Source of the DNA: Alteromonas sp. RKMC-009
Lineage (GTDB): Bacteria; Pseudomonadota; Gammaproteobacteria; Enterobacterales; Alteromonadaceae
Assembly: GCF_003584565.2 (NCBI RefSeq)
Contig: NZ_CP031010.1
Coordinates: 2,604,001-2,668,000 of the forward strand
Length of the DNA stretch: 64,000 nucleotides
Direction: 5' to 3'
Shown: positions 1 through 64,000 of the stretch, in pieces
Layout: each line of letters begins with the position of its first letter
How positions within the stretch are numbered: the first letter of the stretch is position 1
The notes under the pieces: generated by a model
Database searches by the model: none
The model's input: only the letters and a program-made list of their open reading frames with translations
Told to the model about the DNA's origin: nothing
Position numbers and translations under genes: made by a program

Positions 1-379
1 GCTGCCGGCTGAGCGCATCAAGCACATCTGTCAGCCCCAGCCAGTTGTTTTGTGCACTCACAGGTTGTAACAGAAGCGTCACTTCACCGCCGCAACCAAT
101 GCCCAGCCGCCAGGCAACATCACCTTCTTCCTGCATATCATAGGTCACAATACGACTGTTACCTGTTTCCCAGCAACGCCGTGACTGATGCAACAAATCA
201 CTTTCCAGACATCCGCCGGAAACAACACCCAGCTGACTGCCAAATTCACTGAACAGCATCATTGCACCGGCTTTGCGGTAAGAAGAGCCTTCGGTATTGA
301 TGATGGTTGCCAGCAACCAGTTACCTGCATCGCGCTGAGGGAACCAGTCCGACAACACATGGTAAATATGATGATTCAT
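1..379 (-). CDS. XdhC/CoxI family protein, cut by the window edge
   Basis: Reverse-strand frame open from the ATG at 379 to base 1 (126 codons, no stop), so the C-terminal part lies outside the window. Visible motifs fit the N-terminal XdhC_CoxI domain: GSSYRKAG (residues 31-38), SGGCLE (54-59) and GCGGEV (95-100). Family members help insert sulfurated molybdenum cofactor into xanthine dehydrogenase and related CO-dehydrogenase-type hydroxylases; that role is inferred here because no molybdenum hydroxylase gene is visible. The gene is divergent from cysK. It could equally be one of the many stand-alone XdhC-like proteins of unknown substrate. Confidence 0.8.
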   Translation of the reverse strand, partial: MNHHIYHVLSDWFPQRDAGNWLLATIINTEGSSYRKAGAMMLFSEFGSQLGVVSGGCLESDLLHQSRRCWETGNSRIVTYDMQEEGDVAWRLGIGCGGEVTLLLQPVSAQNNWLGLTDVLDALSRQ

Positions 380-774
380 TTTTCCCCGCCTGAACGACCA
401 TGAACAGCCTGTACGCTATACGCAGAACCAGTTCACAGTTTTATATTTCTTAAGCCGGTATCACCGGCAAATTTACCGCTAATATATAACAAAGTATCAC
501 CGCATCCGTGACGTCTGTCGTAAATCCTGTACCACTGCACCTGTCATCCCGGCTGAACGCTGTTTGTAATTGCGGTGAATTTGACTGTAACGACCCCCCG
601 TTTGCCTGCTTTTTAACCCTCATCGCAAATCAAAATAAGTTATATCGAAAAAGCACTTTTCATTTTACGAAATGACACCAATTATATAACCGTACACAAA
701 TACCTGTGTGGTTCTGTTCATTTGACAGACTACATCATTGTCTGCAGGTATTTTTAACCAGGTAAGGAATAATA
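380..774. other. Intergenic region between the XdhC-like gene and cysK
   Basis: 395 bases with no convincing gene, carrying the two divergent promoters. A perfect inverted repeat lies at 660-675 (TCATTT arms around TACG). A second, CAGAC-N9-GTCTG, lies at 726-744 just upstream of the cysK ribosome-binding site. A TTGACA hexamer at 722-727 has no good -10 at normal spacing. CysB control of cysK is known in enteric bacteria, but CysB sites are too degenerate to assign by eye. Confidence 0.45.
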
Positions 775-1740
775 ATGCAAGTATTTGACGACAACTCATT
801 ATCTATTGGCCGCACACCGCTGGTAAAACTCAACCGCGTTACCGGTGGCAATGTGTATGCAAAAATTGAATCACGCAACCCGAGCTTCAGTGTGAAATGC
901 CGTATCGGCGCAAACATGATCTGGGATGCAGAAAAGCGTGGTGTTCTGGGCCCGGGTAAAGAGATTGTTGAACCGACCAGTGGTAATACAGGTATTGCAC
1001 TGGCATTTGTTGCAGCTTCCCGTGGTTACAAGCTGACATTGACTATGCCAAGCAGCATGAGTCTTGAGCGCAGAAAATTACTCAAGGCACTGGGTGCAAA
1101 TCTGGTGCTGACTGAAGCGCCTAAAGGTATGAAAGGTGCCGTTGCAGCCGCTCAGGAAATCGTTGCTTCTGATCCTGAAAAATTCGTTCTGCTGCAACAG
1201 TTTGATAACCCTGCTAACCCGGCAATCCACGAAAAAACAACCGGCCCTGAAATTTGGGAAGCCACTGACGGTAAGGTTGATGCCTTTGTTGCCGGTGTCG
1301 GTACCGGCGGTACGATTACCGGTGTTAGCCGTTACCTTAAGAATACCAAAGGTAAAGCAATTACTTCTGTCGCCGTAGAACCGACAGATTCACCTGTAAT
1401 CACCCAGGCCAAGAACGGTGAAGAACTGACACCGGGTCCTCACAAAATTCAGGGGATTGGTGCCGGTTTCATTCCGGGTAACCTTGATCTCGACCTGGTA
1501 GATGAAGTTGAACAGGTAACTAACGACGAGAGTATGGAAATGACTCACCGTCTGATGAAGGAAGAAGGTATCCTTGCCGGTATTTCTTCCGGTGCAGCAG
1601 TTGTCGCAGCCAAGCGTTTTGCTGAGCGTCCGGAAAACAAAGATAAAATCGTTGTTGTTCTGCTTGCCAGTGGTACAGAACGTTACCTGAGCAGTCCGCT
1701 GTTTGCCGGTGAATTCGGTGAACAGGAAGAAGTTCAGTAA
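775..1740 (+). CDS. cysK: Cysteine synthase A (O-acetylserine sulfhydrylase)
   Basis: PLP enzyme making L-cysteine from O-acetylserine and sulfide in the cytoplasm, the last step of sulfate assimilation. The 321-residue length is normal for CysK. The PLP lysine is K41 in FSVKCRIG. The substrate loop TSGNTG is at 68-73, the phosphate-binding GTGGT at 176-180 and the GISSGAA segment near 269. The N-terminal third is almost identical in motif order to enteric CysK, which favours CysK over CysM. The ATG has a good Shine-Dalgarno (AGGTAAGGA). It stands alone, with its own terminator at 1762-1793. Confidence 0.96.
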
Positions 1741-1761
1741 GCGTTAAAGATATAAAATCAG

Positions 1762-1793
1762 AAAGCGGGGTATGATTACTCCGCTTTTTTTTT
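1762..1793 (+). terminator. Rho-independent terminator of cysK
   Basis: Arms AAAGCGG (1762-1768) and CCGCTTT (1781-1787) enclose a short loop and are followed by an uninterrupted T run to 1793. Confidence 0.85.
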
Positions 1794-1845
1794 GCCTGTA
1801 AAATCTGCTATTTTCATAACAGTTTAGCCGTCCGGAATAAATATT

Positions 1846-2310
1846 ATGAATTACCCTTCCCGTCACCTCATTTCCCTTTTCATCGCTTTATGTCTGATTT
1901 TGATATCCGGCTGTAAAGAAAAGGAAGAAGGGCTCGGGCGCTACGGAATGATGGACGAAAATACGCCGGACTACGCTGCTGTGGCATTTATGAAAAGTAT
2001 TTATGAAGACAAGAACATAAACCGTGCAGTAGAACTGAGTTCTGACAGCATGGCAAGAATGCTTAAGCGTTACCATACTAACCGTAACGTACAGAGACAC
2101 ATTGTTAATTTGCGTTACGATACAGTAACCATTACACCTCAGGGATCTAACCGTGTGGGACGTAATGAGTTTGCAGAAAATGCCACCGTCACTTTATTTT
2201 TCAGCGGCCAGTATAATGATGACAAAGTGGAAGATTTAAGAACGGTACAAATGATCCGCGACGACGGGCTGTGGAAAGTTGACCGCATCGACCCGGACCA
2301 TTTTATGTAA
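1846..2310 (+). CDS. Predicted lipoprotein of unknown function
   Basis: 154 residues. Basic start, hydrophobic stretch (8-20) and lipobox LISGC with lipidated Cys23 mark it as a lipoprotein; no Asp at +2 (KEK follows), so outer-membrane sorting is likely. The mature part is about 130 residues, charged, with an early helical segment and a late beta pattern ending in LWKVDRI. That ending resembles NTF2-like/DUF4878 proteins, but this is only a shape-based guess. It is convergent with ggt and appears monocistronic. No function can be assigned. Confidence 0.7.
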   Translation: MNYPSRHLISLFIALCLILISGCKEKEEGLGRYGMMDENTPDYAAVAFMKSIYEDKNINRAVELSSDSMARMLKRYHTNRNVQRHIVNLRYDTVTITPQGSNRVGRNEFAENATVTLFFSGQYNDDKVEDLRTVQMIRDDGLWKVDRIDPDHFM

Positions 2311-2327
2311 ACCGGTAAGCGGGGCTT

Positions 2328-4079
2328 TTACTGCCCCACTGCTACCCCTTCACGGCGGGGATCGGCACCGCCAATCAACTTACCGTTTTTCACTTGTACG
2401 CCATGTAAACCTGAGTTCAGATCCATCACTTTGACATCATGACCCAGTGCTTCAAGTGCAGGTTTCAGCGCCTCAGCGGACGTACCGGCCTCCAACGCAG
2501 TATAATCATTTCTGTTGGTCATTCTGGGCAGATTAATGGCCTGCTGCACATCAAGGTTAAAGTCGAGAATACCAAACAGGGTCTGCGCGACATAATCGAT
2601 AATACGACTGCCACCCGGTGAGCCGATGACCAGTTCAAGATCACCTTTATCATCAAACACCATGGTCGGGCTCATGGCACTGCGCGGGCGCTTACCCGGT
2701 TCCACACGGTTAACCACAGGCCAGCCGTTAATATCCGGATTAAATGAGAAATCCGTAAGCTGGTTATTCAGCAGGAAACCGTCGACCATTAAACCGGAAC
2801 CGAACATAAACTCAATGCTGGTCGTGATAGACACCGCGTTCCCTTCTTTATCCACAATTGAGAAGTGGCTGGTGTTAGGCTGCTCCAGATTCATCCCAAG
2901 GTGAACTTTAGCATCGGTGTAAGGCTTGCCGGCCTTTGCTTTATGCCATTTTTCATTTATGCCAATCGTCTCTGCACGGCGTTTCAGGTAAGGCGCGTTG
3001 ATCAATGCCGCAAAGGGTAAATCGGTAAAGTCGCTGTCGGCAATATACATTTCCCGGTCAGCAAAACTGAGGGCACTGGCCTGTGCAAATAAATGGGCAA
3101 ACTCAGCACTGTCAGGCTTCAATGAAGCAATGTCCTGACCTTCCAGCAGTTTCATTATCTGGAATACATTGATCCCCCCGGAACTGGGCGGTGCCATGCC
3201 ACAAATTTTATGTTCGCGGTAATCGCCGCACACAGGTTTTTTCTTTAATGCTTCGTATCCGGCAATATCAGCCGTGGTAATTTGTCCCGGGTTAATAGAT
3301 GCCCCGTTTACTGCCTTAACAATTTTCTCAGCCACAGGGCCTTTGTAGAAATAGTCAGTACCGTCACTGGCAATATGGCGCAGGGTATCTGCAAGCGCTT
3401 TATTCTTTTTAACCGTTCCTTCCTTCAGCGGTGCTCCGGCAGGATAAAAATAGGTAGCGCTGGATGGAAACTCTTTCAGACCCGGGTGTTTATTCAGCGA
3501 GACCAGGTGCGCCAGACGGGCTGATACCCTGAACCCTTCAGCGCTGGTGTTAATAGCATCGTCAAACAGGTCTTCCCATTTCAGCTTGCCGAATTCCTGC
3601 TGCGCAGTTTCCAGTGCTTTTAATGCGCCGGGAACACCCACAGATTTACCACCAACCACAGCTTCAAGCCAGTTCATCTGGTTTTTACCTTTGAAGAACC
3701 AGTAAGGTGTTACGGCAGCCGGTGCGGTTTCCCGCCCGTCAAATGTATGCAGAGTCTTCGTTTTATTATCCCAGTAAAGGATAAAGGCACCACCACCGAT
3801 CCCGGAGGACTGGGGCTCAACCAGTGTCAGCATTGCCTGAACAGCCACAGCGGCATCGATGGCTGAACCACCTTTTTCAATAATGTTTTTACCCGCCCAT
3901 GAGGCGTACGGGTTTGCAGCCACAACCATATAATCTTTGGCTATACGGGCTTTTTTATTTTCAAAACCGGTAGCCGCTTCGGGCTCAAAACGTTCAACAG
4001 CTTGAGTGGCGGACACCAGTGTGACCGATAAACAAACGACTTTAACAGCCGTTGCCAGAATTCCCTGACTGAACTTCAA
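2328..4079 (-). CDS. ggt: Gamma-glutamyltransferase (gamma-glutamyltranspeptidase)
   Basis: 583-residue periplasmic Ntn-hydrolase precursor that cleaves gamma-glutamyl bonds such as those in glutathione. It has an N-terminal Sec signal (hydrophobic 7-24, SATQA), the substrate arginine in GRETAP (R116) and the self-cleavage site NTSHFS. Thr403 would become the N-terminal nucleophile of the small subunit. GSPGGS and SSGIGGG segments are also family features. The start is TTG, with AGAGGA 9 bases upstream; no ATG fits. The crotonase gene ends 18 bases upstream on the same strand, so the two may be cotranscribed. A GGGGC/GCCCC hairpin (2321-2337) overlaps the stop codon. Confidence 0.95.
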   Translation of the reverse strand: MKFSQGILATAVKVVCLSVTLVSATQAVERFEPEAATGFENKKARIAKDYMVVAANPYASWAGKNIIEKGGSAIDAAVAVQAMLTLVEPQSSGIGGGAFILYWDNKTKTLHTFDGRETAPAAVTPYWFFKGKNQMNWLEAVVGGKSVGVPGALKALETAQQEFGKLKWEDLFDDAINTSAEGFRVSARLAHLVSLNKHPGLKEFPSSATYFYPAGAPLKEGTVKKNKALADTLRHIASDGTDYFYKGPVAEKIVKAVNGASINPGQITTADIAGYEALKKKPVCGDYREHKICGMAPPSSGGINVFQIMKLLEGQDIASLKPDSAEFAHLFAQASALSFADREMYIADSDFTDLPFAALINAPYLKRRAETIGINEKWHKAKAGKPYTDAKVHLGMNLEQPNTSHFSIVDKEGNAVSITTSIEFMFGSGLMVDGFLLNNQLTDFSFNPDINGWPVVNRVEPGKRPRSAMSPTMVFDDKGDLELVIGSPGGSRIIDYVAQTLFGILDFNLDVQQAINLPRMTNRNDYTALEAGTSAEALKPALEALGHDVKVMDLNSGLHGVQVKNGKLIGGADPRREGVAVGQ

Positions 4080-4097
4080 TGTATCGCTTCCTCTGAA

Positions 4098-4862
4098 TTA
4101 CTTAAATTTATCCCGGTTTAACGGGCGCTTGTTGATGAATGCATCGAATGCTTCTTTGGCTGCCGGTGTAGACAGCGCTTCAAGAAAGATATCCAGTTCA
4201 GCACTGATTTGTTGTTGTATGGCATCCTGCTCATTATTCATCAATGCTTTTGTCTGGTTCAGCGCGAATGCGGGCTTCTGTGCCAGTTTACGGCACACTG
4301 CCTCAACATGTTCGCTTAGCTTTTCTGCCGCGATGATAGCGGTAACGACACCAAACTGCTGTGCTTCCTCTGCGCCAAAGGTTTCGCCCAGCATCAGCCA
4401 TTCACTGGCCTTGCGGCGACCGGCCAGTCTGGGTAACAGATAGCTTGACGCATATTCGGGTACGAGGCCCAGGTTAATGAAAGGCATACAAAAAACGCTG
4501 TCCGGTGCACAGTACACCAGATCACAATGTAACAATAAGGTCGTCCCGATGCCAACGGCAACGCCATGAACCTGCGCGACAACAGGACTAGTACACTGAG
4601 TCAGAGCATTCATGAAGGCAACAATCTCAGCAACGTTATCGCCCTCCTCCCTGTGTGCAAAGTCTGCAATATCGTTACCGGCCGTAAACGCACTGCCTTC
4701 CCCTTTGAGCAGGATAACCTTCACTTCCGGATCAAGGCTCGCCGTATTAATTGCATCCGCCATTAACTGATACATTTCACGGGTTAACGCATTTTTCTTA
4801 TCCGCGCGGTTCAGGCTGATGGTCAGAACGTGGTTTTCTATCTGTGTAGTCACAGTGCTCAT
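4098..4862 (-). CDS. Enoyl-CoA hydratase/isomerase (crotonase) family protein
   Basis: 254-residue crotonase-fold protein acting on acyl-CoA. The oxyanion-hole segments are FTAGNDIADF (59-68) and HGVAVGIG (99-106). The positions that carry the two catalytic glutamates of true enoyl-CoA hydratases (GCE and PEI motifs) are Thr/Leu and Phe here. A Glu is instead present in LGLVPE (131-136), as in several delta3-delta2-enoyl-CoA isomerases. An isomerase-like role is therefore more likely than hydration. It lies directly upstream of ggt, with no obvious metabolic link, and is divergent from the rhombosortase gene. Confidence 0.82.
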   Translation of the reverse strand: MSTVTTQIENHVLTISLNRADKKNALTREMYQLMADAINTASLDPEVKVILLKGEGSAFTAGNDIADFAHREEGDNVAEIVAFMNALTQCTSPVVAQVHGVAVGIGTTLLLHCDLVYCAPDSVFCMPFINLGLVPEYASSYLLPRLAGRRKASEWLMLGETFGAEEAQQFGVVTAIIAAEKLSEHVEAVCRKLAQKPAFALNQTKALMNNEQDAIQQQISAELDIFLEALSTPAAKEAFDAFINKRPLNRDKFK

Positions 4863-4945
4863 GACAAAATCCTCACAAAATTACAGGCAAATTCTTATCA
4901 GTTTTCTGTATCATAGCGATTTAACAGCAAAAACTACAAAATTTC

Positions 4946-5551
4946 ATGTCATCTGATTTCACCAAATTTGCCGGACCTTATGGCGGGCCCCTGCTACTGA
5001 CACTCTGTGTGTTACTGGCCTGCGTCTTCGAACCTGCGTCAGGGGAATGGCTGGCATATGACCGTTATGCCATAGAGGGCTTTGAAACCTGGCGTTTACT
5101 GACAGCCAATATTGTTCACACCAATGGCTGGCACGCTTTACTGAATCTGGCCGGACTGACTTTACTCACATTTCTGCATAGCGACCATTATCGTTTCATG
5201 CGGTTTATTAAATTATTTCTCTGGTGCAGTTTACTGACCAGTGCAGGTATTTATTACTTTTCACCGCAACTCATATGGTATGCGGGCTTGTCCGGCGCAT
5301 TACACGGCGTGTTTTTGTGGGGTGCCTGCATGGATATCCGTGCAGGCTTAAAGTCAGGCTGGTTACTGGCCTGCGGTGTTGTCGCTAAAATTGTATATGA
5401 ACAAATCAATGGCGGTTCTGCTGATGTGGAGGCACTGATTGGCGCTGCGGTTGCAACAGATGCCCACCTTTACGGCGCGGTAGCGGGTCTTTTAATGTTT
5501 CTGCTGATGATTATTCCGGTGAACAAACGCCGTCCGGCAGTGCAGCACTGA
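4946..5551 (+). CDS. rrtA: Rhombosortase-like rhomboid-family intramembrane serine protease
   Basis: 201 residues with about six hydrophobic segments. The rhomboid catalytic pair is visible as Ser116 in GLSGALHG and His173 in DAHLYGAVAG, with WHALLNLAG (62-70) as a further family motif. The short length and ETWRLLTANIVHTNGWHA-type N-terminal segment match rhombosortases. These process GlyGly-CTERM proteins for surface release or anchoring in bacteria with type II secretion. No protein in this window has an evident GlyGly-CTERM tail, so its substrates must lie elsewhere. The symbol is given by resemblance. Confidence 0.8.
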   Translation: MSSDFTKFAGPYGGPLLLTLCVLLACVFEPASGEWLAYDRYAIEGFETWRLLTANIVHTNGWHALLNLAGLTLLTFLHSDHYRFMRFIKLFLWCSLLTSAGIYYFSPQLIWYAGLSGALHGVFLWGACMDIRAGLKSGWLLACGVVAKIVYEQINGGSADVEALIGAAVATDAHLYGAVAGLLMFLLMIIPVNKRRPAVQH

Positions 5552-5571
5552 CAGACGGCTTCATTCAATTA

Positions 5572-6327
5572 TCAGCTTTTAAGCGCGTACGCCGACAAAC
5601 CTAACTCACTGATAACACGGTTAATGTGCGTCATAGCCTCATCCGTGGGTCCGGGATAGTCTCCGGCAATGGCAACGTTCCCCTGATAGCCAATATCTCT
5701 GGTGCCTTCCGGCGAACTGAAATAGGCAGCCAGAACCAACCCACGAAGACGGGAAAAAGCCTCAGCCGGACGCAGATATGCATCACCGGTATTGTCGTCC
5801 ACCGTCGCTATATCATCCAGGATGGCTTTCTGCCGGGCTTCTGTCAGGTCCGTGAACGTCATGTCATGACGCAATGCAGCTTCGTCATTCAACCATACCA
5901 GAAGTGGCATGATGAATTTGCGGTCGTTTTGCTGCCGCTCATAGGGTGCACTTATCCACTCGTCAATGACATCCGGTACATTAACCCCGGTGGCAGAAGG
6001 GTATTCCCCTTCCTGAGGGACAATAAGATCGCTGATGTCAGCAACCAGTTGCAGCTCTTTTTGTGACAGGAGCCGCGGCCAGGGTGATTCAGGCGGCATG
6101 ATAAGATCAGGATCTTTCCCGTAACCGGCGGCATTCACCGGCTTCAGTGTGAGTTCAGGCCAGTGCCCCTCACCCGCTCCTGCCGTGGCCTTAGCGCTTT
6201 TATCCGGCTCGCCTGAACATGCTGTTAATGCAGGAAATGCCGCAGTGGCTGCCAGAGCACTCAGCCATTTTAACGATTCGCGGCGTGTTAACCTTGGCAC
6301 ATAAACGGAAGATTTTACATCTCTCAT
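5572..6327 (-). CDS. Gluconate 2-dehydrogenase subunit 3-like, Tat-exported small subunit
   Basis: 251 residues. The Tat signal is clear: LTRRESLKWL with the twin arginines at 15-16, a hydrophobic stretch, then LTAC (Cys37) that could also serve as a lipobox. The rest matches the gluconate_2-dh3 type small subunit of FAD-GMC sugar dehydrogenases. In such complexes the small subunit carries the Tat signal and takes the flavoprotein along to the periplasm. It begins 2 bases after the stop of the GMC gene, so translational coupling is likely. It corresponds in type to the LacC subunit of glucoside 3-dehydrogenases; substrate inferred. Confidence 0.82.
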   Translation of the reverse strand: MRDVKSSVYVPRLTRRESLKWLSALAATAAFPALTACSGEPDKSAKATAGAGEGHWPELTLKPVNAAGYGKDPDLIMPPESPWPRLLSQKELQLVADISDLIVPQEGEYPSATGVNVPDVIDEWISAPYERQQNDRKFIMPLLVWLNDEAALRHDMTFTDLTEARQKAILDDIATVDDNTGDAYLRPAEAFSRLRGLVLAAYFSSPEGTRDIGYQGNVAIAGDYPGPTDEAMTHINRVISELGLSAYALKS

Positions 6328-6329
6328 GG

Positions 6330-8009
6330 CTACAGGCTCCCTTGTTGAATTTGTCCTGCCAGCCAGCTTGAATTGCGCATGGCCAGTGTCAGAATGGTCA
6401 GAGTACAGTTTTTATGAGGATTAGAGGCGAACACGCCGCCATCCATGATAAACAGATTTTTACAATCCCAGGTTTGTCCCCATTCATTGGTCACAGAGGT
6501 ACCGGGATCGTCTCCCATCCGGGTTGTGCCCACCTCATGAATAATTTCGCCGCCTTTGAGAATAGCCTCTTCAGGAGAAGGTAATTCCCCCGGGTCAGCG
6601 CCCATATTGGCAAAAATTTTCTTCGCGGTTTCAAGGCCGTGCCTGACCTGGTTGAGTTCATTTTCCGACCATTTCCAGTGAAACTTCGCAACAGGTATAC
6701 CCCATTTGTCTTTCACGTCTTTATCAATTTCCATATAACAATGTTCATTCGGCACCATTTCCCCACGCAGCGCGAAGCCAATGTAACTGCCATAGGCAGA
6801 ACGGGCCTCCGCTTTTACAGCTTCACCGTAGCCCTGAAAATCACCGGCTACCCAACTGCCGGGTTCACGGAAACCACTGCCGATTTCAAAGTGATAACCT
6901 CTCGGAAAGTCCAGTTCCCCTTTTTCCTGCGCCTCGTGGCCCCACCAGGGAATGAACAAATGGTTCGATGTATGACCATCTTCGTTATACCGTGGCCGGT
7001 CCCGCAGTGCCGGCACGTAGGCACCGATGTTCGCCCCGGTGGAATCCATCAGATTGCGACCTACCTGTCCGCTGGAATTAGCCAGTCCGGCAGGATGTTG
7101 TTCTGATGCTGAATTCAGCAGGATCCGCGCCGACTCACAGGCACTGGCGGCCAGAATAACCACGGGAGCATCAAGGTCGGTATCCTTACCTGTTTTCTTA
7201 TCCACGTAGGTCACCCCTGTGGCTTTACCGTTCACATCTGTACGGACAGCTTTAACCATTGCATCTGTAATCACAGTCAGGTTTCCGGTGGCTCTGGCCA
7301 TAGGAATTAATGATGTGGTGGTCTGAAAAGCCGCACCGATAGAACAGCCATGGCCACAGGGCGTGGCATAAAAACACTTCTGGCGGATATCCTGCGAGCG
7401 TGTCAGCACTGCACGGTGCATAGGCGCGGTTCGTATGCCTTCTTTACCGGCGGCAGCAGCCACCAGTAATTCAGTGACTCTGGGGGCCGGAGGTGGCTGT
7501 AATACACCTTCAGAAGAGTCAGGCATATCTTCATGACCTGTATTCTCCCCGCACACGCCGACAAGGGTTTCTGTTTTATCATACCAGGGCGCAATGTCAT
7601 CATATTCAAATGGCCAGTCAGCGCCATGACCGTCACGGGTCTTACCTTTAAAATCATGATGAGAAAAGCGCAGGGAATAACGGCCCCAGTGATTAGTCCG
7701 GCCACCCAGCATCCGCGCCCGCCACCAGAGAAATTCGGTATCATCTGCAGTCGTGTACGGCTCGTCAGGTACGGTCCAGCCACCGTCTACGGTAGCGTCG
7801 TAGTAGCCAAAATCTTTATCCACATTCCCCGAGCCCATCAAAGGCGCATCACCGGGTCTTTTAAACATGGGGGTTTCTGTACGGGGGTCATAATCACGGC
7901 CAGCCTCAAGCAGCAACACTTTGATGCCCTGCCGGGTTAACTCGTAAGCAGCCATAGCACCGCCGGCACCGGAGCCGACTACCAGTACCTGAAAATCAGT
8001 GTTATCCAT
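6330..8009 (-). CDS. GMC-family FAD oxidoreductase, large subunit of a sugar dehydrogenase
   Basis: 559 residues. The dinucleotide-binding motif GSGAGG is at 12-17, followed by a typical Glu-containing end of beta2 (LLLEAG). The C-terminal GMC_oxred_C region has HEVGTTRMG and the active-site segment NPHKN (His532). There is no signal peptide of its own, so export probably depends on the Tat-bearing subunit encoded next. The DUF1080 gene ends 2 bases upstream. The operon makes a glycoside 3-dehydrogenase (LacA-like) the best guess; gluconate or other polyol oxidation cannot be excluded. No cytochrome c subunit is encoded in the operon. Confidence 0.86.
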   Translation of the reverse strand: MDNTDFQVLVVGSGAGGAMAAYELTRQGIKVLLLEAGRDYDPRTETPMFKRPGDAPLMGSGNVDKDFGYYDATVDGGWTVPDEPYTTADDTEFLWWRARMLGGRTNHWGRYSLRFSHHDFKGKTRDGHGADWPFEYDDIAPWYDKTETLVGVCGENTGHEDMPDSSEGVLQPPPAPRVTELLVAAAAGKEGIRTAPMHRAVLTRSQDIRQKCFYATPCGHGCSIGAAFQTTTSLIPMARATGNLTVITDAMVKAVRTDVNGKATGVTYVDKKTGKDTDLDAPVVILAASACESARILLNSASEQHPAGLANSSGQVGRNLMDSTGANIGAYVPALRDRPRYNEDGHTSNHLFIPWWGHEAQEKGELDFPRGYHFEIGSGFREPGSWVAGDFQGYGEAVKAEARSAYGSYIGFALRGEMVPNEHCYMEIDKDVKDKWGIPVAKFHWKWSENELNQVRHGLETAKKIFANMGADPGELPSPEEAILKGGEIIHEVGTTRMGDDPGTSVTNEWGQTWDCKNLFIMDGGVFASNPHKNCTLTILTLAMRNSSWLAGQIQQGSL

Positions 8010-8010
8010 T

Positions 8011-8709
8011 TCACAGTTCCTTTATTTTTATATTTTTGAACCAGACCGTGTTGCCGTGATCCTGCAATCCAAGATGACCGGAAGAGTTAGCTGCAAAGCC
8101 TTCCCAGTCAGCAAATTTGCTCGCCGCCACCAGATTCTTCCAGGTTGATGTACCGATAACCACGTTGGTCGTCATCACACCGTTCTGCCACACCTGTAAC
8201 AAATTATCGTTCAGTTTTATGCGGGTTGTATTCCACTCTCCGGCGGGTTTTGAAGCAGAGGAATGCACTGCCACCATGTCATATAGTGAACCGGCAAGGT
8301 GAGTATCTGTTTTGTTGTCGTGCGCTTTTTCGTTGTCGAGGATCTGAATCTCAGGTGCATGGGAATAAATATATTTTCCGGTCTCATCGGCGAGAATAAA
8401 AATACCGCTGTTTCCTGCTTCTGAGATCTTCCAGTCAATGAGAAAATCGAAGTTCTCCCAGGTCTTGTCAGAAATCAGATCGCCACCACCAGCCTTAGCC
8501 AGCTTCATGGCACCCTCTTCGATAGTCCAGCCGTCACCCACCTGTTTTTCACGGTAATTACGCCAGCCTGTAAAAGATTGCCCGTCAAAAAGTAACTGCC
8601 ATCCGGCGGCAGATTCCTCTGCGGTCAGTGTATTGTCCTGTGCAGCCTGTACTGTGGTGGTACCGGCCAGATAGATCGTTGCGGCGATTGTCGTAAGCGC
8701 TTTCATCAT
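8011..8709 (-). CDS. Exported DUF1080 / 3-keto-disaccharide hydrolase domain protein
   Basis: 232 residues with a Sec signal (hydrophobic 5-18, cleavage near VQA-A). The beta-sandwich domain begins with WQLLFDGQSFTGW (about 37-49) and ends with LGLQDHG and VWFKNIKIKEL, the usual ends of the PF06439 family. Several members hydrolyse 3-keto-glycosides, the products of glycoside 3-dehydrogenases; this one is first in an operon with such a dehydrogenase. It begins with two successive ATGs (8709 and 8706). The promoter should lie in 8710-8764, after the terminator of the upstream peptidase gene. Confidence 0.85.
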   Translation of the reverse strand: MMKALTTIAATIYLAGTTTVQAAQDNTLTAEESAAGWQLLFDGQSFTGWRNYREKQVGDGWTIEEGAMKLAKAGGGDLISDKTWENFDFLIDWKISEAGNSGIFILADETGKYIYSHAPEIQILDNEKAHDNKTDTHLAGSLYDMVAVHSSASKPAGEWNTTRIKLNDNLLQVWQNGVMTTNVVIGTSTWKNLVAASKFADWEGFAANSSGHLGLQDHGNTVWFKNIKIKEL

Positions 8710-8764
8710 ATTTCCTGCCTGTTGTTGGTGTTATCGTTCTTGTTGTATGCCGTCTCCGGCGGAT

Positions 8765-8795
8765 AAAAAAAGGCAGTGATGGTCAGTCACTGCCT
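8765..8795 (-). terminator. Rho-independent terminator of the S9 peptidase gene
   Basis: Arms AGGCAGTGA (8771-8779) and TCACTGCCT (8787-8795) form a hairpin; read on the minus strand it is followed by a T run (bases 8770-8765). Confidence 0.85.
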
Positions 8796-8801
8796 GCTTT
8801 A

Positions 8802-11291
8802 TTAAAGGTTTGTATCAAACAATTTGTAGATCCTGCGGTACTCATCCAGCCAGGAACTGGGCTGAACGAATCCGTGAGGTTCAACCGGATATATCGCCGT
8901 TTCGAAATCGGTTTTCTCAAGTTCGATGAGGCGCTGAACCAGTCTCACTGAGTCCTGGAAGAACACGTTGTCGTCAACCATGGGAGCAATGATAAGTAAT
9001 GGTTTTTCCAGACCTTCTGCAAAGTAAATAGGCGAACTGCGCTCAAATGCGATGGGATCCACATCCGGCGTATTCAGAATATTAGATGTATAAGGCGCAT
9101 TGTAATGCGCCCAGTCGGTTACCGGACGTAATGCTGCGCCGGCTGCGAACAGATCCGGTGCGGTAAACATAGACATGAAAGTCAGGAAACCACCGTAAGA
9201 GCCGCCGTAGGTGCCGATACGTGCCGGGTCAACATTCGCATTTTCTGTCAGCCAGTTCACTCCGTCCCGTAAATCTTCTACTTCAGGTGTGCCCATCTGA
9301 CGGTAAATGGCAGTACGCCAGTCGCGGCCGTAGCCTTTTGATGCGCGGTAATCCATGTCCATCACCACATAACCCTGCTGCACCAGCATACTGTTGAACA
9401 TGTATTCACGGAAATACCCTGACCAGCCAAGGTGCGCATTCTGTAAATATCCGGCGCCGTGGTTAAAGACCACCGCTTTACGCTTTTCACCCTCGTTGTA
9501 GCCTTCAGGTAAATACACACGGGCATAAACAGGCTGACTGGTATGAGATGATGGCATCGCTACCACCTGAGGTACGGCCCAGGGCATTGACAGGAATGCA
9601 TCACTGACAGTATCTGTGATCTTCTGTGCTGCGCCACTGTCACCGGCTTTTTTAATGTAAAGCTCAGGCGGTCGGTTTACTTTGCTGTGAGTTAACAACA
9701 GTGTGTTGTTATCAGGACTGAGTACAAAGTCCGTTATGCCGTTCAAATCGGTCATGGCTTCACTGGCACCGGTAGCGGTATTCACCCGGTAAACTTCATA
9801 AATGCCGGGGTGCTTTTTATTGGCCTGATAGTATATGAACTTATCATCGCTGGTGAGTGCCGGCTCTTCCGTGACAAACTGACCACGAGTAAGTTGCTGG
9901 GGACTCTCACCGGGTACCTGCAAATAAAGATGGGAGTAACCGTCTTTTTCTGACTGATAGAAAAGTGTTTCGCTGTTATTGAGCCAGCCAAACTGGTTAT
10001 GGCTGTAATTCACCCATGCATCATCGTGTAACCGCTCCTGAGTTTCAAACCGGCCTTTTTCAAAGTCAACAGTTACAATCCAGCGATCCTTGTTGTCCCA
10101 TGCTTCCAGCATCAGGGCAAGAGCCCCGCCATTTTTGTGCCAGCGAACAGACGGATTGTTCCGGTCCCAGCTGCTGAACAGGGTTATGTCTCTGGGCAGG
10201 CGGTTAACCACATACTTGTCGCCGCGGGCAGCTGCATTTTCAGATTTCACGTCTGCAAGTACATCGTCGTTGTAGCCGGGCAAGCTCATGTAGGATAATT
10301 TTGATTTCTCACCGGTTTGCAGATTAACCAGCCAGGCATCGTGATTCACCGGCTCTGCATCAGCAACACGGCTTCTCACCCGCATAGGCAAGATCCGCGC
10401 ATCTTCCTGAATGAAATGCGGCATGATGTCAGAGTCGTCTCTGGACTTCACATCAGCGGTAGTCACGACAAGTGCAAATTTACCATTCGGAGATACCGAA
10501 GCGGTGACCAGTCTGTCACCCTTATCGAACCAGACCTTATCCTGAACGTAGGCCGGACTTACCGTTTTCAGTTTTTCATTACGGTCAGCACTTTGCTGGC
10601 TCTGTCTGCGTTTTTTGTCGATATATTTGATTAATTTTATCTGTTCACCGGCAATATAGTCTTCCGGTTCGCTTACTGCTTCAGGCTTGTCCCCGAATGC
10701 CCAACTGAACAGTTGCTCACGTCTGCCATTATTCACGTCGATAGCAACGATACGGTTACCTGTGGTCACCATCAGCCTGCCGTCGGTCATAAAAGACAAT
10801 CCGTGTACCGGAGCTCCGCCACGGATGAGTTGTTCGGCCGGCTGACTTTTGTGTTTTATAAAAACACTCTCTCCGGCGAGAAATGCCATTGTCTGGCCAT
10901 CAACACTTTGTGCTTTTTCGCTGTAGCGGTACAGGTACTGTTCGGATAGCGGGATACGCTCTGCATTGGCAGGCATGTTGACCGGAGCGGCAAATACATC
11001 ACGGAGATGACTGTTCTCCCGTTCCTGCTCATACACCAGCATGCTGCCGTCAAGGCTCCAGCCGGGGCGTACCGGAGAACGACCTATCCACTGTGGATCG
11101 GCCATAATTTGTTTCAGTGTAATCGTGTCTGATGACACTGGTTGAGTGACTGTTTCCGGTGTTACCACAGCAGGTGGTGCAGTGACCGGTACCGGCGTTG
11201 AGGAAGTAACGGGATCAGCAGCTGTAGAGACACAAGCGGAAAGTGACGTGCCTAACGCAGCAGCAATAACGAGGCTTAACATTTTTTTCAT
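8802..11291 (-). CDS. S9 family (dipeptidyl-peptidase IV/prolyl oligopeptidase-like) lipoprotein peptidase
   Basis: 829 residues. The signal peptide ends in a lipobox-like LSAC (Cys20), followed by a Pro/Thr/Val-rich linker to about residue 55. The middle is a beta-propeller-like region (roughly 60-560) and the C-terminus an alpha/beta hydrolase. The catalytic triad is Ser698 in GGSYGG, Asp773/774 in MVDDNV and His806 in EPHGF. Such enzymes trim Xaa-Pro peptides in the cell envelope. The gene is alone between the sugar-oxidation operon and the divergent peroxidase gene, with its own terminator at 8765-8795. Confidence 0.9.
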   Translation of the reverse strand: MKKMLSLVIAAALGTSLSACVSTAADPVTSSTPVPVTAPPAVVTPETVTQPVSSDTITLKQIMADPQWIGRSPVRPGWSLDGSMLVYEQERENSHLRDVFAAPVNMPANAERIPLSEQYLYRYSEKAQSVDGQTMAFLAGESVFIKHKSQPAEQLIRGGAPVHGLSFMTDGRLMVTTGNRIVAIDVNNGRREQLFSWAFGDKPEAVSEPEDYIAGEQIKLIKYIDKKRRQSQQSADRNEKLKTVSPAYVQDKVWFDKGDRLVTASVSPNGKFALVVTTADVKSRDDSDIMPHFIQEDARILPMRVRSRVADAEPVNHDAWLVNLQTGEKSKLSYMSLPGYNDDVLADVKSENAAARGDKYVVNRLPRDITLFSSWDRNNPSVRWHKNGGALALMLEAWDNKDRWIVTVDFEKGRFETQERLHDDAWVNYSHNQFGWLNNSETLFYQSEKDGYSHLYLQVPGESPQQLTRGQFVTEEPALTSDDKFIYYQANKKHPGIYEVYRVNTATGASEAMTDLNGITDFVLSPDNNTLLLTHSKVNRPPELYIKKAGDSGAAQKITDTVSDAFLSMPWAVPQVVAMPSSHTSQPVYARVYLPEGYNEGEKRKAVVFNHGAGYLQNAHLGWSGYFREYMFNSMLVQQGYVVMDMDYRASKGYGRDWRTAIYRQMGTPEVEDLRDGVNWLTENANVDPARIGTYGGSYGGFLTFMSMFTAPDLFAAGAALRPVTDWAHYNAPYTSNILNTPDVDPIAFERSSPIYFAEGLEKPLLIIAPMVDDNVFFQDSVRLVQRLIELEKTDFETAIYPVEPHGFVQPSSWLDEYRRIYKLFDTNL

Positions 11292-11492
11292 TATGGTTCT
11301 GTCTTAAGTGTGTTATTTATAAGCATGTTAATTATACGCAACAAGGTAATTCCGACAGCCGTTTTCATCGGGTTAACTTGTCGGATTATCCCAGCCTAAC
11401 GGTGACTGACCGGTGTCGTCAACCGCGCAACTGTTTCTCTGCGCAGATTACTGTTAAGGTTGAGACAAACTCTTCCACATCTTGAGGCCATT

Positions 11493-12032
11493 ATGAAAAA
11501 AACGCTTTTGCTTGCGACACTTACTCTGTTCAGCAGTGCTACTTTCGCTGCTGAAAACTGCCCTTCTGTCCTGAAATTTGTTAAACGTAAACTGAATTCC
11601 CAGGAAACAGTGAACCTGTGCGAAGCATACCAGGGAAAGGCTCTGCTGATCGTGAATACAGCAAGCTATTGCGGATTCACGCCGCAATTTGAAGGACTGG
11701 AAGCCATGTATGAAGAATACAAAGATCAAAACTTCACCATTCTTGGTTTTCCTGCCCACGACTTTAATCAGGAAGCAAAAGATGAAGGTAAAACGGCGGA
11801 ATTATGTGAGCTGACCTACGGCGTAAAATTCCCGATGTTTGAACCTACTGTGGTTACCGGTGATGATCAGGACCCTCTGTACCGCATGCTCACCCGCGCC
11901 ACCGGCGAAGAGCCTTCATGGAACTTCAATAAATACCTGGTGGATAAAGACGGTAACATCGTCAAGCACTACGGAAGCCGCGTTAAGCCCTCAGATGAAG
12001 ACCTGCGCGCAGATATTAAAGCAGCCATGTAA
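11493..12032 (+). CDS. Periplasmic glutathione peroxidase-like 2-Cys peroxidase
   Basis: 179 residues from the ATG at 11493, which has GAGG upstream and starts a normal Sec signal (cleavage near FAA-EN); a longer frame from 11460 adds 11 residues without signal-peptide logic. Peroxidatic Cys60 is in NTASYCGFTPQ, Trp143-Asn144 in PSWNF, and a probable resolving Cys105 in ELCELTYGVKFP. This suggests a thioredoxin-type rather than selenium or glutathione enzyme. The usual Gln of the catalytic tetrad (FPxNQF) is replaced: the segment reads FPAHDF (86-91). It reduces peroxides outside the cytoplasm by inference. Confidence 0.88.
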   Translation: MKKTLLLATLTLFSSATFAAENCPSVLKFVKRKLNSQETVNLCEAYQGKALLIVNTASYCGFTPQFEGLEAMYEEYKDQNFTILGFPAHDFNQEAKDEGKTAELCELTYGVKFPMFEPTVVTGDDQDPLYRMLTRATGEEPSWNFNKYLVDKDGNIVKHYGSRVKPSDEDLRADIKAAM

Positions 12033-12070
12033 CTGGCTTTTCTACCACACTCTCAGTCATAAACAGACAT

Positions 12071-12095
12071 AAAAAAGCCCCGCACATGGCGGGGC
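12071..12095 (-). terminator. Strong terminator facing the minus strand, without a nearby gene
   Basis: Arms GCCCCGC (12077-12083) and GCGGGGC (12089-12095); the T run (bases 12076-12071) exists only on the minus strand. The nearest minus-strand gene ends 379 bases upstream at 12474, so it either ends a long 3' tail or a small RNA. On the plus strand it has no T tract, though it lies 39 bases after the peroxidase stop. Confidence 0.65.
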
Positions 12096-12313
12096 AATCA
12101 AGCACACTCAACTTGGAACACACTTTAGCGGTAACGATTAAGCACAAGTCCTGGCTTAAACCGTTAATTGCTAACTGCATAGATTTAGTCATTACTATTA
12201 GTCTTTAGTTCAAATTATTTTTTGATAAATTATCTGAATGTTAAAAAAGTGAGATAAATCTGTAACTTCAGATAGAAAAATAGTGGGAAAAATTTGAGAT
12301 AAAGGTGAGGAGA

Positions 12314-12439
12314 ATGGAGCAAGTAGCGGAAATTCAAGCATCACCCGGTTCGAAGTTCGCCAAAACACCCTACGAGAAAAGAAAGCCCGCTTACTTGCTG
12401 AAAATTATCATAACAGGGTTGTTGCAGAATTGCTTCTAA
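12314..12439 (+). CDS. Candidate small protein, 41 residues
   Basis: ATG at 12314 preceded by a very good Shine-Dalgarno (AAAGGTGAGGAG) in otherwise AT-rich DNA; 41 sense codons to TAA at 12437. The product is basic (TPYEKRKPAY in the middle), followed by a short hydrophobic stretch (LLKIIITGLL). The stop codon lies inside the loop of a hairpin (12413-12450). I do not recognise it. The evidence is only the ribosome-binding site and the isolation of the frame, so it may be fortuitous. Confidence 0.35.
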   Translation: MEQVAEIQASPGSKFAKTPYEKRKPAYLLKIIITGLLQNCF

Positions 12440-12473
12440 AATAACCCTGTCTTTACAAAAATTCTAAACGGTG

Positions 12474-13718
12474 TCAGTTAAACTGTCCGAAAGCCTGCGT
12501 AAAATCAGCTACCAGGTCGTCAGTATCTTCAATACCTACTGATAATCTGATCATACCTTCTGAAATCCCCATTTTCTGTCTTTCTTCCAGTCCGTTTTCA
12601 AAGAAAATGGTTGAGGCAACAGGCAGCGCCAGGGTGCGGTTGTCACCAAGATGTGTTGCACAAATGACCAGCTCCAGAGCATTTAAAAAGTCCCGTGGAC
12701 TGATGCGGTCTACCAGATCAAGACTCAAAATGGCACCATAGCCACCTGACAGCATTTCTCTGGCAGTATAATGCTGAGGGTGCTCAGCAAGACCCGGATA
12801 ATACACCTTTTCTACCAGCGGATGACTGTCCAGCCAGGTAGCCAGTTTCATCGCATTCTCACAATTACGCTGCATACGAAGGGAAAGGGTTTCAAGACCG
12901 GTAGCAATTGCATGGGCAGAACCCGGGGCTAATGTTGCCCCCATGTCACGTAGCCCCTTCTTCTTGACCTGAGTAATTCCCCACTGCCCCTTGTCAGCGA
13001 CCTGGTAGCCGGGTTTGATATTCGGGTAAGTTGTCCAGTCGAACGTACCAAGATCGACCATCACACCACCCAGCACATTGCCATGACCGGACACGTATTT
13101 GGTCAGCGAGGAAATAACAATAGAAGCACCGGCAGCTTTAGCATCGAAAAGCGGCGGCGGTGTCATTGTGTTATCGATAATAAATAATAGTGATTTTTCA
13201 CGGCAGAACTGGCTGATAGCCTGAACATCTGCGACCTGAGTAGCCGGATTCGCAACGGTTTCAGAAAACACAATGCGGGTATTCGGCTGATAAAGTGCCT
13301 GTACATCCTCTATTGATGTCACATCGGCGAAACTGACCTGAATACCCAGATCCGCCAGCGTATCCACGAAGCAACGGGTATTACCGAATAAATACTGACT
13401 GACAATAATATGGTCGCCCGCTTTAAGCAGTGATAAAAGCGTGCTGCTGATTGCAGCCATGCCTGTGGCAAAGCACAAAGCCCCTGCGCCACCTTCAAGT
13501 TCGTTAAGGATATTCTGCAACGCGGCAATCGAGCCTGACGAAGAGCGTGAATACACATGACCGGCTTTCTTACCCTGGAAGACATCGATAATACCTTGTG
13601 CATCCTCAAAGGCATAAAGCACAGAATTGGTCGTCCCTGTATGCACAGCGCCGTGCTCAGGTTGATTCAAAAGGCGGTCTGCATGTACCTGACGGGTAGT
13701 GAATCCCTTGTTATTCAC
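12474..13718 (-). CDS. Trans-sulfuration PLP enzyme (cystathionine gamma-synthase/lyase family)
   Basis: 414 residues from a GTG at 13718, chosen because GGAG lies 7-8 bases upstream; the frame is open a further 17 codons to an ATG with no ribosome-binding site. Family residues are Tyr56 and Arg58 in HVYSRSSSG, Asp182 in IDNTMTPPP, and PLP Lys207 in SSLTKYVSGHG. It could be cystathionine gamma-synthase, gamma-lyase, methionine gamma-lyase or O-succinylhomoserine sulfhydrylase. The usual discriminating residues are not clear enough to choose. It is divergent from the aminotransferase gene and not in an operon. Confidence 0.88.
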   Translation of the reverse strand: MNNKGFTTRQVHADRLLNQPEHGAVHTGTTNSVLYAFEDAQGIIDVFQGKKAGHVYSRSSSGSIAALQNILNELEGGAGALCFATGMAAISSTLLSLLKAGDHIIVSQYLFGNTRCFVDTLADLGIQVSFADVTSIEDVQALYQPNTRIVFSETVANPATQVADVQAISQFCREKSLLFIIDNTMTPPPLFDAKAAGASIVISSLTKYVSGHGNVLGGVMVDLGTFDWTTYPNIKPGYQVADKGQWGITQVKKKGLRDMGATLAPGSAHAIATGLETLSLRMQRNCENAMKLATWLDSHPLVEKVYYPGLAEHPQHYTAREMLSGGYGAILSLDLVDRISPRDFLNALELVICATHLGDNRTLALPVASTIFFENGLEERQKMGISEGMIRLSVGIEDTDDLVADFTQAFGQFN

Positions 13719-14066
13719 GCTGAAACTCCACGTTTGATAAAAAATGTAGGAAGCAAAATCAGGCCGCACAGAGAGTGCCGGCTGTCTGTAACGCTAAAAT
13801 AAAGCGGATTTGAGTTTGCCTGTGGAAGCGGATATTACCGCAAACCAGCGTTTACGCCCAGTCCCAATTGCCGGTGAGGTGACAAATCATTCGTTCGGAT
13901 CCGGTTTAAAACCCCATGATGAACTATGTATTTTACAACCCGCAGCATCCGGCAATGATTTATTCCAATTTAACCTGAAGAAAATTGCATTTTAAGTCTC
14001 GTAATTTGCGTGAGCAGTGGCATAATGCCGACCTCGCTTAATTATCACGCAACGTGAGGAAAAATC
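13719..14066. other. Divergent promoter region
   Basis: 348 bases between the trans-sulfuration gene and the aminotransferase gene. A weak frame from a TTG at 13810 is not convincing. No clear operator was found; in particular no MetJ-type AGACGTCT repeats are visible. The aminotransferase ribosome-binding site (GTGAGGA) is at 14053-14059. Confidence 0.4.
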
Positions 14067-15257
14067 GTGTTTGAAGTATTACCACAACTAGCTCCGGATC
14101 CAATTCTGGGATTGTCTGCATCATTTCGGGAAGATACCAATCCGGCTAAAATTGATTTAGGTGTTGGTGTTTATAAAGATGAGCAGGGTAATACGCCGAT
14201 CATGACGTCGGTGGCTAAAGCTCAGCAAATTTTGCTGGAAAGAGAAACCTCAAAAACTTACATCACCCCGCAGGGTCATCAGGGTTATATTGATGGCATG
14301 CTGAAATTATTGCTGGGTGAAAACAGCAAAGTCATGCTGGCTGATCGCGTCGCTGCGGTTCAGGCGCCGGGTGGCTGCGGTGCGCTGCGTATTTTATCTG
14401 AATTACTTGCACGTTGCGGCGACAACCTGAAAGTGTGGGTAAGCGACCCTACGTGGGCGAATCACATCCCGTTAATCGGTTCTGCCGGTCTGCAAATCGA
14501 AACGTATCCGTACTTCGATAAAGCTGCTGCGGGCATTAATTTCGATGCGATGATGGAAACGCTTAAGCAAACCGGTAAAGGCGACATCGTGTTGCTGCAC
14601 GGTTGTTGTCACAACCCTACCGGTGCAGATTTAACCAACGCACAGTGGGATGAAGTACTTAAATTGGCTCAGGAAAAAGGTTTCCTGCCATTTATCGATG
14701 TGGCTTATCTGGGTTTCGGTGACGGTCTGGAAGAAGATGCTTACGGCATCCGTTTACTGGCTGAAAACCTGCCTGAAGTGATTATTGCGGCTTCCTGTTC
14801 TAAGAACTTTGGTCTGTACCGTGAGCGCACCGGTCTGGCTGCAATTGTCACGAATGACAGTGCTACCCGTAAAATTGCCCAGGGGCAGATTCAGTCTGTT
14901 GCCCGTGGTATTTACTCTATGCCACCAAGCTGGGGCGGCGCATTAGTTGATATCATTTTGTCTGACACCGCGCTGAAGGACGAATGGACAACTGAAGTGA
15001 ATGAAATGCGTAACCGCATGTCTGATTTGCGTACAATGTTAGTTAACAAACTGGCAGAGAATGGCGCCCAGAAAGATTTCAGCTTCCTGAACACCCAAAA
15101 AGGGATGTTTTCGTTCCTGTGTATTACACCGGAGCAGGTTCGTGAAGTGCGTGCAAAACACAGCGTATACTTCGTGGATTCAAGCCGCGTTAACGTTGCC
15201 GGTATCAACCAGCAGAACGTTGATGCCCTGGCTAAGGCTCTGGTTTCAGTGCTTTAA
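14067..15257 (+). CDS. Aromatic/aspartate aminotransferase (class I, Ia subfamily)
   Basis: 396 residues, the normal length for TyrB/AspC. The GTG start at 14067 follows GTGAGGA. Fold type I residues: HNPTG at 182-186, Asp211 for the PLP nitrogen, PLP Lys246 in SCSKNFGLYRERTG, and the C-terminal substrate arginine in SSRVNVAG (about 377). It transfers amino groups between glutamate and aspartate or aromatic oxo-acids. Distinguishing TyrB from AspC needs comparison with characterised members, so no symbol is given. Single gene, followed by a strong terminator. Confidence 0.92.
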   Translation: MFEVLPQLAPDPILGLSASFREDTNPAKIDLGVGVYKDEQGNTPIMTSVAKAQQILLERETSKTYITPQGHQGYIDGMLKLLLGENSKVMLADRVAAVQAPGGCGALRILSELLARCGDNLKVWVSDPTWANHIPLIGSAGLQIETYPYFDKAAAGINFDAMMETLKQTGKGDIVLLHGCCHNPTGADLTNAQWDEVLKLAQEKGFLPFIDVAYLGFGDGLEEDAYGIRLLAENLPEVIIAASCSKNFGLYRERTGLAAIVTNDSATRKIAQGQIQSVARGIYSMPPSWGGALVDIILSDTALKDEWTTEVNEMRNRMSDLRTMLVNKLAENGAQKDFSFLNTQKGMFSFLCITPEQVREVRAKHSVYFVDSSRVNVAGINQQNVDALAKALVSVL

Positions 15258-15277
15258 CCTTCGTAAGACAAATGATA

Positions 15278-15304
15278 AAAGGTGGCTGATTGCCACCTTT
15301 TTTG
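15278..15304. terminator. Bidirectional terminator between convergent genes
   Basis: Arms AAAGGTGGC (15278-15286) and GCCACCTTT (15292-15300), with a T run to 15304 on the plus strand and A-rich sequence on the other side. It serves the aminotransferase gene and sits just beyond the stop of the response-regulator gene at 15307. Confidence 0.85.
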
Positions 15305-15306
15305 TT

Positions 15307-16470
15307 TCAGAAATATTCCAGCCCTCTTAATTCGTCATCCAGATCGTCATCCTCTCCGGAAATTTCCCTGACAGATAAATCCACCAGCCGGCTATGCATC
15401 CTGGCGGCAATGCCTGCAAGTAACGCATCTGCATTAATCAGTTCTTCGTCATTTAACGTGCTGTCTGTCGCCTGTTGTAATAGCCGGACCAGAGCTTCTT
15501 TGTCAGTGTCTTTCAGAGACCCTGTGCTTTTGTCCTCCATGACCACATTACGCACTCTGGAAGAGAATTTATGTTTTTGATCCCTGCGGTCAATAAGCAC
15601 ATCGTGAAGCTTGTTCACCAACTTGTTGACATCGTTACCGGCATCATACAAGGCCTGCTCCTGCAATAATGCGACATAACGCATGTTTAGCAGGGGCATG
15701 AATTTCGTGCCTAAATCTGTGAGGACTGATTGCAACGGAATGGTGAGGTTATCAGTTTGTTTCAACAGCATAGAGACGTGCTCAGCATTCAGCATGAGTC
15801 GTTGTCCGAAAGAAAAATACTCTCCCTGCTTGCGAAGGGTTGTAAACACTTTAACGGTAGTTTCATCACAGGAGTCTGACTTACCGTCAAAATAAAGAGG
15901 CCGGTTATTATGCCTGAACTCAAGAGCAGCATGGATCCCCTGCTCTTTTAATGCTGTGAGAGTAATATGAGCGATATCGGCAACACTTTTGGCATCATTC
16001 AGTTTGCCCAGGGTTTCCAACCCTAAACGGTATATTGCCGCTCTGTTTACTGCCTGTTCAGAGGCAATCACCGATTGCTTTTTATCGTGTTCAAGTTGCT
16101 GCAGCGCTTCAATCTGATCCTGAATGGCCAGTAAAGTTTCATAGAACGGTACGATGGTATAAGGCTTGGTGAAATAATAAGAAATCCCGCCGTTGTATGC
16201 CTCAACCATGGTTTCTTCTTCAGCATGATGACTGACAACAACGATAACCGGTGACGCCGCATAATCCGGCTTATAACTGGCGTGGGTAAGGCAGGATGCC
16301 TTCTCTCCCTCAATTTCCCATTCACACACTACCAGCTGATAATATTTGTCTCTCATCATGATGCGGGCATTTTCAAAAGAGTCAGCTACATCGACAAAAA
16401 AAGCTTCAGCAAGAGACAACTGATAAATTTCAGCCTGAATATCATCCGGCTCGACGACCAGTAAATTCAA
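15307..16470 (-). CDS. Degenerate response-regulator receiver protein with unknown C-terminal region
   Basis: 387 residues from a TTG at 16470, chosen because GGAGGT lies 5 bases upstream; the upstream extension to an ATG at 16554 has none. Residues 1-125 are a receiver domain: LLVVEPDD at the N-terminus and conserved Lys102 in FTKPYT. The phosphoacceptor Asp is replaced by Glu50 (VVCEWEIEG). After a helical linker (about 125-150) comes a possible GAF-like region (150-290) and an acidic tail rich in D/E. No output domain (DNA-binding, GGDEF, EAL, HD-GYP, kinase) is recognised. No kinase gene is adjacent. Confidence 0.75.
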   Translation of the reverse strand: MNLLVVEPDDIQAEIYQLSLAEAFFVDVADSFENARIMMRDKYYQLVVCEWEIEGEKASCLTHASYKPDYAASPVIVVVSHHAEEETMVEAYNGGISYYFTKPYTIVPFYETLLAIQDQIEALQQLEHDKKQSVIASEQAVNRAAIYRLGLETLGKLNDAKSVADIAHITLTALKEQGIHAALEFRHNNRPLYFDGKSDSCDETTVKVFTTLRKQGEYFSFGQRLMLNAEHVSMLLKQTDNLTIPLQSVLTDLGTKFMPLLNMRYVALLQEQALYDAGNDVNKLVNKLHDVLIDRRDQKHKFSSRVRNVVMEDKSTGSLKDTDKEALVRLLQQATDSTLNDEELINADALLAGIAARMHSRLVDLSVREISGEDDDLDDELRGLEYF

Positions 16471-16650
16471 AATTACCTCCAGTGTAAGAATCTTAGCAGT
16501 GACTGCCTGACCATATACATTATCCGGCGCAGAGATACACAACGGACAGCACATGACCGGGCAGGGTCACAATTACTAAGTTATAGACACTGTCAGCACA
16601 TCTTGCACGGATTCCACCTGAATTTATAATTAAAACAGTCTGTTCTTACA

Positions 16651-17028
16651 CTAAGCGGCCATTTTCGCCGTCATTTCATATTGACTGCGGTGTGCCTGCT
16701 CCACCATTTTTTGAAGCTTTCTTGCTGCATTCACGTGTTTTGTATCGCGCTGAAAATAGACCTGCTCCACAATACGACCTTCTTCGTCTATGAGAAAACA
16801 GGCAAGCTTTGCCCCTTTATGGGGTAAATACCACTGGTGAAAACGCAGTGAACGGTTTTGCGGTAATGACAGTATTTTCTGCATCATACAAAAAGGAATG
16901 CGCATAGAGGCCAGACGTTCATCAGCAGATGACAGAGTGACCAGCGATTGTGATTTATCAGCGCCATTTCTGGTGCGTATACCAAACGTGCGGATTAAAT
17001 TATCAACTGTTTTCAGACCTGTATTCAT
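16651..17028 (-). CDS. Unknown protein with LexA-box promoter (candidate SOS gene)
   Basis: 125 residues from the ATG at 17028, preceded by GGAGGACTT; a longer frame to 17076 runs through the operator and is rejected. The product is a basic soluble protein with no signal peptide or membrane segment. It has a central hydrophobic/aromatic part (SLRFHQWYLP), a beta-like stretch (AKLACFLIDEEGRIVEQVYF, 77-96) and a C-terminal helix rich in K/Q/E. I do not recognise a family. The near-perfect LexA box at 17041-17060, 12 bases before the start, predicts DNA-damage induction. Confidence 0.72.
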   Translation of the reverse strand: MNTGLKTVDNLIRTFGIRTRNGADKSQSLVTLSSADERLASMRIPFCMMQKILSLPQNRSLRFHQWYLPHKGAKLACFLIDEEGRIVEQVYFQRDTKHVNAARKLQKMVEQAHRSQYEMTAKMAA

Positions 17029-17040
17029 AAGTCCTCCATA

Positions 17041-17060
17041 TACTGTATACATAAACAGTA
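17041..17060. promoter_or_regulatory. LexA box (SOS operator)
   Basis: TACTGTATACATAAACAGTA: CTG-N10-CAG with both outer TA/TA positions, close to the proteobacterial LexA consensus. It ends 12 bases upstream of the start of the 125-residue gene. On the minus strand a TTGATA hexamer followed after 17 bases by TACTGT could be the promoter, with the operator covering its -10 region. A weaker second site, CTG-N10-CAC, overlaps at 17059-17078. Confidence 0.82.
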
Positions 17061-17094
17061 CTGTATATTTGGACACTTATCAAGCATATTGGTC

Positions 17095-17117
17095 AAAAAA
17101 GCCCCGCAAGCGGGGCT
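17095..17117 (-). terminator. Terminator of the RND pump operon (20272-21492, 17124-20279)
   Basis: GC-rich arms GCCCCGC (17101-17107) and GCGGGGC (17110-17116) just beyond the permease stop, with a T run on the minus strand (17100-17095). It isolates the next minus-strand gene, supporting a separate promoter for it. Confidence 0.82.
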
Positions 17118-17123
17118 GCTGAA

Positions 17124-20100
17124 TTAATCAGTGGTAGATTCTGCTTCTCCGTAAATCCGGACTTTCTCATCACGCCGGCTTCTGAACAGTTTGCGTACAT
17201 CGTGCATCATCAGGTACAGACAAGGCACCAGCAGAAGGGTGATCACCGTGGCGAAAAGAATACCGAAAGCCAGTGATACAGCCATGGGTATCACAATCTG
17301 AGCCTGCAAACTCTTTTCTGCTACGATGGGCATCAGCCCCATAAAGGTTGTCAGTGAGGTCAGAATGATGGCTCTGAAGCGTTGGGTACCGGCGAGAATA
17401 GCGGCATCAATTAACTTGTGTCCTTCCTGTCTGGCACGGTTAACGAAATCCACCATGATTAAGCTGTCATTTACCACCACCCCGGATAACGCAATGATGC
17501 CGCAAATTGACAGCACGCTCACAGCAAGTCCCAGCACAAGATGGCCAAATATGGCCCCGACTACACCAAACGGGATCACAGACATAATGATCAGCGGTTG
17601 ACTGTATGAGCGAAGCGGAATGGCCAGTAGTGCATAGATGGCGAATAAAGCAAAGAGCAGCCCTTTAACCAGCCCCATCATTGCATCGGCTTCTTCTTTG
17701 GAGTTGCCCTGCAGTTTAAAGTGCACCTTCGGATACTGTTTGAGTAATTCAGGCACGATTTTCATGACCACTTCTTTGGTAATTTCACCGGGATCCAACA
17801 TATCCTTGTCGACCTTTGCGGTTACCGTCACCGAACGGCTGCCGTCTACACGGATAATAGAGTCATAGCCTTTGCCTAATGTGATTTCACCCACTTCTTC
17901 AAACGGAATATCATCGCCATTAGGCGCCCTTACCCGCATTTCCTGCAAATGAGAAACCGATGAGCGTTCCTCTTTGGGATATCGCACCATGACTTTGACT
18001 TCTTCATCGTCACGCTGCACCCGTTGTACTTCAGCACCATAGAAACCATACCGTACCTGTTGGCCGAGCTGCTGAAGTGAGATCCCCAGCGCCTCTGCCT
18101 GCGTGGTCAGAGAAAGCTGAATTTCATCGCTGCCACCGGCAAACGTATCATTGATATCTGTCACCCCGTCAAAAGACGATAATCTGGTTTTTAATGCTTC
18201 ACTGACAGATTGTAAAGCGGCAATATCTGATGAACTGAATTCAAAACTGAGATCAGCCCCGCTCCCCATTCCCCCAGGCGCGCCGATATTGAAGGATTTT
18301 ACGCCGGGAATTTCAGGCATTTCATCCCGCCAGCGCTGGTGGATCTCAAAGTCTTTCATTTCACGGCTTTCGCCTTTTGTCATTTCCACGAAGACTTCAC
18401 CGCCCGTAGTACCGCTGTCAAAAGCAATGGCGTGTTTAATGATGCCGGCACCGGTTTCATCTGTGACATTTTTATCCATGCGGTACATGGCATCCAGCAT
18501 TGTCGCGAGGGTCTGATCCCGCTGTTGCAGCGAAGAACCCGGCTCAAGTTCGAAAGATGCCATCATGAAGTCACTGGGAATATTCGGAAAGAATACGAAG
18601 CGTACTATACCGCCCATAAACAGTCCGATAGTCAGGATCATCATGGCCAGAAATATCGACAAAGTCAGATAACGCATGTGAATGGCTTTGCGTAAAAACG
18701 GGGCGTACACCTTATCGATAAAGGTTTTGATACCTTCACTGAAAAAATCCCGGAAGCGCTGGAAGCGATTGGCTTTTGCCGGGTCATAGGGCTTTAATTT
18801 CATATGAGCCAGGTGGGCAGGCAGAATGAGCTTTGACTCCAGCAGGGAGAACAGCAGACAGATGATTACAACCCAGCCGATTGTCTTCCAGATCACGCCG
18901 AAGGGCCCTGAAACCATTAGCATAGGTGTAAAGGCAGCAACGGTAGTCAGCACACCAAAGGTAGCCGGCATTGCCACTTTCTTAACACCAATAATGACAT
19001 TTTCTGTACTGTGCCCTTTTTTATCGATTTCAGAGTATGCCGACTCGCCCATAATAATGGCGTCATCCACCACGATGCCCAGCACCAGAATAAAGGCAAA
19101 CAGGCTTAGCATGTTGATAGACACATCAACCGCTTCCATGGGCATTACCAGTAACGTGCCCAGAAAACACACCGGTAACCCCCAGATAACCCAGAAAGCG
19201 AGTTTAATTTTCAGGAACAGAGACAGAACAATAAAAACCAGCAGAGCACCGAAAAACATGTTTGAAAGCATCATGTTCAGGCGATCGGCCAGGTAAAATG
19301 AGCTGTCTCCCCAGGTATCGGCAGTAATATTTCCCGGGAAGTCTTCTTTGTTTTTCTCAATGTACTGATTAACCTGATCAGAAATATCCAGCGCATTCTG
19401 ATCACCCACAGCACGGACCCGCAGGTTTACAGCAGGTTTACCGTCGAATTCTGAAAACTGATTATCTTCAACAAAGCCGTCTTTTATGGCCGCCACATCA
19501 CCCAGTGTAACGCGGGTGCCGTTGTTGTCTGTCAGCAGTACAATGCGGGCAAAATCATCTCCCCGGTATGCCTGACCTTTGGTACGTAAAAGAATATCGC
19601 CGTTTTCCGTTTTTATCGCACCGCCGGGCAAATCCACACTGGACTGGCGGACAACATCCACCACTTCTGAAAAAGTCAGGTTGTATTTCTGCAGCGCCAT
19701 TTCAGACAGTTCTATGGCGACTTCGTAGTCTCTTGCACCCACAACGGAAACACTGGAAATTCCGGGCAGATTGGCAATCTCATCCCGCATGTTTTTGGCG
19801 AATTCTTTCAGTTCCCGTTCAGTCGCTTCGCCATAGACTGAGATCCAGATAACATCCTGCTGAATTTTCTGGCGGTATACCACCGGCTTCTCGGTGTTAC
19901 CGGGAAATGTCGGAATGGCATCAACCTGCACTTTTACTTCATCAAGTACTTCCTGCACATCGTAGTCTTCATCGACTTCAATGCTGACGGTGCCCATGCC
20001 TTCTACAGCGGTTGAGGTAATTTGTTTAATACCGTCGAGATCTTTAACCGCCTCTTCAATTTTCAGTATAACGCCCTCTTCCACCTCCTGAGGCGCAGCA

Positions 20101-20279
20101 CCCAGATAAGGCACCCTCACATTGATCACATCAATATCAAAAGCCGGAAATACCTGTTTCTGAATCGAGAATGCAGAGAACAGACCGCCAACAAGCAATA
20201 TTATCATCAGCAGGTTGGCAGCCACACTGTTACGGGCAAACCAGGCAATAATGCCCTTATGAGTATCGATTTTACTCAT
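17124..20279 (-). CDS. RND efflux pump inner-membrane permease
   Basis: 1051 residues, the standard size for an AcrB-type permease: one N-terminal membrane helix (about 17-36), a large periplasmic loop, five helices, a second loop and a second helix bundle. The proton-relay pair is visible in LGIVVDDAIIMGES. The start overlaps the adaptor gene by 8 bases, so the two form one operon (adaptor then permease). No outer-membrane channel gene is present; TolC encoded elsewhere would be needed. Substrate unknown. Confidence 0.92.
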   Translation of the reverse strand: MSKIDTHKGIIAWFARNSVAANLLMIILLVGGLFSAFSIQKQVFPAFDIDVINVRVPYLGAAPQEVEEGVILKIEEAVKDLDGIKQITSTAVEGMGTVSIEVDEDYDVQEVLDEVKVQVDAIPTFPGNTEKPVVYRQKIQQDVIWISVYGEATERELKEFAKNMRDEIANLPGISSVSVVGARDYEVAIELSEMALQKYNLTFSEVVDVVRQSSVDLPGGAIKTENGDILLRTKGQAYRGDDFARIVLLTDNNGTRVTLGDVAAIKDGFVEDNQFSEFDGKPAVNLRVRAVGDQNALDISDQVNQYIEKNKEDFPGNITADTWGDSSFYLADRLNMMLSNMFFGALLVFIVLSLFLKIKLAFWVIWGLPVCFLGTLLVMPMEAVDVSINMLSLFAFILVLGIVVDDAIIMGESAYSEIDKKGHSTENVIIGVKKVAMPATFGVLTTVAAFTPMLMVSGPFGVIWKTIGWVVIICLLFSLLESKLILPAHLAHMKLKPYDPAKANRFQRFRDFFSEGIKTFIDKVYAPFLRKAIHMRYLTLSIFLAMMILTIGLFMGGIVRFVFFPNIPSDFMMASFELEPGSSLQQRDQTLATMLDAMYRMDKNVTDETGAGIIKHAIAFDSGTTGGEVFVEMTKGESREMKDFEIHQRWRDEMPEIPGVKSFNIGAPGGMGSGADLSFEFSSSDIAALQSVSEALKTRLSSFDGVTDINDTFAGGSDEIQLSLTTQAEALGISLQQLGQQVRYGFYGAEVQRVQRDDEEVKVMVRYPKEERSSVSHLQEMRVRAPNGDDIPFEEVGEITLGKGYDSIIRVDGSRSVTVTAKVDKDMLDPGEITKEVVMKIVPELLKQYPKVHFKLQGNSKEEADAMMGLVKGLLFALFAIYALLAIPLRSYSQPLIIMSVIPFGVVGAIFGHLVLGLAVSVLSICGIIALSGVVVNDSLIMVDFVNRARQEGHKLIDAAILAGTQRFRAIILTSLTTFMGLMPIVAEKSLQAQIVIPMAVSLAFGILFATVITLLLVPCLYLMMHDVRKLFRSRRDEKVRIYGEAESTTD

Positions 20280-21492
20280 TGTCTGCTCCCGGGATTTTCA
20301 GCTCGTCGCTGTCATTTCCAGTAGCATCTTCCGTTATCAACTCTTCACCGGAAATGCGTACCTTCATTCCTTCATAGGGGTTGGGCACAACACTGAAGAC
20401 TACCTTAGGATTTTCCGGCAAGCCTGAGCGCACATATACCTGCTTTGCTGTCGCCCGCGCCACATCTACCTGGTTAATTTGCAAGGTATTGTCTTTTGAA
20501 ACAGTAAGAATGGTATTATCCAGCCGTAACACACTGCGCGGTAACACATACAGTTCTTCGAGATCCGAGCCGGTGATATCAGCTTCTGCAAACTGACCAA
20601 ACCGCAAAACGGCTCCATCCCTTTTGCCATTCAGGTTGTAAGGGTCTTCCACTCTGGCTACGGCATATAGTACGCGGCTACCGGCATCCATTACCCCTTC
20701 AGTTCTGACCAGCTCAGCATCCCAATATTGAAGTGTTCCGGCGACTTTAGCTTTCAGCCGCACCGATGTTTTACTTCTCAGATCACCCTGCAGGTCAATA
20801 TAAGCCAGTTCAGATTCAGTTACTGGCAAGCGGATTTCGGCTGTATCAGTAGAGTAGATCGTGCCTGTTTCACTGCCCGCTGAAACGTACTGCCCGAGAT
20901 CAATATTCCGGTTTATCACAATGCCATTATAAGGGGCTTTGATCTCAGTTCTGGCGAGGTTGCGCTTAGCTCTTTCCAGTTTCGCTTCTGCCGCTTTCAC
21001 ATTGGCCTGCTCACGGGCAAGCTGTGGTTTTCGTAATCCCAGTTCAGGTGGCACGACTGAGTTCACAGAACGCCATTCCTTTTCCGCCACTTTTCCTCTG
21101 GCAATTTCTTCCTGTAATGTTGCCTGTGCCTGCGCCAGTTCAGCTTCTGCCAGTTTCACTTCAGTCTGATAGTCCTGCTGCTCCAGCACAGCAAGTACAT
21201 CACCTTTCCTGAATGTGCCCCCTACTTCAAACTGTTCTGATATTGCCATCACCTGACCATTTACCTGAACACTGATACGGGTTTGATTTTTAGGCACTAC
21301 ATTCCCCTGAGAATGCACCACAAAAGCGGTTTGTTGTTTCTCAGCGAGCCTTGCTTCAACCAGAAAATCTTTAGATTCTGGTACTTTTTGTTCAGGCGGT
21401 GCTTTCGATGAAATGAGAATGATTGCCAGCACGACCGCAATGACAATGACGATGACAGGACCGAGTGTTTTGACCCAACCACTTTTAGACAT
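20272..21492 (-). CDS. RND efflux periplasmic adaptor (membrane fusion protein)
   Basis: 406 residues from the ATG at 21492 (AAGGAATATT upstream); the 7-codon longer frame has no better site. One N-terminal membrane anchor (about 8-27) without a lipobox Cys. It has a lipoyl/barrel-sandwich half motif (ISVQVNGQVMAI), a coiled-coil hairpin around 110-180 rich in A/E/Q/K, the second lipoyl half ARTEIKAPYNGIV, then beta-barrel and membrane-proximal parts. It links the following permease to an outer-membrane channel. Confidence 0.92.
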   Translation of the reverse strand: MSKSGWVKTLGPVIVIVIAVVLAIILISSKAPPEQKVPESKDFLVEARLAEKQQTAFVVHSQGNVVPKNQTRISVQVNGQVMAISEQFEVGGTFRKGDVLAVLEQQDYQTEVKLAEAELAQAQATLQEEIARGKVAEKEWRSVNSVVPPELGLRKPQLAREQANVKAAEAKLERAKRNLARTEIKAPYNGIVINRNIDLGQYVSAGSETGTIYSTDTAEIRLPVTESELAYIDLQGDLRSKTSVRLKAKVAGTLQYWDAELVRTEGVMDAGSRVLYAVARVEDPYNLNGKRDGAVLRFGQFAEADITGSDLEELYVLPRSVLRLDNTILTVSKDNTLQINQVDVARATAKQVYVRSGLPENPKVVFSVVPNPYEGMKVRISGEELITEDATGNDSDELKIPGADNE

Positions 21493-21791
21493 GAATATTC
21501 CTTTAAGGCGCAATGTAATAACAGCTGCCGGGGAAAACTGCCCCTGATGGATTAACGGGTACAGGCATTCCGGGCGCTGTTTTAACGGTATTATTATTTT
21601 TACATCTTTAGTGTAAACCTGTTGTCTGATGCTGGCTGCTTTTAGATTGTTAAATTTTATTTCTGTTTGTTTATATTTTTACTAAAGCAGCAACAGCTCA
21701 CTGGCTGATTTTTAACACGAAATCCCTTGAACTGATTGAAAATTAGTCTTAACTTGGTGATGAATCATACGCATTTTGCACGAGGGATCTC

Positions 21792-22100
21792 ATGAGTCTT
21801 AAAAAACAGTATTTAAAAACTAAACCTGCCTGTAAGGTCACATTCCGTTTAAATGCCAACGAGGCTGGTGAAGCTGCCACAGCAAAACTGGTGGGCGACT
21901 TTAATGCCTGGGATACGGATGTCACACCAATGAAAAAACTTAAGAATGGTGATTTCACACAAACTGTAACGCTGGATGCTGATGCCGAATACCAGTTCCG
22001 TTATTTATTGAATGACGATGTGTGGGAGAATGACTGGGAAGCTGACGGTTATATGCCCTCGCCGGTGAGTCTGGAAGATAACTCGGTTGTAAGGGTATAG
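21792..22100 (+). CDS. Small isoamylase N-terminal/CBM48-like domain protein
   Basis: 102 residues consisting almost only of an early-set, glycogen-binding-like (CBM48/AMPK1) domain. VTFRL near 20 and VGDFNAWD (35-42) are the family hallmark, followed by the FRYLLNDDVWEND segment. No catalytic module is attached. Similar stand-alone proteins are common in marine gammaproteobacteria, without a known function; binding of alpha-glucan or a regulatory role is inference. Good ribosome-binding site (GAGGGATCTC). It ends at a strong bidirectional terminator shared with etfA. Confidence 0.85.
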   Translation: MSLKKQYLKTKPACKVTFRLNANEAGEAATAKLVGDFNAWDTDVTPMKKLKNGDFTQTVTLDADAEYQFRYLLNDDVWENDWEADGYMPSPVSLEDNSVVRV

Positions 22101-22106
22101 AAATTG

Positions 22107-22135
22107 AAAGAAGGCGCTGGTAAAGCGCCTTCTTT
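22107..22135. terminator. Bidirectional terminator between the CBM48-like gene and etfA
   Basis: 12-bp perfect arms AAAGAAGGCGCT (22107-22118) and AGCGCCTTCTTT (22124-22135) with a 5-base loop. Both flanks are A/T rich, fitting its place between convergent genes. Confidence 0.82.
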
Positions 22136-22144
22136 GCTTTATAG

Positions 22145-23071
22145 CTACAGGGCCTTTTCAAGTTCCGGCAGGATATCAAATAAGTCACCCACCAGACCAT
22201 AATCTGCCACCTGAAAAATCGGAGCTTCTTCGTCTTTATTAATCGCGACAATCACTTTTGAATCTTTCATGCCGGCAAGATGCTGAATTGCACCGGAAAT
22301 CCCTACTGCTATATACAAATCAGGGGCAACAATTTTACCTGTCTGACCTACCTGCATATCATTGGGAACAAATCCCGCATCCACTGCCGCTCTGGACGCA
22401 CCAATTGCTGCCCCCAGTTTATCGGCTATTCCCTCAAGCAAACTGAAGTTTTCACCGTTTTGCATGCCACGTCCACCGGAGATCACCACGTTCGCCGCAG
22501 TCAGCTCAGGGCGTTCGGACTCAGTGAGCTGTGCACGGGTAAAGGATGATTTTTCCGACGGAAATTCTGCATCGATCTGTTCAACCGTTGCGTTATTGCC
22601 ATCAGAGACACTGTCAAAGGCGGACGTTCGTACAGTAATAACATGTACTGTCTCTTCAGATTCGACAGTGGCAATAGCATTACCCGCATAGACCGGTCTG
22701 ATGAAACGGTTATCAGCCTCAATGCCGGTTATGTCAGAGATTTGCGCGACATCCAGTAAGGCCGCCACACGAGGCATAAAATTTTTGCCTGTGGTTGTGG
22801 CAGCGGTAAGAATATGAGAATAGTCCGCGGCCAGAGATACCACCAGGGCTGAAACACTTTCTGCCATCTGATGTGCATAATGGGTACTGTCGGCACATTT
22901 GACCAGCGACACACCGCTTAACGCTGCGGCCTGCTCTGCCACGGCGTTGCAATCTTCCCCGGCAACCAGTACGTGAATGTCTCCGCTCAGCTTTGACGCC
23001 GCCTGTAACACTTTCGCCGTCTCCGGTTTCAACTGGTCATTGTCATGTTCTGCGATTACAAGAATACTCAT
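22145..23071 (-). CDS. etfA: Electron transfer flavoprotein alpha subunit
   Basis: 308 residues. The C-terminal FAD-binding domain has the family segments SGGRGM (about 193-198), [38 protein letters not shown] (in two parts) and NKDEEAPIF near the end. With EtfB it accepts electrons from acyl-CoA and other dehydrogenases and hands them to ETF-ubiquinone oxidoreductase. The start overlaps the etfB stop by 4 bases (ATGA), so translation is coupled. Confidence 0.96.
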
Positions 23072-23820
23072 GATATTACTTTCGCCTCGCTTTTCAGTTT
23101 TTCGACAAGTTCAGCCACATCTGCCACTTTCACGCCTCCGCTTCGCTGAGCCGGAGCCGTCACTTTGATCACCTTCACTTTTGACGTCATATCGACGCCG
23201 AAATCCGCAGCAACCTTTACATCAAGAGGCTTACGTTTTGCTTTCATAATGTTAGGCAACGACGCATAGCGGGGTTCATTCAGTCGTAAGTCTGTGGTTA
23301 CTACAGCAGGTAAGCTTAGTGACACAGTTTGCAGACCGCCGTCTACTTCTCTGGTGACCTCCACCGTGCCGTCTTTCACATCAACAGCTGAAGCAAAGGT
23401 ACCCTGTGGCATGCCGGTCAATGCTGACAACATTTGTCCGGTTTGATTATTATCGGAGTCGATACTCTGTTTGCCCAGAATCACAAGCCCGGGTTGCTCC
23501 TGCTCAACGACTTTACTTAACAGCTTTGCTACCTGCAAAGAGTCCGGCGAACTATCCGCTTCTATGTGCAAACCGCGGTCAGCACCCAGTGCCAGTGCCG
23601 TACGGATTTGTTCCTGACACGCTTTATCGCCGACAGACACAACGACGATTTCTGTCGCAATACCTTTTTCTTTCAGGCGGATCGCCTCTTCTACTGCAAT
23701 TTCACAAAAAGGATTTAACGCCATTTTTGCATTAGTCAGATCCACACCTGACTCATCAGCTTTCACGCGTACCTTTACGTTGTAATCGATAACGCGTTTT
23801 ACCGGGACAAGTACTTTCAT
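23068..23820 (-). CDS. etfB: Electron transfer flavoprotein beta subunit
   Basis: 250 residues, the normal EtfB length. It begins [14 protein letters not shown], has the AMP-binding region [16 protein letters not shown] (about 137-152) and the signature-like [26 protein letters not shown] region (in parts, about 190-215). Good Shine-Dalgarno (GAGGTAAAG). First gene of etfBA, transcribed away from the ETF-QO gene across a 249-base region with two palindromes. Confidence 0.96.
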
Positions 23821-23984
23821 TCTTTACCTCAGTTGGCCGGGAATAAGAGTTTGATTAATTACAGTTAACGTCTAAACATTCATTGCCGGTGTTAAAAACA
23901 AAAAACCGGAGACGATGCTCCTGTTAAATAAAGCATCAGATTTCTCAGTTTACAAAGATGTTACAATTAACACCTGACTTTATC

Positions 23985-24000
23985 TTTACGTTAACGTAAA
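23985..24000. promoter_or_regulatory. Perfect 16-bp palindrome in the etf divergent region
   Basis: TTTACGTTAACGTAAA is a perfect palindrome. Together with the similar 24023-24040 element it resembles the LiuR-type (MerR family) operators reported upstream of branched-chain amino acid and etf genes in Alteromonadales. The regulator assignment is from memory of that motif and is inference. Confidence 0.6.
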
Positions 24001-24022
24001 CTTACCATGCAATTTACTTACT

Positions 24023-24040
24023 GTTGACGTAAACGTCAAC
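24023..24040. promoter_or_regulatory. Second palindrome, upstream of the ETF-QO gene
   Basis: GTTGACGTAAACGTCAAC: arms GTTGACGT and ACGTCAAC around the centre AA, about 30 bases before the ETF-QO start. The core is shared with the 23985-24000 palindrome, so one regulator probably controls both directions. Confidence 0.6.
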
Positions 24041-24069
24041 CTGATTGACAAAACTTACCGGAGGCAACC

Positions 24070-25713
24070 ATGGAACGTGAATCGATGGAATTTGATGTAG
24101 TGATTGTCGGTGCAGGCCCTGCCGGGCTGTCAGCGGCATGCAGGCTAATGCAACAGGCTCAGGCCGCTTCCCTCGAGTTGATGGTCTGTGTTGTTGAAAA
24201 AGGTTCTGAAGTAGGTGCACATATTTTATCCGGCGCGGTATTCGAAACCACTTCACTGGATGAATTGTTTCCGGACTGGAAAAATGAAGGCGCTCCCCTG
24301 AATACCCCTGTGCTGAGGGACGACATTTATTACCTGACTGACGGTCAGCATGCCCGTAAACTTCCTCAGGCTCTGGTACCCGATACCATGCACAACGATG
24401 GCAATTATATTGTCAGTATGGGCAATGTTTGCCGCTGGCTGGCTGAAAAGGCGGAGAGCCTTGGTGTTGAGATTTTTCCCGGATTTGCAGCATCTGAAGT
24501 TTTTTATAACGAAGACGGCTCAGCCGGTGGTGTCATTACCGGCGACATGGGCGTAGCAGAAGACGGCAGCCAAAAGGACGGCTACATGCCGGGCATGATT
24601 TTAAAAGCCCGTTACACTATATTTGCCGAAGGTTGCCGCGGACATCTGGGTAAACAACTAATTTCCAAATTTAATCTGGATGAAAATACCGCCCCTCAAC
24701 ATTATGCCATCGGATTTAAAGAAATCTGGGATATTGACCCCGCCCTGCATGAACCCGGTCTGGTGGTTCACACAGCCGGATGGCCGCTGACAGATTCAAC
24801 GGGCGGTGGCTTTCTTTACCATGCAGAAAACAATCAGGTATTTGCCGGTCTTATTATCGATTTAAATTACGACAACCCGTACTTAAGTCCATTTGATGAA
24901 TTTCAGCAAATGAAACATCATCCGGTTTTCAGGCAATATCTGGAAAATGGAAAAAGAGTCTCCTACGGTGCCAGAGCAATTGCAAAAGGCGGACTGAATT
25001 CATTACCTGACATGACTTTTCCCGGCGGCATGATCATAGGATGTAATGCGGGTACGCTGAATTTTGCTAAAATTAAAGGTAATCACACAGCGATGAAGTC
25101 TGGTATTTTAGCGGCAGACAGCATTATTAACGAGTTAAAATCAGAAACACCTGATCCTGCATTAACGAATTTTAATCAGGCTTTTAAATCATCGTGGTTA
25201 TATTTTGAACTGAACAGCAGTAAAAATTTTGGTGCCGCTATTCACCAGTTCGGCACGTTTTGGGGTGGCGTTTACAATACTGTTGACCAAAAAATATTCA
25301 AAGGTAAATTACCCTTCTCCATTAAAGACGATCGTAAAGATTATTTACAATTAAAAGATAAGAAAGATGCCACTAAAAAGGTGTATCCAAAACCCGATGG
25401 TATTTTGAGTTTCGATAAACTCTCTTCTGTCTTTTTGTCGAACACCAATCATGAAGAAAATCAGCCTTGCCACCTGAAATTAAAAGACCCTGAGATACCA
25501 CTGAAAGTTAATCTGTCAAAGTACGATGAGCCCGCACAGCGTTATTGTCCGGCCGGTGTATACGAAATAATTGAAGAACACAACACGCTGCGATTTCAAA
25601 TCAATGCGCAAAATTGTATTCACTGTAAAACCTGCGACATTAAGGATCCGTCACAGAATATTCAATGGGTTGTCCCTGAAGGTGCAGGCGGACCGAATTA
25701 TCCGAATATGTGA
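24070..25713 (+). CDS. Electron transfer flavoprotein-ubiquinone oxidoreductase
   Basis: 547 residues. The FAD motif GAGPAGLSAA is near the N-terminus. Central segments PGGMIIGCNAGTLNFAKIKGNH (in parts) and the C-terminal [4Fe-4S] ligands Cys493, Cys516, Cys519, Cys522 (CPAGVYE and NCIHCKTC) are all intact. A membrane-associated enzyme moving electrons from reduced ETF to ubiquinone. The start at 24070 follows CGGAGGCAACC; an ATG five codons on is less well placed. Divergent from etfBA and probably co-regulated through the two palindromes. Confidence 0.95.
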   Translation: MERESMEFDVVIVGAGPAGLSAACRLMQQAQAASLELMVCVVEKGSEVGAHILSGAVFETTSLDELFPDWKNEGAPLNTPVLRDDIYYLTDGQHARKLPQALVPDTMHNDGNYIVSMGNVCRWLAEKAESLGVEIFPGFAASEVFYNEDGSAGGVITGDMGVAEDGSQKDGYMPGMILKARYTIFAEGCRGHLGKQLISKFNLDENTAPQHYAIGFKEIWDIDPALHEPGLVVHTAGWPLTDSTGGGFLYHAENNQVFAGLIIDLNYDNPYLSPFDEFQQMKHHPVFRQYLENGKRVSYGARAIAKGGLNSLPDMTFPGGMIIGCNAGTLNFAKIKGNHTAMKSGILAADSIINELKSETPDPALTNFNQAFKSSWLYFELNSSKNFGAAIHQFGTFWGGVYNTVDQKIFKGKLPFSIKDDRKDYLQLKDKKDATKKVYPKPDGILSFDKLSSVFLSNTNHEENQPCHLKLKDPEIPLKVNLSKYDEPAQRYCPAGVYEIIEEHNTLRFQINAQNCIHCKTCDIKDPSQNIQWVVPEGAGGPNYPNM

Positions 25714-25752
25714 TCCAAATCCTGTCAATTAGCTATTTATTACAATTTTAAG

Positions 25753-25780
25753 AAAAAGCAGTGTTAAGCTGCTTTTTTTT
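25753..25780 (+). terminator. Terminator of the ETF-QO gene
   Basis: Arms AAAAAGCAG (25753-25761) and CTGCTTTTT (25769-25777) followed by more T. Confidence 0.8.
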
Positions 25781-25841
25781 AGATTAAAATTTGACTATCC
25801 TTTTTAAATACACAGTTTTTTAACTAACACAAGGTTGATGA

Positions 25842-26234
25842 ATGAACGACTTTTTAGAAATACTGACGCATGGAAGACGTTTGCAAGGTGCCGTAAAGGA
25901 TTTAAGCACAGCTGAATTAGAATCTGTACAAGAAAAGTTAGCCAACATCATCGAGAAAAGAAAAGAAAAAGATCTCGAAGAAGAAAAAACTAAACAGGAA
26001 AAGCTGCAGAAAATTGCTGATATCCAAAAGCAACTTGAAGAAGCCGGTCTTGATGTCAGTGATCTGGAGTCGACGACTGTTGAAAAGAAATCTACCGGAA
26101 AAAAACGTCCGGTAAAATACGAATTAAAAGATGGTGAAGGTAAAGTACACCAGTGGACAGGTATCGGAAGAATGCCACGGGTCTACAAAGATGCGTTAGA
26201 CAGCGGCAAATCGCTGGAAGATTTCGCAATTTAA
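25842..26234 (+). CDS. H-NS family nucleoid-associated protein
   Basis: 130 residues. The N-terminal half (25-75) is a charged coiled coil for dimerisation. A basic linker TGKKRPVK (85-92) leads to a DNA-binding domain with QWTGIGRMP (104-112). The usual minor-groove motif is TWTGQGRxP; here the Gln is Ile. It likely binds AT-rich DNA and silences genes. Single gene between two terminators. The extended upstream region (25714-25841) is AT-rich, as often seen at H-NS genes that control themselves. Confidence 0.87.
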   Translation: MNDFLEILTHGRRLQGAVKDLSTAELESVQEKLANIIEKRKEKDLEEEKTKQEKLQKIADIQKQLEEAGLDVSDLESTTVEKKSTGKKRPVKYELKDGEGKVHQWTGIGRMPRVYKDALDSGKSLEDFAI

Positions 26235-26246
26235 AAAATTCCATTC

Positions 26247-26272
26247 AAAGGCGACATCAGTCGCCTTTTTTT
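26247..26272 (+). terminator. Terminator of the H-NS gene
   Basis: Arms AAAGGCGAC (26247-26255) and GTCGCCTTT (26260-26268) with a four-base loop and T run. It lies only 10 bases before the next start codon. Confidence 0.85.
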
Positions 26273-26282
26273 CAGGTCGATC

Positions 26283-27074
26283 ATGCAATCCACGTTACAT
26301 TATTCTTTTTCAGAAAATGCTGATTCTGATTATTTACTTGTTATTATTCACGGTTTATTCGGAACAGCTGACAATTTATCTGTCGTAAAGCGGCATTTCG
26401 CGCCCAAAGTGAATGTGCTCAGTGTAGATTTACCGGACCACGGTCAATCAGCCCATCTGGAGCATTTTTCCATAGAGGCAGCAGCAGAACAGTTATACGC
26501 ATTAATCAATCAGTTTAAGAAAGCCCGCACAGGCATACTTGGCCATTCGCTGGGTGGAAAGGTGGCGATGCGACTCGCACTCACCCATCCCCAATTTCTT
26601 GACGATCTCATCGTTGCGGATATTGCACCGGTAAGTTATCCGTCCCGCCATGATGCGATAATCAGTGCATTAAAGTCGGTAGACCTTAATTCCATCAACA
26701 GCCGTTCTGATGCGGATAAAAGTTTACAAAGTGTTATTCCGGAAGCCGGAGTACGCCAGTTTCTGTTAAAAAGTTTATATCAGGATGCCGGTAAACAATG
26801 GCACTGGCGCTTTAATCTGAATGGTCTGGCAAACAGTTACGAAGCGATTAAAGGATGGCAAAGCAGCGATGCTCAATTCTCTGAGCCTGTACTTTTCATC
26901 AAGGGTGGTAATTCCGATTACATCACGGCGTCCATGCAGAGCGAAATATTGCAGTATTTTCCTGCTGCCCGCGCCCATGTTATTGAAGGAGCCGGACACT
27001 GGTTACATGCAGAAAAGCCTGACGCCTTCAACCGCGTGGTTGAAAAACACATATTTCGCCCGCATCAGGCATGA
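26283..27074 (+). CDS. ybfF: Alpha/beta hydrolase, YbfF-type esterase
   Basis: 263 residues. IHGLFGTADNL (22-32) and nucleophile Ser89 in GHSLGG are the YbfF hallmarks. The acid is probably the Asp in DIAPVSYPSR or in GNSDYI, and the catalytic His is His239 in GAGHWLHAE. E. coli YbfF is a cytoplasmic acyl-CoA/ester hydrolase encoded next to ybfE-fldA-fur. The same neighbourhood is kept here, with DUF2788 between. The ribosome-binding site is weak (CAGGT). Confidence 0.88.
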   Translation: MQSTLHYSFSENADSDYLLVIIHGLFGTADNLSVVKRHFAPKVNVLSVDLPDHGQSAHLEHFSIEAAAEQLYALINQFKKARTGILGHSLGGKVAMRLALTHPQFLDDLIVADIAPVSYPSRHDAIISALKSVDLNSINSRSDADKSLQSVIPEAGVRQFLLKSLYQDAGKQWHWRFNLNGLANSYEAIKGWQSSDAQFSEPVLFIKGGNSDYITASMQSEILQYFPAARAHVIEGAGHWLHAEKPDAFNRVVEKHIFRPHQA

Positions 27075-27160
27075 TATAGCGCAAAAAATTACGTGGTTTT
27101 CACTGCGAGGCAGCTGATTTCTGTGCTATAGTTTGCGCCGATTTTGGACTAAGTAAAACT

Positions 27161-27379
27161 ATGCTTGCTGAAAATTACGAAACCATTGAATCCATCATGT
27201 TTTATCTTGGGCTTACCGGCCTGTTTGTCCTGATGGGTTATGCCGTACATGATGTTCTCAAAAGTAACGATGTACCGCTTATCGGACGGGTAGTTGCCTA
27301 TGGCGTACTCGGAATGGGAGCGCTGGGTTTTATTGCCAAAGGATTGATAGAACTTATTTGGTTAAGTACCGGCGTGTAA
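27161..27379 (+). CDS. Small inner-membrane protein, DUF2788 family
   Basis: 72 residues with two predicted membrane helices (about 13-29 and 44-68) joined by a short charged loop (LKSNDVP). Size, topology and position between ybfF and fldA match DUF2788 proteins. Function unknown. It lies 31 bases before fldA, so it is probably cotranscribed with it. Confidence 0.8.
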   Translation: MLAENYETIESIMFYLGLTGLFVLMGYAVHDVLKSNDVPLIGRVVAYGVLGMGALGFIAKGLIELIWLSTGV

Positions 27380-27410
27380 TTTCAGAAGATGTATCGAACA
27401 GAGGGTTATT

Positions 27411-27935
27411 ATGGCAAGTGTTGGCTTGTTTTTCGGTAGTGACACAGGAAATACCGAACATGTTGCAAAGATGATTCAAAAGGAATTGGGCAAAAACCTG
27501 ATTGATGTACAGGACATTGCCAAGAGTACCAAAGAACAGATCGCTGAATTTGATCTTCTGATATTCGGGATCCCTACCTGGTACTACGGTGAAGCACAAT
27601 GTGACTGGGATGACTTCTTCCCTGAACTGGAAGAAATTGATTTCAATGACAAGCTGGTTGCAATTTTCGGTTGCGGCGATCAGGAAGATTACGCTGAATA
27701 TTTCCTGGATGCCATGGGCATGGTTCGCGATATCGTAGAACCCCGCGGTGCAATTCTTGTCGGTCAGTGGTCTACAGACGGCTACGACTTTGAAGCCTCT
27801 AAAGGCATGGCTGATGATAACCACTTTGTTGGTCTGGGCATTGACGAAGACCGCCAGCCGGAATTAACCGAAGAGCGTGTACGTGCCTGGTGTAAGCAGT
27901 TACACGAAGAATTATGTCTGGCAGAACTTGCCTGA
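27411..27935 (+). CDS. fldA: Flavodoxin I
   Basis: 174 residues, a long-chain flavodoxin. The FMN phosphate loop is GSDTGNTEH (9-17). The isoalloxazine loops are PTWYYGEAQCDW and FGCGDQEDYAEYF. Cytoplasmic one-electron carrier for flavodoxin-dependent reductases and radical enzymes. It keeps the order ybfF-DUF2788-fldA; fur follows after an inverted chemoreceptor gene. Confidence 0.95.
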   Translation: MASVGLFFGSDTGNTEHVAKMIQKELGKNLIDVQDIAKSTKEQIAEFDLLIFGIPTWYYGEAQCDWDDFFPELEEIDFNDKLVAIFGCGDQEDYAEYFLDAMGMVRDIVEPRGAILVGQWSTDGYDFEASKGMADDNHFVGLGIDEDRQPELTEERVRAWCKQLHEELCLAELA

Positions 27936-27948
27936 TATTGAATTAAAG

Positions 27949-27974
27949 AAAACGGGCGCCCAGCCCGTTTTTTT
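27949..27974. terminator. Bidirectional terminator between fldA and the chemoreceptor gene
   Basis: Arms AAACGGGC (27950-27957) and GCCCGTTT (27963-27970); T tract on the plus strand and T-rich sequence on the minus strand as well. Confidence 0.85.
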
Positions 27975-29979
27975 ATAATCTGAAGCGCTCAACCACTTTC
28001 CGTAATCCTTCCATTTGCTCATCCACCCTGGCACTGGATTCATTTGCCAGACGGGTACTCTCTGCACTTGCATCAGCCAGCGTCACGATTGCGTTAAGAT
28101 TATCATCAATACCCGCAAGTACTTTATCCTGAGCTTTAGTGTCTTTCACAAAGCCGGCATTAAACGCCTGTAGCTTCACAATGACCTCACTGATCCCATT
28201 GACCTGCTCATAGACTTTTTCACTGATAGCAACGCCCTGCTCCGCCTTTTCCATACTCAGGTTGATGGCTTCCACAGCTTGCTGTGCATCTCGTTGCAAA
28301 CTGCCAATCATCGATTCAATTTCTTCAGTGGAGTTATGCGTGCGGTTAGCCAGCGTTCTTACCTCATCGGCGACAACGGCAAATCCGCGGCCCTGATCAC
28401 CGGCACGGGCAGCCTCTATCGCAGCATTGAGCGCCAGTAAGTTTGTTTGTTCCGCGATGGTTTTAATGACGTCAAGGATACTGCCGATATTGCGGCTGTT
28501 CTCATCCAGCCGGTTTATAATACTGGCCGATGCCGATGCCTGGCCTGATTGTTCTGCAACCTGTTGCCGGTTTTGTGCAACCAGTTCAGATGTTTGCTGC
28601 GTCTGACTGGCGACCCGGTCAAGTTCATCTACCGATTGCTGAATCATTGCGAGGTTTTTTTCACTGGTGCTTCTTACACTGGCAGTATCTGAGGAGGTTT
28701 TACGGACCCGGTCGCGCTGCTGGGCCACCTGCTCCAGACTACGTTCCCCCATTTCAACACTTTCTCTGGCCACATCCAGCAGCGTTCGTTCCTGTTGCTG
28801 AATGTTACCGATAAGATCTCTGAGAGCTTCAGTTAAACTGTTCACCTTTACCGACAAATCGGCAAATTCATCATTGCCCTGTGTCTTCAGACGATACGAT
28901 AAATCCCCTTCACTGATCCGGCCCAGACCACGGGTGATATTTTGCAGCGGCCCGGCAATGCTTTTACGCACAGTGAGAGTGAGTGCAACTGCAGCCACCA
29001 GACCAATAAACGACACCACCAGCGTATCAACAAGGCTGTCCTGCACAGTGTCCAGAATCAGGTTTTGCCCTTTCAGGGTTTCTTCAGTGACTTCTTCGTA
29101 AAGGTTATTGATTGTAGTGGTAGCCTGCGCCAGCGATGTGTTGGCACGCTGACGGCTTTCTGTGGCATGGGCGATGTGTGATAACTTCTGTTTCTGGCCC
29201 GCCATCAGACCGGATTCACCGGTGAGAATAGCCAGCATGGCATCATACTGCTGCTGAAAATTGCTGATGATACCGTCGGTATTCAGGCCACTGGCAGACC
29301 GGAACAGATACTCGGTGTCTACCGCCAGATTGCTCAGCTGATAGTCCAGGTCATCCAGAATCATCAGTGAATCTTCAGGATCTTCAGACTTAACCAGCTC
29401 GGTGACTACCGAACTCAAAGTAAGCAATTTATTGTCTATATTCGCACCGAGGCCGGCCAGCGCATCGATACCGGGCTGTCCGTTATCCAGAAAGCTTAAA
29501 TCCATCATCAGCGCTCCGGCTTCATCAATATGAGAGATAGCTTCTTCCCGCTGCTTTGCCAGAGACAATTGTATTTGTTTGCTGCTGATAAGCGCTTCGT
29601 ACATCGTCGCGCTCTCACGAATAAATGTATTACCCGCCTCTACGGCCTGTTTTGATTCTGTGTGATTACCAAAGGTGGTATCGAAAATAGCGAGATCTTC
29701 AGAAAATACTTCACTCAGTGCCTCAAACTCAGCTTTGTTGTTATTCAGTGCTGAAAGCTCATCCATGTAGTAACCGTTTGCCGTTACGGTCGCCAGAGAC
29801 AATGCATCTGACTTCAGGGACATCATTTTTGTCTGAACCGGCATTTTCTCGGTGGCCACCGTTTCAGCAGAACGGCGGATGTCGCTGAGTCCCAGATAAG
29901 CAAGTAAACTGGTGATCAGCAATAAACAGCCGAACAGGGCAAAACCAAGGGTTATTTTTTGTACAACAGTCAGGCGCAT
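27973..29979 (-). CDS. Methyl-accepting chemotaxis protein
   Basis: 668 residues. Membrane helix 1 is about 10-30. A periplasmic, all-helical sensor of about 285 residues follows; this is twice the size of a 4-helix bundle and similar to HBM-type sensors. Helix 2 is about 315-338, then HAMP ([17 protein letters not shown]...) and a signalling domain with the hairpin-tip motif [20 protein letters not shown] (516-535 approximately). There is no C-terminal CheR-tethering pentapeptide. Ligand unknown. It interrupts the fldA-fur neighbourhood in the opposite orientation. Confidence 0.93.
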
Positions 29980-30316
29980 CTTCTTATCCCAATCTTCGGT
30001 TTTATTTCCGTAACATGGTTATCATTGATTTTAATATAAGTTTTCCGGCCTTGCCGTTTTTTGGCCCGGAAATATGTCTGCGCACAGTGTTCCGTAATTG
30101 CCGGCAAAGTAAATAATGTTCAAAACATCCCGGAAAAGTCGCTATTTTGCAGCGAAAAAGGCATAGCTTTCATTGAACTTATCGGTAGAAACTTCACAAT
30201 GCTTTAGTTCGTTGAGAGGGTAAATCCTGAATAACTCTCTGCATACCGCCTGCAGGCTCCGGTTAGCTGCACAAAGTCCTTAAAAAACGTATGGATAAAT
30301 GACAGGGATCAATGAT

Positions 30317-30332
30317 TTAATCTGCAGATTAA
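30317..30332. promoter_or_regulatory. Perfect 16-bp palindrome upstream of fur
   Basis: TTAATCTGCAGATTAA reads the same on both strands and lies about 47 bases before the probable fur -10 box. This is an operator-like position for an activator; the regulator is unknown. Confidence 0.45.
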
Positions 30333-30378
30333 TGTTGAAGATATCCGCGCTTTTACTTTTAAAACCTGGCAAAGTACC

Positions 30379-30384
30379 TATAAT
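30379..30384 (+). promoter_or_regulatory. Probable -10 element of fur
   Basis: Perfect TATAAT, 39 bases before the fur start codon. The -35 at 17-18 bases upstream is poor, consistent with an activated promoter. Confidence 0.5.
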
Positions 30385-30422
30385 GAGCGTTAAATCAGAA
30401 GAGCTTCCAGAAGTGATTATTT

Positions 30423-30851
30423 ATGGATCAAAATAAAGAACTAAAAAAAGCGGGTTTGAAAGTTACACTTCCCCGTTTAAAAATTCTGCAGATCCTGCAG
30501 GAACCTGCCAACCAGCATATCAGTGCTGAAGATGTGTATAAAATTCTGATCGATCAGGGTGAGGAAATTGGTCTTGCGACGGTATACCGTGTGCTTAACC
30601 AGTTCGATGACGCTGGTATTTTGAACCGTCACCATTTTGAAGGTGGCAAGTCAGTATTTGAAATTAGTCATAAAGAGCACCACGACCATCTGGTGTGTCT
30701 GAAATGTGGCAAAGTCATCGAGTTTGAAGATGACGTGATTGAACAACGTCAAATTGAAATTGCCGAACGCAATAACATCAAACTGACACATCACAGCCTG
30801 TATCTTTACGGTGAATGTAAAGACGGTACCTGTGATAAAACCGACGACTGA
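30423..30851 (+). CDS. fur: Ferric uptake regulator Fur
   Basis: 142 residues. N-terminal winged helix with AEDVYKIL and GLATVYRVLNQFDDAGI (in the 35-66 region). Metal-binding HKEHHDHLVCLKCG has Cys92 and Cys95, and a second cysteine pair is Cys132 and Cys137. Fe(II)-dependent repressor of iron uptake genes, acting as a dimer. Monocistronic, with a bidirectional terminator shared with the convergent pxp-dat operon. Confidence 0.97.
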   Translation: MDQNKELKKAGLKVTLPRLKILQILQEPANQHISAEDVYKILIDQGEEIGLATVYRVLNQFDDAGILNRHHFEGGKSVFEISHKEHHDHLVCLKCGKVIEFEDDVIEQRQIEIAERNNIKLTHHSLYLYGECKDGTCDKTDD

Positions 30852-30874
30852 GTCGCCGGTCGTTAAGATTAAAT

Positions 30875-30902
30875 AAACCTGCACAGCGTGCAGGTTTTTT
30901 TA
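30875..30902. terminator. Bidirectional terminator between fur and the pxp-dat operon
   Basis: Arms AAACCTGCAC (30875-30884) and GTGCAGGTTT (30888-30897) with a 3-base loop. A T run follows on the plus strand, and T-rich sequence on the minus strand. It overlaps the stop codon of the aminotransferase gene. Confidence 0.87.
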
Positions 30903-31766
30903 TAACGTAAACTTGTGTTTGTTGAAAGCTGTGATGGCTTTAAGCCATACATCACCGGCCTGCCCGTTCCCCACGGGTTTATCATCCACCGAGGTAACAG
31001 GGCTGATTTCCTTACTGGAGCTGGTTAGCCACACTTCATCAGCACTGAACAATACTTCTGCTGTAACCGGTACTTCCTGCACCTCAACGCCTTCTGCTGC
31101 AAGACTTTCAATGACCAGCTTCCGGGTAATTCCCGGCAGGATTTGATGATCCAGCGGTGGTGTCATGATAATACCGTCTTTCACAACGAACACGTTGCAT
31201 GAACTGGCCTCAGTCACTTCCCCGTGGCTGTTCAACAGAATGATTTCCTGTTTACCGGCCTGCCGGCCCTGCTGATAATGCATCACATTGCCGAGCAGCG
31301 AAGTGGATTTGATGTTACAACGCTGCCAGCGCTTATCTTCACCACTTGCGACATCAAAGGTTACGACTGCGGCCTTATCCGGCACCGGCGGCGCGGCGGA
31401 AGCAAATGCAAAAGCGAACACAGTGGGAGGAATATTGTCAGGATAACCATGAGCACGTTTCATCTCAGTACCCCGTGATACCTGAATATACACACCCACT
31501 GACGCAGAATTCAGCGCCCGGGTATTTTTCGTCACCAGTTCACTGACCAGCTCTGTCCATTGTGCCTTTGTTTTCGGATTTGTAATTGCCAGCTCATCGA
31601 GCCCGTTTTGTAACCGGTCGAGGTGGGCGTTCATACCAACAGCTTTACCGTGCAAGGTAGGGATCACCTCGTAAATACCGTCGCCGAACAGAAAACCTCT
31701 GTCCATCGGTGAAATACGTGCTTCTTCAAGAGGTAAAAACTGGTCATTTAAAAACGCGATTGTCAT
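30900..31766 (-). CDS. dat: Class IV aminotransferase, D-amino acid aminotransferase-like
   Basis: 288 residues, fold type IV. The N-terminal DRGFLFGDGIYEV (22-34), PLP Lys153 in CNIKSTSLLGN and the Glu in HGEVTEASSCNVF (about 185) match D-alanine/D-amino acid aminotransferases; branched-chain enzymes and PabC differ at these sites. It interconverts D-amino acids and 2-oxo acids, for example D-glutamate. It is the last gene of pxpA-pxpB-pxpC-dat, 6 bases after pxpC, so a role with 5-oxoproline or glutamate is suggested by context only. Confidence 0.83.
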   Translation of the reverse strand: MTIAFLNDQFLPLEEARISPMDRGFLFGDGIYEVIPTLHGKAVGMNAHLDRLQNGLDELAITNPKTKAQWTELVSELVTKNTRALNSASVGVYIQVSRGTEMKRAHGYPDNIPPTVFAFAFASAAPPVPDKAAVVTFDVASGEDKRWQRCNIKSTSLLGNVMHYQQGRQAGKQEIILLNSHGEVTEASSCNVFVVKDGIIMTPPLDHQILPGITRKLVIESLAAEGVEVQEVPVTAEVLFSADEVWLTSSSKEISPVTSVDDKPVGNGQAGDVWLKAITAFNKHKFTL

Positions 31767-31772
31767 CAGATA

Positions 31773-32714
31773 TCAATTGTTCCTGAAAAAATTGTCAATA
31801 CGGGCTTGCCTTAACAGCCATGTTCCACGGGCATTTTCCGGATCCACCGGATTAAACGTTAACGTTGTGCCGGGAACAGACTGCGCTACCCTCGGAAGAT
31901 CATACGGCGCTATTACGCCGATTTTGGGATAACCGCCCAGAGTTTGTCTGTCAGCCAGCATTATAATCGGCTGACCGTCTGCAGGCACCTGCACAGAACC
32001 GCAATTAATCCCTTCTGAGCGCATAGCTTCAAACCCCGACGAAATGGCAGGACCACTAATGCGATAACCCATGCGGTCACTTTGCGGTGTCACACTGTAG
32101 GCTGAGGAATAAAACGTTGCCCGGACTCTGCTGCTGAACATGTCATGCTGATAAGCCGGAATAATATCAACCGGTGCATCACTATCATAGGGAGCAAGCA
32201 TGGAAGCAGGCAATATGCGGCTTATGTTTTCCTGTGCTGCAGGTACGACTTGAATTGTGTCACCGGCGTGAAGAGGCTTTCCGTCACCGGCAAGTCCGCC
32301 CAGCTTTTCCCGCATCACGGTGCACACAGAACCGGCTATTTCAGGTACCTGCCAGGCGCCCTGAACAGCGAAATAGCAACGTTGACCTGCAAGCTGCTGC
32401 GAAACCTGAACCTCATCTCCGGCGCTGAGGTTAGCTGTGGCCAGTTCAGATGCAGGTTCACCGTTTACGGCAAGTGAAACAGCAGGGCCGCAAACAGCGA
32501 TAGTGGCTGAATGCTCAAATCTGATGTGCACATCACCTGCAATTTCAATACAAGGATTGCCTTCAGGGTTGCCACAAAGCCAGTTTGCAAAGTTAAAAGC
32601 TTCGACGTCTAAAGGCCCTGAGCCGCTAAAACCCTGCTCCTGCATCCCTGTTCTGCCGGCATCAACGATTAAACTGATGAATCCCGGATTGATCATCGTA
32701 AAGGATATTGTCAT
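31773..32714 (-). CDS. pxpC: 5-oxoprolinase subunit C (carboxyltransferase/KipA family)
   Basis: 313 residues. The family begins with a FISLIVDAGRTGMQEQGFSGSGPLD-like segment (residues 12-36), which holds the substrate loop; RMGYRISGPA and GSVQVPADGQPIIMLADRQTLGGYPKIG segments follow in the usual order. With PxpA and PxpB it makes the ATP-dependent 5-oxoprolinase that returns 5-oxoproline to glutamate. The start overlaps the pxpB stop by 4 bases. Confidence 0.92.
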   Translation of the reverse strand: MTISFTMINPGFISLIVDAGRTGMQEQGFSGSGPLDVEAFNFANWLCGNPEGNPCIEIAGDVHIRFEHSATIAVCGPAVSLAVNGEPASELATANLSAGDEVQVSQQLAGQRCYFAVQGAWQVPEIAGSVCTVMREKLGGLAGDGKPLHAGDTIQVVPAAQENISRILPASMLAPYDSDAPVDIIPAYQHDMFSSRVRATFYSSAYSVTPQSDRMGYRISGPAISSGFEAMRSEGINCGSVQVPADGQPIIMLADRQTLGGYPKIGVIAPYDLPRVAQSVPGTTLTFNPVDPENARGTWLLRQARIDNFFRNN

Positions 32715-33400
32715 GCCTTCACCTGCTCCAGGTATTCCCGCTCATCAATTTCATAGAACTCTACTGCATCGCCGGCCTGTAACAGGGCCGGCTGCGCACT
32801 GGCAGGATCAAATAGAGTTAACGGACTGAGTCCCAGTAACTGCCAGCCGCCGGGCGACATTTGCGGATACACTGCTGCCTGACGGTCGGCCAGTGCAACC
32901 GCACCGGCGGGCACTTTTGTCCTCGGTGTTTTGCGGCGCGGTACCGACAGACGTTCCGGACTTTCCCCCAGATAAGCGAAACCGGGTGCAAACCCTACTG
33001 CAAATACGCGGTACACTGTTGCTGTATGCAATGCAATTATCTCACTGACCGCCAGGCCGGTGTGAGAAGCGACTTCATCAAGATCGTTCGCTTCCGGGGC
33101 ACCATACCAGACAGGGATCCGGTGTCGTCGAAGGCTTTTTCCGGCTGACATCTGCGGTTGCAGTTGCCGCAATAAATGATATACACCATGGCTGTCAGTT
33201 ATCTTTGCATCGAACAAAATCAGCAGGGAGTCATAGGACGGGATGGCTTCTTTTAACCAGATTGGTGGATTCGCCTTCAACGCAAGATGATAAGCGGAAA
33301 CCGCAGCGTTCATTTGCGTGACATCTTTGCCACCGAAGTACAATATGAGACCGTCCATACCGGCAAACGCAATGTGACGGACATTGTCAAAGGGTTGCAT
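32711..33400 (-). CDS. pxpB: 5-oxoprolinase subunit B (KipI family)
   Basis: 229 residues. Family motifs are IPVWYGAPEANDLDEVA (in parts, about 126-142) and FAVGFAPGFAYLGE (about 163-176), followed by PRRKTPRTKVPAGAVALAD and SPGGWQLLG. Subunit of the PxpABC 5-oxoprolinase; in Bacillus the homologue KipI also inhibits the sporulation kinase KinA. The start overlaps the end of pxpA by 14 bases. Confidence 0.92.
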   Translation of the reverse strand: MQPFDNVRHIAFAGMDGLILYFGGKDVTQMNAAVSAYHLALKANPPIWLKEAIPSYDSLLILFDAKITDSHGVYHLLRQLQPQMSAGKSLRRHRIPVWYGAPEANDLDEVASHTGLAVSEIIALHTATVYRVFAVGFAPGFAYLGESPERLSVPRRKTPRTKVPAGAVALADRQAAVYPQMSPGGWQLLGLSPLTLFDPASAQPALLQAGDAVEFYEIDEREYLEQVKA

Positions 33401-34127
33401 GATTCAACATTTCTCTGAACGATTTTGCCATCGCCACTGCGCCGGGCGAATCGCCGTGCACACAAATTGTATCTACCTGCAACATCAGCGTTTTACCGCC
33501 ACTGGTTATAATCGTACCGTGTTCCAGTAATCCCTGTACCTGCGCAGTGGCCTGCTCATGATTCAGCACCGCACCGGCATGTTGCCTCGACATTAAATAG
33601 CCGTCATCGGTGTACCGGCGATCAGCAAAGGCTTCAAATTGCAATTGGAGCCCGTAAACCTCAGCTTCTGCAATGAGTTTGTCGCTGTCAGGATGAGCCT
33701 GAATCATCAGACTGAGCGCTCCCTGCCCCGCTTCTGCCACGGCTTTCATGACGGTCTGGCGCAGCGCCCTGTCCTGCATTAAATCGTTATACAATGCACC
33801 GTGAGGTTTAACGTAGGACACCTCTACCTGCTGAATACGGGCAACACCGCTCAGTGCTGCAATCTGGTATTGCAGGCAGGCTGTCAGCTCATCATCCGCC
33901 ATTTTCATTGAACGCCGGCCGAAGCCCTGCAGATCCGGATAAGACGGATGAGCCCCCGTGGCCACACCCGCTGCTTTAGCCAGTGTGACAGCTTTACGCA
34001 TTACCAGCGGATCACCGGCGTGAAAGCCACAGGCAATGTTCGCCTGATCGATATACTGCATAATGTCGCCGTCGACAGGCATATGCCAGGCACCGAAACT
34101 TTCACCAAGATCACAATTCAACTTCAT
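33387..34127 (-). CDS. pxpA: 5-oxoprolinase subunit A (LamB/YcsF family)
   Basis: 246 residues of the usual length. N-terminal LNCDLGESFGAW (3-14), IACGFHAGDP (about 31-40) and GAHPSYPDLQGFGRR (about 58-72) are the YcsF hallmarks, followed by VKPHGALYND. First gene of pxpABC-dat. It is divergent from cvfB across only 66 bases, so both promoters are packed there. Confidence 0.93.
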   Translation of the reverse strand: MKLNCDLGESFGAWHMPVDGDIMQYIDQANIACGFHAGDPLVMRKAVTLAKAAGVATGAHPSYPDLQGFGRRSMKMADDELTACLQYQIAALSGVARIQQVEVSYVKPHGALYNDLMQDRALRQTVMKAVAEAGQGALSLMIQAHPDSDKLIAEAEVYGLQLQFEAFADRRYTDDGYLMSRQHAGAVLNHEQATAQVQGLLEHGTIITSGGKTLMLQVDTICVHGDSPGAVAMAKSFREMLNHATL

Positions 34128-34193
34128 AATGGTTTAGCTCATTCTCACAATTGGTTATCATGTTACCTGTATTTACTTTCACAGTCAGTCCTG

Positions 34194-35039
34194 ATGATAC
34201 ACATTGGCAAAATCAATACCCTTCAAGTCGGTGAATCACTGCCTTTTGGCTTTCACCTCTCCAGTGGCGATGATAACGATCCGCTGGTACTGCTAACCCA
34301 CGAAAATATGGCCACGATGCCGGAAAAAGTGAAAACCGGAGATACGCTGGATATTTTTGTCGGCATCGATGAAACCGGAAATCTTGAAGCCTGGCCCCAA
34401 ACACCGGTAGCGCAGGCTGGTGATACCGTGGTGCTTAAAGCAACCGGCGCAACAAATTTCGGTGCATTTTTTGACTGGGGTGGTCAACGTGATCTGCTTG
34501 TCCCTGCGGACATGCAGGACGGACCGGTCAATGAAGGCATGCGTTATGTTGTTCATATTTATCACGATGAAAGTACCGGCCGCATCCTGGGCGCCACCCG
34601 GCTTCACCGTTTCATTAAGGAATCGTCAGAAACGTTAAAAGCTGGCGACGGGGTTGAATGCCTGGTGTATTCAAAAACGGAACTGGGTTTTAAAGTCGTC
34701 ATTAATGGTGAGGCACTGGGACTGATTTTTCACAGTGATGCATTTAAGCCTTTAAAAACCGGTCAGCGACTGGATGCTGTCATTAAGACCATCCGCGAGG
34801 ACGGCAAAATTGATGTGGCCCTTCAACGTACCGACAAGACCGGCCGGAAAACACTGGAAGAAGCTATTCTGGAAGATCTGGAAGCACATGGCGGTGTTTC
34901 GATCTTAACCGACAAAAGTAAACCGGAAGATATTTACGCCCACTTTAATGTCAGTAAAGCGGCATACAAAAAAGCATTGGGTGCGCTATATAAACAACGC
35001 AAAATTACCATCACCAAAGATGCAGTAAAACTGAATTAA
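34194..35039 (+). CDS. CvfB-type S1 RNA-binding protein
   Basis: 281 residues from the ATG at 34194 (MIHIGKINTL). The upstream extension of the frame to 33948 runs antisense through pxpA and is rejected. It has tandem S1-like beta-barrel modules (about 1-60, 65-130 and 145-210) and a C-terminal winged-helix-like segment (YAHFNVSKAAYKKALG to the end). CvfB/YitL proteins bind RNA and affect virulence or growth in Gram-positive bacteria; the role here is unknown. An OsmC gene follows after 10 bases. Confidence 0.87.
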   Translation: MIHIGKINTLQVGESLPFGFHLSSGDDNDPLVLLTHENMATMPEKVKTGDTLDIFVGIDETGNLEAWPQTPVAQAGDTVVLKATGATNFGAFFDWGGQRDLLVPADMQDGPVNEGMRYVVHIYHDESTGRILGATRLHRFIKESSETLKAGDGVECLVYSKTELGFKVVINGEALGLIFHSDAFKPLKTGQRLDAVIKTIREDGKIDVALQRTDKTGRKTLEEAILEDLEAHGGVSILTDKSKPEDIYAHFNVSKAAYKKALGALYKQRKITITKDAVKLN

Positions 35040-35049
35040 CAGGAATAAC

Positions 35050-35442
35050 ATGAAAGCAAAAGTTGTATGGGATAACGATCTCACTTTTACCGGTACCACA
35101 GATTCCGGCTACAAAACCGTGATGGACGGCAACGGACAGGCTATTTCTCCCATGGAATCGGTGCTGATTGCAGCCGGTAGTTGCTCCAGTATCGATGTGG
35201 TGGATATTTTGAAGAAGGGCCGGTTCGACATTTCCCATTGTGAATGTGAACTGGTGGCAGAGCGCGCAGAAAACCCGCCCAGAGTTTTCACTAAAATCAT
35301 TGCCTGTTATAAAGTAAAAGGCGAAGGCTTATCTGAAAAAGCCGTTGCCAGAGCCGTACAACTGTCAGCAGAAAAATATTGTTCAGTGATGTTAATGCTG
35401 GCAGGTAACGTAGAGATCGAAACCCGCTTCGAAATTCTGTGA
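35050..35442 (+). CDS. OsmC/Ohr family protein
   Basis: 130 residues. The two redox cysteines are Cys45 (AAGSCSSIDV) and Cys111 (EKYCSVMLML), placed as in OsmC-type peroxide reductases; PMESVLIAAG is a conserved segment. It likely reduces organic peroxides in the cytoplasm. It resembles the YhfA-like branch more than Ohr in size, but this is uncertain. Its stop codon overlaps the GTG start of the next gene (GTGA). Confidence 0.87.
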   Translation: MKAKVVWDNDLTFTGTTDSGYKTVMDGNGQAISPMESVLIAAGSCSSIDVVDILKKGRFDISHCECELVAERAENPPRVFTKIIACYKVKGEGLSEKAVARAVQLSAEKYCSVMLMLAGNVEIETRFEIL

Positions 35443-36314
35443 CCTGGGTATTCTTTACCGTCGGCGCGGTAATACTGCAAACATTCAGAAACGCCTTTCA
35501 AAGTAAACTTAGCCAGCACGTCAACACCTCAGGTGTGACGCTGGCCCGTTTTCTTTTTGCTCCGCCAATCGCCCTCGCCTATCTGATTACGCTTTATCAG
35601 TTTTATCCTGTAGGCATACCGGCATTTGACGGCACTTTTATCGCCTACATTCTGGTGTCCGCAGTCATGCAAATTGTGGCCACATCCCTTATGGTGGTGT
35701 TGTTTAAGCAAAAAAATTTTGCTGTGGGCGCCGGACTGGCAAAAAGCGAAGCGCTGGTTGCCGCGGTATTAGGCACCCTGTTCTTCGGCAGTCAGTTGAC
35801 CTCTTTAGGCTGGCTGGGGATCATTATCGGGGCTGTTGCGGTATTTGTTCTCAGTGGTGCAACCCGTAAGGGCCAACTCAGCCTGAAAACCATACTGACC
35901 GGTCTCGCCTGCGGTGGCAGTTTTGCACTGACCTCGCTGTTTATCCGTGAGGCGGCCAATCAGCTTTCTGTTCCCTTCCCGGTGAATACTGCCTGGGGAC
36001 TGCTTTGGGTTCTGTGCATTCAGACACTGATCCTGAGTGTTTATATATCTATAAAAGAGCCCTACGTGTTCCGGCAACTTCGCTGTCAGCCTGCTCTGAC
36101 GCTGGCTGCCAGTACCACCAGCTGTTTTGGTTCAGTTTGCTGGTTCAGTGCTATGACTATTCAGTATGTGGCCTATGTGAAAACACTGGGACAGATAGAA
36201 GTGCTGACCACCATGGTCATTTCGGCGGTGATGCTGAAAACACCGGTCAAACGTCATGAAGTGGCTGGACTGGTGCTTATTGCTATAGCCGCAATATGTG
36301 TGATGTGGAGCTGA
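35439..36314 (+). CDS. EamA/DMT-superfamily transporter
   Basis: 291 residues with about ten hydrophobic segments in two EamA repeats (roughly 1-140 and 150-291). The start is a GTG overlapping the upstream stop, so it is translationally coupled to the osmC-like gene. Family members export amino acids or metabolites; nothing here identifies the substrate. It ends a likely cvfB-osmC-eamA operon. Confidence 0.82.
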   Translation: MTWVFFTVGAVILQTFRNAFQSKLSQHVNTSGVTLARFLFAPPIALAYLITLYQFYPVGIPAFDGTFIAYILVSAVMQIVATSLMVVLFKQKNFAVGAGLAKSEALVAAVLGTLFFGSQLTSLGWLGIIIGAVAVFVLSGATRKGQLSLKTILTGLACGGSFALTSLFIREAANQLSVPFPVNTAWGLLWVLCIQTLILSVYISIKEPYVFRQLRCQPALTLAASTTSCFGSVCWFSAMTIQYVAYVKTLGQIEVLTTMVISAVMLKTPVKRHEVAGLVLIAIAAICVMWS

Positions 36315-36571
36315 CAACCGGCTTCATTCTTCTCTTTTGAAGCCCGGATGTCAGGCCGTTCAGTAGCCTCTTAATAATTTTGCTTAACAGTGATTTTAAC
36401 ACCAGTAATTAGTGGTTTTGACTAATACTTGTGTATCTCGCCAACTCCCCTCCTCTCACCAAAAACACTAACCTTTTGAAAATAATAATAATTATACGAA
36501 AGTTGTAGAGTGGCATGGTCAATGCTGTTACGGGGTATAACTTATAACAGTACTCACTACGGGCTTTGACC

Positions 36572-37639
36572 ATGGAAAACAGAACACCTTTATTACTCGC
36601 AGCAACCTTTTCACTAGGCTTACTCAGCACGACCCTTACGGGTTGCGGCAATGCCGGCGCCACGGATGAAGAAAAGGAAGAGGCCGTTATCATTACCATT
36701 CCTGTTGAGGCGACAACCATTCAGCGGGGGGAAATTTCGTCAAATTATGCAACCACTGCTATTTTAGAAGCACAGGAAGAAGCGTTCGTTGTCGCCAGAG
36801 CATCCGGCATAATCGAACATATCCTGGTTGAAGAAGGTGACTATGTTGAAAAAGGTCAAATCCTGGCGCAACTTGATAAACGACGTTATGAACTGAACCT
36901 GCAAAAAGCCAGAGCTGACTTAGCCGGCATTGAGCAGGAACTGGCGAAAATGAATAAGGTGTATTCCCGTAAACTGATCAGTGACGATGCGTTTGAGAAG
37001 CTGACCGCTCAGTTTGAGTCTGTACAGGCGAATGTTGAACTGGCCGAACTGGATCTGAAAGAGACCACCATCACCGCCCCAATCAGTGGCTATATTGCAG
37101 AACGTAATGCCAAAGTCGGTAACCTGACTGAATCCTTCCAGCGCGAACGTATGTTTCATATTGTTCAGCAAAAATCCCTGCAAGGCATTGTCTATCTCCC
37201 CGAGAGCGAACTCTCTCAAATCCGCAATAATCAGCAGGCTACACTGACTATCCCCGCACTGAACCACCGCAAGGTTACTGCCCGTGTGGCACGGATAAGC
37301 CCGGTCATTGATGCCACAACCGGCACATTTAAAGTGACTCTGAACGTCCCCAATGACGAAGAAACACTGAAAGCCGGTATGTTCAGTGAAGTTGCCCTGA
37401 ATTATGACACCCACAGTGATACACCGCTTCTGCCGCGCTCTGCACTGGTGAGTATTGACAATGAGAGTAACGTATTTGTTGTCCGTGACGGAAAAGCATT
37501 AAAAGTGCCTGTGACATTAGGGTTTGAAGATGCCGGCATGGTGGAAATTATCAGCGGCCTCACCGGTAACGAAACCGTTGTCACCGTTGGCCACCAGAAT
37601 CTTAAAGATCAAACCCCTGTAGACGTTGTTAACAGCTGA
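36572..37639 (+). CDS. RND efflux adaptor lipoprotein (membrane fusion protein)
   Basis: 355 residues from the ATG at 36572; a TTG two codons earlier has no better ribosome-binding site. The signal peptide ends in LTGC with lipidated Cys25, so it is a MexA/AcrA-type lipid-anchored adaptor. The lipoyl motif parts are ASGIIEHILVEEGDYV and TTITAPISGYIAERN, around a short coiled coil (105-160), then beta-barrel domains. The upstream region has TGTTA-N14-TAACA (36518-36541 approximately) as a possible operator. First gene of a three-gene pump operon. Confidence 0.91.
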   Translation: MENRTPLLLAATFSLGLLSTTLTGCGNAGATDEEKEEAVIITIPVEATTIQRGEISSNYATTAILEAQEEAFVVARASGIIEHILVEEGDYVEKGQILAQLDKRRYELNLQKARADLAGIEQELAKMNKVYSRKLISDDAFEKLTAQFESVQANVELAELDLKETTITAPISGYIAERNAKVGNLTESFQRERMFHIVQQKSLQGIVYLPESELSQIRNNQQATLTIPALNHRKVTARVARISPVIDATTGTFKVTLNVPNDEETLKAGMFSEVALNYDTHSDTPLLPRSALVSIDNESNVFVVRDGKALKVPVTLGFEDAGMVEIISGLTGNETVVTVGHQNLKDQTPVDVVNS

Positions 37640-37662
37640 TTTTACGCGCAAAGGAACTGACA

Positions 37663-40600
37663 ATGAGTATTGTAAAATTAGCGGTCAAACGTCCGGTTGC
37701 CATCGCCATGTTTACTGCTGCCATCCTGCTTTTTGGTATGGTGTCACTGAGCAGACTGTCGGTAAATCTGTTACCTGAACTGTCCTACCCGACACTTACA
37801 ATCCGCACTGACTACGAAGGTGCTGCGCCTGCGGAACTCGAACAACTGGTGAGTAAGCCGGTAGAGGAAGCGGTAGGTGTGGTAAAAGGCGTCAAAAGCG
37901 TTAAATCAATTTCCAGAGCTGGTCAGTCTGATGTGGTACTGCAGTTTGCCTGGGGAACTGACATGGACTTTGCCAGCCTGGAAGTACGGGAAAAGCTGGA
38001 TATTCTGCAACTGCCACTGGATGTGGACAAACCCCGGCTTTTAAAGTTTAACCCCTCTATGGATCCGGTGATGAAACTGGGCCTGTCGCTGACACCGGAC
38101 GCCCTCTCAAGTGATCCCCGCCTGGCAGCGGAACAAATGAAGACACTGCGCTTATTTGCAGAAGAGCAGATAAAGCGCAAACTGGAGTCTGTTGAAGGTG
38201 TCGCCTCTGTGCGGCTGGGCGGCGGACTTGAAAACGAAATTCAGGTGCTGGTTGATCCCCGGAAAGCCAGTCAGCTGGGTGTCAGTATGAGCACCATAAT
38301 CACCCGTTTACAGGAAGAGAATGTCAATGCCGCAGGGGGCCGGCTGGATGACGGCACGCAGGCATTTCTGGTACGCACACTCAACGAATTTGAATCCCTG
38401 AAAGATATCGAAGATGTGTATATCAGCCGGTTTGAAGGCAAAAATGTTCAGTTAAAAGACGTGGCCAGTGTCAGTAACCTGTACAAAGAAAGAGATGCTG
38501 TCACACGTTTTAACGGCACGGAAGGCACAGAGATCGCCATCTATAAAGAAGGCGATGCAAACTCTGTGGATGTGGCAACACGGGTTCTGACCGAAATTGA
38601 TGCGTTGTCCGGAGCGCTGCCCGCACAATATCATCTTGAAACTATTTACAACCAGAGCACCTTTATTAAGCAGGCCATCGACGATGTTAAAACGTCAGCG
38701 ATGATCGGCGGCTTGTTGGCAATGCTGGTGATTTACCTGTTTCTGCGGGATTTCCGCACTACGCTAATCATCTCGGTTTCCATTCCGGTTTCCGTCATAG
38801 CCACCTTTAATCTGATGTATGGTAATGACATCAGCCTGAATATCATGAGTTTAGGTGGTATTGCGCTGGCAGTAGGTCTGCTTGTGGATAACAGCATTGT
38901 GGTGCTGGAAAATATCGACAGACACCGCAAACTCACGAACGGTAATAAAGCCCTGGCGGCAGAGCGTGGTACAGAAGAAGTGACCGGTGCGATTATTGCC
39001 TCCACACTCACCACGATGGCAGTGTTTGTGCCTCTGATATTTGTTGAAGGTATCGCCGGGCAGTTGTTCCGTGATCAGGCGATGACAGTGTCATTTGCCC
39101 TCGCGGCTTCACTGGTCGTGGCTCTGACACTGATCCCGGCTCTTGCAGCACGCAGCCGCCGCACAGAACCTGCTCACACGGAGACTTTCAGCCGGCCCGT
39201 CGTGCCCTCATCTGCACATCCGGCCCTGCGCGGTCTTAAAGCAATTCTCACATTTCCGTTCCGGTTGCTGTTTATTTACTTACCTCAGGCATTATTCACT
39301 GTTATTTTTGCTCTGTGGAAGGCTTTATCAGTATGCTTTGGCGTGCTGTTCCGTCCGCTCACCGCACTGGTATCAGCAGGCTTCAGTTTGCTGGAAAAAG
39401 GCTATGATAAAGCCATTCGCGGAGCCCTTTCACAACGGGCCATGGTCCTTGCTATAGCCCTTATCGTTACTGCCAGTTCTGTACTGTTATTGCCACGCCT
39501 TGGAATGGAACTTATTCCGAAACTCACTCAGGGAGAGTTTTACGTCGAAGTCATCCTGCCGGCGGGTACCCGTGTTCAGCATACTGACGCCTTACTGGCC
39601 CGGCTGGCTGAGGTCACCAATGCTCAGCCCGGCGTGGAACGAAGCTATTCACTTGCCGGAACCGGCAGTCTACTCAGCGCAGCCCCGGGACAGGGTGGTG
39701 ATCACTGGGGTCAGTTAAACGTTGTTATGAAGCCCGGTGCAGGCACTGATGACATGGAAGAAGTAAAAACAGCCATGCGGCAGTTTCTGTCATCGCAGGC
39801 AGGCGTACAAAGTCAGTTTGGCGAACCTGAGTTATTCAGTTTTGCAGCCCCGTTGCAGATCCAGTTGCAGGGCTACGATTTAAACCAGTTACAACAATAC
39901 AGCCGGGCAATTATGGCAAAGCTTGAGCAAAACCGGCGCTTTACTGACATCACCACGACTCTGCAGGCCGGTAATCCTGAGCTTAAAATCTCCTTTAATA
40001 ATGCCGCACTTGCCAGACTGGACCTGGACGCAAAGCAGGTTTCGGATGTTGTTGCAGCACAAGTTGGCGGTAAGGTCGCAACTCAATACTCTATGGATGA
40101 CAGAAAAGTCGACATACTGGTACGTAACCAGTTGCAACAACGGGATAATGTTAACGACGTCAGACAAATAATCGTCAATCCGGACAGTAATTTCCCTGTC
40201 CCACTATCCGCGGTTGCTGATGTGTTTATGAGTACGGGACCGTCTGAAATTACCCGCGAAGACCAGCAACGTGTGGTGCTTATTAACGCTAACCTTGCTT
40301 ACGGCGATTTGGCTGAGGCCGTGGAAGAAGCGCAGGCAGCACTGGCATCAATCCGTTTTCCCCTGTCATTGAAAGCCGTTGTAGCCGGGCAGAGCGAAGA
40401 TATGCAGGAAAGCTTTGCGTCACTGCAGTTTGCTTTAGCCCTTGCTGTTTTTATGGTTTATCTGGTCATGGCGTCTCAGTTTGAGTCACTTTTACATCCC
40501 CTGCTTATTTTGTTTGCCGTGCCACTTGCCGGTGCAGGCTCTGTGTTCGGGCTCTGGCTCACTGACACACATATTTCTGTAGTGGTATTTATCGGCCTTA

Positions 40601-40959
40601 TCATGTTGTGCGGGATTGTTGTGAATAATGCCATTGTGCTTATCGACCGCATTAATCAGCTCAGGGCTGCCGGCATGGAAAAAAATGCAGCGATTATCGA
40701 TGCAGGGAAAAGCCGTTTACGCCCGATTGTGATGACAACCCTTACCACTATTCTTGGCCTGTTACCCATGGCAATTGGTTTCGGCGATGGCGCAGAAGTG
40801 CGTACGCCCATGGCTGTCACCGTGATATCAGGATTAACCTTTGCCACTCTGCTGACACTGGTACTTATCCCGGTACTTTACAGCTTATTTGATACGAAAG
40901 AATTTGCGGCAAGTCCGGCACTTTCAGAGGAAGAAAACGGAGAACGCACTTATGGATAA
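37663..40959 (+). CDS. RND efflux permease, first of two, with enlarged TM6-TM7 linker
   Basis: 1098 residues, about 50 longer than typical pump subunits. The N-terminal permease half has SIVKLAVKRPVAIAM, helix-bundle motifs and the relay LAVGLLVDNSIVVLENI. Residues 495-595, between the two halves, are longer than usual and hold a Pro/His-rich stretch followed by two or three hydrophobic segments (LLFIYLPQALF, LSVCFGVLFRPLTALV). The second half ends with AVFMVYLVMASQFESLLHP. A good ribosome-binding site (AAAGGAACTG) lies upstream. Confidence 0.91.
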   Translation: MSIVKLAVKRPVAIAMFTAAILLFGMVSLSRLSVNLLPELSYPTLTIRTDYEGAAPAELEQLVSKPVEEAVGVVKGVKSVKSISRAGQSDVVLQFAWGTDMDFASLEVREKLDILQLPLDVDKPRLLKFNPSMDPVMKLGLSLTPDALSSDPRLAAEQMKTLRLFAEEQIKRKLESVEGVASVRLGGGLENEIQVLVDPRKASQLGVSMSTIITRLQEENVNAAGGRLDDGTQAFLVRTLNEFESLKDIEDVYISRFEGKNVQLKDVASVSNLYKERDAVTRFNGTEGTEIAIYKEGDANSVDVATRVLTEIDALSGALPAQYHLETIYNQSTFIKQAIDDVKTSAMIGGLLAMLVIYLFLRDFRTTLIISVSIPVSVIATFNLMYGNDISLNIMSLGGIALAVGLLVDNSIVVLENIDRHRKLTNGNKALAAERGTEEVTGAIIASTLTTMAVFVPLIFVEGIAGQLFRDQAMTVSFALAASLVVALTLIPALAARSRRTEPAHTETFSRPVVPSSAHPALRGLKAILTFPFRLLFIYLPQALFTVIFALWKALSVCFGVLFRPLTALVSAGFSLLEKGYDKAIRGALSQRAMVLAIALIVTASSVLLLPRLGMELIPKLTQGEFYVEVILPAGTRVQHTDALLARLAEVTNAQPGVERSYSLAGTGSLLSAAPGQGGDHWGQLNVVMKPGAGTDDMEEVKTAMRQFLSSQAGVQSQFGEPELFSFAAPLQIQLQGYDLNQLQQYSRAIMAKLEQNRRFTDITTTLQAGNPELKISFNNAALARLDLDAKQVSDVVAAQVGGKVATQYSMDDRKVDILVRNQLQQRDNVNDVRQIIVNPDSNFPVPLSAVADVFMSTGPSEITREDQQRVVLINANLAYGDLAEAVEEAQAALASIRFPLSLKAVVAGQSEDMQESFASLQFALALAVFMVYLVMASQFESLLHPLLILFAVPLAGAGSVFGLWLTDTHISVVVFIGLIMLCGIVVNNAIVLIDRINQLRAAGMEKNAAIIDAGKSRLRPIVMTTLTTILGLLPMAIGFGDGAEVRTPMAVTVISGLTFATLLTLVLIPVLYSLFDTKEFAASPALSEEENGERTYG

Positions 40960-43900
40960 TCACGCTTCTGCCGGTGCTGCCCGTCTGGCCCGGTTTGCTT
41001 TGACCCACCCGGTTACCGTTTGCATGTGTTTTTTGTCCATGTTGCTGTTCGGCGTTATGGCATCCCGGTTATTACCCCTGGAGAAATTTCCCGGAATCGA
41101 TATTCCTGAGATAGTGGTTGAAGTGCCATACCGTGACGCTACGCCATCTGAAGTTGAGCGCATGATAACCCGTCCGGTAGAAGAAGTACTCGCTACCATG
41201 TCAGGAATCAAACGCCTGCAGGCCACATCCATGGAAGACCGGGCGCAAATTTTCATCGAGTTTGACTGGGATGAAAATATTAAAGCCAAGAGTATTGAAG
41301 CCAGGGAAAAAATCGACGCTATCCGCCACGAATTACCGGATGATGTTGAACGGGTGCTGGTTTACAAATTCAATACCAACGACATGCCGGTATTTCAGTT
41401 AAGGGTATCCAGTGCACGGGATTTAAGTAACGCTTATGACTTACTGGAAAGAAACCTTAAGCGCCCGCTGGAACGGGTACCGGGCGTCTCGAAAGTGGAA
41501 CTTTACGGCGTGTTGAAAAAGCAGATTGTCATCCGCTTAGATCCGCAACAACTCAGTGCACTTAAAATCGATACCGCCAAACTGAGTCAGCGGCTGAGAC
41601 AAGCTAATTTTTCAGCGTCGGCGGGAGAACTTGGTACTGAAAATAAAATAATCATCAATCCGGACGGAGAATTCACTGATATTACCGACTTTGAAAATCT
41701 GATTGTAAGGCCCGGGATCCGGCTGAAAGACATTGCTACCGTGAGCTGGGAAAGCCCGGAACGCAATGAAGGCCGTCATCTGGACCGTACTTACGCGGTT
41801 GGCTTCAATGTATTTCGTGAATCAGGCAGTAATCTGGTTGAAGTAGCAGACAAGGTCATGGCGGTAATTAAAAAAGCAGAGTCAGACCCTGAGTTTAACG
41901 GTATCAACCTGTTTGTGATGGATGACACCGCGAAAAGTGTCAGTTCGTCGCTGGGCGATCTGATCATGGCAGGTTTACTTGGGGCGCTATTGTCTGTGGC
42001 TGTGCTTTATGTATTTTTACGTCAATTATCCACCACTTTCATTGTTGTCCTCTCGGTGCCCTTCTCTATTTGTATTACCCTTGGCGTCATGTACCTGATG
42101 GGTTATTCCCTGAACATCCTGTCCCTGATGGGCCTGATGCTGGCGGTAGGCATGCTGGTGGATAACGCGGTGGTTGTTACAGAAAGTATTTTTCAGGCCC
42201 GTCAGAATGACAGCAACGCGGTGCGTGCCACACAGACTGGCATCAATAAAGTAAGCCTTGCGGTTATAGCCGGCACGGCCACAACAGCCATCGTGTTTCT
42301 GCCTAACATTGTGGGCGTCAAAATTGATATCACTGTATTTCTGGAGCACGTGGCCATTGCCATCTGTATTTCACTGTTTGCCTCTTTGCTGCTGTCGCAG
42401 ACGTTAATCCCCTTGCTGGTTTCAAAAGTGAAAGTACCGGTGGAAAAGACGTTAATCCAACCCGGCTATATTGCCCGCTACGGACGGTTACTTAACTGGT
42501 CACTGGCTCATCAGAAAACAACCGGTTTTCTGGCGTTACTGATATTACTCAGCGCAGCCATACCACTGAGCCAGATCAGCGGAGATGATGAAGGGAATAA
42601 TGATAATGAGCGTATCTGGCTTGAATACCACATCACGCAAAATTACAGCCTTGAAGAGGTGGAATCTACCGTCAATAAAATGGAAGCATTTCTGTATGAA
42701 AATCAGCAGGCTTTTCATATTAAACAGGTTTATACCTATTTCGAAGCCGGTCATGCGGTATCAGGGATCACATTGAATGACGAACTACCTGTACCGGTGT
42801 CAGATATAAAAGAGGCAATCCGCGAAAAAATGCCACAATTTGCCAGAGCCCGTCCATCGTTCCAGTGGGACAGTGGTAACGGCGGTGGTGTCCGTCTGAC
42901 ACTACTGGGAGAGTCTTCTACCCGCCTTCGGGAACTCGCTGATGCACTGGTGCCGGTTCTGGCCAGCATCGACGGACTGGAGGACGTAAAAGCCGACGTG
43001 GGCAGTGAAAAACAGGAATTTCAGATCACTATTGATCGTGAAAAGGCCTGGCGGGCCGGAATCAGACCTGACGACATTGCCGGCCTGGTAGGCACTGCGC
43101 TGCGGGGCATAAATCTGCGCACGTTCCGCTACGGTGATTCCGGCGAAACCGGTGTGAGACTGCTGTATGGCGAAACTGAACAGGCATCACTGCAAACCCT
43201 TAAAAGTCTGGTTGTGAGTCATGTTGATAACCGCCCTGTTACCTTAGATATGATTGCCGGTATTATGGTAAAACCTCAGTTGTCCGAAATTCGCCGGTTC
43301 TACCGTCAGACCGCACTGTCTGTGGGAGCTAACCTCACTGAAGATGTGACCGTGGAACAGGCAAGAGAACGGATAGAAAATGCCATGGCCTATGTTGCTT
43401 TACCAGAAGGCTACCAGTGGACTCTGGATGGCAGTTTCCGCAGGCAGGATGAAGCATTCGCGGTCATGCAGATGAATATGTTGCTGGCTGTCTGTATGAT
43501 TTATATCGTCATGGCTGCTCTGTTTGAATCACTGTTATTGCCTGCCGCAGTGATCACATCACTCTTATTCTCGTTCACCGGCGTATTCTGGGCGTTTTTT
43601 GTGACCGGTACGTCGATGTCGGTAATGGGGATGATAGGCATGTTGATCCTGATGGGGATAGTGGTCAACAATGGCATTGTACTGGTCGACAGGATCAATC
43701 AGCTGGTAAATGAAAATGTCCCGTTGTACCGTGCAGTAACAGAAGGGTGTATGTCACGCATCAGGCCGGTGCTTATGACCGTGGCAACAACCGTACTGGG
43801 GTTGGTGCCTCTGGCTGCAGGCAGCACAAAAATAGGCGGAGACGGGCCGGCATATTCACCTATGGCCATTGCGATAATCGGAGGACTGCTATTCTCAACA

Positions 43901-44026
43901 CTGACCAGCCTGGTACTGGTACCTATGGCTTACGTGGCGTTACTGAGATTACGGTTTAACGTGGTAAAAATGATGACGAAAAGCAGGGAAATAGTGAATC
44001 GTCGTTTTCAGGCAGGAAGAGAATAA
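40952..44026 (+). CDS. RND efflux permease, second of two
   Basis: 1024 residues from the ATG at 40952, which overlaps the previous gene by 8 bases; the longer frame from 40889 has an unlikely basic extension. Permease architecture with LAVGMLVDNAVVVTESIF in the first bundle and IVMAALFESLLLP in the second. Two different permeases behind one adaptor recall MdtBC-type heteromeric pumps. No outer-membrane factor is encoded. Substrate unknown. The operon ends at the hairpin 44041-44086. Confidence 0.92.
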   Translation: MDNHASAGAARLARFALTHPVTVCMCFLSMLLFGVMASRLLPLEKFPGIDIPEIVVEVPYRDATPSEVERMITRPVEEVLATMSGIKRLQATSMEDRAQIFIEFDWDENIKAKSIEAREKIDAIRHELPDDVERVLVYKFNTNDMPVFQLRVSSARDLSNAYDLLERNLKRPLERVPGVSKVELYGVLKKQIVIRLDPQQLSALKIDTAKLSQRLRQANFSASAGELGTENKIIINPDGEFTDITDFENLIVRPGIRLKDIATVSWESPERNEGRHLDRTYAVGFNVFRESGSNLVEVADKVMAVIKKAESDPEFNGINLFVMDDTAKSVSSSLGDLIMAGLLGALLSVAVLYVFLRQLSTTFIVVLSVPFSICITLGVMYLMGYSLNILSLMGLMLAVGMLVDNAVVVTESIFQARQNDSNAVRATQTGINKVSLAVIAGTATTAIVFLPNIVGVKIDITVFLEHVAIAICISLFASLLLSQTLIPLLVSKVKVPVEKTLIQPGYIARYGRLLNWSLAHQKTTGFLALLILLSAAIPLSQISGDDEGNNDNERIWLEYHITQNYSLEEVESTVNKMEAFLYENQQAFHIKQVYTYFEAGHAVSGITLNDELPVPVSDIKEAIREKMPQFARARPSFQWDSGNGGGVRLTLLGESSTRLRELADALVPVLASIDGLEDVKADVGSEKQEFQITIDREKAWRAGIRPDDIAGLVGTALRGINLRTFRYGDSGETGVRLLYGETEQASLQTLKSLVVSHVDNRPVTLDMIAGIMVKPQLSEIRRFYRQTALSVGANLTEDVTVEQARERIENAMAYVALPEGYQWTLDGSFRRQDEAFAVMQMNMLLAVCMIYIVMAALFESLLLPAAVITSLLFSFTGVFWAFFVTGTSMSVMGMIGMLILMGIVVNNGIVLVDRINQLVNENVPLYRAVTEGCMSRIRPVLMTVATTVLGLVPLAAGSTKIGGDGPAYSPMAIAIIGGLLFSTLTSLVLVPMAYVALLRLRFNVVKMMTKSREIVNRRFQAGRE

Positions 44027-44040
44027 CGGTAGCCATTGAT

Positions 44041-44086
44041 CAGGGTGGGAGCATCCATAATTGCTATGGCGTCCACCCTGTTCTTT
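44041..44086 (+). terminator. Terminator of the tandem RND operon
   Basis: Arms CAGGGTGG (44041-44048) and CCACCCTG (44073-44080), with a second inner stem CCATA/TATGG, followed by TTCTTT. It also lies just past the stop of the minus-strand DUF3718 gene. Confidence 0.7.
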
Positions 44087-44099
44087 AGCCAACCCACGC

Positions 44100-44420
44100 T
44101 TAGCTGCGAGAAGTCAGGAATTCATGTACGTCTGATGCTTCACGTTGTACAGAGAAGTCAATCAGAGTAGAACCGTTGCAAGTCAAACCGTCTTCAGCAG
44201 TCAGCATACGCAGAACTTCACGCTCAGTAGCAGCAATACGACCAACGTTACGGCTCAGGTTAACACGCAGTGCACGTACATCGTCAGTAGCAACAGCTTT
44301 ACAGAAACCGGCGAATTGAGTGTCACCGATAAAGCGGTATTCTTTATCAGCAGCAAAAGCAGGTGCAGAAACAGCAGCAACGCTCAGTACAGCAGCAAGA
44401 GTTTTAGTGATAGCTTTCAT
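44100..44420 (-). CDS. Exported DUF3718 family protein
   Basis: 106 residues. Sec signal (AVLSVAAVSAPAFAA, cleavage after AFA near residue 23). The mature part is about 83 residues, starting DKEYRFIGDTQFAGFCKAV, with two cysteines (FCKAV and LTCNGS) that could form a disulfide. The pattern matches DUF3718, small periplasmic proteins of Alteromonadales and Shewanella of unknown function. Good Shine-Dalgarno (GAGGAAATG). Codon use is strongly biased (GCT/GTA/CGT repeated), suggesting high expression. Monocistronic. Confidence 0.8.
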   Translation of the reverse strand: MKAITKTLAAVLSVAAVSAPAFAADKEYRFIGDTQFAGFCKAVATDDVRALRVNLSRNVGRIAATEREVLRMLTAEDGLTCNGSTLIDFSVQREASDVHEFLTSRS

Positions 44421-44607
44421 AATTCATTTCCTCAAAGTTTGGCGAACTTATTGTTTTTGTCTTCAGAACCCTGTGCCCTGTCGACGTATATATTTATCCT
44501 ACAAAATCCGCGTAAATGCTGTTGTATTATTGTTTCAGGTGGGTAACAGTTTAGTAAAAGGCAATGAATCAGCTTTATTACATTTGCAAAGTATTGATTT
44601 TCATTGA

Positions 44608-44640
44608 TTATTCCATATTGCATATTTCATTATGGAATAA
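44608..44640. repeat. 10-bp inverted repeat upstream of the DUF3718 gene
   Basis: Perfect arms TTATTCCATA (44608-44617) and TATGGAATAA (44631-44640) with a 13-base spacer, about 190 bases upstream of the DUF3718 start. Operator or cruciform candidate. Confidence 0.6.
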
Positions 44641-44856
44641 TAAATAATTATATAATGAGATATAAGTCTAAAAAATAAACTTGGAACAGCGAAATTTAAA
44701 GCACTTTTTCTGAAAGTTTAACAAAATTTCACATATAAAAGACGATTTACCGGCACAAAACAGCCTCATTTCTGTAATTAAATTACATTTCAACCCCTAC
44801 TTTTGACTACAAACGCCAGGAAAAATGTTCATTATTTACGCATAAAAATTTATAAA

Positions 44857-44904
44857 GCCGGCTAAATATTTACAGTTATCTGCCAACTGCCGCCACTAGC
44901 CGGC
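44857..44904. repeat. Paired 8-bp inverted repeat, AGCCGGCT core
   Basis: GCCGGCTA (44857-44864) and TAGCCGGC (44897-44904) are exact reverse complements 32 bases apart, in an otherwise AT-rich stretch. Each also contains a self-complementary GCCGGC. Confidence 0.5.
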
Positions 44905-45129
44905 ATTAAAAATACAGTAGCAACATGTGCTTTTTAAAAAATACTCATCATAAGATGAGTAAAAGAATGCAACGGATCGCGAAGAAACCTCTCATTTGTT
45001 GAGAATACCGGAACGACTTCCTCCCTTATCACCATAAAATGATGATAAAGATAACAAAATCCTCTTAACAGACACCCAGCCGATGCGATACTCTGTCAGC
45101 CCTTTTACGCTGATAGATTAGAAGAACTG

Positions 45130-46362
45130 ATGAAACCTGTAGAACGCTCTCACAAACTGGATAATGTATGTTACGACATCCGGGGTCCTATTGCGGCGCA
45201 AGCGCGCAAGATGGAAGATGAGGGACATCGAATTCTGAAACTGAATATCGGGAATCCCGCGCCGTTCGGCTTTGAAGCGCCTGACGATATTCTGAAAGAT
45301 GTTATTTATAATCTGCCCACTTCCCAGGGGTATTCAGAATCTGCAGGTATCTATGCGGCCCGTGTTGCCGTGATGCAGTACTACCAGCAAATGAACATTC
45401 CGGACATCCGCATTAATGACATCTTTATTGGCAATGGCGTCAGTGAAATGATCATGATGGCAATGCAGGCATTGCTGAATACCGGCGACGAAGTGTTGAT
45501 TCCAAGTCCTGATTATCCATTGTGGACAGCCGCAGTAAGCCTGTCTTCAGGAACACCTGTGCATTATCGTTGTGATGAAGAGGCTGACTGGTTTCCAGAT
45601 ATTGACGATATTAAAAGTAAAATCACCAGCCGCACCCGGGCAATTGTCTTAATTAATCCGAACAACCCTACCGGTGCCGTATACGACAAAACCTTGTTAC
45701 AACAGGTTGTCGATGTAGCCAAAGAACACGGCCTCGTTATTTTCTCTGATGAGATCTATGACAAAATTCTCTACGACGGTCATAAGCATACCTGCATTGC
45801 TTCCCTGACTGATGAAGTGTTCTGTGTAACGCTGGGCGGTTTGTCTAAAAATTACCGTGTGGCAGGTTTCCGTGCCGGCTGGCTGGTGGTCAGCGGTAAC
45901 AAGCGTATTGCTAAAGATTATATAGAAGGGATCAACATGCTTGCATCCATGCGGATGTGTGCCAATGTGCCCTGCCAGAGCGCGATTCAGACAGCGCTGG
46001 GTGGATATCAGAGCATTAACGATCTGGTTCACGATGGTGGTCGCCTCAAAATCCAGCGGGATGTGGCTGCAGATATGCTGAACAGTATTCCCGGCATCCA
46101 CTGTGTAAAACCTAAAGGCGCAATGTATTGCTTCGCCCGGGTCGACGCGAAAAAATTCAATATCAGCAATGACGAGCAGATGATTTTTGATTTGCTGAAT
46201 GAAGAGAAAATTCTTCTTGTCCACGGCCGGGCATTTAACCTTCAGGAAGGCTGTTATTTCAGACTGGTATTTTTACCCCATGCTGACATCCTTAAACCTG
46301 CACTTACCCGCATCGGTTCGTTCTTCAAACATTACCGTCAACACGGACCGGAAGTAATCTAA
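45130..46362 (+). CDS. alaA: Alanine aminotransferase AlaA
   Basis: 410 residues. It follows E. coli AlaA closely in motif order: LDNVCYDIRGP (10-20), NIGNPAPFGF (39-48), PDYPLWTAAVSLSSG (127-141), NPNNPTG (176-182) and PLP Lys240 in GGLSKNYRVAGFR. It makes L-alanine from pyruvate and glutamate. The stop codon overlaps the yfbR ATG by one base (TAATG), so the two are coupled, as they are neighbours in enteric genomes too. Confidence 0.94.
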   Translation: MKPVERSHKLDNVCYDIRGPIAAQARKMEDEGHRILKLNIGNPAPFGFEAPDDILKDVIYNLPTSQGYSESAGIYAARVAVMQYYQQMNIPDIRINDIFIGNGVSEMIMMAMQALLNTGDEVLIPSPDYPLWTAAVSLSSGTPVHYRCDEEADWFPDIDDIKSKITSRTRAIVLINPNNPTGAVYDKTLLQQVVDVAKEHGLVIFSDEIYDKILYDGHKHTCIASLTDEVFCVTLGGLSKNYRVAGFRAGWLVVSGNKRIAKDYIEGINMLASMRMCANVPCQSAIQTALGGYQSINDLVHDGGRLKIQRDVAADMLNSIPGIHCVKPKGAMYCFARVDAKKFNISNDEQMIFDLLNEEKILLVHGRAFNLQEGCYFRLVFLPHADILKPALTRIGSFFKHYRQHGPEVI

Positions 46363-46967
46363 TGTCAAAGCAAAGCACGTTTTTAGCCTGGATCCTGCGT
46401 ATGCCCCTGATCAAACGCTGGTCTCTGATGCATACCGTCAAAGGGGAAAATATTGCTGAGCATTCCCATCAGGTTGCGGTTATTGCTCACCTGCTTGCAG
46501 TCATCCGTAAAGAACATTTTGGCGGTACGCTCAGCCCTGAACGTGCCGCGACCATTGCGCTTTACCATGAGGTCTCTGAAACGAAACTGTCAGATATTAA
46601 TCATGTCACCAAATATCATAATCCCCGCATCACAAGGGAATTTAAGAAATTAGAAGACGCTTCTGAAAAAGAATGTGTCGCTTCTTTGCCTCTGGCATTA
46701 CAAAAGCATTTCTCAGATCTGGTGGTACAGGCCAGTGTGGATCCTGAATATAAAACGTTGGTGAAAGCCGCCGATCTTATCTCCGCCTGGTTAAAAGCCT
46801 GCGATGAAATTGCTTTCGGTAACCGCGAGTTTATTCCCGTCCGTGACCGCCTCGACGGCATGCTTGCCCATTTTAAAGAAAAGCTGCCGGAAGTCCGTTA
46901 TCTGTTCGACACCTTCACAGACAATTGTCTGGTAAGCGTTGATGAACTGTCACAACAGGATATCTGA
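46362..46967 (+). CDS. yfbR: 5'-deoxynucleotidase YfbR-like HD protein
   Basis: 201 residues. HD-domain metal ligands are His34 in AEHSHQVAV, the His69-Glu70 pair in LYHEVSE, and a late Asp in KAADLISAWLKA (about 138). E. coli YfbR has His-Asp where this protein has His-Glu, a conservative but uncommon change at a metal ligand. It dephosphorylates deoxynucleoside 5'-monophosphates. Second gene of alaA-yfbR. Confidence 0.9.
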   Translation: MSKQSTFLAWILRMPLIKRWSLMHTVKGENIAEHSHQVAVIAHLLAVIRKEHFGGTLSPERAATIALYHEVSETKLSDINHVTKYHNPRITREFKKLEDASEKECVASLPLALQKHFSDLVVQASVDPEYKTLVKAADLISAWLKACDEIAFGNREFIPVRDRLDGMLAHFKEKLPEVRYLFDTFTDNCLVSVDELSQQDI

Positions 46968-47052
46968 CTCCCTCAGCCCTTTGTAATTCAAGGGTTTGAT
47001 GCTATGTTGAACACTGAATCAACACGCATAAATGTGAGAGAGTAACTGCAGT

Positions 47053-48393
47053 ATGCCGGATTTTTCGTCAAAGTGGTGTGAGAGACGTTTGCCACGCAGT
47101 CAATCCCGGGACGGTGATCACAGAAACCCGTGGCAACGGGACAAAGCCAGAGTGCTGCATTCCGCCGCTTTCAGGCGGTTGCAGTCGAAAACACAGGTGC
47201 TGGGGGCCGGACTCAGCGACTTTTACCGCACCCGTCTTACCCACTCACTGGAAGCCGCTCAAATCGGCACCGGCATTACCGCTCAGTTACAGGGCAAGTT
47301 TCCCGGCGAAACCCGCGAGTTGCATCTCGACAGCAGCCTGATTGAAACCCTCTGTCTGGCTCATGACATTGGTCATCCTCCCTTCGGGCATGGTGGTGAA
47401 ATTGCGCTGAATTATATGATGCATGATCACGGCGGCTTTGAAGGAAACGGACAGACCTTCCGCATTATATGCCAGCTGGAACCCTATACCGAAGAGCACG
47501 GCATGAACCTTTGCCGCCGCAGTATTCTGGGGCTGGTAAAATATCCCAATTTTATCGACACCCTTACAAACCCTGCCTGTCTCGGTACCCGGCCGGGTTC
47601 ATTGAGGCAGCTTCAGGCCTCGCACTGGCACCCTCCCAAAGGGCTTTACCGTTCTGATGAAGCATTGTTTGACTGGCTGCTCGACCCTCTGGGCGATGAC
47701 GAAAAAGACCGGTTCATGGCATATGAGCACAATGAAGACAGACATGGGAAAACCCGTTACAAATCTTTTGATTGTTCCATTATGGAACTGGCGGATGATA
47801 TCGCATACGGGATCCATGATCTCGAAGATGCCATCGTAATGAAAATGGTCTCGGTCAGCGCCTTTACTGAAGCCGTAACCAAACCTCTTGCAGAAATGGA
47901 TGTCCCGTGGCTGTCTGCAGAGATCACATCACTCACAAAACGCCTGTTCAGTGAGCGCCATCACGAACGGAAAAATGCCATCGGTGCGCTGGTAAACAGC
48001 TTTATTACCGCAATTGTGATTGAAGAAAATGCTGTATTCAGCCATCCCCTGCTCCGGTATCAGGCCGTTATGCCTGAGCGGCACTTCAACGCCCTGACTT
48101 TATTCAAGGATTTTGTATTTCAGAAGGTCATCAGGAAAACCGAAGTTCAGTTACTGGAGTACAAAGGTCAGCAAACCGTAATGGAACTGTTTGAAGCATT
48201 CAGTTCAGAACCGGAACGGCTGTTACCGGATAACACACGCAGCCGCTGGCTGAAGGCGCAGGAACAGGAACAGGATAACGGTCACAGAGTCATTTCTGAT
48301 TACATATCAGGCATGACAGATGAATTTGCCGCAAGGCTGTATGCGAGTTTGTTTTTACCTAAACAAACTGCACAATTCGACGGCTTCAGTTGA
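47053..48393 (+). CDS. dgt: dGTPase-like triphosphohydrolase (HD domain)
   Basis: 446 residues. Conserved N-terminal RNPWQRDKARVLHSAAFRRLQ (in parts, 25-45), YRTRLTHSLEAAQIG with the first His, and the HD pair in CLAHDIGHPPFGHGGE (about 99-114); a later Asp is in ELADDIAYGIHDLEDA. It converts dNTPs to deoxynucleosides and triphosphate. Shorter than E. coli Dgt and closer to the widespread non-enteric dGTPase group. It follows yfbR by 85 bases, so two nucleotide-cleaving HD enzymes are neighbours. Confidence 0.92.
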   Translation: MPDFSSKWCERRLPRSQSRDGDHRNPWQRDKARVLHSAAFRRLQSKTQVLGAGLSDFYRTRLTHSLEAAQIGTGITAQLQGKFPGETRELHLDSSLIETLCLAHDIGHPPFGHGGEIALNYMMHDHGGFEGNGQTFRIICQLEPYTEEHGMNLCRRSILGLVKYPNFIDTLTNPACLGTRPGSLRQLQASHWHPPKGLYRSDEALFDWLLDPLGDDEKDRFMAYEHNEDRHGKTRYKSFDCSIMELADDIAYGIHDLEDAIVMKMVSVSAFTEAVTKPLAEMDVPWLSAEITSLTKRLFSERHHERKNAIGALVNSFITAIVIEENAVFSHPLLRYQAVMPERHFNALTLFKDFVFQKVIRKTEVQLLEYKGQQTVMELFEAFSSEPERLLPDNTRSRWLKAQEQEQDNGHRVISDYISGMTDEFAARLYASLFLPKQTAQFDGFS

Positions 48394-48500
48394 ATTCCGG
48401 GAGTCGCAACAACGTACAGCCTGTAAATGAACAATATTTAATTGAAATAAAATCTCTGTGATACCGGTCTTACAGATGTGTTTTTATAAAAAGGGTAGTT

Positions 48501-49508
48501 ATGGCTCACCGCTTCAAACCATCTCAGACATTCAAAGATTGTGACGTTACTGATGAATCTGTTTACCGCGACCGCCGCAATGTGATCAAATCATTAGGCT
48601 TTGCCGGGTTGGGTGCGCTCATGTCACAACCTGCATCAGCCTTTGGCTGGTTCAGTGATGATGAAGAGAAAAAAGACACGTTCCGCACACGTCCTCTCGA
48701 ATTTTCCGTGAATGAAAACTTTAAACCGGATGAGGCGCTCACACCGGAAGCAAAAGTAACGTCCTACAATAATTTTTACGAATTCGGCACAGACAAAAGC
48801 GATCCTGTCAATAACGCGCAGCAATTCAGCACCGAACCCTGGACGTTGAAAGTAGACGGTCTGGTCGAAAAACCTCTCACTCTCAATTACGATGACTTGT
48901 TTAACCGTCTTGCACTGGAAGAGAGAATTTATCGTTTACGCTGTGTCGAGGCCTGGTCTATGGTTATTCCCTGGACGGGATTTCAGCTAAGTCACTTGCT
49001 TGCAGAGGCAAAACCATTATCGTCGGCTAAGTATGTGGCGTTCAAAACACTTTATGATCCTGAGCAGATGCCAGGCCAGCGAAGCCGCTTCACCGGAGGT
49101 GGCATTGACTACCCGTATGTAGAAGGTTTGCGTATTGACGAGGCGACGCACCCGCTGACTATGCTGGCAACCGGTGTCTATGGCAAAAGCCTGCCACCAC
49201 AAAACGGTGCGCCGGTAAGGCTCGTCGTGCCATGGAAGTACGGCTTCAAAAGTATCAAATCCATCGTCAGTATTACGTTAACAGACAAAGAGCCGCCAAC
49301 AACATGGAAACGTCTGGCCCACCGGGAGTACGGCTTCTATGCGAATGTAAACCCGGCGGTTGATCATCCCAGGTGGAGTCAGGCTTCTGAAAGACGGATC
49401 ACCAGTGGCGGCCTGTTTAACCAGAATCGCATCCCTACCCGACCGTTTAACGGATACGAAGAAGTTGCGTCACTGTATGCAGGAATGGATTTATCTAAGT
49501 TCTATTAG
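48501..49508 (+). CDS. msrP: Protein-methionine-sulfoxide reductase catalytic subunit MsrP
   Basis: 335 residues. Tat signal with twin arginine at 25-26 (DRRNVIKSL) and cleavage near ASA-F (47). The molybdopterin cofactor ligand is Cys148 in [13 protein letters not shown]. Periplasmic repair of oxidised methionines, taking electrons from the quinol pool through MsrQ. The gene ends 6 bases before msrQ. Length and motifs are fully typical. Confidence 0.96.
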
Positions 49509-49514
49509 GTTTCA

Positions 49515-50120
49515 ATGAACAAAACGTTATTTTCACGCCCTGTCAGGCTGACATCATTTCAGGTCAACAGTATTAAGTTTGTGATCCATGGCCTGGCATC
49601 GGGTTACCTGGCGTTGTTATTTTATGCCGGTATCAATGATCAGTTGGGTGCCGATCCGGTAAAAGCGCTCCTCCATTCCAGCGGGATTATGGCAGTGAAC
49701 CTGTTACTTTTTACCCTCGCGTTGTCACAGATGGCAAGGCGTCTGCCCTGCGCCGATATAGTAAAACTCAGAAGAATGGCAGGGGTTTATGTGTTTGTAT
49801 ACGCATTGGCGCATTTTCTTACCTGGCTGGCGTTTGAACTGCAGTTTGCCTGGCAGATGGCCGGCGCAGAGATTGTTGAAAGGCCTTATATACTGGTGGG
49901 TTTCGCCGCCTTATTGATCTTGCTTGCACTGACGGTTACGTCTCCGTTGTTCATCAGGAAAAAAATGAGACAGCGCTGGCAACCGCTTCACAACACCATA
50001 TGGGCGGCATTGTTTCTGGCCATTTTGCATTACACCTGGTCACTTAAAACAGGCTGGCAGGAGCCGGTATTTTACTGGCTTGTTGCCGGTATATTGTTTA
50101 GTTTGCGCTACGTCAGGTAG
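49515..50120 (+). CDS. msrQ: Heme-binding membrane subunit MsrQ
   Basis: 201 residues with five to six membrane helices. The conserved histidines for b-type heme are in HGLASGYLAL, YALAHFLTWLAFE, and PLHNTIWAALFLAILHYTWS. Delivers electrons from quinol or flavin to MsrP. Directly downstream of and cotranscribed with msrP. Confidence 0.94.
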   Translation: MNKTLFSRPVRLTSFQVNSIKFVIHGLASGYLALLFYAGINDQLGADPVKALLHSSGIMAVNLLLFTLALSQMARRLPCADIVKLRRMAGVYVFVYALAHFLTWLAFELQFAWQMAGAEIVERPYILVGFAALLILLALTVTSPLFIRKKMRQRWQPLHNTIWAALFLAILHYTWSLKTGWQEPVFYWLVAGILFSLRYVR

Positions 50121-50177
50121 CCTGGCTGGCGGGATAACAGAAGGGCTGAGGGCAACATACCCTGTATTAATAGAATA

Positions 50178-50215
50178 CCGGCGAAAGCATAGTATCGCCG
50201 GCAAAATATTCTTTT
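50178..50215. terminator. Hairpin between convergent msrQ and ridA-like genes
   Basis: Arms CCGGCGA (50178-50184) and TCGCCGG (50195-50201), followed on the plus strand by an interrupted T tract (to 50215). Moderate terminator for msrPQ. Confidence 0.55.
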
Positions 50216-50219
50216 AGTA

Positions 50220-50744
50220 TTACTCAGGACGAACCGCAGTCACTTCAATCTCTACCAGATAGTTAGGGTTCGCCAGACCGGCAACCTGTAAAGCTGACCG
50301 TGAAGGCAAGTTAGGCTGTTCATCTGTTCCGAAAAACTGAGTATAGCCACGCATAAAGCCGGCAAAGTCCATTTTCCCGTCCATTTCAGGATCCCCGACC
50401 AGAAATGCCTGCATCTTGATGACATCGCCCATAGTGAGCCCGAGACTTTTCAGGTTTTCGTCGATACGTTTCATGACGCTCACGGTTTGCATTTCTGTAT
50501 CACCGTAGGCCTCCCTGCTGCCTTCCGGTGCGTCAGGGTTGCTTACGCCGGGTACTGACCCGCTTAAAAATACAATGGTACTGGTTGCCGGCACTTCAGA
50601 GGCGCGCAGTATGGGGAAATCTGAACCAATTAACCCGTGACGTATAACAGTTTCTTTCGGGGTGGAGGTTGCTTCTGCTTCACTGCAACCTGTATTAGCA
50701 AATACAGCACTCAGTAGTAACGGGGCAACTAATAACTTTTTCAT
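50220..50744 (-). CDS. RidA-family lipoprotein (exported imine deaminase)
   Basis: 174 residues. Unlike ordinary cytosolic RidA (about 130 residues), it has a signal peptide with lipobox ANTGC (Cys20). The RidA domain follows: FLSGSVPG (59-66), active-site Arg149 in LPSRSALQV and the carboxylate in VEIEVTAV (Glu165/167). Catalytic residues for imine/enamine hydrolysis therefore look intact. It is the third gene after the Tat-exported amine oxidase and the cytochrome c, with 15-16 base gaps. Its likely job is hydrolysing the imine made by that oxidase in the periplasm; this is inference from context. Confidence 0.83.
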   Translation of the reverse strand: MKKLLVAPLLLSAVFANTGCSEAEATSTPKETVIRHGLIGSDFPILRASEVPATSTIVFLSGSVPGVSNPDAPEGSREAYGDTEMQTVSVMKRIDENLKSLGLTMGDVIKMQAFLVGDPEMDGKMDFAGFMRGYTQFFGTDEQPNLPSRSALQVAGLANPNYLVEIEVTAVRPE

Positions 50745-50759
50745 TTACGTTTTTCCTTT

Positions 50760-51155
50760 TTATCTTCGGGCAATGGTTTTAACGTCTTCTGCACTCACGG
50801 TGTCAGTAAAATGGTTACCAAAGTGTGTACGTGTATAATTCACCACTTCGGCGATTTGTTCATCGGATAAATATTGTTTTAATGCGGGCATACCACCCAT
50901 ACCGTTGCTGACCATAAATGTGACATAAGGGGCAGCACTCAGTTTGGGATTATTTGCCAGTGCAGGATATGCGCCTGCACCTTTGGCGCCCTGTGCATCA
51001 GGCATATGACATCCCTGACAGATAGCGTGATACAGCTCATCTCCGGACACTTCTTCAAAATTCTTACCCTGAGAAAAACCGGCATCATCAGTAGCAAATG
51101 CACAGCTGCTCAGAAGCAGTAAACCGGTACCGGCAACGTTAATTAATGATTTCAT
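50760..51155 (-). CDS. Periplasmic class I cytochrome c
   Basis: 131 residues. Sec signal (2-21), heme motif CQGCH (46-50), and Met ligand in SNGMGGMP (Met86 or Met89), then a C-terminal helix EQIAEVVNYTRTHFGNHF. One heme. Placed between the amine oxidase and RidA genes with 16- and 15-base gaps, it is probably the electron acceptor for the flavoenzyme, making that enzyme a dehydrogenase rather than a peroxide-forming oxidase. Confidence 0.9.
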   Translation of the reverse strand: MKSLINVAGTGLLLLSSCAFATDDAGFSQGKNFEEVSGDELYHAICQGCHMPDAQGAKGAGAYPALANNPKLSAAPYVTFMVSNGMGGMPALKQYLSDEQIAEVVNYTRTHFGNHFTDTVSAEDVKTIARR

Positions 51156-51171
51156 TGTTCTGTCCTCTCTT

Positions 51172-52755
51172 TCATGCAGCTGTTGTCAGTGCTTTGGCAT
51201 GTAACCGTTCAATAGCGTCCCGCGCCGAAGCTATGGCTCCTTCCTGCCATGCAGGCAGATTTGAAGCATGCTCACCGGCCAGTACCAGACGACCATCTAC
51301 CTGACACAGGTTTTCATAGTGTTCTTCCCGCTTTTCTTCAGTCCACACGCCGTAGCATCCTTGTGTCCAGGGCACTCTGTGCCAGCCAACGGCAATGCCG
51401 TTGTCGAACTCCTGCTCGTATTGCGGATGGATCTGTTTGCCGTACTGAACGGCTTTTTTGACTCTCTCCTCCGGTGGTAACGAGGTAAATTCGAAAGCGT
51501 TTGGCCCCCATACATAGCCGCCCAGCAACACCCCTTTACCTTTGTCACAAAACTTTGTACTGGGATAACTGATATTAGTAATGGGCAGATTGGTGTATGA
51601 AACACCGCCATAAATTGCATCGTCCTGCTCCCAGAAGCGGCGCTTAAATTCCAGGCCCACTTTCACTGACGCTGCATAAGGCACCGAGCGGATAGCGGTT
51701 TTCATTGCATTGCTTGCTGTTACTGGGATCTGTGAAAGAATCGAGAGAGGAATTGTGCACACACACCAGTCAGCCTGTGCCTCTTTGGCACTGCCCTGCT
51801 GGTCGTATTTCACTGTTACACCGGAGTCATTCTGATCAACAGATGTGACTCTGGCGTTGTATTCGATGAGATCGCCAACCCGTTTTTCAAAGGCTTTCGC
51901 AATACTGTCCATACCCCCGACAGGCTGAAAAATACTGCTCTGGAATTCGATATCCTGACCATTAACGATGTATTTCCACAGTTCAGACTGCAGTAAGGCA
52001 CTTTGGTCAAACAATTCGGAGGGTTCAGGTTTAGGTGACAATCCGCCACCCGGCGGTACTTTAAAGCCACGGCGTAAACTTGTCTCATAGGATTTTTTAT
52101 AAGCAGAAGATTTATCCAGTGCTCCCCAGTGACGAAGAGACTCAAAGAGCTTTTCTCTGTCTTCACCGCTTAATTCAGCATCAAGTGCATTCTGGTTAAT
52201 GACTTTACTCAATAATTCAGCAGCATATCCCTGGTAATCAGCCTGTACTTCGCGGTAACGCTGGGGTTTACCGTTGAACGCTTTAGTAGAATGCACGTAG
52301 GCGTTGTAGTTAACCTGAATAAAAGGCTCAATGGGTACGTTAAACTCATTAATGTAAGACATCACATAATGGTGATGATAGGGTACACGCCAGGGACCGG
52401 GATTGATGTAATTCCCCCCAGCGAACTGACATTGCTGGGTCGCACCACCCAGTTCTGTATAAGTATCGCCACCACGGAGCGTCCAGCAACGACCACCGGC
52501 TCTGCCATTAAACTCGAGGATCTTCACCTTGTAGCCGGCTTTGCGCAACTCATAAGCCGCTGTCATACCGGCAACACCGGCACCCAATACCAGTACAGAT
52601 GCCCCTTTCTTCGTACCGCTTAATTTCAATTTACCGGGCTTTGTAGATTCGGCCGCAAAACCCAGTGAACTCATGGCCTGATACATCGCGCCGGCGCCCG
52701 CGGTTTTACCAATCCACCCTAATAATGCACGGCGGCTCATACTATGACTGCTCAA
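51172..52755 (-). CDS. Tat-exported flavin amine oxidase/dehydrogenase
   Basis: 527 residues from a TTG at 52755, chosen for GGAGG seven bases upstream; the ATG at residue 6 is too far from it. Tat signal SRRALLGW (twin Arg 8-9). FAD motif GAGVAGMTAAYEL (58-70), GRAGGRCWTLRGG, and C-terminal PAWQEGAIASA (Trp503) place it with flavin monoamine oxidases/L-amino acid oxidases. Substrate unknown: an amine or amino acid. First gene of an operon with a cytochrome c and an exported RidA. Confidence 0.88.
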   Translation of the reverse strand: MSSHSMSRRALLGWIGKTAGAGAMYQAMSSLGFAAESTKPGKLKLSGTKKGASVLVLGAGVAGMTAAYELRKAGYKVKILEFNGRAGGRCWTLRGGDTYTELGGATQQCQFAGGNYINPGPWRVPYHHHYVMSYINEFNVPIEPFIQVNYNAYVHSTKAFNGKPQRYREVQADYQGYAAELLSKVINQNALDAELSGEDREKLFESLRHWGALDKSSAYKKSYETSLRRGFKVPPGGGLSPKPEPSELFDQSALLQSELWKYIVNGQDIEFQSSIFQPVGGMDSIAKAFEKRVGDLIEYNARVTSVDQNDSGVTVKYDQQGSAKEAQADWCVCTIPLSILSQIPVTASNAMKTAIRSVPYAASVKVGLEFKRRFWEQDDAIYGGVSYTNLPITNISYPSTKFCDKGKGVLLGGYVWGPNAFEFTSLPPEERVKKAVQYGKQIHPQYEQEFDNGIAVGWHRVPWTQGCYGVWTEEKREEHYENLCQVDGRLVLAGEHASNLPAWQEGAIASARDAIERLHAKALTTAA

Positions 52756-52894
52756 CGACTGCCCTCCTTGTACTCAATGAAATATCGACAGATACGCATA
52801 TATTGCACTGTAAGTACCACATTGAGCTGAGCAGGGTTAAACTGTCAAAAAATACGATAATCCGCTGAACCGGCCACAATATGTTATTTACATG

Positions 52895-52908
52895 TGAACT
52901 TTAGTTCA
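52895..52908. promoter_or_regulatory. 14-bp palindrome, candidate operator for the amine oxidase operon
   Basis: TGAACTTTAGTTCA: six-base perfect arms around TT, 140 bases upstream of the amine oxidase start. Regulator unknown. Confidence 0.35.
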
Positions 52909-53079
52909 TTTATTGCTCAAACTCAGGACGCCTGTTGCCCTATTAAGATGCATTCGATGCACCAATGTTAAAAGTGTTAACGACTTCAGCCCACGCCACT
53001 GCTGGCTTGCTGGCCAAATCTGTTGTGTTGCGCTGCTTTTTTATGCAAAAAAATACTTGCACAAGTCGTCATCCTGAAA

Positions 53080-53114
53080 TACTGTATACCCATACACTGT
53101 ATAAACAAACAGGG
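53080..53114. promoter_or_regulatory. Tandem overlapping LexA-type boxes of the sulA-like gene
   Basis: The first site (53080-53099) is TACTG-N10-CAC with one deviation from CTG-N10-CAG. The second (53095-53114) is CTG-N10-CAG exactly. They overlap the presumed -10 and end 6 bases before the start codon, a repressor position. Confidence 0.75.
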
Positions 53115-53120
53115 ATTACC

Positions 53121-53480
53121 ATGACTCATTCAAACAACGTCGTTCAACTCAGCTTTGCCTTTGATGGCGCGCCCCGTGAAGTTTCACGTCCCCGTGGCTG
53201 GTCGTACTTACTTGCAGAATCGGTAGCCTTTAAAAAAGATGTGCCACACAGTATCCGTATGCAGAAACCTTCGGAAGAAGATGTACCCGGATGGATTTCA
53301 AGGCTCATCATGTCTGGTCAGTGCAAAACCATATATGTTGAGAATCTGGCTCTGGACGATCAGCAACGGGTGGTAATTCAACAATTATGTCGCCGTTATG
53401 CCGTTTCAGTTGTGAATCTGCGGGTTACCAACGATGAACAAAACAGCGAAATGAAGAATGTGGTTACCGGGCCTTGGTGA
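53121..53480 (+). CDS. SulA-like cell division inhibitor
   Basis: 119 residues from the ATG at 53121; the longer frame from 52965 crosses the LexA boxes and is rejected. The central-to-C-terminal part (VPGWISRLIMSGQCKTIYVENL and on, in the 55-100 region) follows the SulA pattern: helix, then a short strand, then a helix of E/Q residues and a final strand. Similarity is modest and judged by eye. SulA blocks FtsZ polymerisation after DNA damage. The two LexA-type boxes support this call strongly. Confidence 0.7.
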   Translation: MTHSNNVVQLSFAFDGAPREVSRPRGWSYLLAESVAFKKDVPHSIRMQKPSEEDVPGWISRLIMSGQCKTIYVENLALDDQQRVVIQQLCRRYAVSVVNLRVTNDEQNSEMKNVVTGPW

Positions 53481-53530
53481 TAGCCCGGTACAAAGGTACA
53501 CTGCCCCGAAAAAGTTAAACGGGCAAAATA

Positions 53531-53995
53531 ATGCAATGTTATTGCAATAGCGGTAAAGACAGAAATCAGTGTTGCGGGCCATTGCTGGCTGGCCAGCAAG
53601 AGGCGACTTCACCGGAACAACTTATGCGTTCGAGATACTCTGCGTATGTCAGCAAAAATTATGATTACGTACTCAGAACTTATACAGCATCAAAGCGGGC
53701 AGATTTGACTGTCAGTGCACTTGAAGAAAGTGCATCCGGCACGACCTGGCTCCATCTGGATGTATTGCAAACAGATACAAACCATGTGGAATTCAAAGCT
53801 TGGTATGCGGAGAGGCGGAAAACCGGTGTTCTCCATGAAACATCACTGTTCCTGAAAGAAAACGATTGCTGGCGCTATGACAGTGGAAAACTGCATGACG
53901 ATACCGGCACAGTCAAAATTAGCAGAAACGATCCCTGTTTCTGTCAGAGCGGTAAAAAATTCAAAGTTTGCTGCCAACGGAAGACCGGTTCCTGA
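53531..53995 (+). CDS. ychJ: YchJ-family SEC-C motif protein (UPF0225)
   Basis: 154 residues. A Cys-rich zinc motif at each end: CYCNSGKDRNQCC (3-15) and PCFCQSGKKFKVCC (C-terminal SEC-C). The middle has the conserved ATSPEQLMRSRYSAYV segment and an NTF2-like fold pattern. Function unknown. It follows the sulA-like gene by 50 bases and could share its damage-inducible transcript. Confidence 0.9.
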   Translation: MQCYCNSGKDRNQCCGPLLAGQQEATSPEQLMRSRYSAYVSKNYDYVLRTYTASKRADLTVSALEESASGTTWLHLDVLQTDTNHVEFKAWYAERRKTGVLHETSLFLKENDCWRYDSGKLHDDTGTVKISRNDPCFCQSGKKFKVCCQRKTGS

Positions 53996-54049
53996 CGGAA
54001 GTGCAGATCAGGACAAATATCATAGCATCCTGAACAACCGCCCGGTCAG

Positions 54050-54850
54050 TCACCATAAAAAGGTTGTCGCCAGTTTTCCTGCAATGTGCGTTTGAAAGGC
54101 CTGCTTTGCCGGTTTGCCTGCCAGTCCATAACATACGTGTAAGGGCAATAAGTGTTCTTCACGGGGATGGCAAAACCTGGCATTCGGCGCCGTTGTTTCC
54201 CAATTGATGAGTTGATGTGAGCGCTCTCCTTCACTGATATCGCCACCAGTCATCAGTGTTTTCAGCCAGAGCTGAAAAGCATCATTCATTTCATCTGCAC
54301 CGGCAACCGGTTTGAAGAACGCTTTCATATTGTGGAAGGAAAACCCTGAACCTATCACCAGCGTTTTAGATAAATCACATTTTGCCAGTGCCTCCCCCAT
54401 ACGTACATGCATAGCAGCGTCCAAATGCTTGCTTAATGATAACTGTACGACAGGAATATCAGCCTGTGGAAACATGATTTTCAGCGGCACGAACATACCG
54501 TGATCAAACCCTCTTTCCGGTGACACTGATAATTTTATGCCGGCCGCTCTGACAGACTCCTGTAATGTCCCGGCAAATTGAGGCTCCCCCGGGGCAGCAT
54601 AGGTAATACTGTAAGCTTCTTCCGGAAAGCCATAATAATCATAAATTAAACCGGGTGACGGATGCCCTGTTACGCTAAAGGTACTTTCCTCCCAGTGTGC
54701 ACTGATCAGAAGAATGCGTTCCGGAACCGGCAATGAGGCTGCGATCCCGCTTAGTTGATCCACCATACTCTGGTGAGAAGGCTCACCAAGAAGCGGAAAT
54801 GGTCCGCCACCGTGAGAAAGATAAATAATATTCTGAGCAATATTTTGCAT
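54050..54850 (-). CDS. ygiD: Class III extradiol dioxygenase, YgiD/4,5-DOPA dioxygenase type
   Basis: 266 residues. Metal ligands expected in LSHGGGPFPL (His13), ISAHWEE (about 51) and GFDHGMFVPLKIMFP (about 116), with a further His in GSGFSFHNMK. E. coli YgiD is a zinc-dependent enzyme cleaving DOPA. Physiological substrate here unknown. Convergent with ychJ and monocistronic. Confidence 0.88.
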   Translation of the reverse strand: MQNIAQNIIYLSHGGGPFPLLGEPSHQSMVDQLSGIAASLPVPERILLISAHWEESTFSVTGHPSPGLIYDYYGFPEEAYSITYAAPGEPQFAGTLQESVRAAGIKLSVSPERGFDHGMFVPLKIMFPQADIPVVQLSLSKHLDAAMHVRMGEALAKCDLSKTLVIGSGFSFHNMKAFFKPVAGADEMNDAFQLWLKTLMTGGDISEGERSHQLINWETTAPNARFCHPREEHLLPLHVCYGLAGKPAKQAFQTHIAGKLATTFLW

Positions 54851-54973
54851 AAATACTCCGGGAAACAGAAACTGCTATCGTGTTGACAGTTATTTTCCTA
54901 TTGATCCCGCGTACTGTCTGTATGCTTAAATGAAACGGTGAAGACGATTTAATGAAATGGTGATTACCGGTTT

Positions 54974-55546
54974 TCAGGGGATAACAGCCCGGATTTGCCA
55001 GTCGCTATCACATCGAGTCTGGAATTCCCGATATTGAGGGTTACCTTTAAGATTCAGGTAATCAACTGAGTCTGCCCTGAAAGCCAGCTTGCAGAAATGC
55101 GGCGGGGGTGTATTCATATCGCCTTCCGCCTTGAGAGGTTTTGCCGGTTGTCTGACAGAACCCGGTACACCCCACAGAAATTGCTTTTTGCCCTGTACAG
55201 ACATTTCAGACCATGCGCGGTGAATATCTTCCGGTGCGTTATCCGCAGTGATAATAGTGGTAGTGCAATTTAAACGGTATTGCTCTCTGCTGCCGGTAAA
55301 GTACCAGCAAATAGCAGCATTGGCATTTGCCTTAAGTGCATCAGCCTTTGCGGTTCTCAGATCAGACACCGTGTAAATAATCCCTTCATCAGTATCGAGC
55401 TGCCGGAAAACCAGCGTGCGGTTTTCCGGCAAGCCGTCCTTATTGCAGGTGGCAACCTGCATGAAGCGGCTTTCAGGTGAATCTTTACCGGCCTGTAAGC
55501 TTTTCAAAAGCCGCTCAGTCCAGATAAGGGGTTTATTGTCTGACAT
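54974..55546 (-). CDS. Pyridoxamine 5'-phosphate oxidase-fold FMN-binding protein
   Basis: 190 residues. Split-barrel flavin fold: FMQVATCNKDGLPENRTLVFR (in parts, 26-48) and SDLRTAKADALKANANAAICWYF (in parts). The plant/cyanobacterial Alr4036-like subgroup is a good match by pattern. True PNPOx active-site residues are not evident, so it may reduce or oxidise another substrate. It begins inside the last 14 bases of tatD, so it is the tail of the fab-tatD gene string. Confidence 0.78.
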   Translation of the reverse strand: MSDNKPLIWTERLLKSLQAGKDSPESRFMQVATCNKDGLPENRTLVFRQLDTDEGIIYTVSDLRTAKADALKANANAAICWYFTGSREQYRLNCTTTIITADNAPEDIHRAWSEMSVQGKKQFLWGVPGSVRQPAKPLKAEGDMNTPPPHFCKLAFRADSVDYLNLKGNPQYREFQTRCDSDWQIRAVIP

Positions 55547-56303
55547 GACTGAATAAGGTGTAAAAGTTTTCAGTGGTTTGCCTGGCCAGTTCTTCCACGG
55601 TTACCCCTTTTACTGATGCAATAAATTCAGCCACTTCGACCACAAAGCCAGGCTGATTTTGTTTTCCCCTGTGAGGAACCGGTGCCAGCCATGGAGAATC
55701 CGTTTCTATCAACAAGCGCTCCATGGGTAACGCTTTTACCACTTCACGGAGTTCATCCGCCGAGTTAAACGTCACAATGCCAGAAATGGAAACATAAAAA
55801 CCCATATCGATAGCAGCAAGGGCCATATCGAGACTTTCGGTAAAACAATGTAATACCCCTTTTGTCTCGGGATTTTTATGTTCCTTAAGCAAAGACAGCG
55901 TGTCTTCGCGGGCATCTCTGGTATGAATGATCAGCGGTTTTTTAAGGGCATTCGCAACCTTGATATGATCCACAAATGAAGCGAGCTGCACTTCTTTGGT
56001 GTCAGCACTGTAAAAATAATCCAGACCCGTTTCACCAATCGCAACAACTTCAGGATTAGACGCTTTCTCAAGCAAGGTATCGTAATCACAGGCGTCTTCC
56101 TGATGTAACGGATGTACCCCGCAAGACACAGATACATCAGGAAAGTCTTTTACCGCTTCATACATGTCATCGTAGTCTTTAACAGACACTGACACGCACA
56201 GGAAATGCTCAACTCCCCGCTGACGGGCAAACTTCAGGGTTTCTTCCAGTCCGGCCTTGTCCATTTTTAAACGGTCCAGATGGCAATGGGAATCTACGAA
56301 CAA
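55533..56303 (-). CDS. ycfH: TatD-family metal-dependent hydrolase (YcfH type)
   Basis: 256 residues. Metal ligands: DSHCHLD (4-10), GETGLDYF, IHTRDA, HCFTES and the Asp in ETDSPWLAP are all visible. The start is TTG; upstream in frame is a TGA two codons before, and AAGG lies at suitable distance. TatD proteins are nucleases or deacylases. Gene order holB-ycfH is the same as in E. coli. Confidence 0.92.
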   Translation of the reverse strand: MFVDSHCHLDRLKMDKAGLEETLKFARQRGVEHFLCVSVSVKDYDDMYEAVKDFPDVSVSCGVHPLHQEDACDYDTLLEKASNPEVVAIGETGLDYFYSADTKEVQLASFVDHIKVANALKKPLIIHTRDAREDTLSLLKEHKNPETKGVLHCFTESLDMALAAIDMGFYVSISGIVTFNSADELREVVKALPMERLLIETDSPWLAPVPHRGKQNQPGFVVEVAEFIASVKGVTVEELARQTTENFYTLFSHVRQ

Positions 56304-56318
56304 AATTCAGTACCTTAT

Positions 56319-57209
56319 TTATAACGGGTTAACAGAAAAAACGGACAGTACGCCGGTGAGGATCACCGCTTTATTTACGCCGGGATGCTGGAGTTGTACA
56401 GACGCCTGCTGACATTTCAACGATGCCAGGTAATCGTCGGAATGCAATGTGCGGATATATTTTTCATGGGCATCGCTTTGTAACCATTTTACCACCTGAA
56501 CAGCATGCTCCTGCCATCTCACAGCCAGACTGCGGGGAGATTCTTTATTCCCCATCAAATCCGCAATTCCCTGCTGATAGCCGGTGAACGACAACCCTTC
56601 AGCACCTTCCTGCAAACTGTCCAGTACAGTATAAGGCGCATAGCCGTAGGCTTTTATGGTTGCCGGGGTAACGTCAGTCATGCCCTGCGCGGCAAGCCAG
56701 TCGATAACGGTCTGCTCAGCAGGCAAAGGAATATCATGTTTTTCGCACCGGCTCAGAATAGTGGGCAACAGCGCCGTTTTGCGACTGGTAAGTAATAATA
56801 AATAAGTATTTACAGTCGGTTCTTCCAGCGTTTTGAGTAACGCATTAGAGGCCGCTTCTGTCATGGTATCCGCGTCAGGGATCACCAGTACCTTATTGTT
56901 ACCCAGCTGAGCAGTCCCTGCTAACTTCTGTATGCCACCCCGTACAGCATCAACGCCGAGTTGCTTTTCACTGACAAGCTGGTGATAGTCGGGATGGTTA
57001 CCGGCTTCAAAAAGCAGACAACTCTGGCATTGACCACAACTGCCTTCATCTGATACCTGTTTGCACAGTATGGTTTTTGCCAGTGCTGTCGCCAGTACAC
57101 GTTTGCCGGTACCAGCAATACCTGATAGCAATAATGCGTGATGCAGACTACGCAACCGGAGTCTGTCTGTAAACTTCAGCAACAGAGGTCGCAGCCATCC
57201 GGGCATCAT
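56319..57209 (-). CDS. holB: DNA polymerase III subunit delta prime
   Basis: 296 residues. Degenerate P-loop GIAGTGKR (30-37), zinc module Cys49, Cys58, Cys61 and Cys64, and ALLKTLEEP as the sensor/clamp-loader motif. The clamp-loader subunit of the replicase. Overlaps the end of tmk by 4 bases (ATGA) as in many gammaproteobacteria. No PilZ gene lies between holB and tatD, unlike in Pseudomonas. Confidence 0.94.
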   Translation of the reverse strand: MMPGWLRPLLLKFTDRLRLRSLHHALLLSGIAGTGKRVLATALAKTILCKQVSDEGSCGQCQSCLLFEAGNHPDYHQLVSEKQLGVDAVRGGIQKLAGTAQLGNNKVLVIPDADTMTEAASNALLKTLEEPTVNTYLLLLTSRKTALLPTILSRCEKHDIPLPAEQTVIDWLAAQGMTDVTPATIKAYGYAPYTVLDSLQEGAEGLSFTGYQQGIADLMGNKESPRSLAVRWQEHAVQVVKWLQSDAHEKYIRTLHSDDYLASLKCQQASVQLQHPGVNKAVILTGVLSVFSVNPL

Positions 57210-57823
57210 GGCAGGTTAGCCTCCAGTGTACTTAAGACATCCTGATGTACGTTTTCCATAGGCTGCATGGCATCAATGAGAAATGCCGTCGGCGATTCAT
57301 TTGTCAGTGACAGATATTTTTCGCGGGTGCGCTCAAAAAAAGCCAGCCCGGAACGTTCGATCCGATCTAACTCTCCCCGTCCCCTCGCCCGTTGCAATCC
57401 GGTTTCCGGTTCAACATCAAGATACAAGGTGAGATCGGGACCAAAGCCCTGCAGACACAATTCGCGCAGTGCCATCAACTTATCTTCAGGGATTTGTCTG
57501 CCGCCGCCCTGGTAGGCAAGTGAGCTCATATCGTGACGGTCACCCAACACCCACTCTCCTCTTTCGAGGGCCGGATGGATAACGTTAACCAGCAACTGAC
57601 GGCGGGCAGCATACATCAGCATTAATTCCGTTTCTTCGGCGACTGTCTCCTGCCAGTCACCTTTAACACATTCACGTATAGCCTCAGCCATGGGCGTACC
57701 ACCCGGCTCACGGGTACAAACACAGGTATGCCCGCGGCTTTCAATGAACTGTTTCACTACCTCAATAACAGAGCTTTTACCTGCTCCTTCAAGGCCCTCT
57801 ATAACAATGAATTTTCCTGACAT
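57206..57823 (-). CDS. tmk: Thymidylate kinase
   Basis: 205 residues from the ATG at 57823 (MSGKFIVIEG); the frame is open another 37 codons inside mltG and is rejected. P-loop EGLEGAGKSS (9-18), DR motif GDRHDMSSLAYQGGG and LID segment RGRGELDRIE are intact. Phosphorylates dTMP to dTDP. Starts one base after the mltG stop codon. Confidence 0.95.
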   Translation of the reverse strand: MSGKFIVIEGLEGAGKSSVIEVVKQFIESRGHTCVCTREPGGTPMAEAIRECVKGDWQETVAEETELMLMYAARRQLLVNVIHPALERGEWVLGDRHDMSSLAYQGGGRQIPEDKLMALRELCLQGFGPDLTLYLDVEPETGLQRARGRGELDRIERSGLAFFERTREKYLSLTNESPTAFLIDAMQPMENVHQDVLSTLEANLP

Positions 57824-57824
57824 A

Positions 57825-58844
57825 TTATTCTTTTTTGATATTCCGCTGATACTGGTTAACGGCCTCATTGTGGGCTTCCAGCGTAGATGAAAAAACATGT
57901 GTCCCGTCACCGCGGGAAACAAAATAAAGCGCATCCGTCAGCGACGGATTAAGAGCCGCATCGATGGCCGCTTTACCCGGCATAGCAATAGGTGTGGGCG
58001 GCAAACCGTTAATTGTATAAGTATTGTACGGTGTTTTACCCCGCAGGTGCTGACGGGTCAGATTACCGTCAAACTCATCGCCAAGACCATATATAACGGT
58101 GGGATCGGTTTGCAGACGCATGCCACTGTCCAGCCTGTTAACAAATACACCGGCAATGAGGGGCCGCTCGCTGGCGACGGCGGTTTCTTTCTCAATAATT
58201 GACGCCATGATCAGCACATCATAAGGCGTTTTATAGGGCAATGCCCCGGGGCGGCTATCCCATTGTGGCTGAATATACCGGCTCAAAGCTTCACCTGCAC
58301 GTCTGAGGATATCAGAGACAGAGGTACCGGCAGTATAGTGATAGGTGTCTGCCAGGAATAACCCCTCAGGCCAGGCCTGTGAATCATAACCTACAACGGC
58401 GGCTGCCAGCCCGGACAATGCATCATCTCCGGTAACATCCTGAACCAGATTCATATCGGCTCTGAGCAGCATCATCCACTGGCTGAGCGTCAACCCTTCC
58501 ACAAGACTTATCTGAAACTGATATTCATCACCACTGGCAAACAGATACAGAGCGTCCACTGCAGACATCCCCGGTGTTAACTGATAGGTACCTGCTCTGA
58601 CAGCACTGGCCTGCTGATCCAGTTTCAACCACACTTTTGCAGTAAGAAGAGGGAAAGACGCCAGGTCGTTATCCAATAAGTCGCGGACAACAGATGTCGC
58701 AGAACTACCCTGTGGTACGGTGTACAAAACGTCATCTTCTAACGAAAGTGGTGCTGTGAGTTGTTTAACAGACCAGAAATAAGCGATGGCCAGGAAAGCA
58801 AAGCCGGCAAAAAGTACTGCAAGGATACTAATCAGGCGTTTCAT
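57825..58844 (-). CDS. mltG: Endolytic murein transglycosylase MltG
   Basis: 339 residues from the ATG at 58844 (MKRLISIL), with AGAGGG just upstream; two more ATGs lie at 58856 and 58865 and cannot be excluded. One N-terminal membrane helix (about 4-22), LysM-like and YceG domain with IIEKETAVASERPLIAGVF (catalytic Glu) and NTYTINGLPPTPIAMPG. Cuts nascent peptidoglycan at the membrane. Overlaps the end of pabC by 17 bases. Confidence 0.93.
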   Translation of the reverse strand: MKRLISILAVLFAGFAFLAIAYFWSVKQLTAPLSLEDDVLYTVPQGSSATSVVRDLLDNDLASFPLLTAKVWLKLDQQASAVRAGTYQLTPGMSAVDALYLFASGDEYQFQISLVEGLTLSQWMMLLRADMNLVQDVTGDDALSGLAAAVVGYDSQAWPEGLFLADTYHYTAGTSVSDILRRAGEALSRYIQPQWDSRPGALPYKTPYDVLIMASIIEKETAVASERPLIAGVFVNRLDSGMRLQTDPTVIYGLGDEFDGNLTRQHLRGKTPYNTYTINGLPPTPIAMPGKAAIDAALNPSLTDALYFVSRGDGTHVFSSTLEAHNEAVNQYQRNIKKE

Positions 58845-59634
58845 GTTCCCTCTCATAAGCCTCATTCATTTGCTGCTGCAACGTCCACACCGGCCCGCAA
58901 TCGAAGCGAACCTCTGCATCATCAAACTGAATACGGTTCAGCGGTACAATGTGCATCAACGCATTACATAAAAAAACCGCGCTGGCTTCTTTAAGATCTG
59001 AAATCGTAAATTTTCCTGTTATCACAGGCTTGCCGGCCTGCGCAAGGGTAGAAAGAATAAACGCTCGGTAAACACCGGCCACGCCGGCGTTATCCAGTGA
59101 TGGCGTATACCACTGACCGTCTGCATACCAAAACACATTGCTGGCACTCGCCTCTGTCACGTAGCCCTGCATATCACACACGATGGCATCATCGAGGGTA
59201 ATCTGTTCTTTCACCAGCACCTGTTCGAGCCGGTTAATATGCTTGATACCTGCCAGCAAGGGTTGCAATCCCAGCGTCACTGGGCTGATATCAGCAGCAA
59301 TTCCCTGCTTCTGCCAGCAAGCATACTGAGCCGGCACAGAGAAGTCAGATAACCGCCAGACAGCAGATTGCCCTGCCGGACGCTGATAGCCACGACCGCC
59401 ACAACCTGAAGAAATGTGCACTTTCAACACGCCATCAGCCAGTTTTTCCGCTGCCGCATGCACTTGTTCAGTCAGCGAGGCCAAATCTACAGTTAATCCC
59501 AACCGGGCACTGTCATTTTGTAACCGCTGTTTATGAAGAGACCACAGAGCAACACGGCCACAAGCCACATGCATTGTGGTAAACATGCCATCACCGTATT
59601 GAAATGCGCGGTCCTGATGTATGTCTTCAGACAT
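58828..59634 (-). CDS. pabC: Aminodeoxychorismate lyase
   Basis: 268 residues, class IV PLP fold. DRAFQYGDGMFTT (8-20), PLP Lys in GIKHINRLEQV (about 130) and VTEASASNVFW are the PabC motifs. Makes 4-aminobenzoate for folate. Placed between fabF and mltG, the standard gammaproteobacterial order, 172 bases after fabF with a terminator between. Confidence 0.93.
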   Translation of the reverse strand: MSEDIHQDRAFQYGDGMFTTMHVACGRVALWSLHKQRLQNDSARLGLTVDLASLTEQVHAAAEKLADGVLKVHISSGCGGRGYQRPAGQSAVWRLSDFSVPAQYACWQKQGIAADISPVTLGLQPLLAGIKHINRLEQVLVKEQITLDDAIVCDMQGYVTEASASNVFWYADGQWYTPSLDNAGVAGVYRAFILSTLAQAGKPVITGKFTISDLKEASAVFLCNALMHIVPLNRIQFDDAEVRFDCGPVWTLQQQMNEAYEREHETPD

Positions 59635-59764
59635 AAAGCGTGTGATTCATTGATAAAATTCAGTGCGGAAGTATACCAGCAGATGCAGGGATTTACAGTG
59701 TGCAGACGCGCCTTACAAAAACCGCAAGTGAGTTACGCATAACCTATCACTACACTTCAGATAC

Positions 59765-59792
59765 AAAAAAAGGCAGCGTGATGCTGCCTTTT
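59765..59792 (-). terminator. Terminator downstream of fabF
   Basis: Arms AAAAGGCAGC (59768-59777) and GCTGCCTTTT (59783-59792), with a T run on the minus strand. It probably lowers read-through from the fab genes into pabC. Confidence 0.82.
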
Positions 59793-59806
59793 CACAATCA
59801 ATTACA

Positions 59807-61051
59807 TTAACCGTCAATACGTTTGAAGATTAATGAACCGTTAGTACCACCGAAGCCGAATGAATTACATAAGGCGTAAGGCGTATCGAATGATTTCGCT
59901 TTGTGTGCAACAAAATCAAGATCACAGCCTTCACCCGGATTGTCCAGGTTGATTGTAGGCGGCGCCATTTTGTCACGCAGTGCAAGCACGGTAAAAATAG
60001 CTTCTACCGAACCGGCAGCACCCAACAGGTGACCGGTCATTGACTTAGTCGAGCTGACCAGTAAATGATGAGCATGTTCACCAAATACCCGCTTTACTGC
60101 TGCAACTTCTGCAATGTCACCAGCTGGCGTGGACGTACCATGTGCATTGATATAACCAATATCTTCACGGTTAACGCCGCCATCCAGTAAGGCGTTTTCC
60201 ATAGAACGGGCTGCGCCTTCGCCATCTGCAGGAGGTGAAGTCATGTGATATGCATCACCGCTCATTCCGAAGCCTGTCAGTTCAGCATAGATTTTGGCAC
60301 CACGGGCAACTGCAGATTCATAAGATTCCAGCATCATCACACCGGCACCTTCACCCATTACAAAGCCATCACGGTCTTTATCCCATGGACGGCTGGCCTG
60401 CTGCGGCGCATCGTTATTTGCGGACAGCGCTCTGGCTGCTGCAAAACCTGCGATACCCAGCGGGGTAATAGAAGCTTCAGCACCACCTGCAAGCATGGCG
60501 TCAGCATCGCCGTAAGCGATGGTACGCGCTGCCACACCAATGTTGTGCACACCGGTTGTACAGGCTGTCACGATATTCAGGTTCGGCCCTTTCAGCCCTT
60601 CCATAATAGACAGGAAGCCGGAAATCATGTTGGTGATAGTAGAAGGCACAAAAAACGGTGAAACGCGCTTAGGACCGCTGTTCATCAGTTTAACGTGGTT
60701 CTGCTCGATTTGTTCAAGACCGCCGATACCTGAACCGATAGCCACACCTACACGGTGAGCATTCTCATCAGTAATCGCCAGACCGGAATCAGCAAGAGCC
60801 TGCTTACCCGCGGCAATGCCGAGCTGGATAAACCGGTCCATCTTTTTTGCTTCTTTCTTTTCGATGTAATCTTGCGGGTCGAAATCATCGACTTGACCGG
60901 CAAAACGAGTGGAATAGTTACTGCAATCGAATAAGGTGATGTCACCGATACCACTTTCACCTTTTAACAGGCGGCTCCACGTGTCTTCAACATTAGAAGC
61001 CAGTGGTGAAAGCATACCCATACCAGTAACTACTACGCGACGTTTTGTCAC
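59807..61051 (-). CDS. fabF: Beta-ketoacyl-ACP synthase II
   Basis: 414 residues. The thiolase-fold catalytic triad is Cys164 ([10 protein letters not shown]), His304 ([11 protein letters not shown]) and His341 ([13 protein letters not shown]), with Lys336. Elongates acyl-ACP with malonyl-ACP; FabF also tunes cis-vaccenate synthesis with temperature in E. coli. Follows acpP after a hairpin at 61086-61113. Confidence 0.97.
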
Positions 61052-61085
61052 AAAAAGCCCTCGTATTGGAACTAACGTTAGATAC

Positions 61086-61113
61086 GAAAACGGCTCTTAA
61101 CAGAGCCGTTTTC
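61086..61113 (-). terminator. Hairpin between acpP and fabF
   Basis: 11-bp perfect arms GAAAACGGCTC (61086-61096) and GAGCCGTTTTC (61103-61113). The T tract on the minus strand is short, so it could be a partial terminator setting high acpP and lower fabF expression. Confidence 0.7.
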
Positions 61114-61130
61114 GCAAAACTCAAGAACGC

Positions 61131-61370
61131 TTACGCGTCTTTATTTGCGTTGATGTAGTCGATAGCAGACTGAACGGTAGTGATCTTCTCTGCTTCTTCA
61201 TCAGGAATTTCAGTATCGAACTCTTCTTCTAAAGCCATAACCAGCTCAACAGTGTCGAGTGAATCTGCGCCCAAATCATCAACGAAGGAAGCTTCAGCTT
61301 TTACTTCTTCTTCTTTAACGCCCAGCTGTTCTACGATGATCTTTTTTACGCGCTCTTCGATGTTACTCAT
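61131..61370 (-). CDS. acpP: Acyl carrier protein
   Basis: 79 residues, very acidic. Phosphopantetheine site Ser37 in [18 protein letters not shown] (split here to GADSLDT, 34-40). Carries growing acyl chains. The gene has a 194-base upstream region, consistent with its own strong promoter, as known in E. coli. Confidence 0.98.
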
Positions 61371-61564
61371 AATTCTAGGTTTCCCTTAACGTCACTAGAT
61401 AAAAAAGTGCCGCTAGTTTATTTTGCAAGGGCTATCCTTGCAAGTACCAAGTGATGTAAATATCCTGGTCAAACCAGCAACCAACCAATTAATTCTACAA
61501 TTTTTTAACACCAACACCCAAGCAAAACAAGGCTCAGGCACGAAATTGCTGCCAGATGGCAACA

Positions 61565-62305
61565 TTAATTCATATACATTCCACCATTCACATGGATGGT
61601 TTCACCAGTGATGTACGCAGCGCCATCACTGACTAAGAAAGCAACAGTTGAAGCAATTTCTTCCGGTGCACCCAGTCTGTTTGCCGGGATGTCCTTAAAG
61701 ATCGCTTCTCGCTGGTCGTCTGTCAATGCTTTCGTCATGTCTGTATCGATAAAGCCCGGAGCGACCACATTGATGGTGATACCGCGGGATGCCACTTCAC
61801 GTGCCATAGATTTGGAAAATCCAATCACACCGGCTTTTGCAGCAGCATAGTTTGCCTGTCCGGCATTACCGGCACTGCCCACTACTGAACCAACATTGAC
61901 GATACGACCATAACGCTTCTTCATCATACCGCGTAACACGGCTTTAGACAGCGTAAAGATAGATGACAGATTGGTATCGATAATGTCCTGCCACTCGTCA
62001 TCTTTCATTCGCATTAACAGATTATCACGGGTGATACCGGCATTATTGATCAGAATATCAATAGCACCAAATTCATCAGTAATGTTCTTCAGCACGGTTT
62101 CCACCGATGCTTTGTCTGTCACATTTAATGCCAGGCCTTTACCGCCTGATGCAGCTAAATATTCAGAAATAGCAGCAGCGCCATTTTCGCTGGTTGCAGT
62201 ACCCACAACGGTTGCGCCCTGCGCAGACAGTGCTTCAGCAATGGCTTTACCGATACCGCGACTTGCGCCTGTTACTAAGGCGACTTTACCTGATAACTGA
62301 CTCAT
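61565..62305 (-). CDS. fabG: 3-oxoacyl-ACP reductase
   Basis: 246 residues, SDR fold. NADPH motif TGASRGIG (12-19), NNAG (87-90), catalytic Ser140, Tyr153 and Lys157 (YAAAK). Reduces beta-ketoacyl-ACP. The gene begins 21 bases after fabD ends, so fabD and fabG are cotranscribed. Confidence 0.97.
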   Translation of the reverse strand: MSQLSGKVALVTGASRGIGKAIAEALSAQGATVVGTATSENGAAAISEYLAASGGKGLALNVTDKASVETVLKNITDEFGAIDILINNAGITRDNLLMRMKDDEWQDIIDTNLSSIFTLSKAVLRGMMKKRYGRIVNVGSVVGSAGNAGQANYAAAKAGVIGFSKSMAREVASRGITINVVAPGFIDTDMTKALTDDQREAIFKDIPANRLGAPEEIASTVAFLVSDGAAYITGETIHVNGGMYMN

Positions 62306-62326
62306 AATTTTCCTGATTCTGAGTAA

Positions 62327-63250
62327 TTAAAGATCAGCCAGTGTGTCCGGCGTATTTACCGCAACACTGGTTAATGCTTTATCAATTCGTTTAGTCAGAC
62401 CGGTTAATACTTTACCCGGCCCCACTTCAATAATTTTCTCTACGCCCTGCGCGGCAAGGAACTCGACGGTACGGGTCCACTGCACCGGACAGTATAACTG
62501 ACGCACGAGCGCATCTTTAATGGCTTCAGCCGAAGACTCTACGCTCACATCAACGTTGTTCACCACGTTAATCGCAGGTGCAGTAATGTTGATTGCAGCC
62601 AGTGCATCATCTAACTGGTCAGCAGCAGGACGCATTAGTTCGCAGTGAGACGGCACACTTACAGCCAGTGGTAACGCACGTTTTGCACCGGCGTCTTTAC
62701 ATGCCGTTGCAGCTTGTTCTGCGGCAGCCTTTTCACCGGCAATGACCACCTGGCCCGGCGAATTGAAGTTAACCGGAGACACAACTTCACCGGTTGCAAT
62801 AGCTGTTTGCTGACAACACTCAGCAATGGTTTCATCGTCCAGCCCGATAATGGCATACATTGCCCCTGCTCCGGCCGGTACAGCCTGTTGCATGAACTGA
62901 CCACGGGCTTCTACCAGCTTCACAGCGTCTTTAAATTCAATGGCACCGGCACAAACCAGCGCTGAATATTCACCCAGACTGTGACCGGCCAGGTAATCTA
63001 CCTGAATCTGCTTTTCCTGAAGAATACGCCAGATGGCAACGCTGGCTGTCAGCAGCGCAGGCTGCGTGATGTGAGTCTCGTTTAACTTGCCGTCTGTATC
63101 ATTCTGCACCAGATCCCACAAGTCATATCCCAACGCGTCTGACGCTTCTTTAAATGTATCAATTACAACAGGGTGGCTTTCAGCCAGCTCTTTAAGCATG
63201 CCGACAGACTGGGAACCTTGTCCCGGAAATACACAAGCTGTACGAGTCAT
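62327..63250 (-). CDS. fabD: Malonyl-CoA:ACP transacylase
   Basis: 307 residues. GQGSQ (10-14), nucleophile Ser91 in GHSLGEYSAL, Arg in VEARGQFMQ and His in VPSHCELM complete the active site. Moves malonyl from CoA to ACP. Between fabH and fabG in the usual order. Confidence 0.97.
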   Translation of the reverse strand: MTRTACVFPGQGSQSVGMLKELAESHPVVIDTFKEASDALGYDLWDLVQNDTDGKLNETHITQPALLTASVAIWRILQEKQIQVDYLAGHSLGEYSALVCAGAIEFKDAVKLVEARGQFMQQAVPAGAGAMYAIIGLDDETIAECCQQTAIATGEVVSPVNFNSPGQVVIAGEKAAAEQAATACKDAGAKRALPLAVSVPSHCELMRPAADQLDDALAAINITAPAINVVNNVDVSVESSAEAIKDALVRQLYCPVQWTRTVEFLAAQGVEKIIEVGPGKVLTGLTKRIDKALTSVAVNTPDTLADL

Positions 63251-63297
63251 TATTGTTCCTTATTGTTATCTTTATCGTGCCGGTCTGCAGACCGGAC

Positions 63298-64000
63298 TTA
63301 ATATCTTACCAGAGCTGAAGCCCAGGCGAAGCCTCCGCCGAATGCTTCAAGAAGAAGATTCTGACCACGCTTAATACGGCCATCTCTGATAGCAGTATCC
63401 AGTGCAGTAGGCACGGTTGCAGCAGACGTGTTACCGTATTTCTCCAGGGTCAGCACAACCTGATCTAACGACATGTCCAGCTTTCTGGCAGTCGCTTTAA
63501 TGATGCGGAAGTTTGCCTGGTGCGGTACCAGCCAGTCAAGATCAGATTTTGCCATATTATTGGCAGCAAGAGTTTGTTCTACAGTCTCAGACAATTTAGT
63601 GACGGCAACTTTGAAAGTCTCATTGCCTTTCATAGCACACCAGTTTTCTTCAACGGAAGATGCTACACCCCGTTGAGGATTACCGGCATAGAGTAATTCA
63701 CCGTAAGAACCGTCTGCGTGAATATGGGTAGACAAAATACCCGGTTCCTCACTGGCTTCAATGACCGTTGCACCTGCACCGTCGCCAAACAGAATGATTG
63801 TACCGCGGTCGGTCGGATCCATCATGCGGGTCAGACAGTCTGTACCAATAACCAGCACCCGTTTAGCCATACCGGACTTGATGTACTGATCGGCAATACT
63901 CAGGGCATAACAATAACCGGCACAGGCAGCGGCGACATCAAACGCAGGAATGCCGTTAATGTCGAGCATCGCCTGAATTTCACACGCTGTGCTTGGAAAT
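63298..64000 (-). CDS. fabH: 3-oxoacyl-ACP synthase III, cut by the window edge
   Basis: C-terminal 233 codons; the frame continues past the internal ATG at 63969 to the edge, and the start lies outside. The visible end includes the active-site Cys (STACEIQA, about 10 residues before that ATG), His in PHQANFRII and Asn in [10 protein letters not shown]. Starts fatty-acid synthesis from acetyl-CoA and malonyl-ACP and heads this fab gene string. Confidence 0.95.

Follow-up and report, generated by a model that had tools for sequence, protein, structure and literature searches.

A predicted operon encoding a Tat-exported flavoenzyme, a cytochrome c and an exported Rid3-like protein in Alteromonas sp. 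RKMC-009, with a probable role in extracytoplasmic amino acid oxidation

Described counterparts of the locus

The closest described counterpart is the lao-cccA-ridA operon of Gluconacetobacter diazotrophicus (GDI2456-GDI2454), published in 2016, in which the same three gene types lie side by side and the flavoenzyme carries a Tat leader (PMC5053998). Insertions in lao abolish indole-3-acetate and leave indole-pyruvate low, and cytochrome c maturation mutants, in earlier work cited there, keep 5% of indole-3-acetate (PMC5053998). The insertions lowered all three transcripts, and the available text reports no single-gene complementation, so the roles of the cytochrome and RidA were not separated there. 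According to the proposal in the same paper, the L-amino acid oxidase is aided by cytochrome c and RidA, with the periplasm as the probable site. That operon was studied for auxin synthesis, however, and RidA export is not discussed in the available text; we liken it to our locus by description rather than by sequence.

Two further systems share part of this arrangement. NicA2/Pnao-CycN and other Tat amine dehydrogenases combine a Tat flavin amine oxidoreductase with a Sec cytochrome c in one operon (PMC12224317), but the sequences treated there are top NicA2 matches, whereas the enzyme described here groups with L-amino acid oxidases; the terms 'RidA' and 'L-amino acid' are both absent from the main text of that paper. 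In Chlamydomonas, LAO1 with LAO2/RIDA likewise joins an extracytoplasmic L-amino acid oxidase to a RidA-type protein, but the system is eukaryotic and peroxide-producing, with no cytochrome partner mentioned in the available text (PMC10805672).

Rid3, the subfamily to which PSPTO3006 and PFL1385 both belong (PMC5619798), sometimes clusters with FAD amine oxidases (PMC4433059). When a snake L-amino acid oxidase supplied the imines, two Rid3 proteins lowered semicarbazone formation for all five amino acids tabulated, and they also act on iminoarginine; D-arginine dehydrogenase figures in the model that this 2017 paper puts forward (PMC5619798). The RidA protein of a further paper is 127 aa long and placed in the cytoplasm (PMC9537276), and was set aside as not relevant; PMC12114110 and PMC10768146 likewise do not bear on the locus.

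The predicted operon and its three products

The window analysed here is a 64,000-nucleotide stretch of Alteromonas sp. RKMC-009 (contig NZ_CP031010.1, positions 2,604,001 to 2,668,000). Its three genes of interest lie in the order flavoenzyme, cytochrome c, RidA (Table 1), separated by gaps of 16 and 15 bases, as tightly spaced as a preliminary description had stated. By gene make-up and spacing on one strand, the trio is a predicted operon of the lao-cccA-ridA type. A purine-rich stretch resembling a ribosome-binding site precedes each of the three starts; before the flavoenzyme, AAGGAGGG stands six bases ahead of a TTG start codon. Scans for promoters (one promoter-like site, shuffle mean 4.3) and terminators (four terminator-like sites, shuffle mean 2.9) returned none on the operon's strand.

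Table 1. Positions of the predicted genes and sequence features within the window.
Feature	Position	Strand	Basis
Flavoenzyme, L-amino-acid-oxidase lineage	51172..52755	-	PF01593, 2jae match
Twin-arginine (Tat) leader, SRRALL, flavoenzyme residues 1-36	52648..52755	-	read from sequence
Flavoenzyme Arg123, aligned with chain position 83 of 2jae	52387..52389	-	alignment
Flavoenzyme Tyr414, aligned with chain position 370 of 2jae	51514..51516	-	alignment
Mono-haem cytochrome c, Sec-like leader, 131 aa	50760..51155	-	Pfam, leader
Haem-binding motif CQGCH, cytochrome residues 46-50	51006..51020	-	sequence
Exported RidA-family protein, Rid3-like, 174 aa	50220..50744	-	PF01042, 9bka/9bkc matches
RidA hydrophobic export leader, residues 1-30, AVFANTGC	50655..50744	-	sequence, relatives
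RidA possible non-canonical lipid-attachment Cys20	50685-50687	-	sequence
RidA Arg149, at the place of catalytic Arg105 of Salmonella RidA	50298..50300	-	alignment
RidA Glu165 and Glu167	50244..50252	-	invariant in alignments

The flavoenzyme matches Amino_oxidase (PF01593, 224 bits), and its best solved relative is 2jae, named an L-amino acid oxidase, at 306 bits over residues 47-522; monoamine and putrescine oxidases score at most 58.3 bits. Arg123 and Tyr414 occupy what we take to be the carboxylate-binding Arg and Tyr positions of L-amino acid oxidases, presumably the pair numbered Arg84/Tyr371 in the R. opacus enzyme. These residues and the full-length similarity to a characterised L-amino acid oxidase place the enzyme, by sequence, in the L-amino-acid-oxidase lineage, so that an L-amino acid, and not just any amine, is its most likely substrate. 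This narrows the choice between amine and amino acid that the preliminary description had left. Close relatives do bear the labels 'monoamine oxidase', 'flavin monoamine oxidase family protein' or 'tryptophan 2-monooxygenase', as a primary amine or polyamine substrate would lead one to expect, but we give such a substrate only a slim chance: besides the difference in bit scores, both carboxylate-binding positions are kept in all 67 loci that carry the trio (see below), M20-peptidase-like or aminotransferase-like genes lie downstream in some lineages, and lao of G. diazotrophicus works in tryptophan metabolism (PMC5053998). In Rhizobiales, 7 loci have the M20-peptidase-like gene with a solute-binding-protein gene after it; in Xanthomonadales, 11 loci have the aminotransferase-like gene. 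One representative of each was scanned. An AlphaFold2 model of the flavoenzyme was set aside as poor (pLDDT 62.5, pTM 0.56, 20 aligned sequences).

The twin-arginine leader of the flavoenzyme reads MSSHSMSRRALLGWIGKTAGAGAMYQAMSSLGFAA, and an RR pair lies within 50 residues ahead of the FAD domain in 73/73 loci possessing this flavoenzyme. The cytochrome matches Cytochrome_CBB3 (PF13442, 47.5 bits) and PF00034 (31.6 bits), its best solved relatives are the cytochrome subunits of fructose and alcohol dehydrogenases, and its CXXCH motif is present in all 67 trio loci. A Tat flavoenzyme with an operonic Sec cytochrome c is the combination used to predict cytochrome-c-using amine dehydrogenases (PMC12224317); on this leader and operon content the flavoenzyme is a predicted dehydrogenase of that kind.

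The RidA-family protein (Ribonuc_L-PSP, PF01042, 57.7 bits) is closest to the Rid3 subfamily as judged by both sequence and fold searches. Among solved Rid structures it scores 135 bits to 9bka (PSPTO3006) and 110 bits to 9bkc (PFL1385), with all others at or below 32.3 bits, and an AlphaFold2 model with a mean pLDDT of 90 has 9bka as its top fold match (TM 0.97 by target length). Against the archetypal RidA subfamily TIGR00004 it scores 39.3 bits, below the curated cut-off of 106.25. The Arg and Glu residues that the preliminary description called intact are indeed so: Arg149, Glu165 and Glu167 are invariant in 30 aligned sequences and in 67/67 trio loci, and Arg149 and Glu165 align with Arg and Glu, respectively, in four other Rid copies of the same genome. 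Ile45, which may correspond to the Rid3 trait of Ile in place of Tyr17, although its alignment to Tyr17 is gapped, is invariant in the 30 sequences, and the position holds 62 Ile, 2 Val and 3 gaps across the 67 trio loci. Spontaneous imine hydrolysis, a point against the role favored below, could render such a protein dispensable.

Export of RidA is clearly predicted by its leader. RidA has a hydrophobic leader in all 79 readable best-matching loci; leaders were called heuristically, from hydropathy and motifs rather than with SignalP, and a script chose, among candidate starts, that giving the most hydrophobic leader. A lipobox is another matter: the window's ANTGC has Asn at -3, which departs from the PROSITE-type pattern. 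Leaders of near relatives fit the pattern in some cases (ATTGC, ATAGC) and fail it in others, one of them (P0005) having Tyr in place of the lipobox Cys. Only 10/79 loci fit (six Alteromonadaceae or gamma MAG, two Comamonas, one Fulvimonas, one Variovorax), and the leader is of a plain Sec-like kind in most relatives. From these patterns it is uncertain whether RidA is lipid-anchored in the window's species, and for most relatives nothing points to an anchor; we dropped a lipoprotein RidA as the defining feature of the locus. Thus, of the export signals that the preliminary description gave the three proteins, the Tat leader, the Sec-like leader and a hydrophobic leader on RidA are borne out and the lipobox is not. 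Nor is a leader-bearing RidA as unusual as was claimed, given the 79 loci and a second leader-bearing RidA-family protein, of 147 aa, in the same genome.

Conservation of the trio and the electron acceptor

Of 80 best-matching named loci fetched, 79 were readable, and 67 of these have the trio in the same order and strand, so that the gene set is conserved in relatives, a point on which the preliminary description had staked its reading. Trio loci span Alpha-, Beta- and Gammaproteobacteria and Campylobacterota. RidA stands beside an imine-making flavoenzyme in 77/79 loci (73 amine oxidase, 4 L-amino acid deaminase). The nearest genes around the 80 loci are mainly antisense shadow frames and lineage-specific neighbours. 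We rejected a functional tie to the neighbouring msrPQ (48501-50120, plus strand), since none of the 80 loci gave a match to msrP or msrQ (E up to 1e-10); these loci cover no more than 6 kb on each side, and other Alteromonas are among them.

Searching from the flavoenzyme in a 398-genome phylum sample gave 21 matches, the window's own genome included, with a cytochrome within 1.5 kb in 20 and RidA within 1.5 kb in 15. Partner distances correlate (0.51, 0.48 and 0.45, exceeding all 500 permutations), to an extent for which shared species relatedness alone could suffice. Adjacent RidA is absent from 6/21 loci, and six cyanobacterial loci have flavoenzyme and RidA without a cytochrome; therefore, neither partner is obligatory. 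In five loci with the window's gene order a larger cytochrome substitutes for the mono-haem one, and each of the two scanned has two PF00034 stretches (di-haem).

These observations bear on whether the enzyme is instead an ordinary O2-using L-amino acid oxidase making extracytoplasmic hydrogen peroxide, with the cytochrome as an incidental carrier or peroxide scavenger. Lys365 is kept in 67/67 trio loci, presumably as in the oxidases of the family, 2jae is itself called an oxidase, and the cyanobacterial and some Pseudomonas relatives have no adjacent cytochrome. We nevertheless regard this alternative as unlikely, because a cytochrome adjoins 20 of the 21 flavoenzyme matches and a different cytochrome c occupies the same place in the five loci just described; moreover, a Tat leader with operonic CytC predicts dehydrogenases, a rule tested on NicA2-match clades (PMC12224317), and the G. 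diazotrophicus product needs cytochrome c maturation, as told in PMC5053998.

RidA might likewise serve the flavoenzyme structurally or as a chaperone instead of hydrolysing imines, in the manner of the Chlamydomonas M-beta subunit; the periplasmic L-amino acid oxidase of that alga has a RidA protein as a non-catalytic subunit, as told in PMC5053998. This too is quite improbable, given that the catalytic Arg is kept in 67/67 loci, that Rid3 proteins known to hydrolyse imines share this Arg (PMC5619798), and that close relatives of the RidA have as partner a flavoenzyme from a different family (PF01266), which would not be expected of a specific subunit contact.

We favor, as likely, an extracytoplasmic respiratory module for L-amino-acid oxidation; what we observe are the gene content, order, conservation, retained residues and heuristically called leaders. 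The Tat-exported flavoenzyme would take a hydride from an L-amino acid to give a 2-imino acid, the reduced FAD would give up its electrons to the Sec-exported cytochrome c of the operon and through it to the respiratory chain, and the exported Rid3-like protein would hydrolyse the imino acid to a keto acid and ammonia before side reactions occur. That Rid3 hydrolyses imines, that cytochrome c is the acceptor and that a lao cluster is needed to form the tryptophan-derived keto acid is drawn from experiments on relatives, and we infer the joint action of the three proteins in one compartment. The pathway in the preliminary description, with oxidation feeding cytochrome c and imine passing to RidA, remains the best reading, although it is largely already published.

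Exported Rid3-like proteins and their flavoenzyme partners

In Pseudomonas, flavoenzyme and RidA leader states agree at 12/12 and 16/16 loci, with none mixed, although no more than one or two events underlie this agreement. The flavoenzyme leaders of the two sets differ clearly in charge count but overlap in best 10-residue hydropathy (1.28-1.55 vs 1.34-1.75). In none of the 16 exported pairs does a CXXCH frame lie within 250 bases of RidA. The leaderless Pseudomonas RidA proteins nearest PSPTO3006 in the sample lie behind a flavoenzyme whose leader is charged and probably broken, and PSPTO3006, judged by similarity, would belong to this set. The window's RidA resembles PSPTO3006 and PFL1385 as its best sequence and fold matches, with Arg and Glu kept, but is exported and has an operonic cytochrome, whereas the relatives nearest PSPTO3006 are leaderless.

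L-amino acid deaminase (5hxw, 5fjm) carries out membrane-bound respiratory L-amino acid oxidation. It belongs to another flavoenzyme family (PF01266, DAO), but in four Pseudomonas genomes it directly precedes the same kind of leader-bearing Rid3-like RidA. One of these copies scores 838 bits to 5hxw, and the other three are 89-95% identical to it; no other locus of the 80 named has the deaminase. It occurs in 2/119 genomes of the Pseudomonas sample; RidA adjoins it in one, and in the other, a genome with 9% contamination, the sole Rid3 match lies about 800 kb away. Class-wide genomes gave 0/312 deaminase matches, an empty answer that is uninformative from such a scan.

The three genes of the window probably oxidise amino acids outside the cytoplasm, with a cytochrome acceptor and an exported RidA. 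The trio is a well-conserved example of a published gene cluster and idea, not a discovery; what we add is the Pseudomonas leader agreement, the larger cytochrome in five loci and RidA behind the deaminase in four Pseudomonas genomes. Together these additions lend support, from sequence comparison, to a coupling with extracytoplasmic imine production. We propose tentatively, as an idea plausible though somewhat short of probable, that respiratory amino-acid oxidation has a dedicated layer for clearing imines outside the cytoplasm, made up of exported Rid3-like proteins. Two unrelated flavoenzyme families, the LAAO type with cytochrome c and L-amino acid deaminase, would have recruited these proteins, which would shift compartment with the flavoenzyme, and this would be the in vivo role of much of Rid3.

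An exported Rid3-like protein beside an imine-making flavoenzyme gives Rid3 a concrete, testable role, and imine damage control would be needed outside the cytoplasm too. The arrangement further predicts that many enzymes named 'monoamine' or 'L-amino acid oxidases' would be cytochrome-c dehydrogenases, of a lineage apart from the nicotine enzymes.

Composition and family assignment of the gene set

The preliminary description had reported a tightly spaced set of three genes encoding exported proteins, and this observation was largely right: genes for a flavin amine oxidoreductase (hereafter flavoenzyme), a cytochrome c and a RidA-family protein, with families assigned by Pfam, follow one another on the minus strand, 16 and 15 bases apart. 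Before its TTG start the flavoenzyme gene has a stretch resembling a ribosome-binding site, AAGGAGGG, and the encoded protein begins with a twin-arginine (Tat) leader, MSSHSMSRRALL. The adjacent msrPQ pair is convergent with the trio, and no msrP or msrQ matches occur in the 80 named loci described below (best 80 of 518).

Features of the gene set and its neighbor (window positions)
Feature	Length (residues)	Positions	Strand	Assignment
Flavin amine oxidoreductase	527	52755-51172	minus	TTG start; PF01593
Cytochrome c	131	51155-50760	minus	PF13442/PF00034; Sec-like leader; CQGCH
RidA-family protein	174	50744-50220	minus	PF01042; hydrophobic leader ending AVFANTGC
msrPQ, periplasmic methionine sulfoxide reductase pair		48501-50120	plus	NCBIfam PRK05363 and PRK05419, above cut-off

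The flavoenzyme matches 2jae, a solved structure named L-amino acid oxidase (from Rhodococcus opacus), with 306 bits over residues 47-522. Scores among the best 60 of 104 matches are 109 to 158 bits for other L-amino acid oxidases, including snake and ancestral tetrapod enzymes, and do not exceed 58.3 bits for monoamine or putrescine oxidases. Flavoenzyme residues Arg123 and Tyr414 align with 2jae chain positions 83 and 370, presumably the carboxylate-binding Arg and Tyr of the L-amino acid oxidase family, and are invariant in 67/67 loci that hold all three genes in order (from the best 80 of 518).

The RidA-family protein is closest to PSPTO3006 (9bka, 135 bits) and then PFL1385 (9bkc, 110 bits), the two Rid3 proteins tested in PMC5619798; 9bka is also the top fold match of its AlphaFold2 model (pLDDT 90). 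It scores 39.3 bits against the archetypal RidA model (cut-off 106.25), which rules out archetypal identity.

A second leader-bearing RidA-family protein (147 residues; locus L251, 5854-6297) is encoded in the same genome ~120 kb past the window end, between 443- and 1193-residue frames on the opposite strand. Of four further Rid matches in this genome, three lack a leader in the frame upstream and the fourth is part of a longer frame. No flavoenzyme match or short CXXCH frame lies within 1.5 kb of any of these five.

Conservation and variants of the gene set

Using a RidA alignment of 30 rows, we scanned species genomes and analyzed the best 80 of 518 confirmed loci (named loci), which as top matches are a biased sample; 79 were readable. 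The three genes lie on one strand in the same order in 67/79; six of 79, all cyanobacterial (L062, L074, L083, L096, L110 and L122), have the flavoenzyme and exported RidA with no adjacent cytochrome c match, and six of 79 lack the flavoenzyme. In a 398-genome phylum sample, the flavoenzyme (E up to 1e-100) gave 21 matches in 18 genomes, own included, with a cytochrome within 1.5 kb of 20/21 and RidA within 1.5 kb of 15/21, one of these 15 in reversed gene order. RidA (E up to 1e-15) gave 26 matches in 25/398 genomes of that sample, and a relative of the flavoenzyme lies no more than 1.5 kb from 22 of them.

The trio is an accessory, patchy module, since the flavoenzyme occurs in 13/59 genomes of the window's genus and RidA (E up to 1e-20) in 5/148 genomes of its order, own included. 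Nor is it an obligate unit, because RidA is missing beside 6/21 flavoenzymes in the phylum sample and the cytochrome is missing beside the cyanobacterial and Pseudomonas ones. Distances among the three proteins are correlated, a pattern that species history alone can produce.

Several loci depart from the common arrangement. In one of the window's genus (L144), the match is to a flavoenzyme copy of 80% identity and contains four stop codons, either a decayed copy or an assembly error. L183 (genome G155) carries two modules of flavoenzyme and cytochrome within ~6 kb, encoded on opposite strands; in one of them RidA is present with the gene order reversed, and another RidA-family gene lies close by. 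In L184 and L185 a larger CXXCH protein, with frames of 510 and 488 residues, lies next to the flavoenzyme and cytochrome, and there is no adjacent RidA match. At five loci with the window's gene order, a flavoenzyme of 32-36% identity adjoins a CXXCH frame of 202-258 residues and the RidA leader is kept; both larger frames scanned contain two PF00034 stretches.

Four of the six flavoenzyme-less named loci are from Pseudomonas (L108; L114, P. monteilii; L128, P. reidholzensis; L132, P. putida), where the gene for an exported Rid3-like RidA comes 35-79 bases after that for a different Tat-leader flavoenzyme. The L114 flavoenzyme, at 838 bits to 5hxw, is an L-amino acid deaminase, the others are 89-95% identical to it, and all three scanned were assigned PF01266. 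The linked RidA proteins form one clade (SH-aLRT 98, 120-row RidA tree), in which a further row, L246, has a contig as long as that of L108 and was not counted as a fifth genome; no L-amino acid deaminase occurs in the remainder of the 80 named loci (best 80 of 518). The other two flavoenzyme-less loci are from Dyella, with a GntR/aminotransferase-type gene upstream, and Comamonas, where the two neighbor frames scanned match no Pfam family.

Leader sequences

The Tat leader of the flavoenzyme, the Sec-like leader of the cytochrome and the hydrophobic leader of RidA agree with the export signals first described; the lipobox claimed for RidA was not borne out, as AVFANTGC fails the PROSITE-type pattern through Asn at -3. 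Several near relatives fit the pattern and one has lost the Cys. All 79 readable RidA proteins (best 80 of 518; the 80th, L116, has no readable start) have a hydrophobic leader (lowest Kyte-Doolittle score 1.71). Leader assignments are heuristic throughout, and for RidA they are biased toward export, since among possible starts the one giving the greatest leader hydrophobicity was used. The lipobox pattern matches 10/79, eight of them from Alteromonadaceae, a gamma MAG or Comamonas. RidA export is thus predicted to be general within this set, and lipid attachment, which the window's own leader does not support, appears local and is uncertain.

The set taken to be Pseudomonas comprised 32 RidA loci (all 31 matches of one scan and one from the phylum sample, G286). 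RidA is leaderless at 12/32, where the flavoenzyme leader has 3-5 charged residues (12/12), and leader-bearing at 16/32, where it has 1-2 (16/16), counting the 20 residues after the twin arginine with a threshold chosen post hoc from the data; at 4/32 the fetched stretch holds no match to the trio flavoenzyme. None of the 28 pairs is mixed. In no pair does a CXXCH frame lie 250 bases or less from RidA, and the flavoenzyme leaders of the two sets overlap in hydropathy, taken over the best 10 residues (1.28-1.55 vs 1.34-1.75). This agreement represents one or two events, because a quickly built tree with 120 RidA rows, which has few columns and 52/116 inner branches open and does not distinguish gain from loss, shows only two changes of RidA export.

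Proposed role in L-amino acid oxidation

Flavin amine oxidoreductases yield an imine as first product. In PMC5619798, both tested Rid3 proteins reduce semicarbazone formation from the imines that snake L-amino acid oxidase makes from five L-amino acids, and both accept iminoarginine; rescue of a Salmonella ridA mutant did not track Rid subfamily. Flavoenzymes with a Tat leader and a Sec cytochrome c in the same operon are predicted to be dehydrogenases that use cytochrome c, a rule shown for clades from NicA2 matches (PMC12224317) and tested in a different part of the superfamily from the window flavoenzyme. In G. diazotrophicus, according to PMC5053998, lao insertions abolish indole-3-acetate and cytochrome c maturation mutants retain 5% (citing earlier work); the insertions reduced all three transcripts, so individual roles are not separated.

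Taken together, these data make it probable that the trio, on its best reading, is a respiratory L-amino acid dehydrogenase with extracytoplasmic imine clearance: the flavoenzyme would dehydrogenate an L-amino acid outside the cytoplasm, where the imine would also be cleared. Neighboring genes agree with amino acids as substrate, since a family downstream at seven Rhizobiales loci includes an M20 peptidase (one member scanned), with a family-5 solute-binding protein behind, and a family downstream at 11 Xanthomonadales loci includes an aminotransferase (one scanned).

The periplasmic imine detoxification proposed in the preliminary description is plausible, and it is mostly in print already. 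PMC5053998 describes the operon, proposes a likely periplasmic flavoenzyme and cytochrome c and RidA as its helpers, and tells of conservation in Caulobacter and Xanthomonas; PMC10805672 reports that in Chlamydomonas an L-amino acid oxidase of the periplasm is partnered by a RidA protein, and PMC4433059 reports clustering of RidA, sometimes Rid3, with FAD amine oxidases. Our search, with most subscription papers outside its reach, found no paper describing exported Rid3 proteins as a group or pairing RidA with L-amino acid deaminase. With the comparative evidence added here, the role of Rid3 becomes testable.
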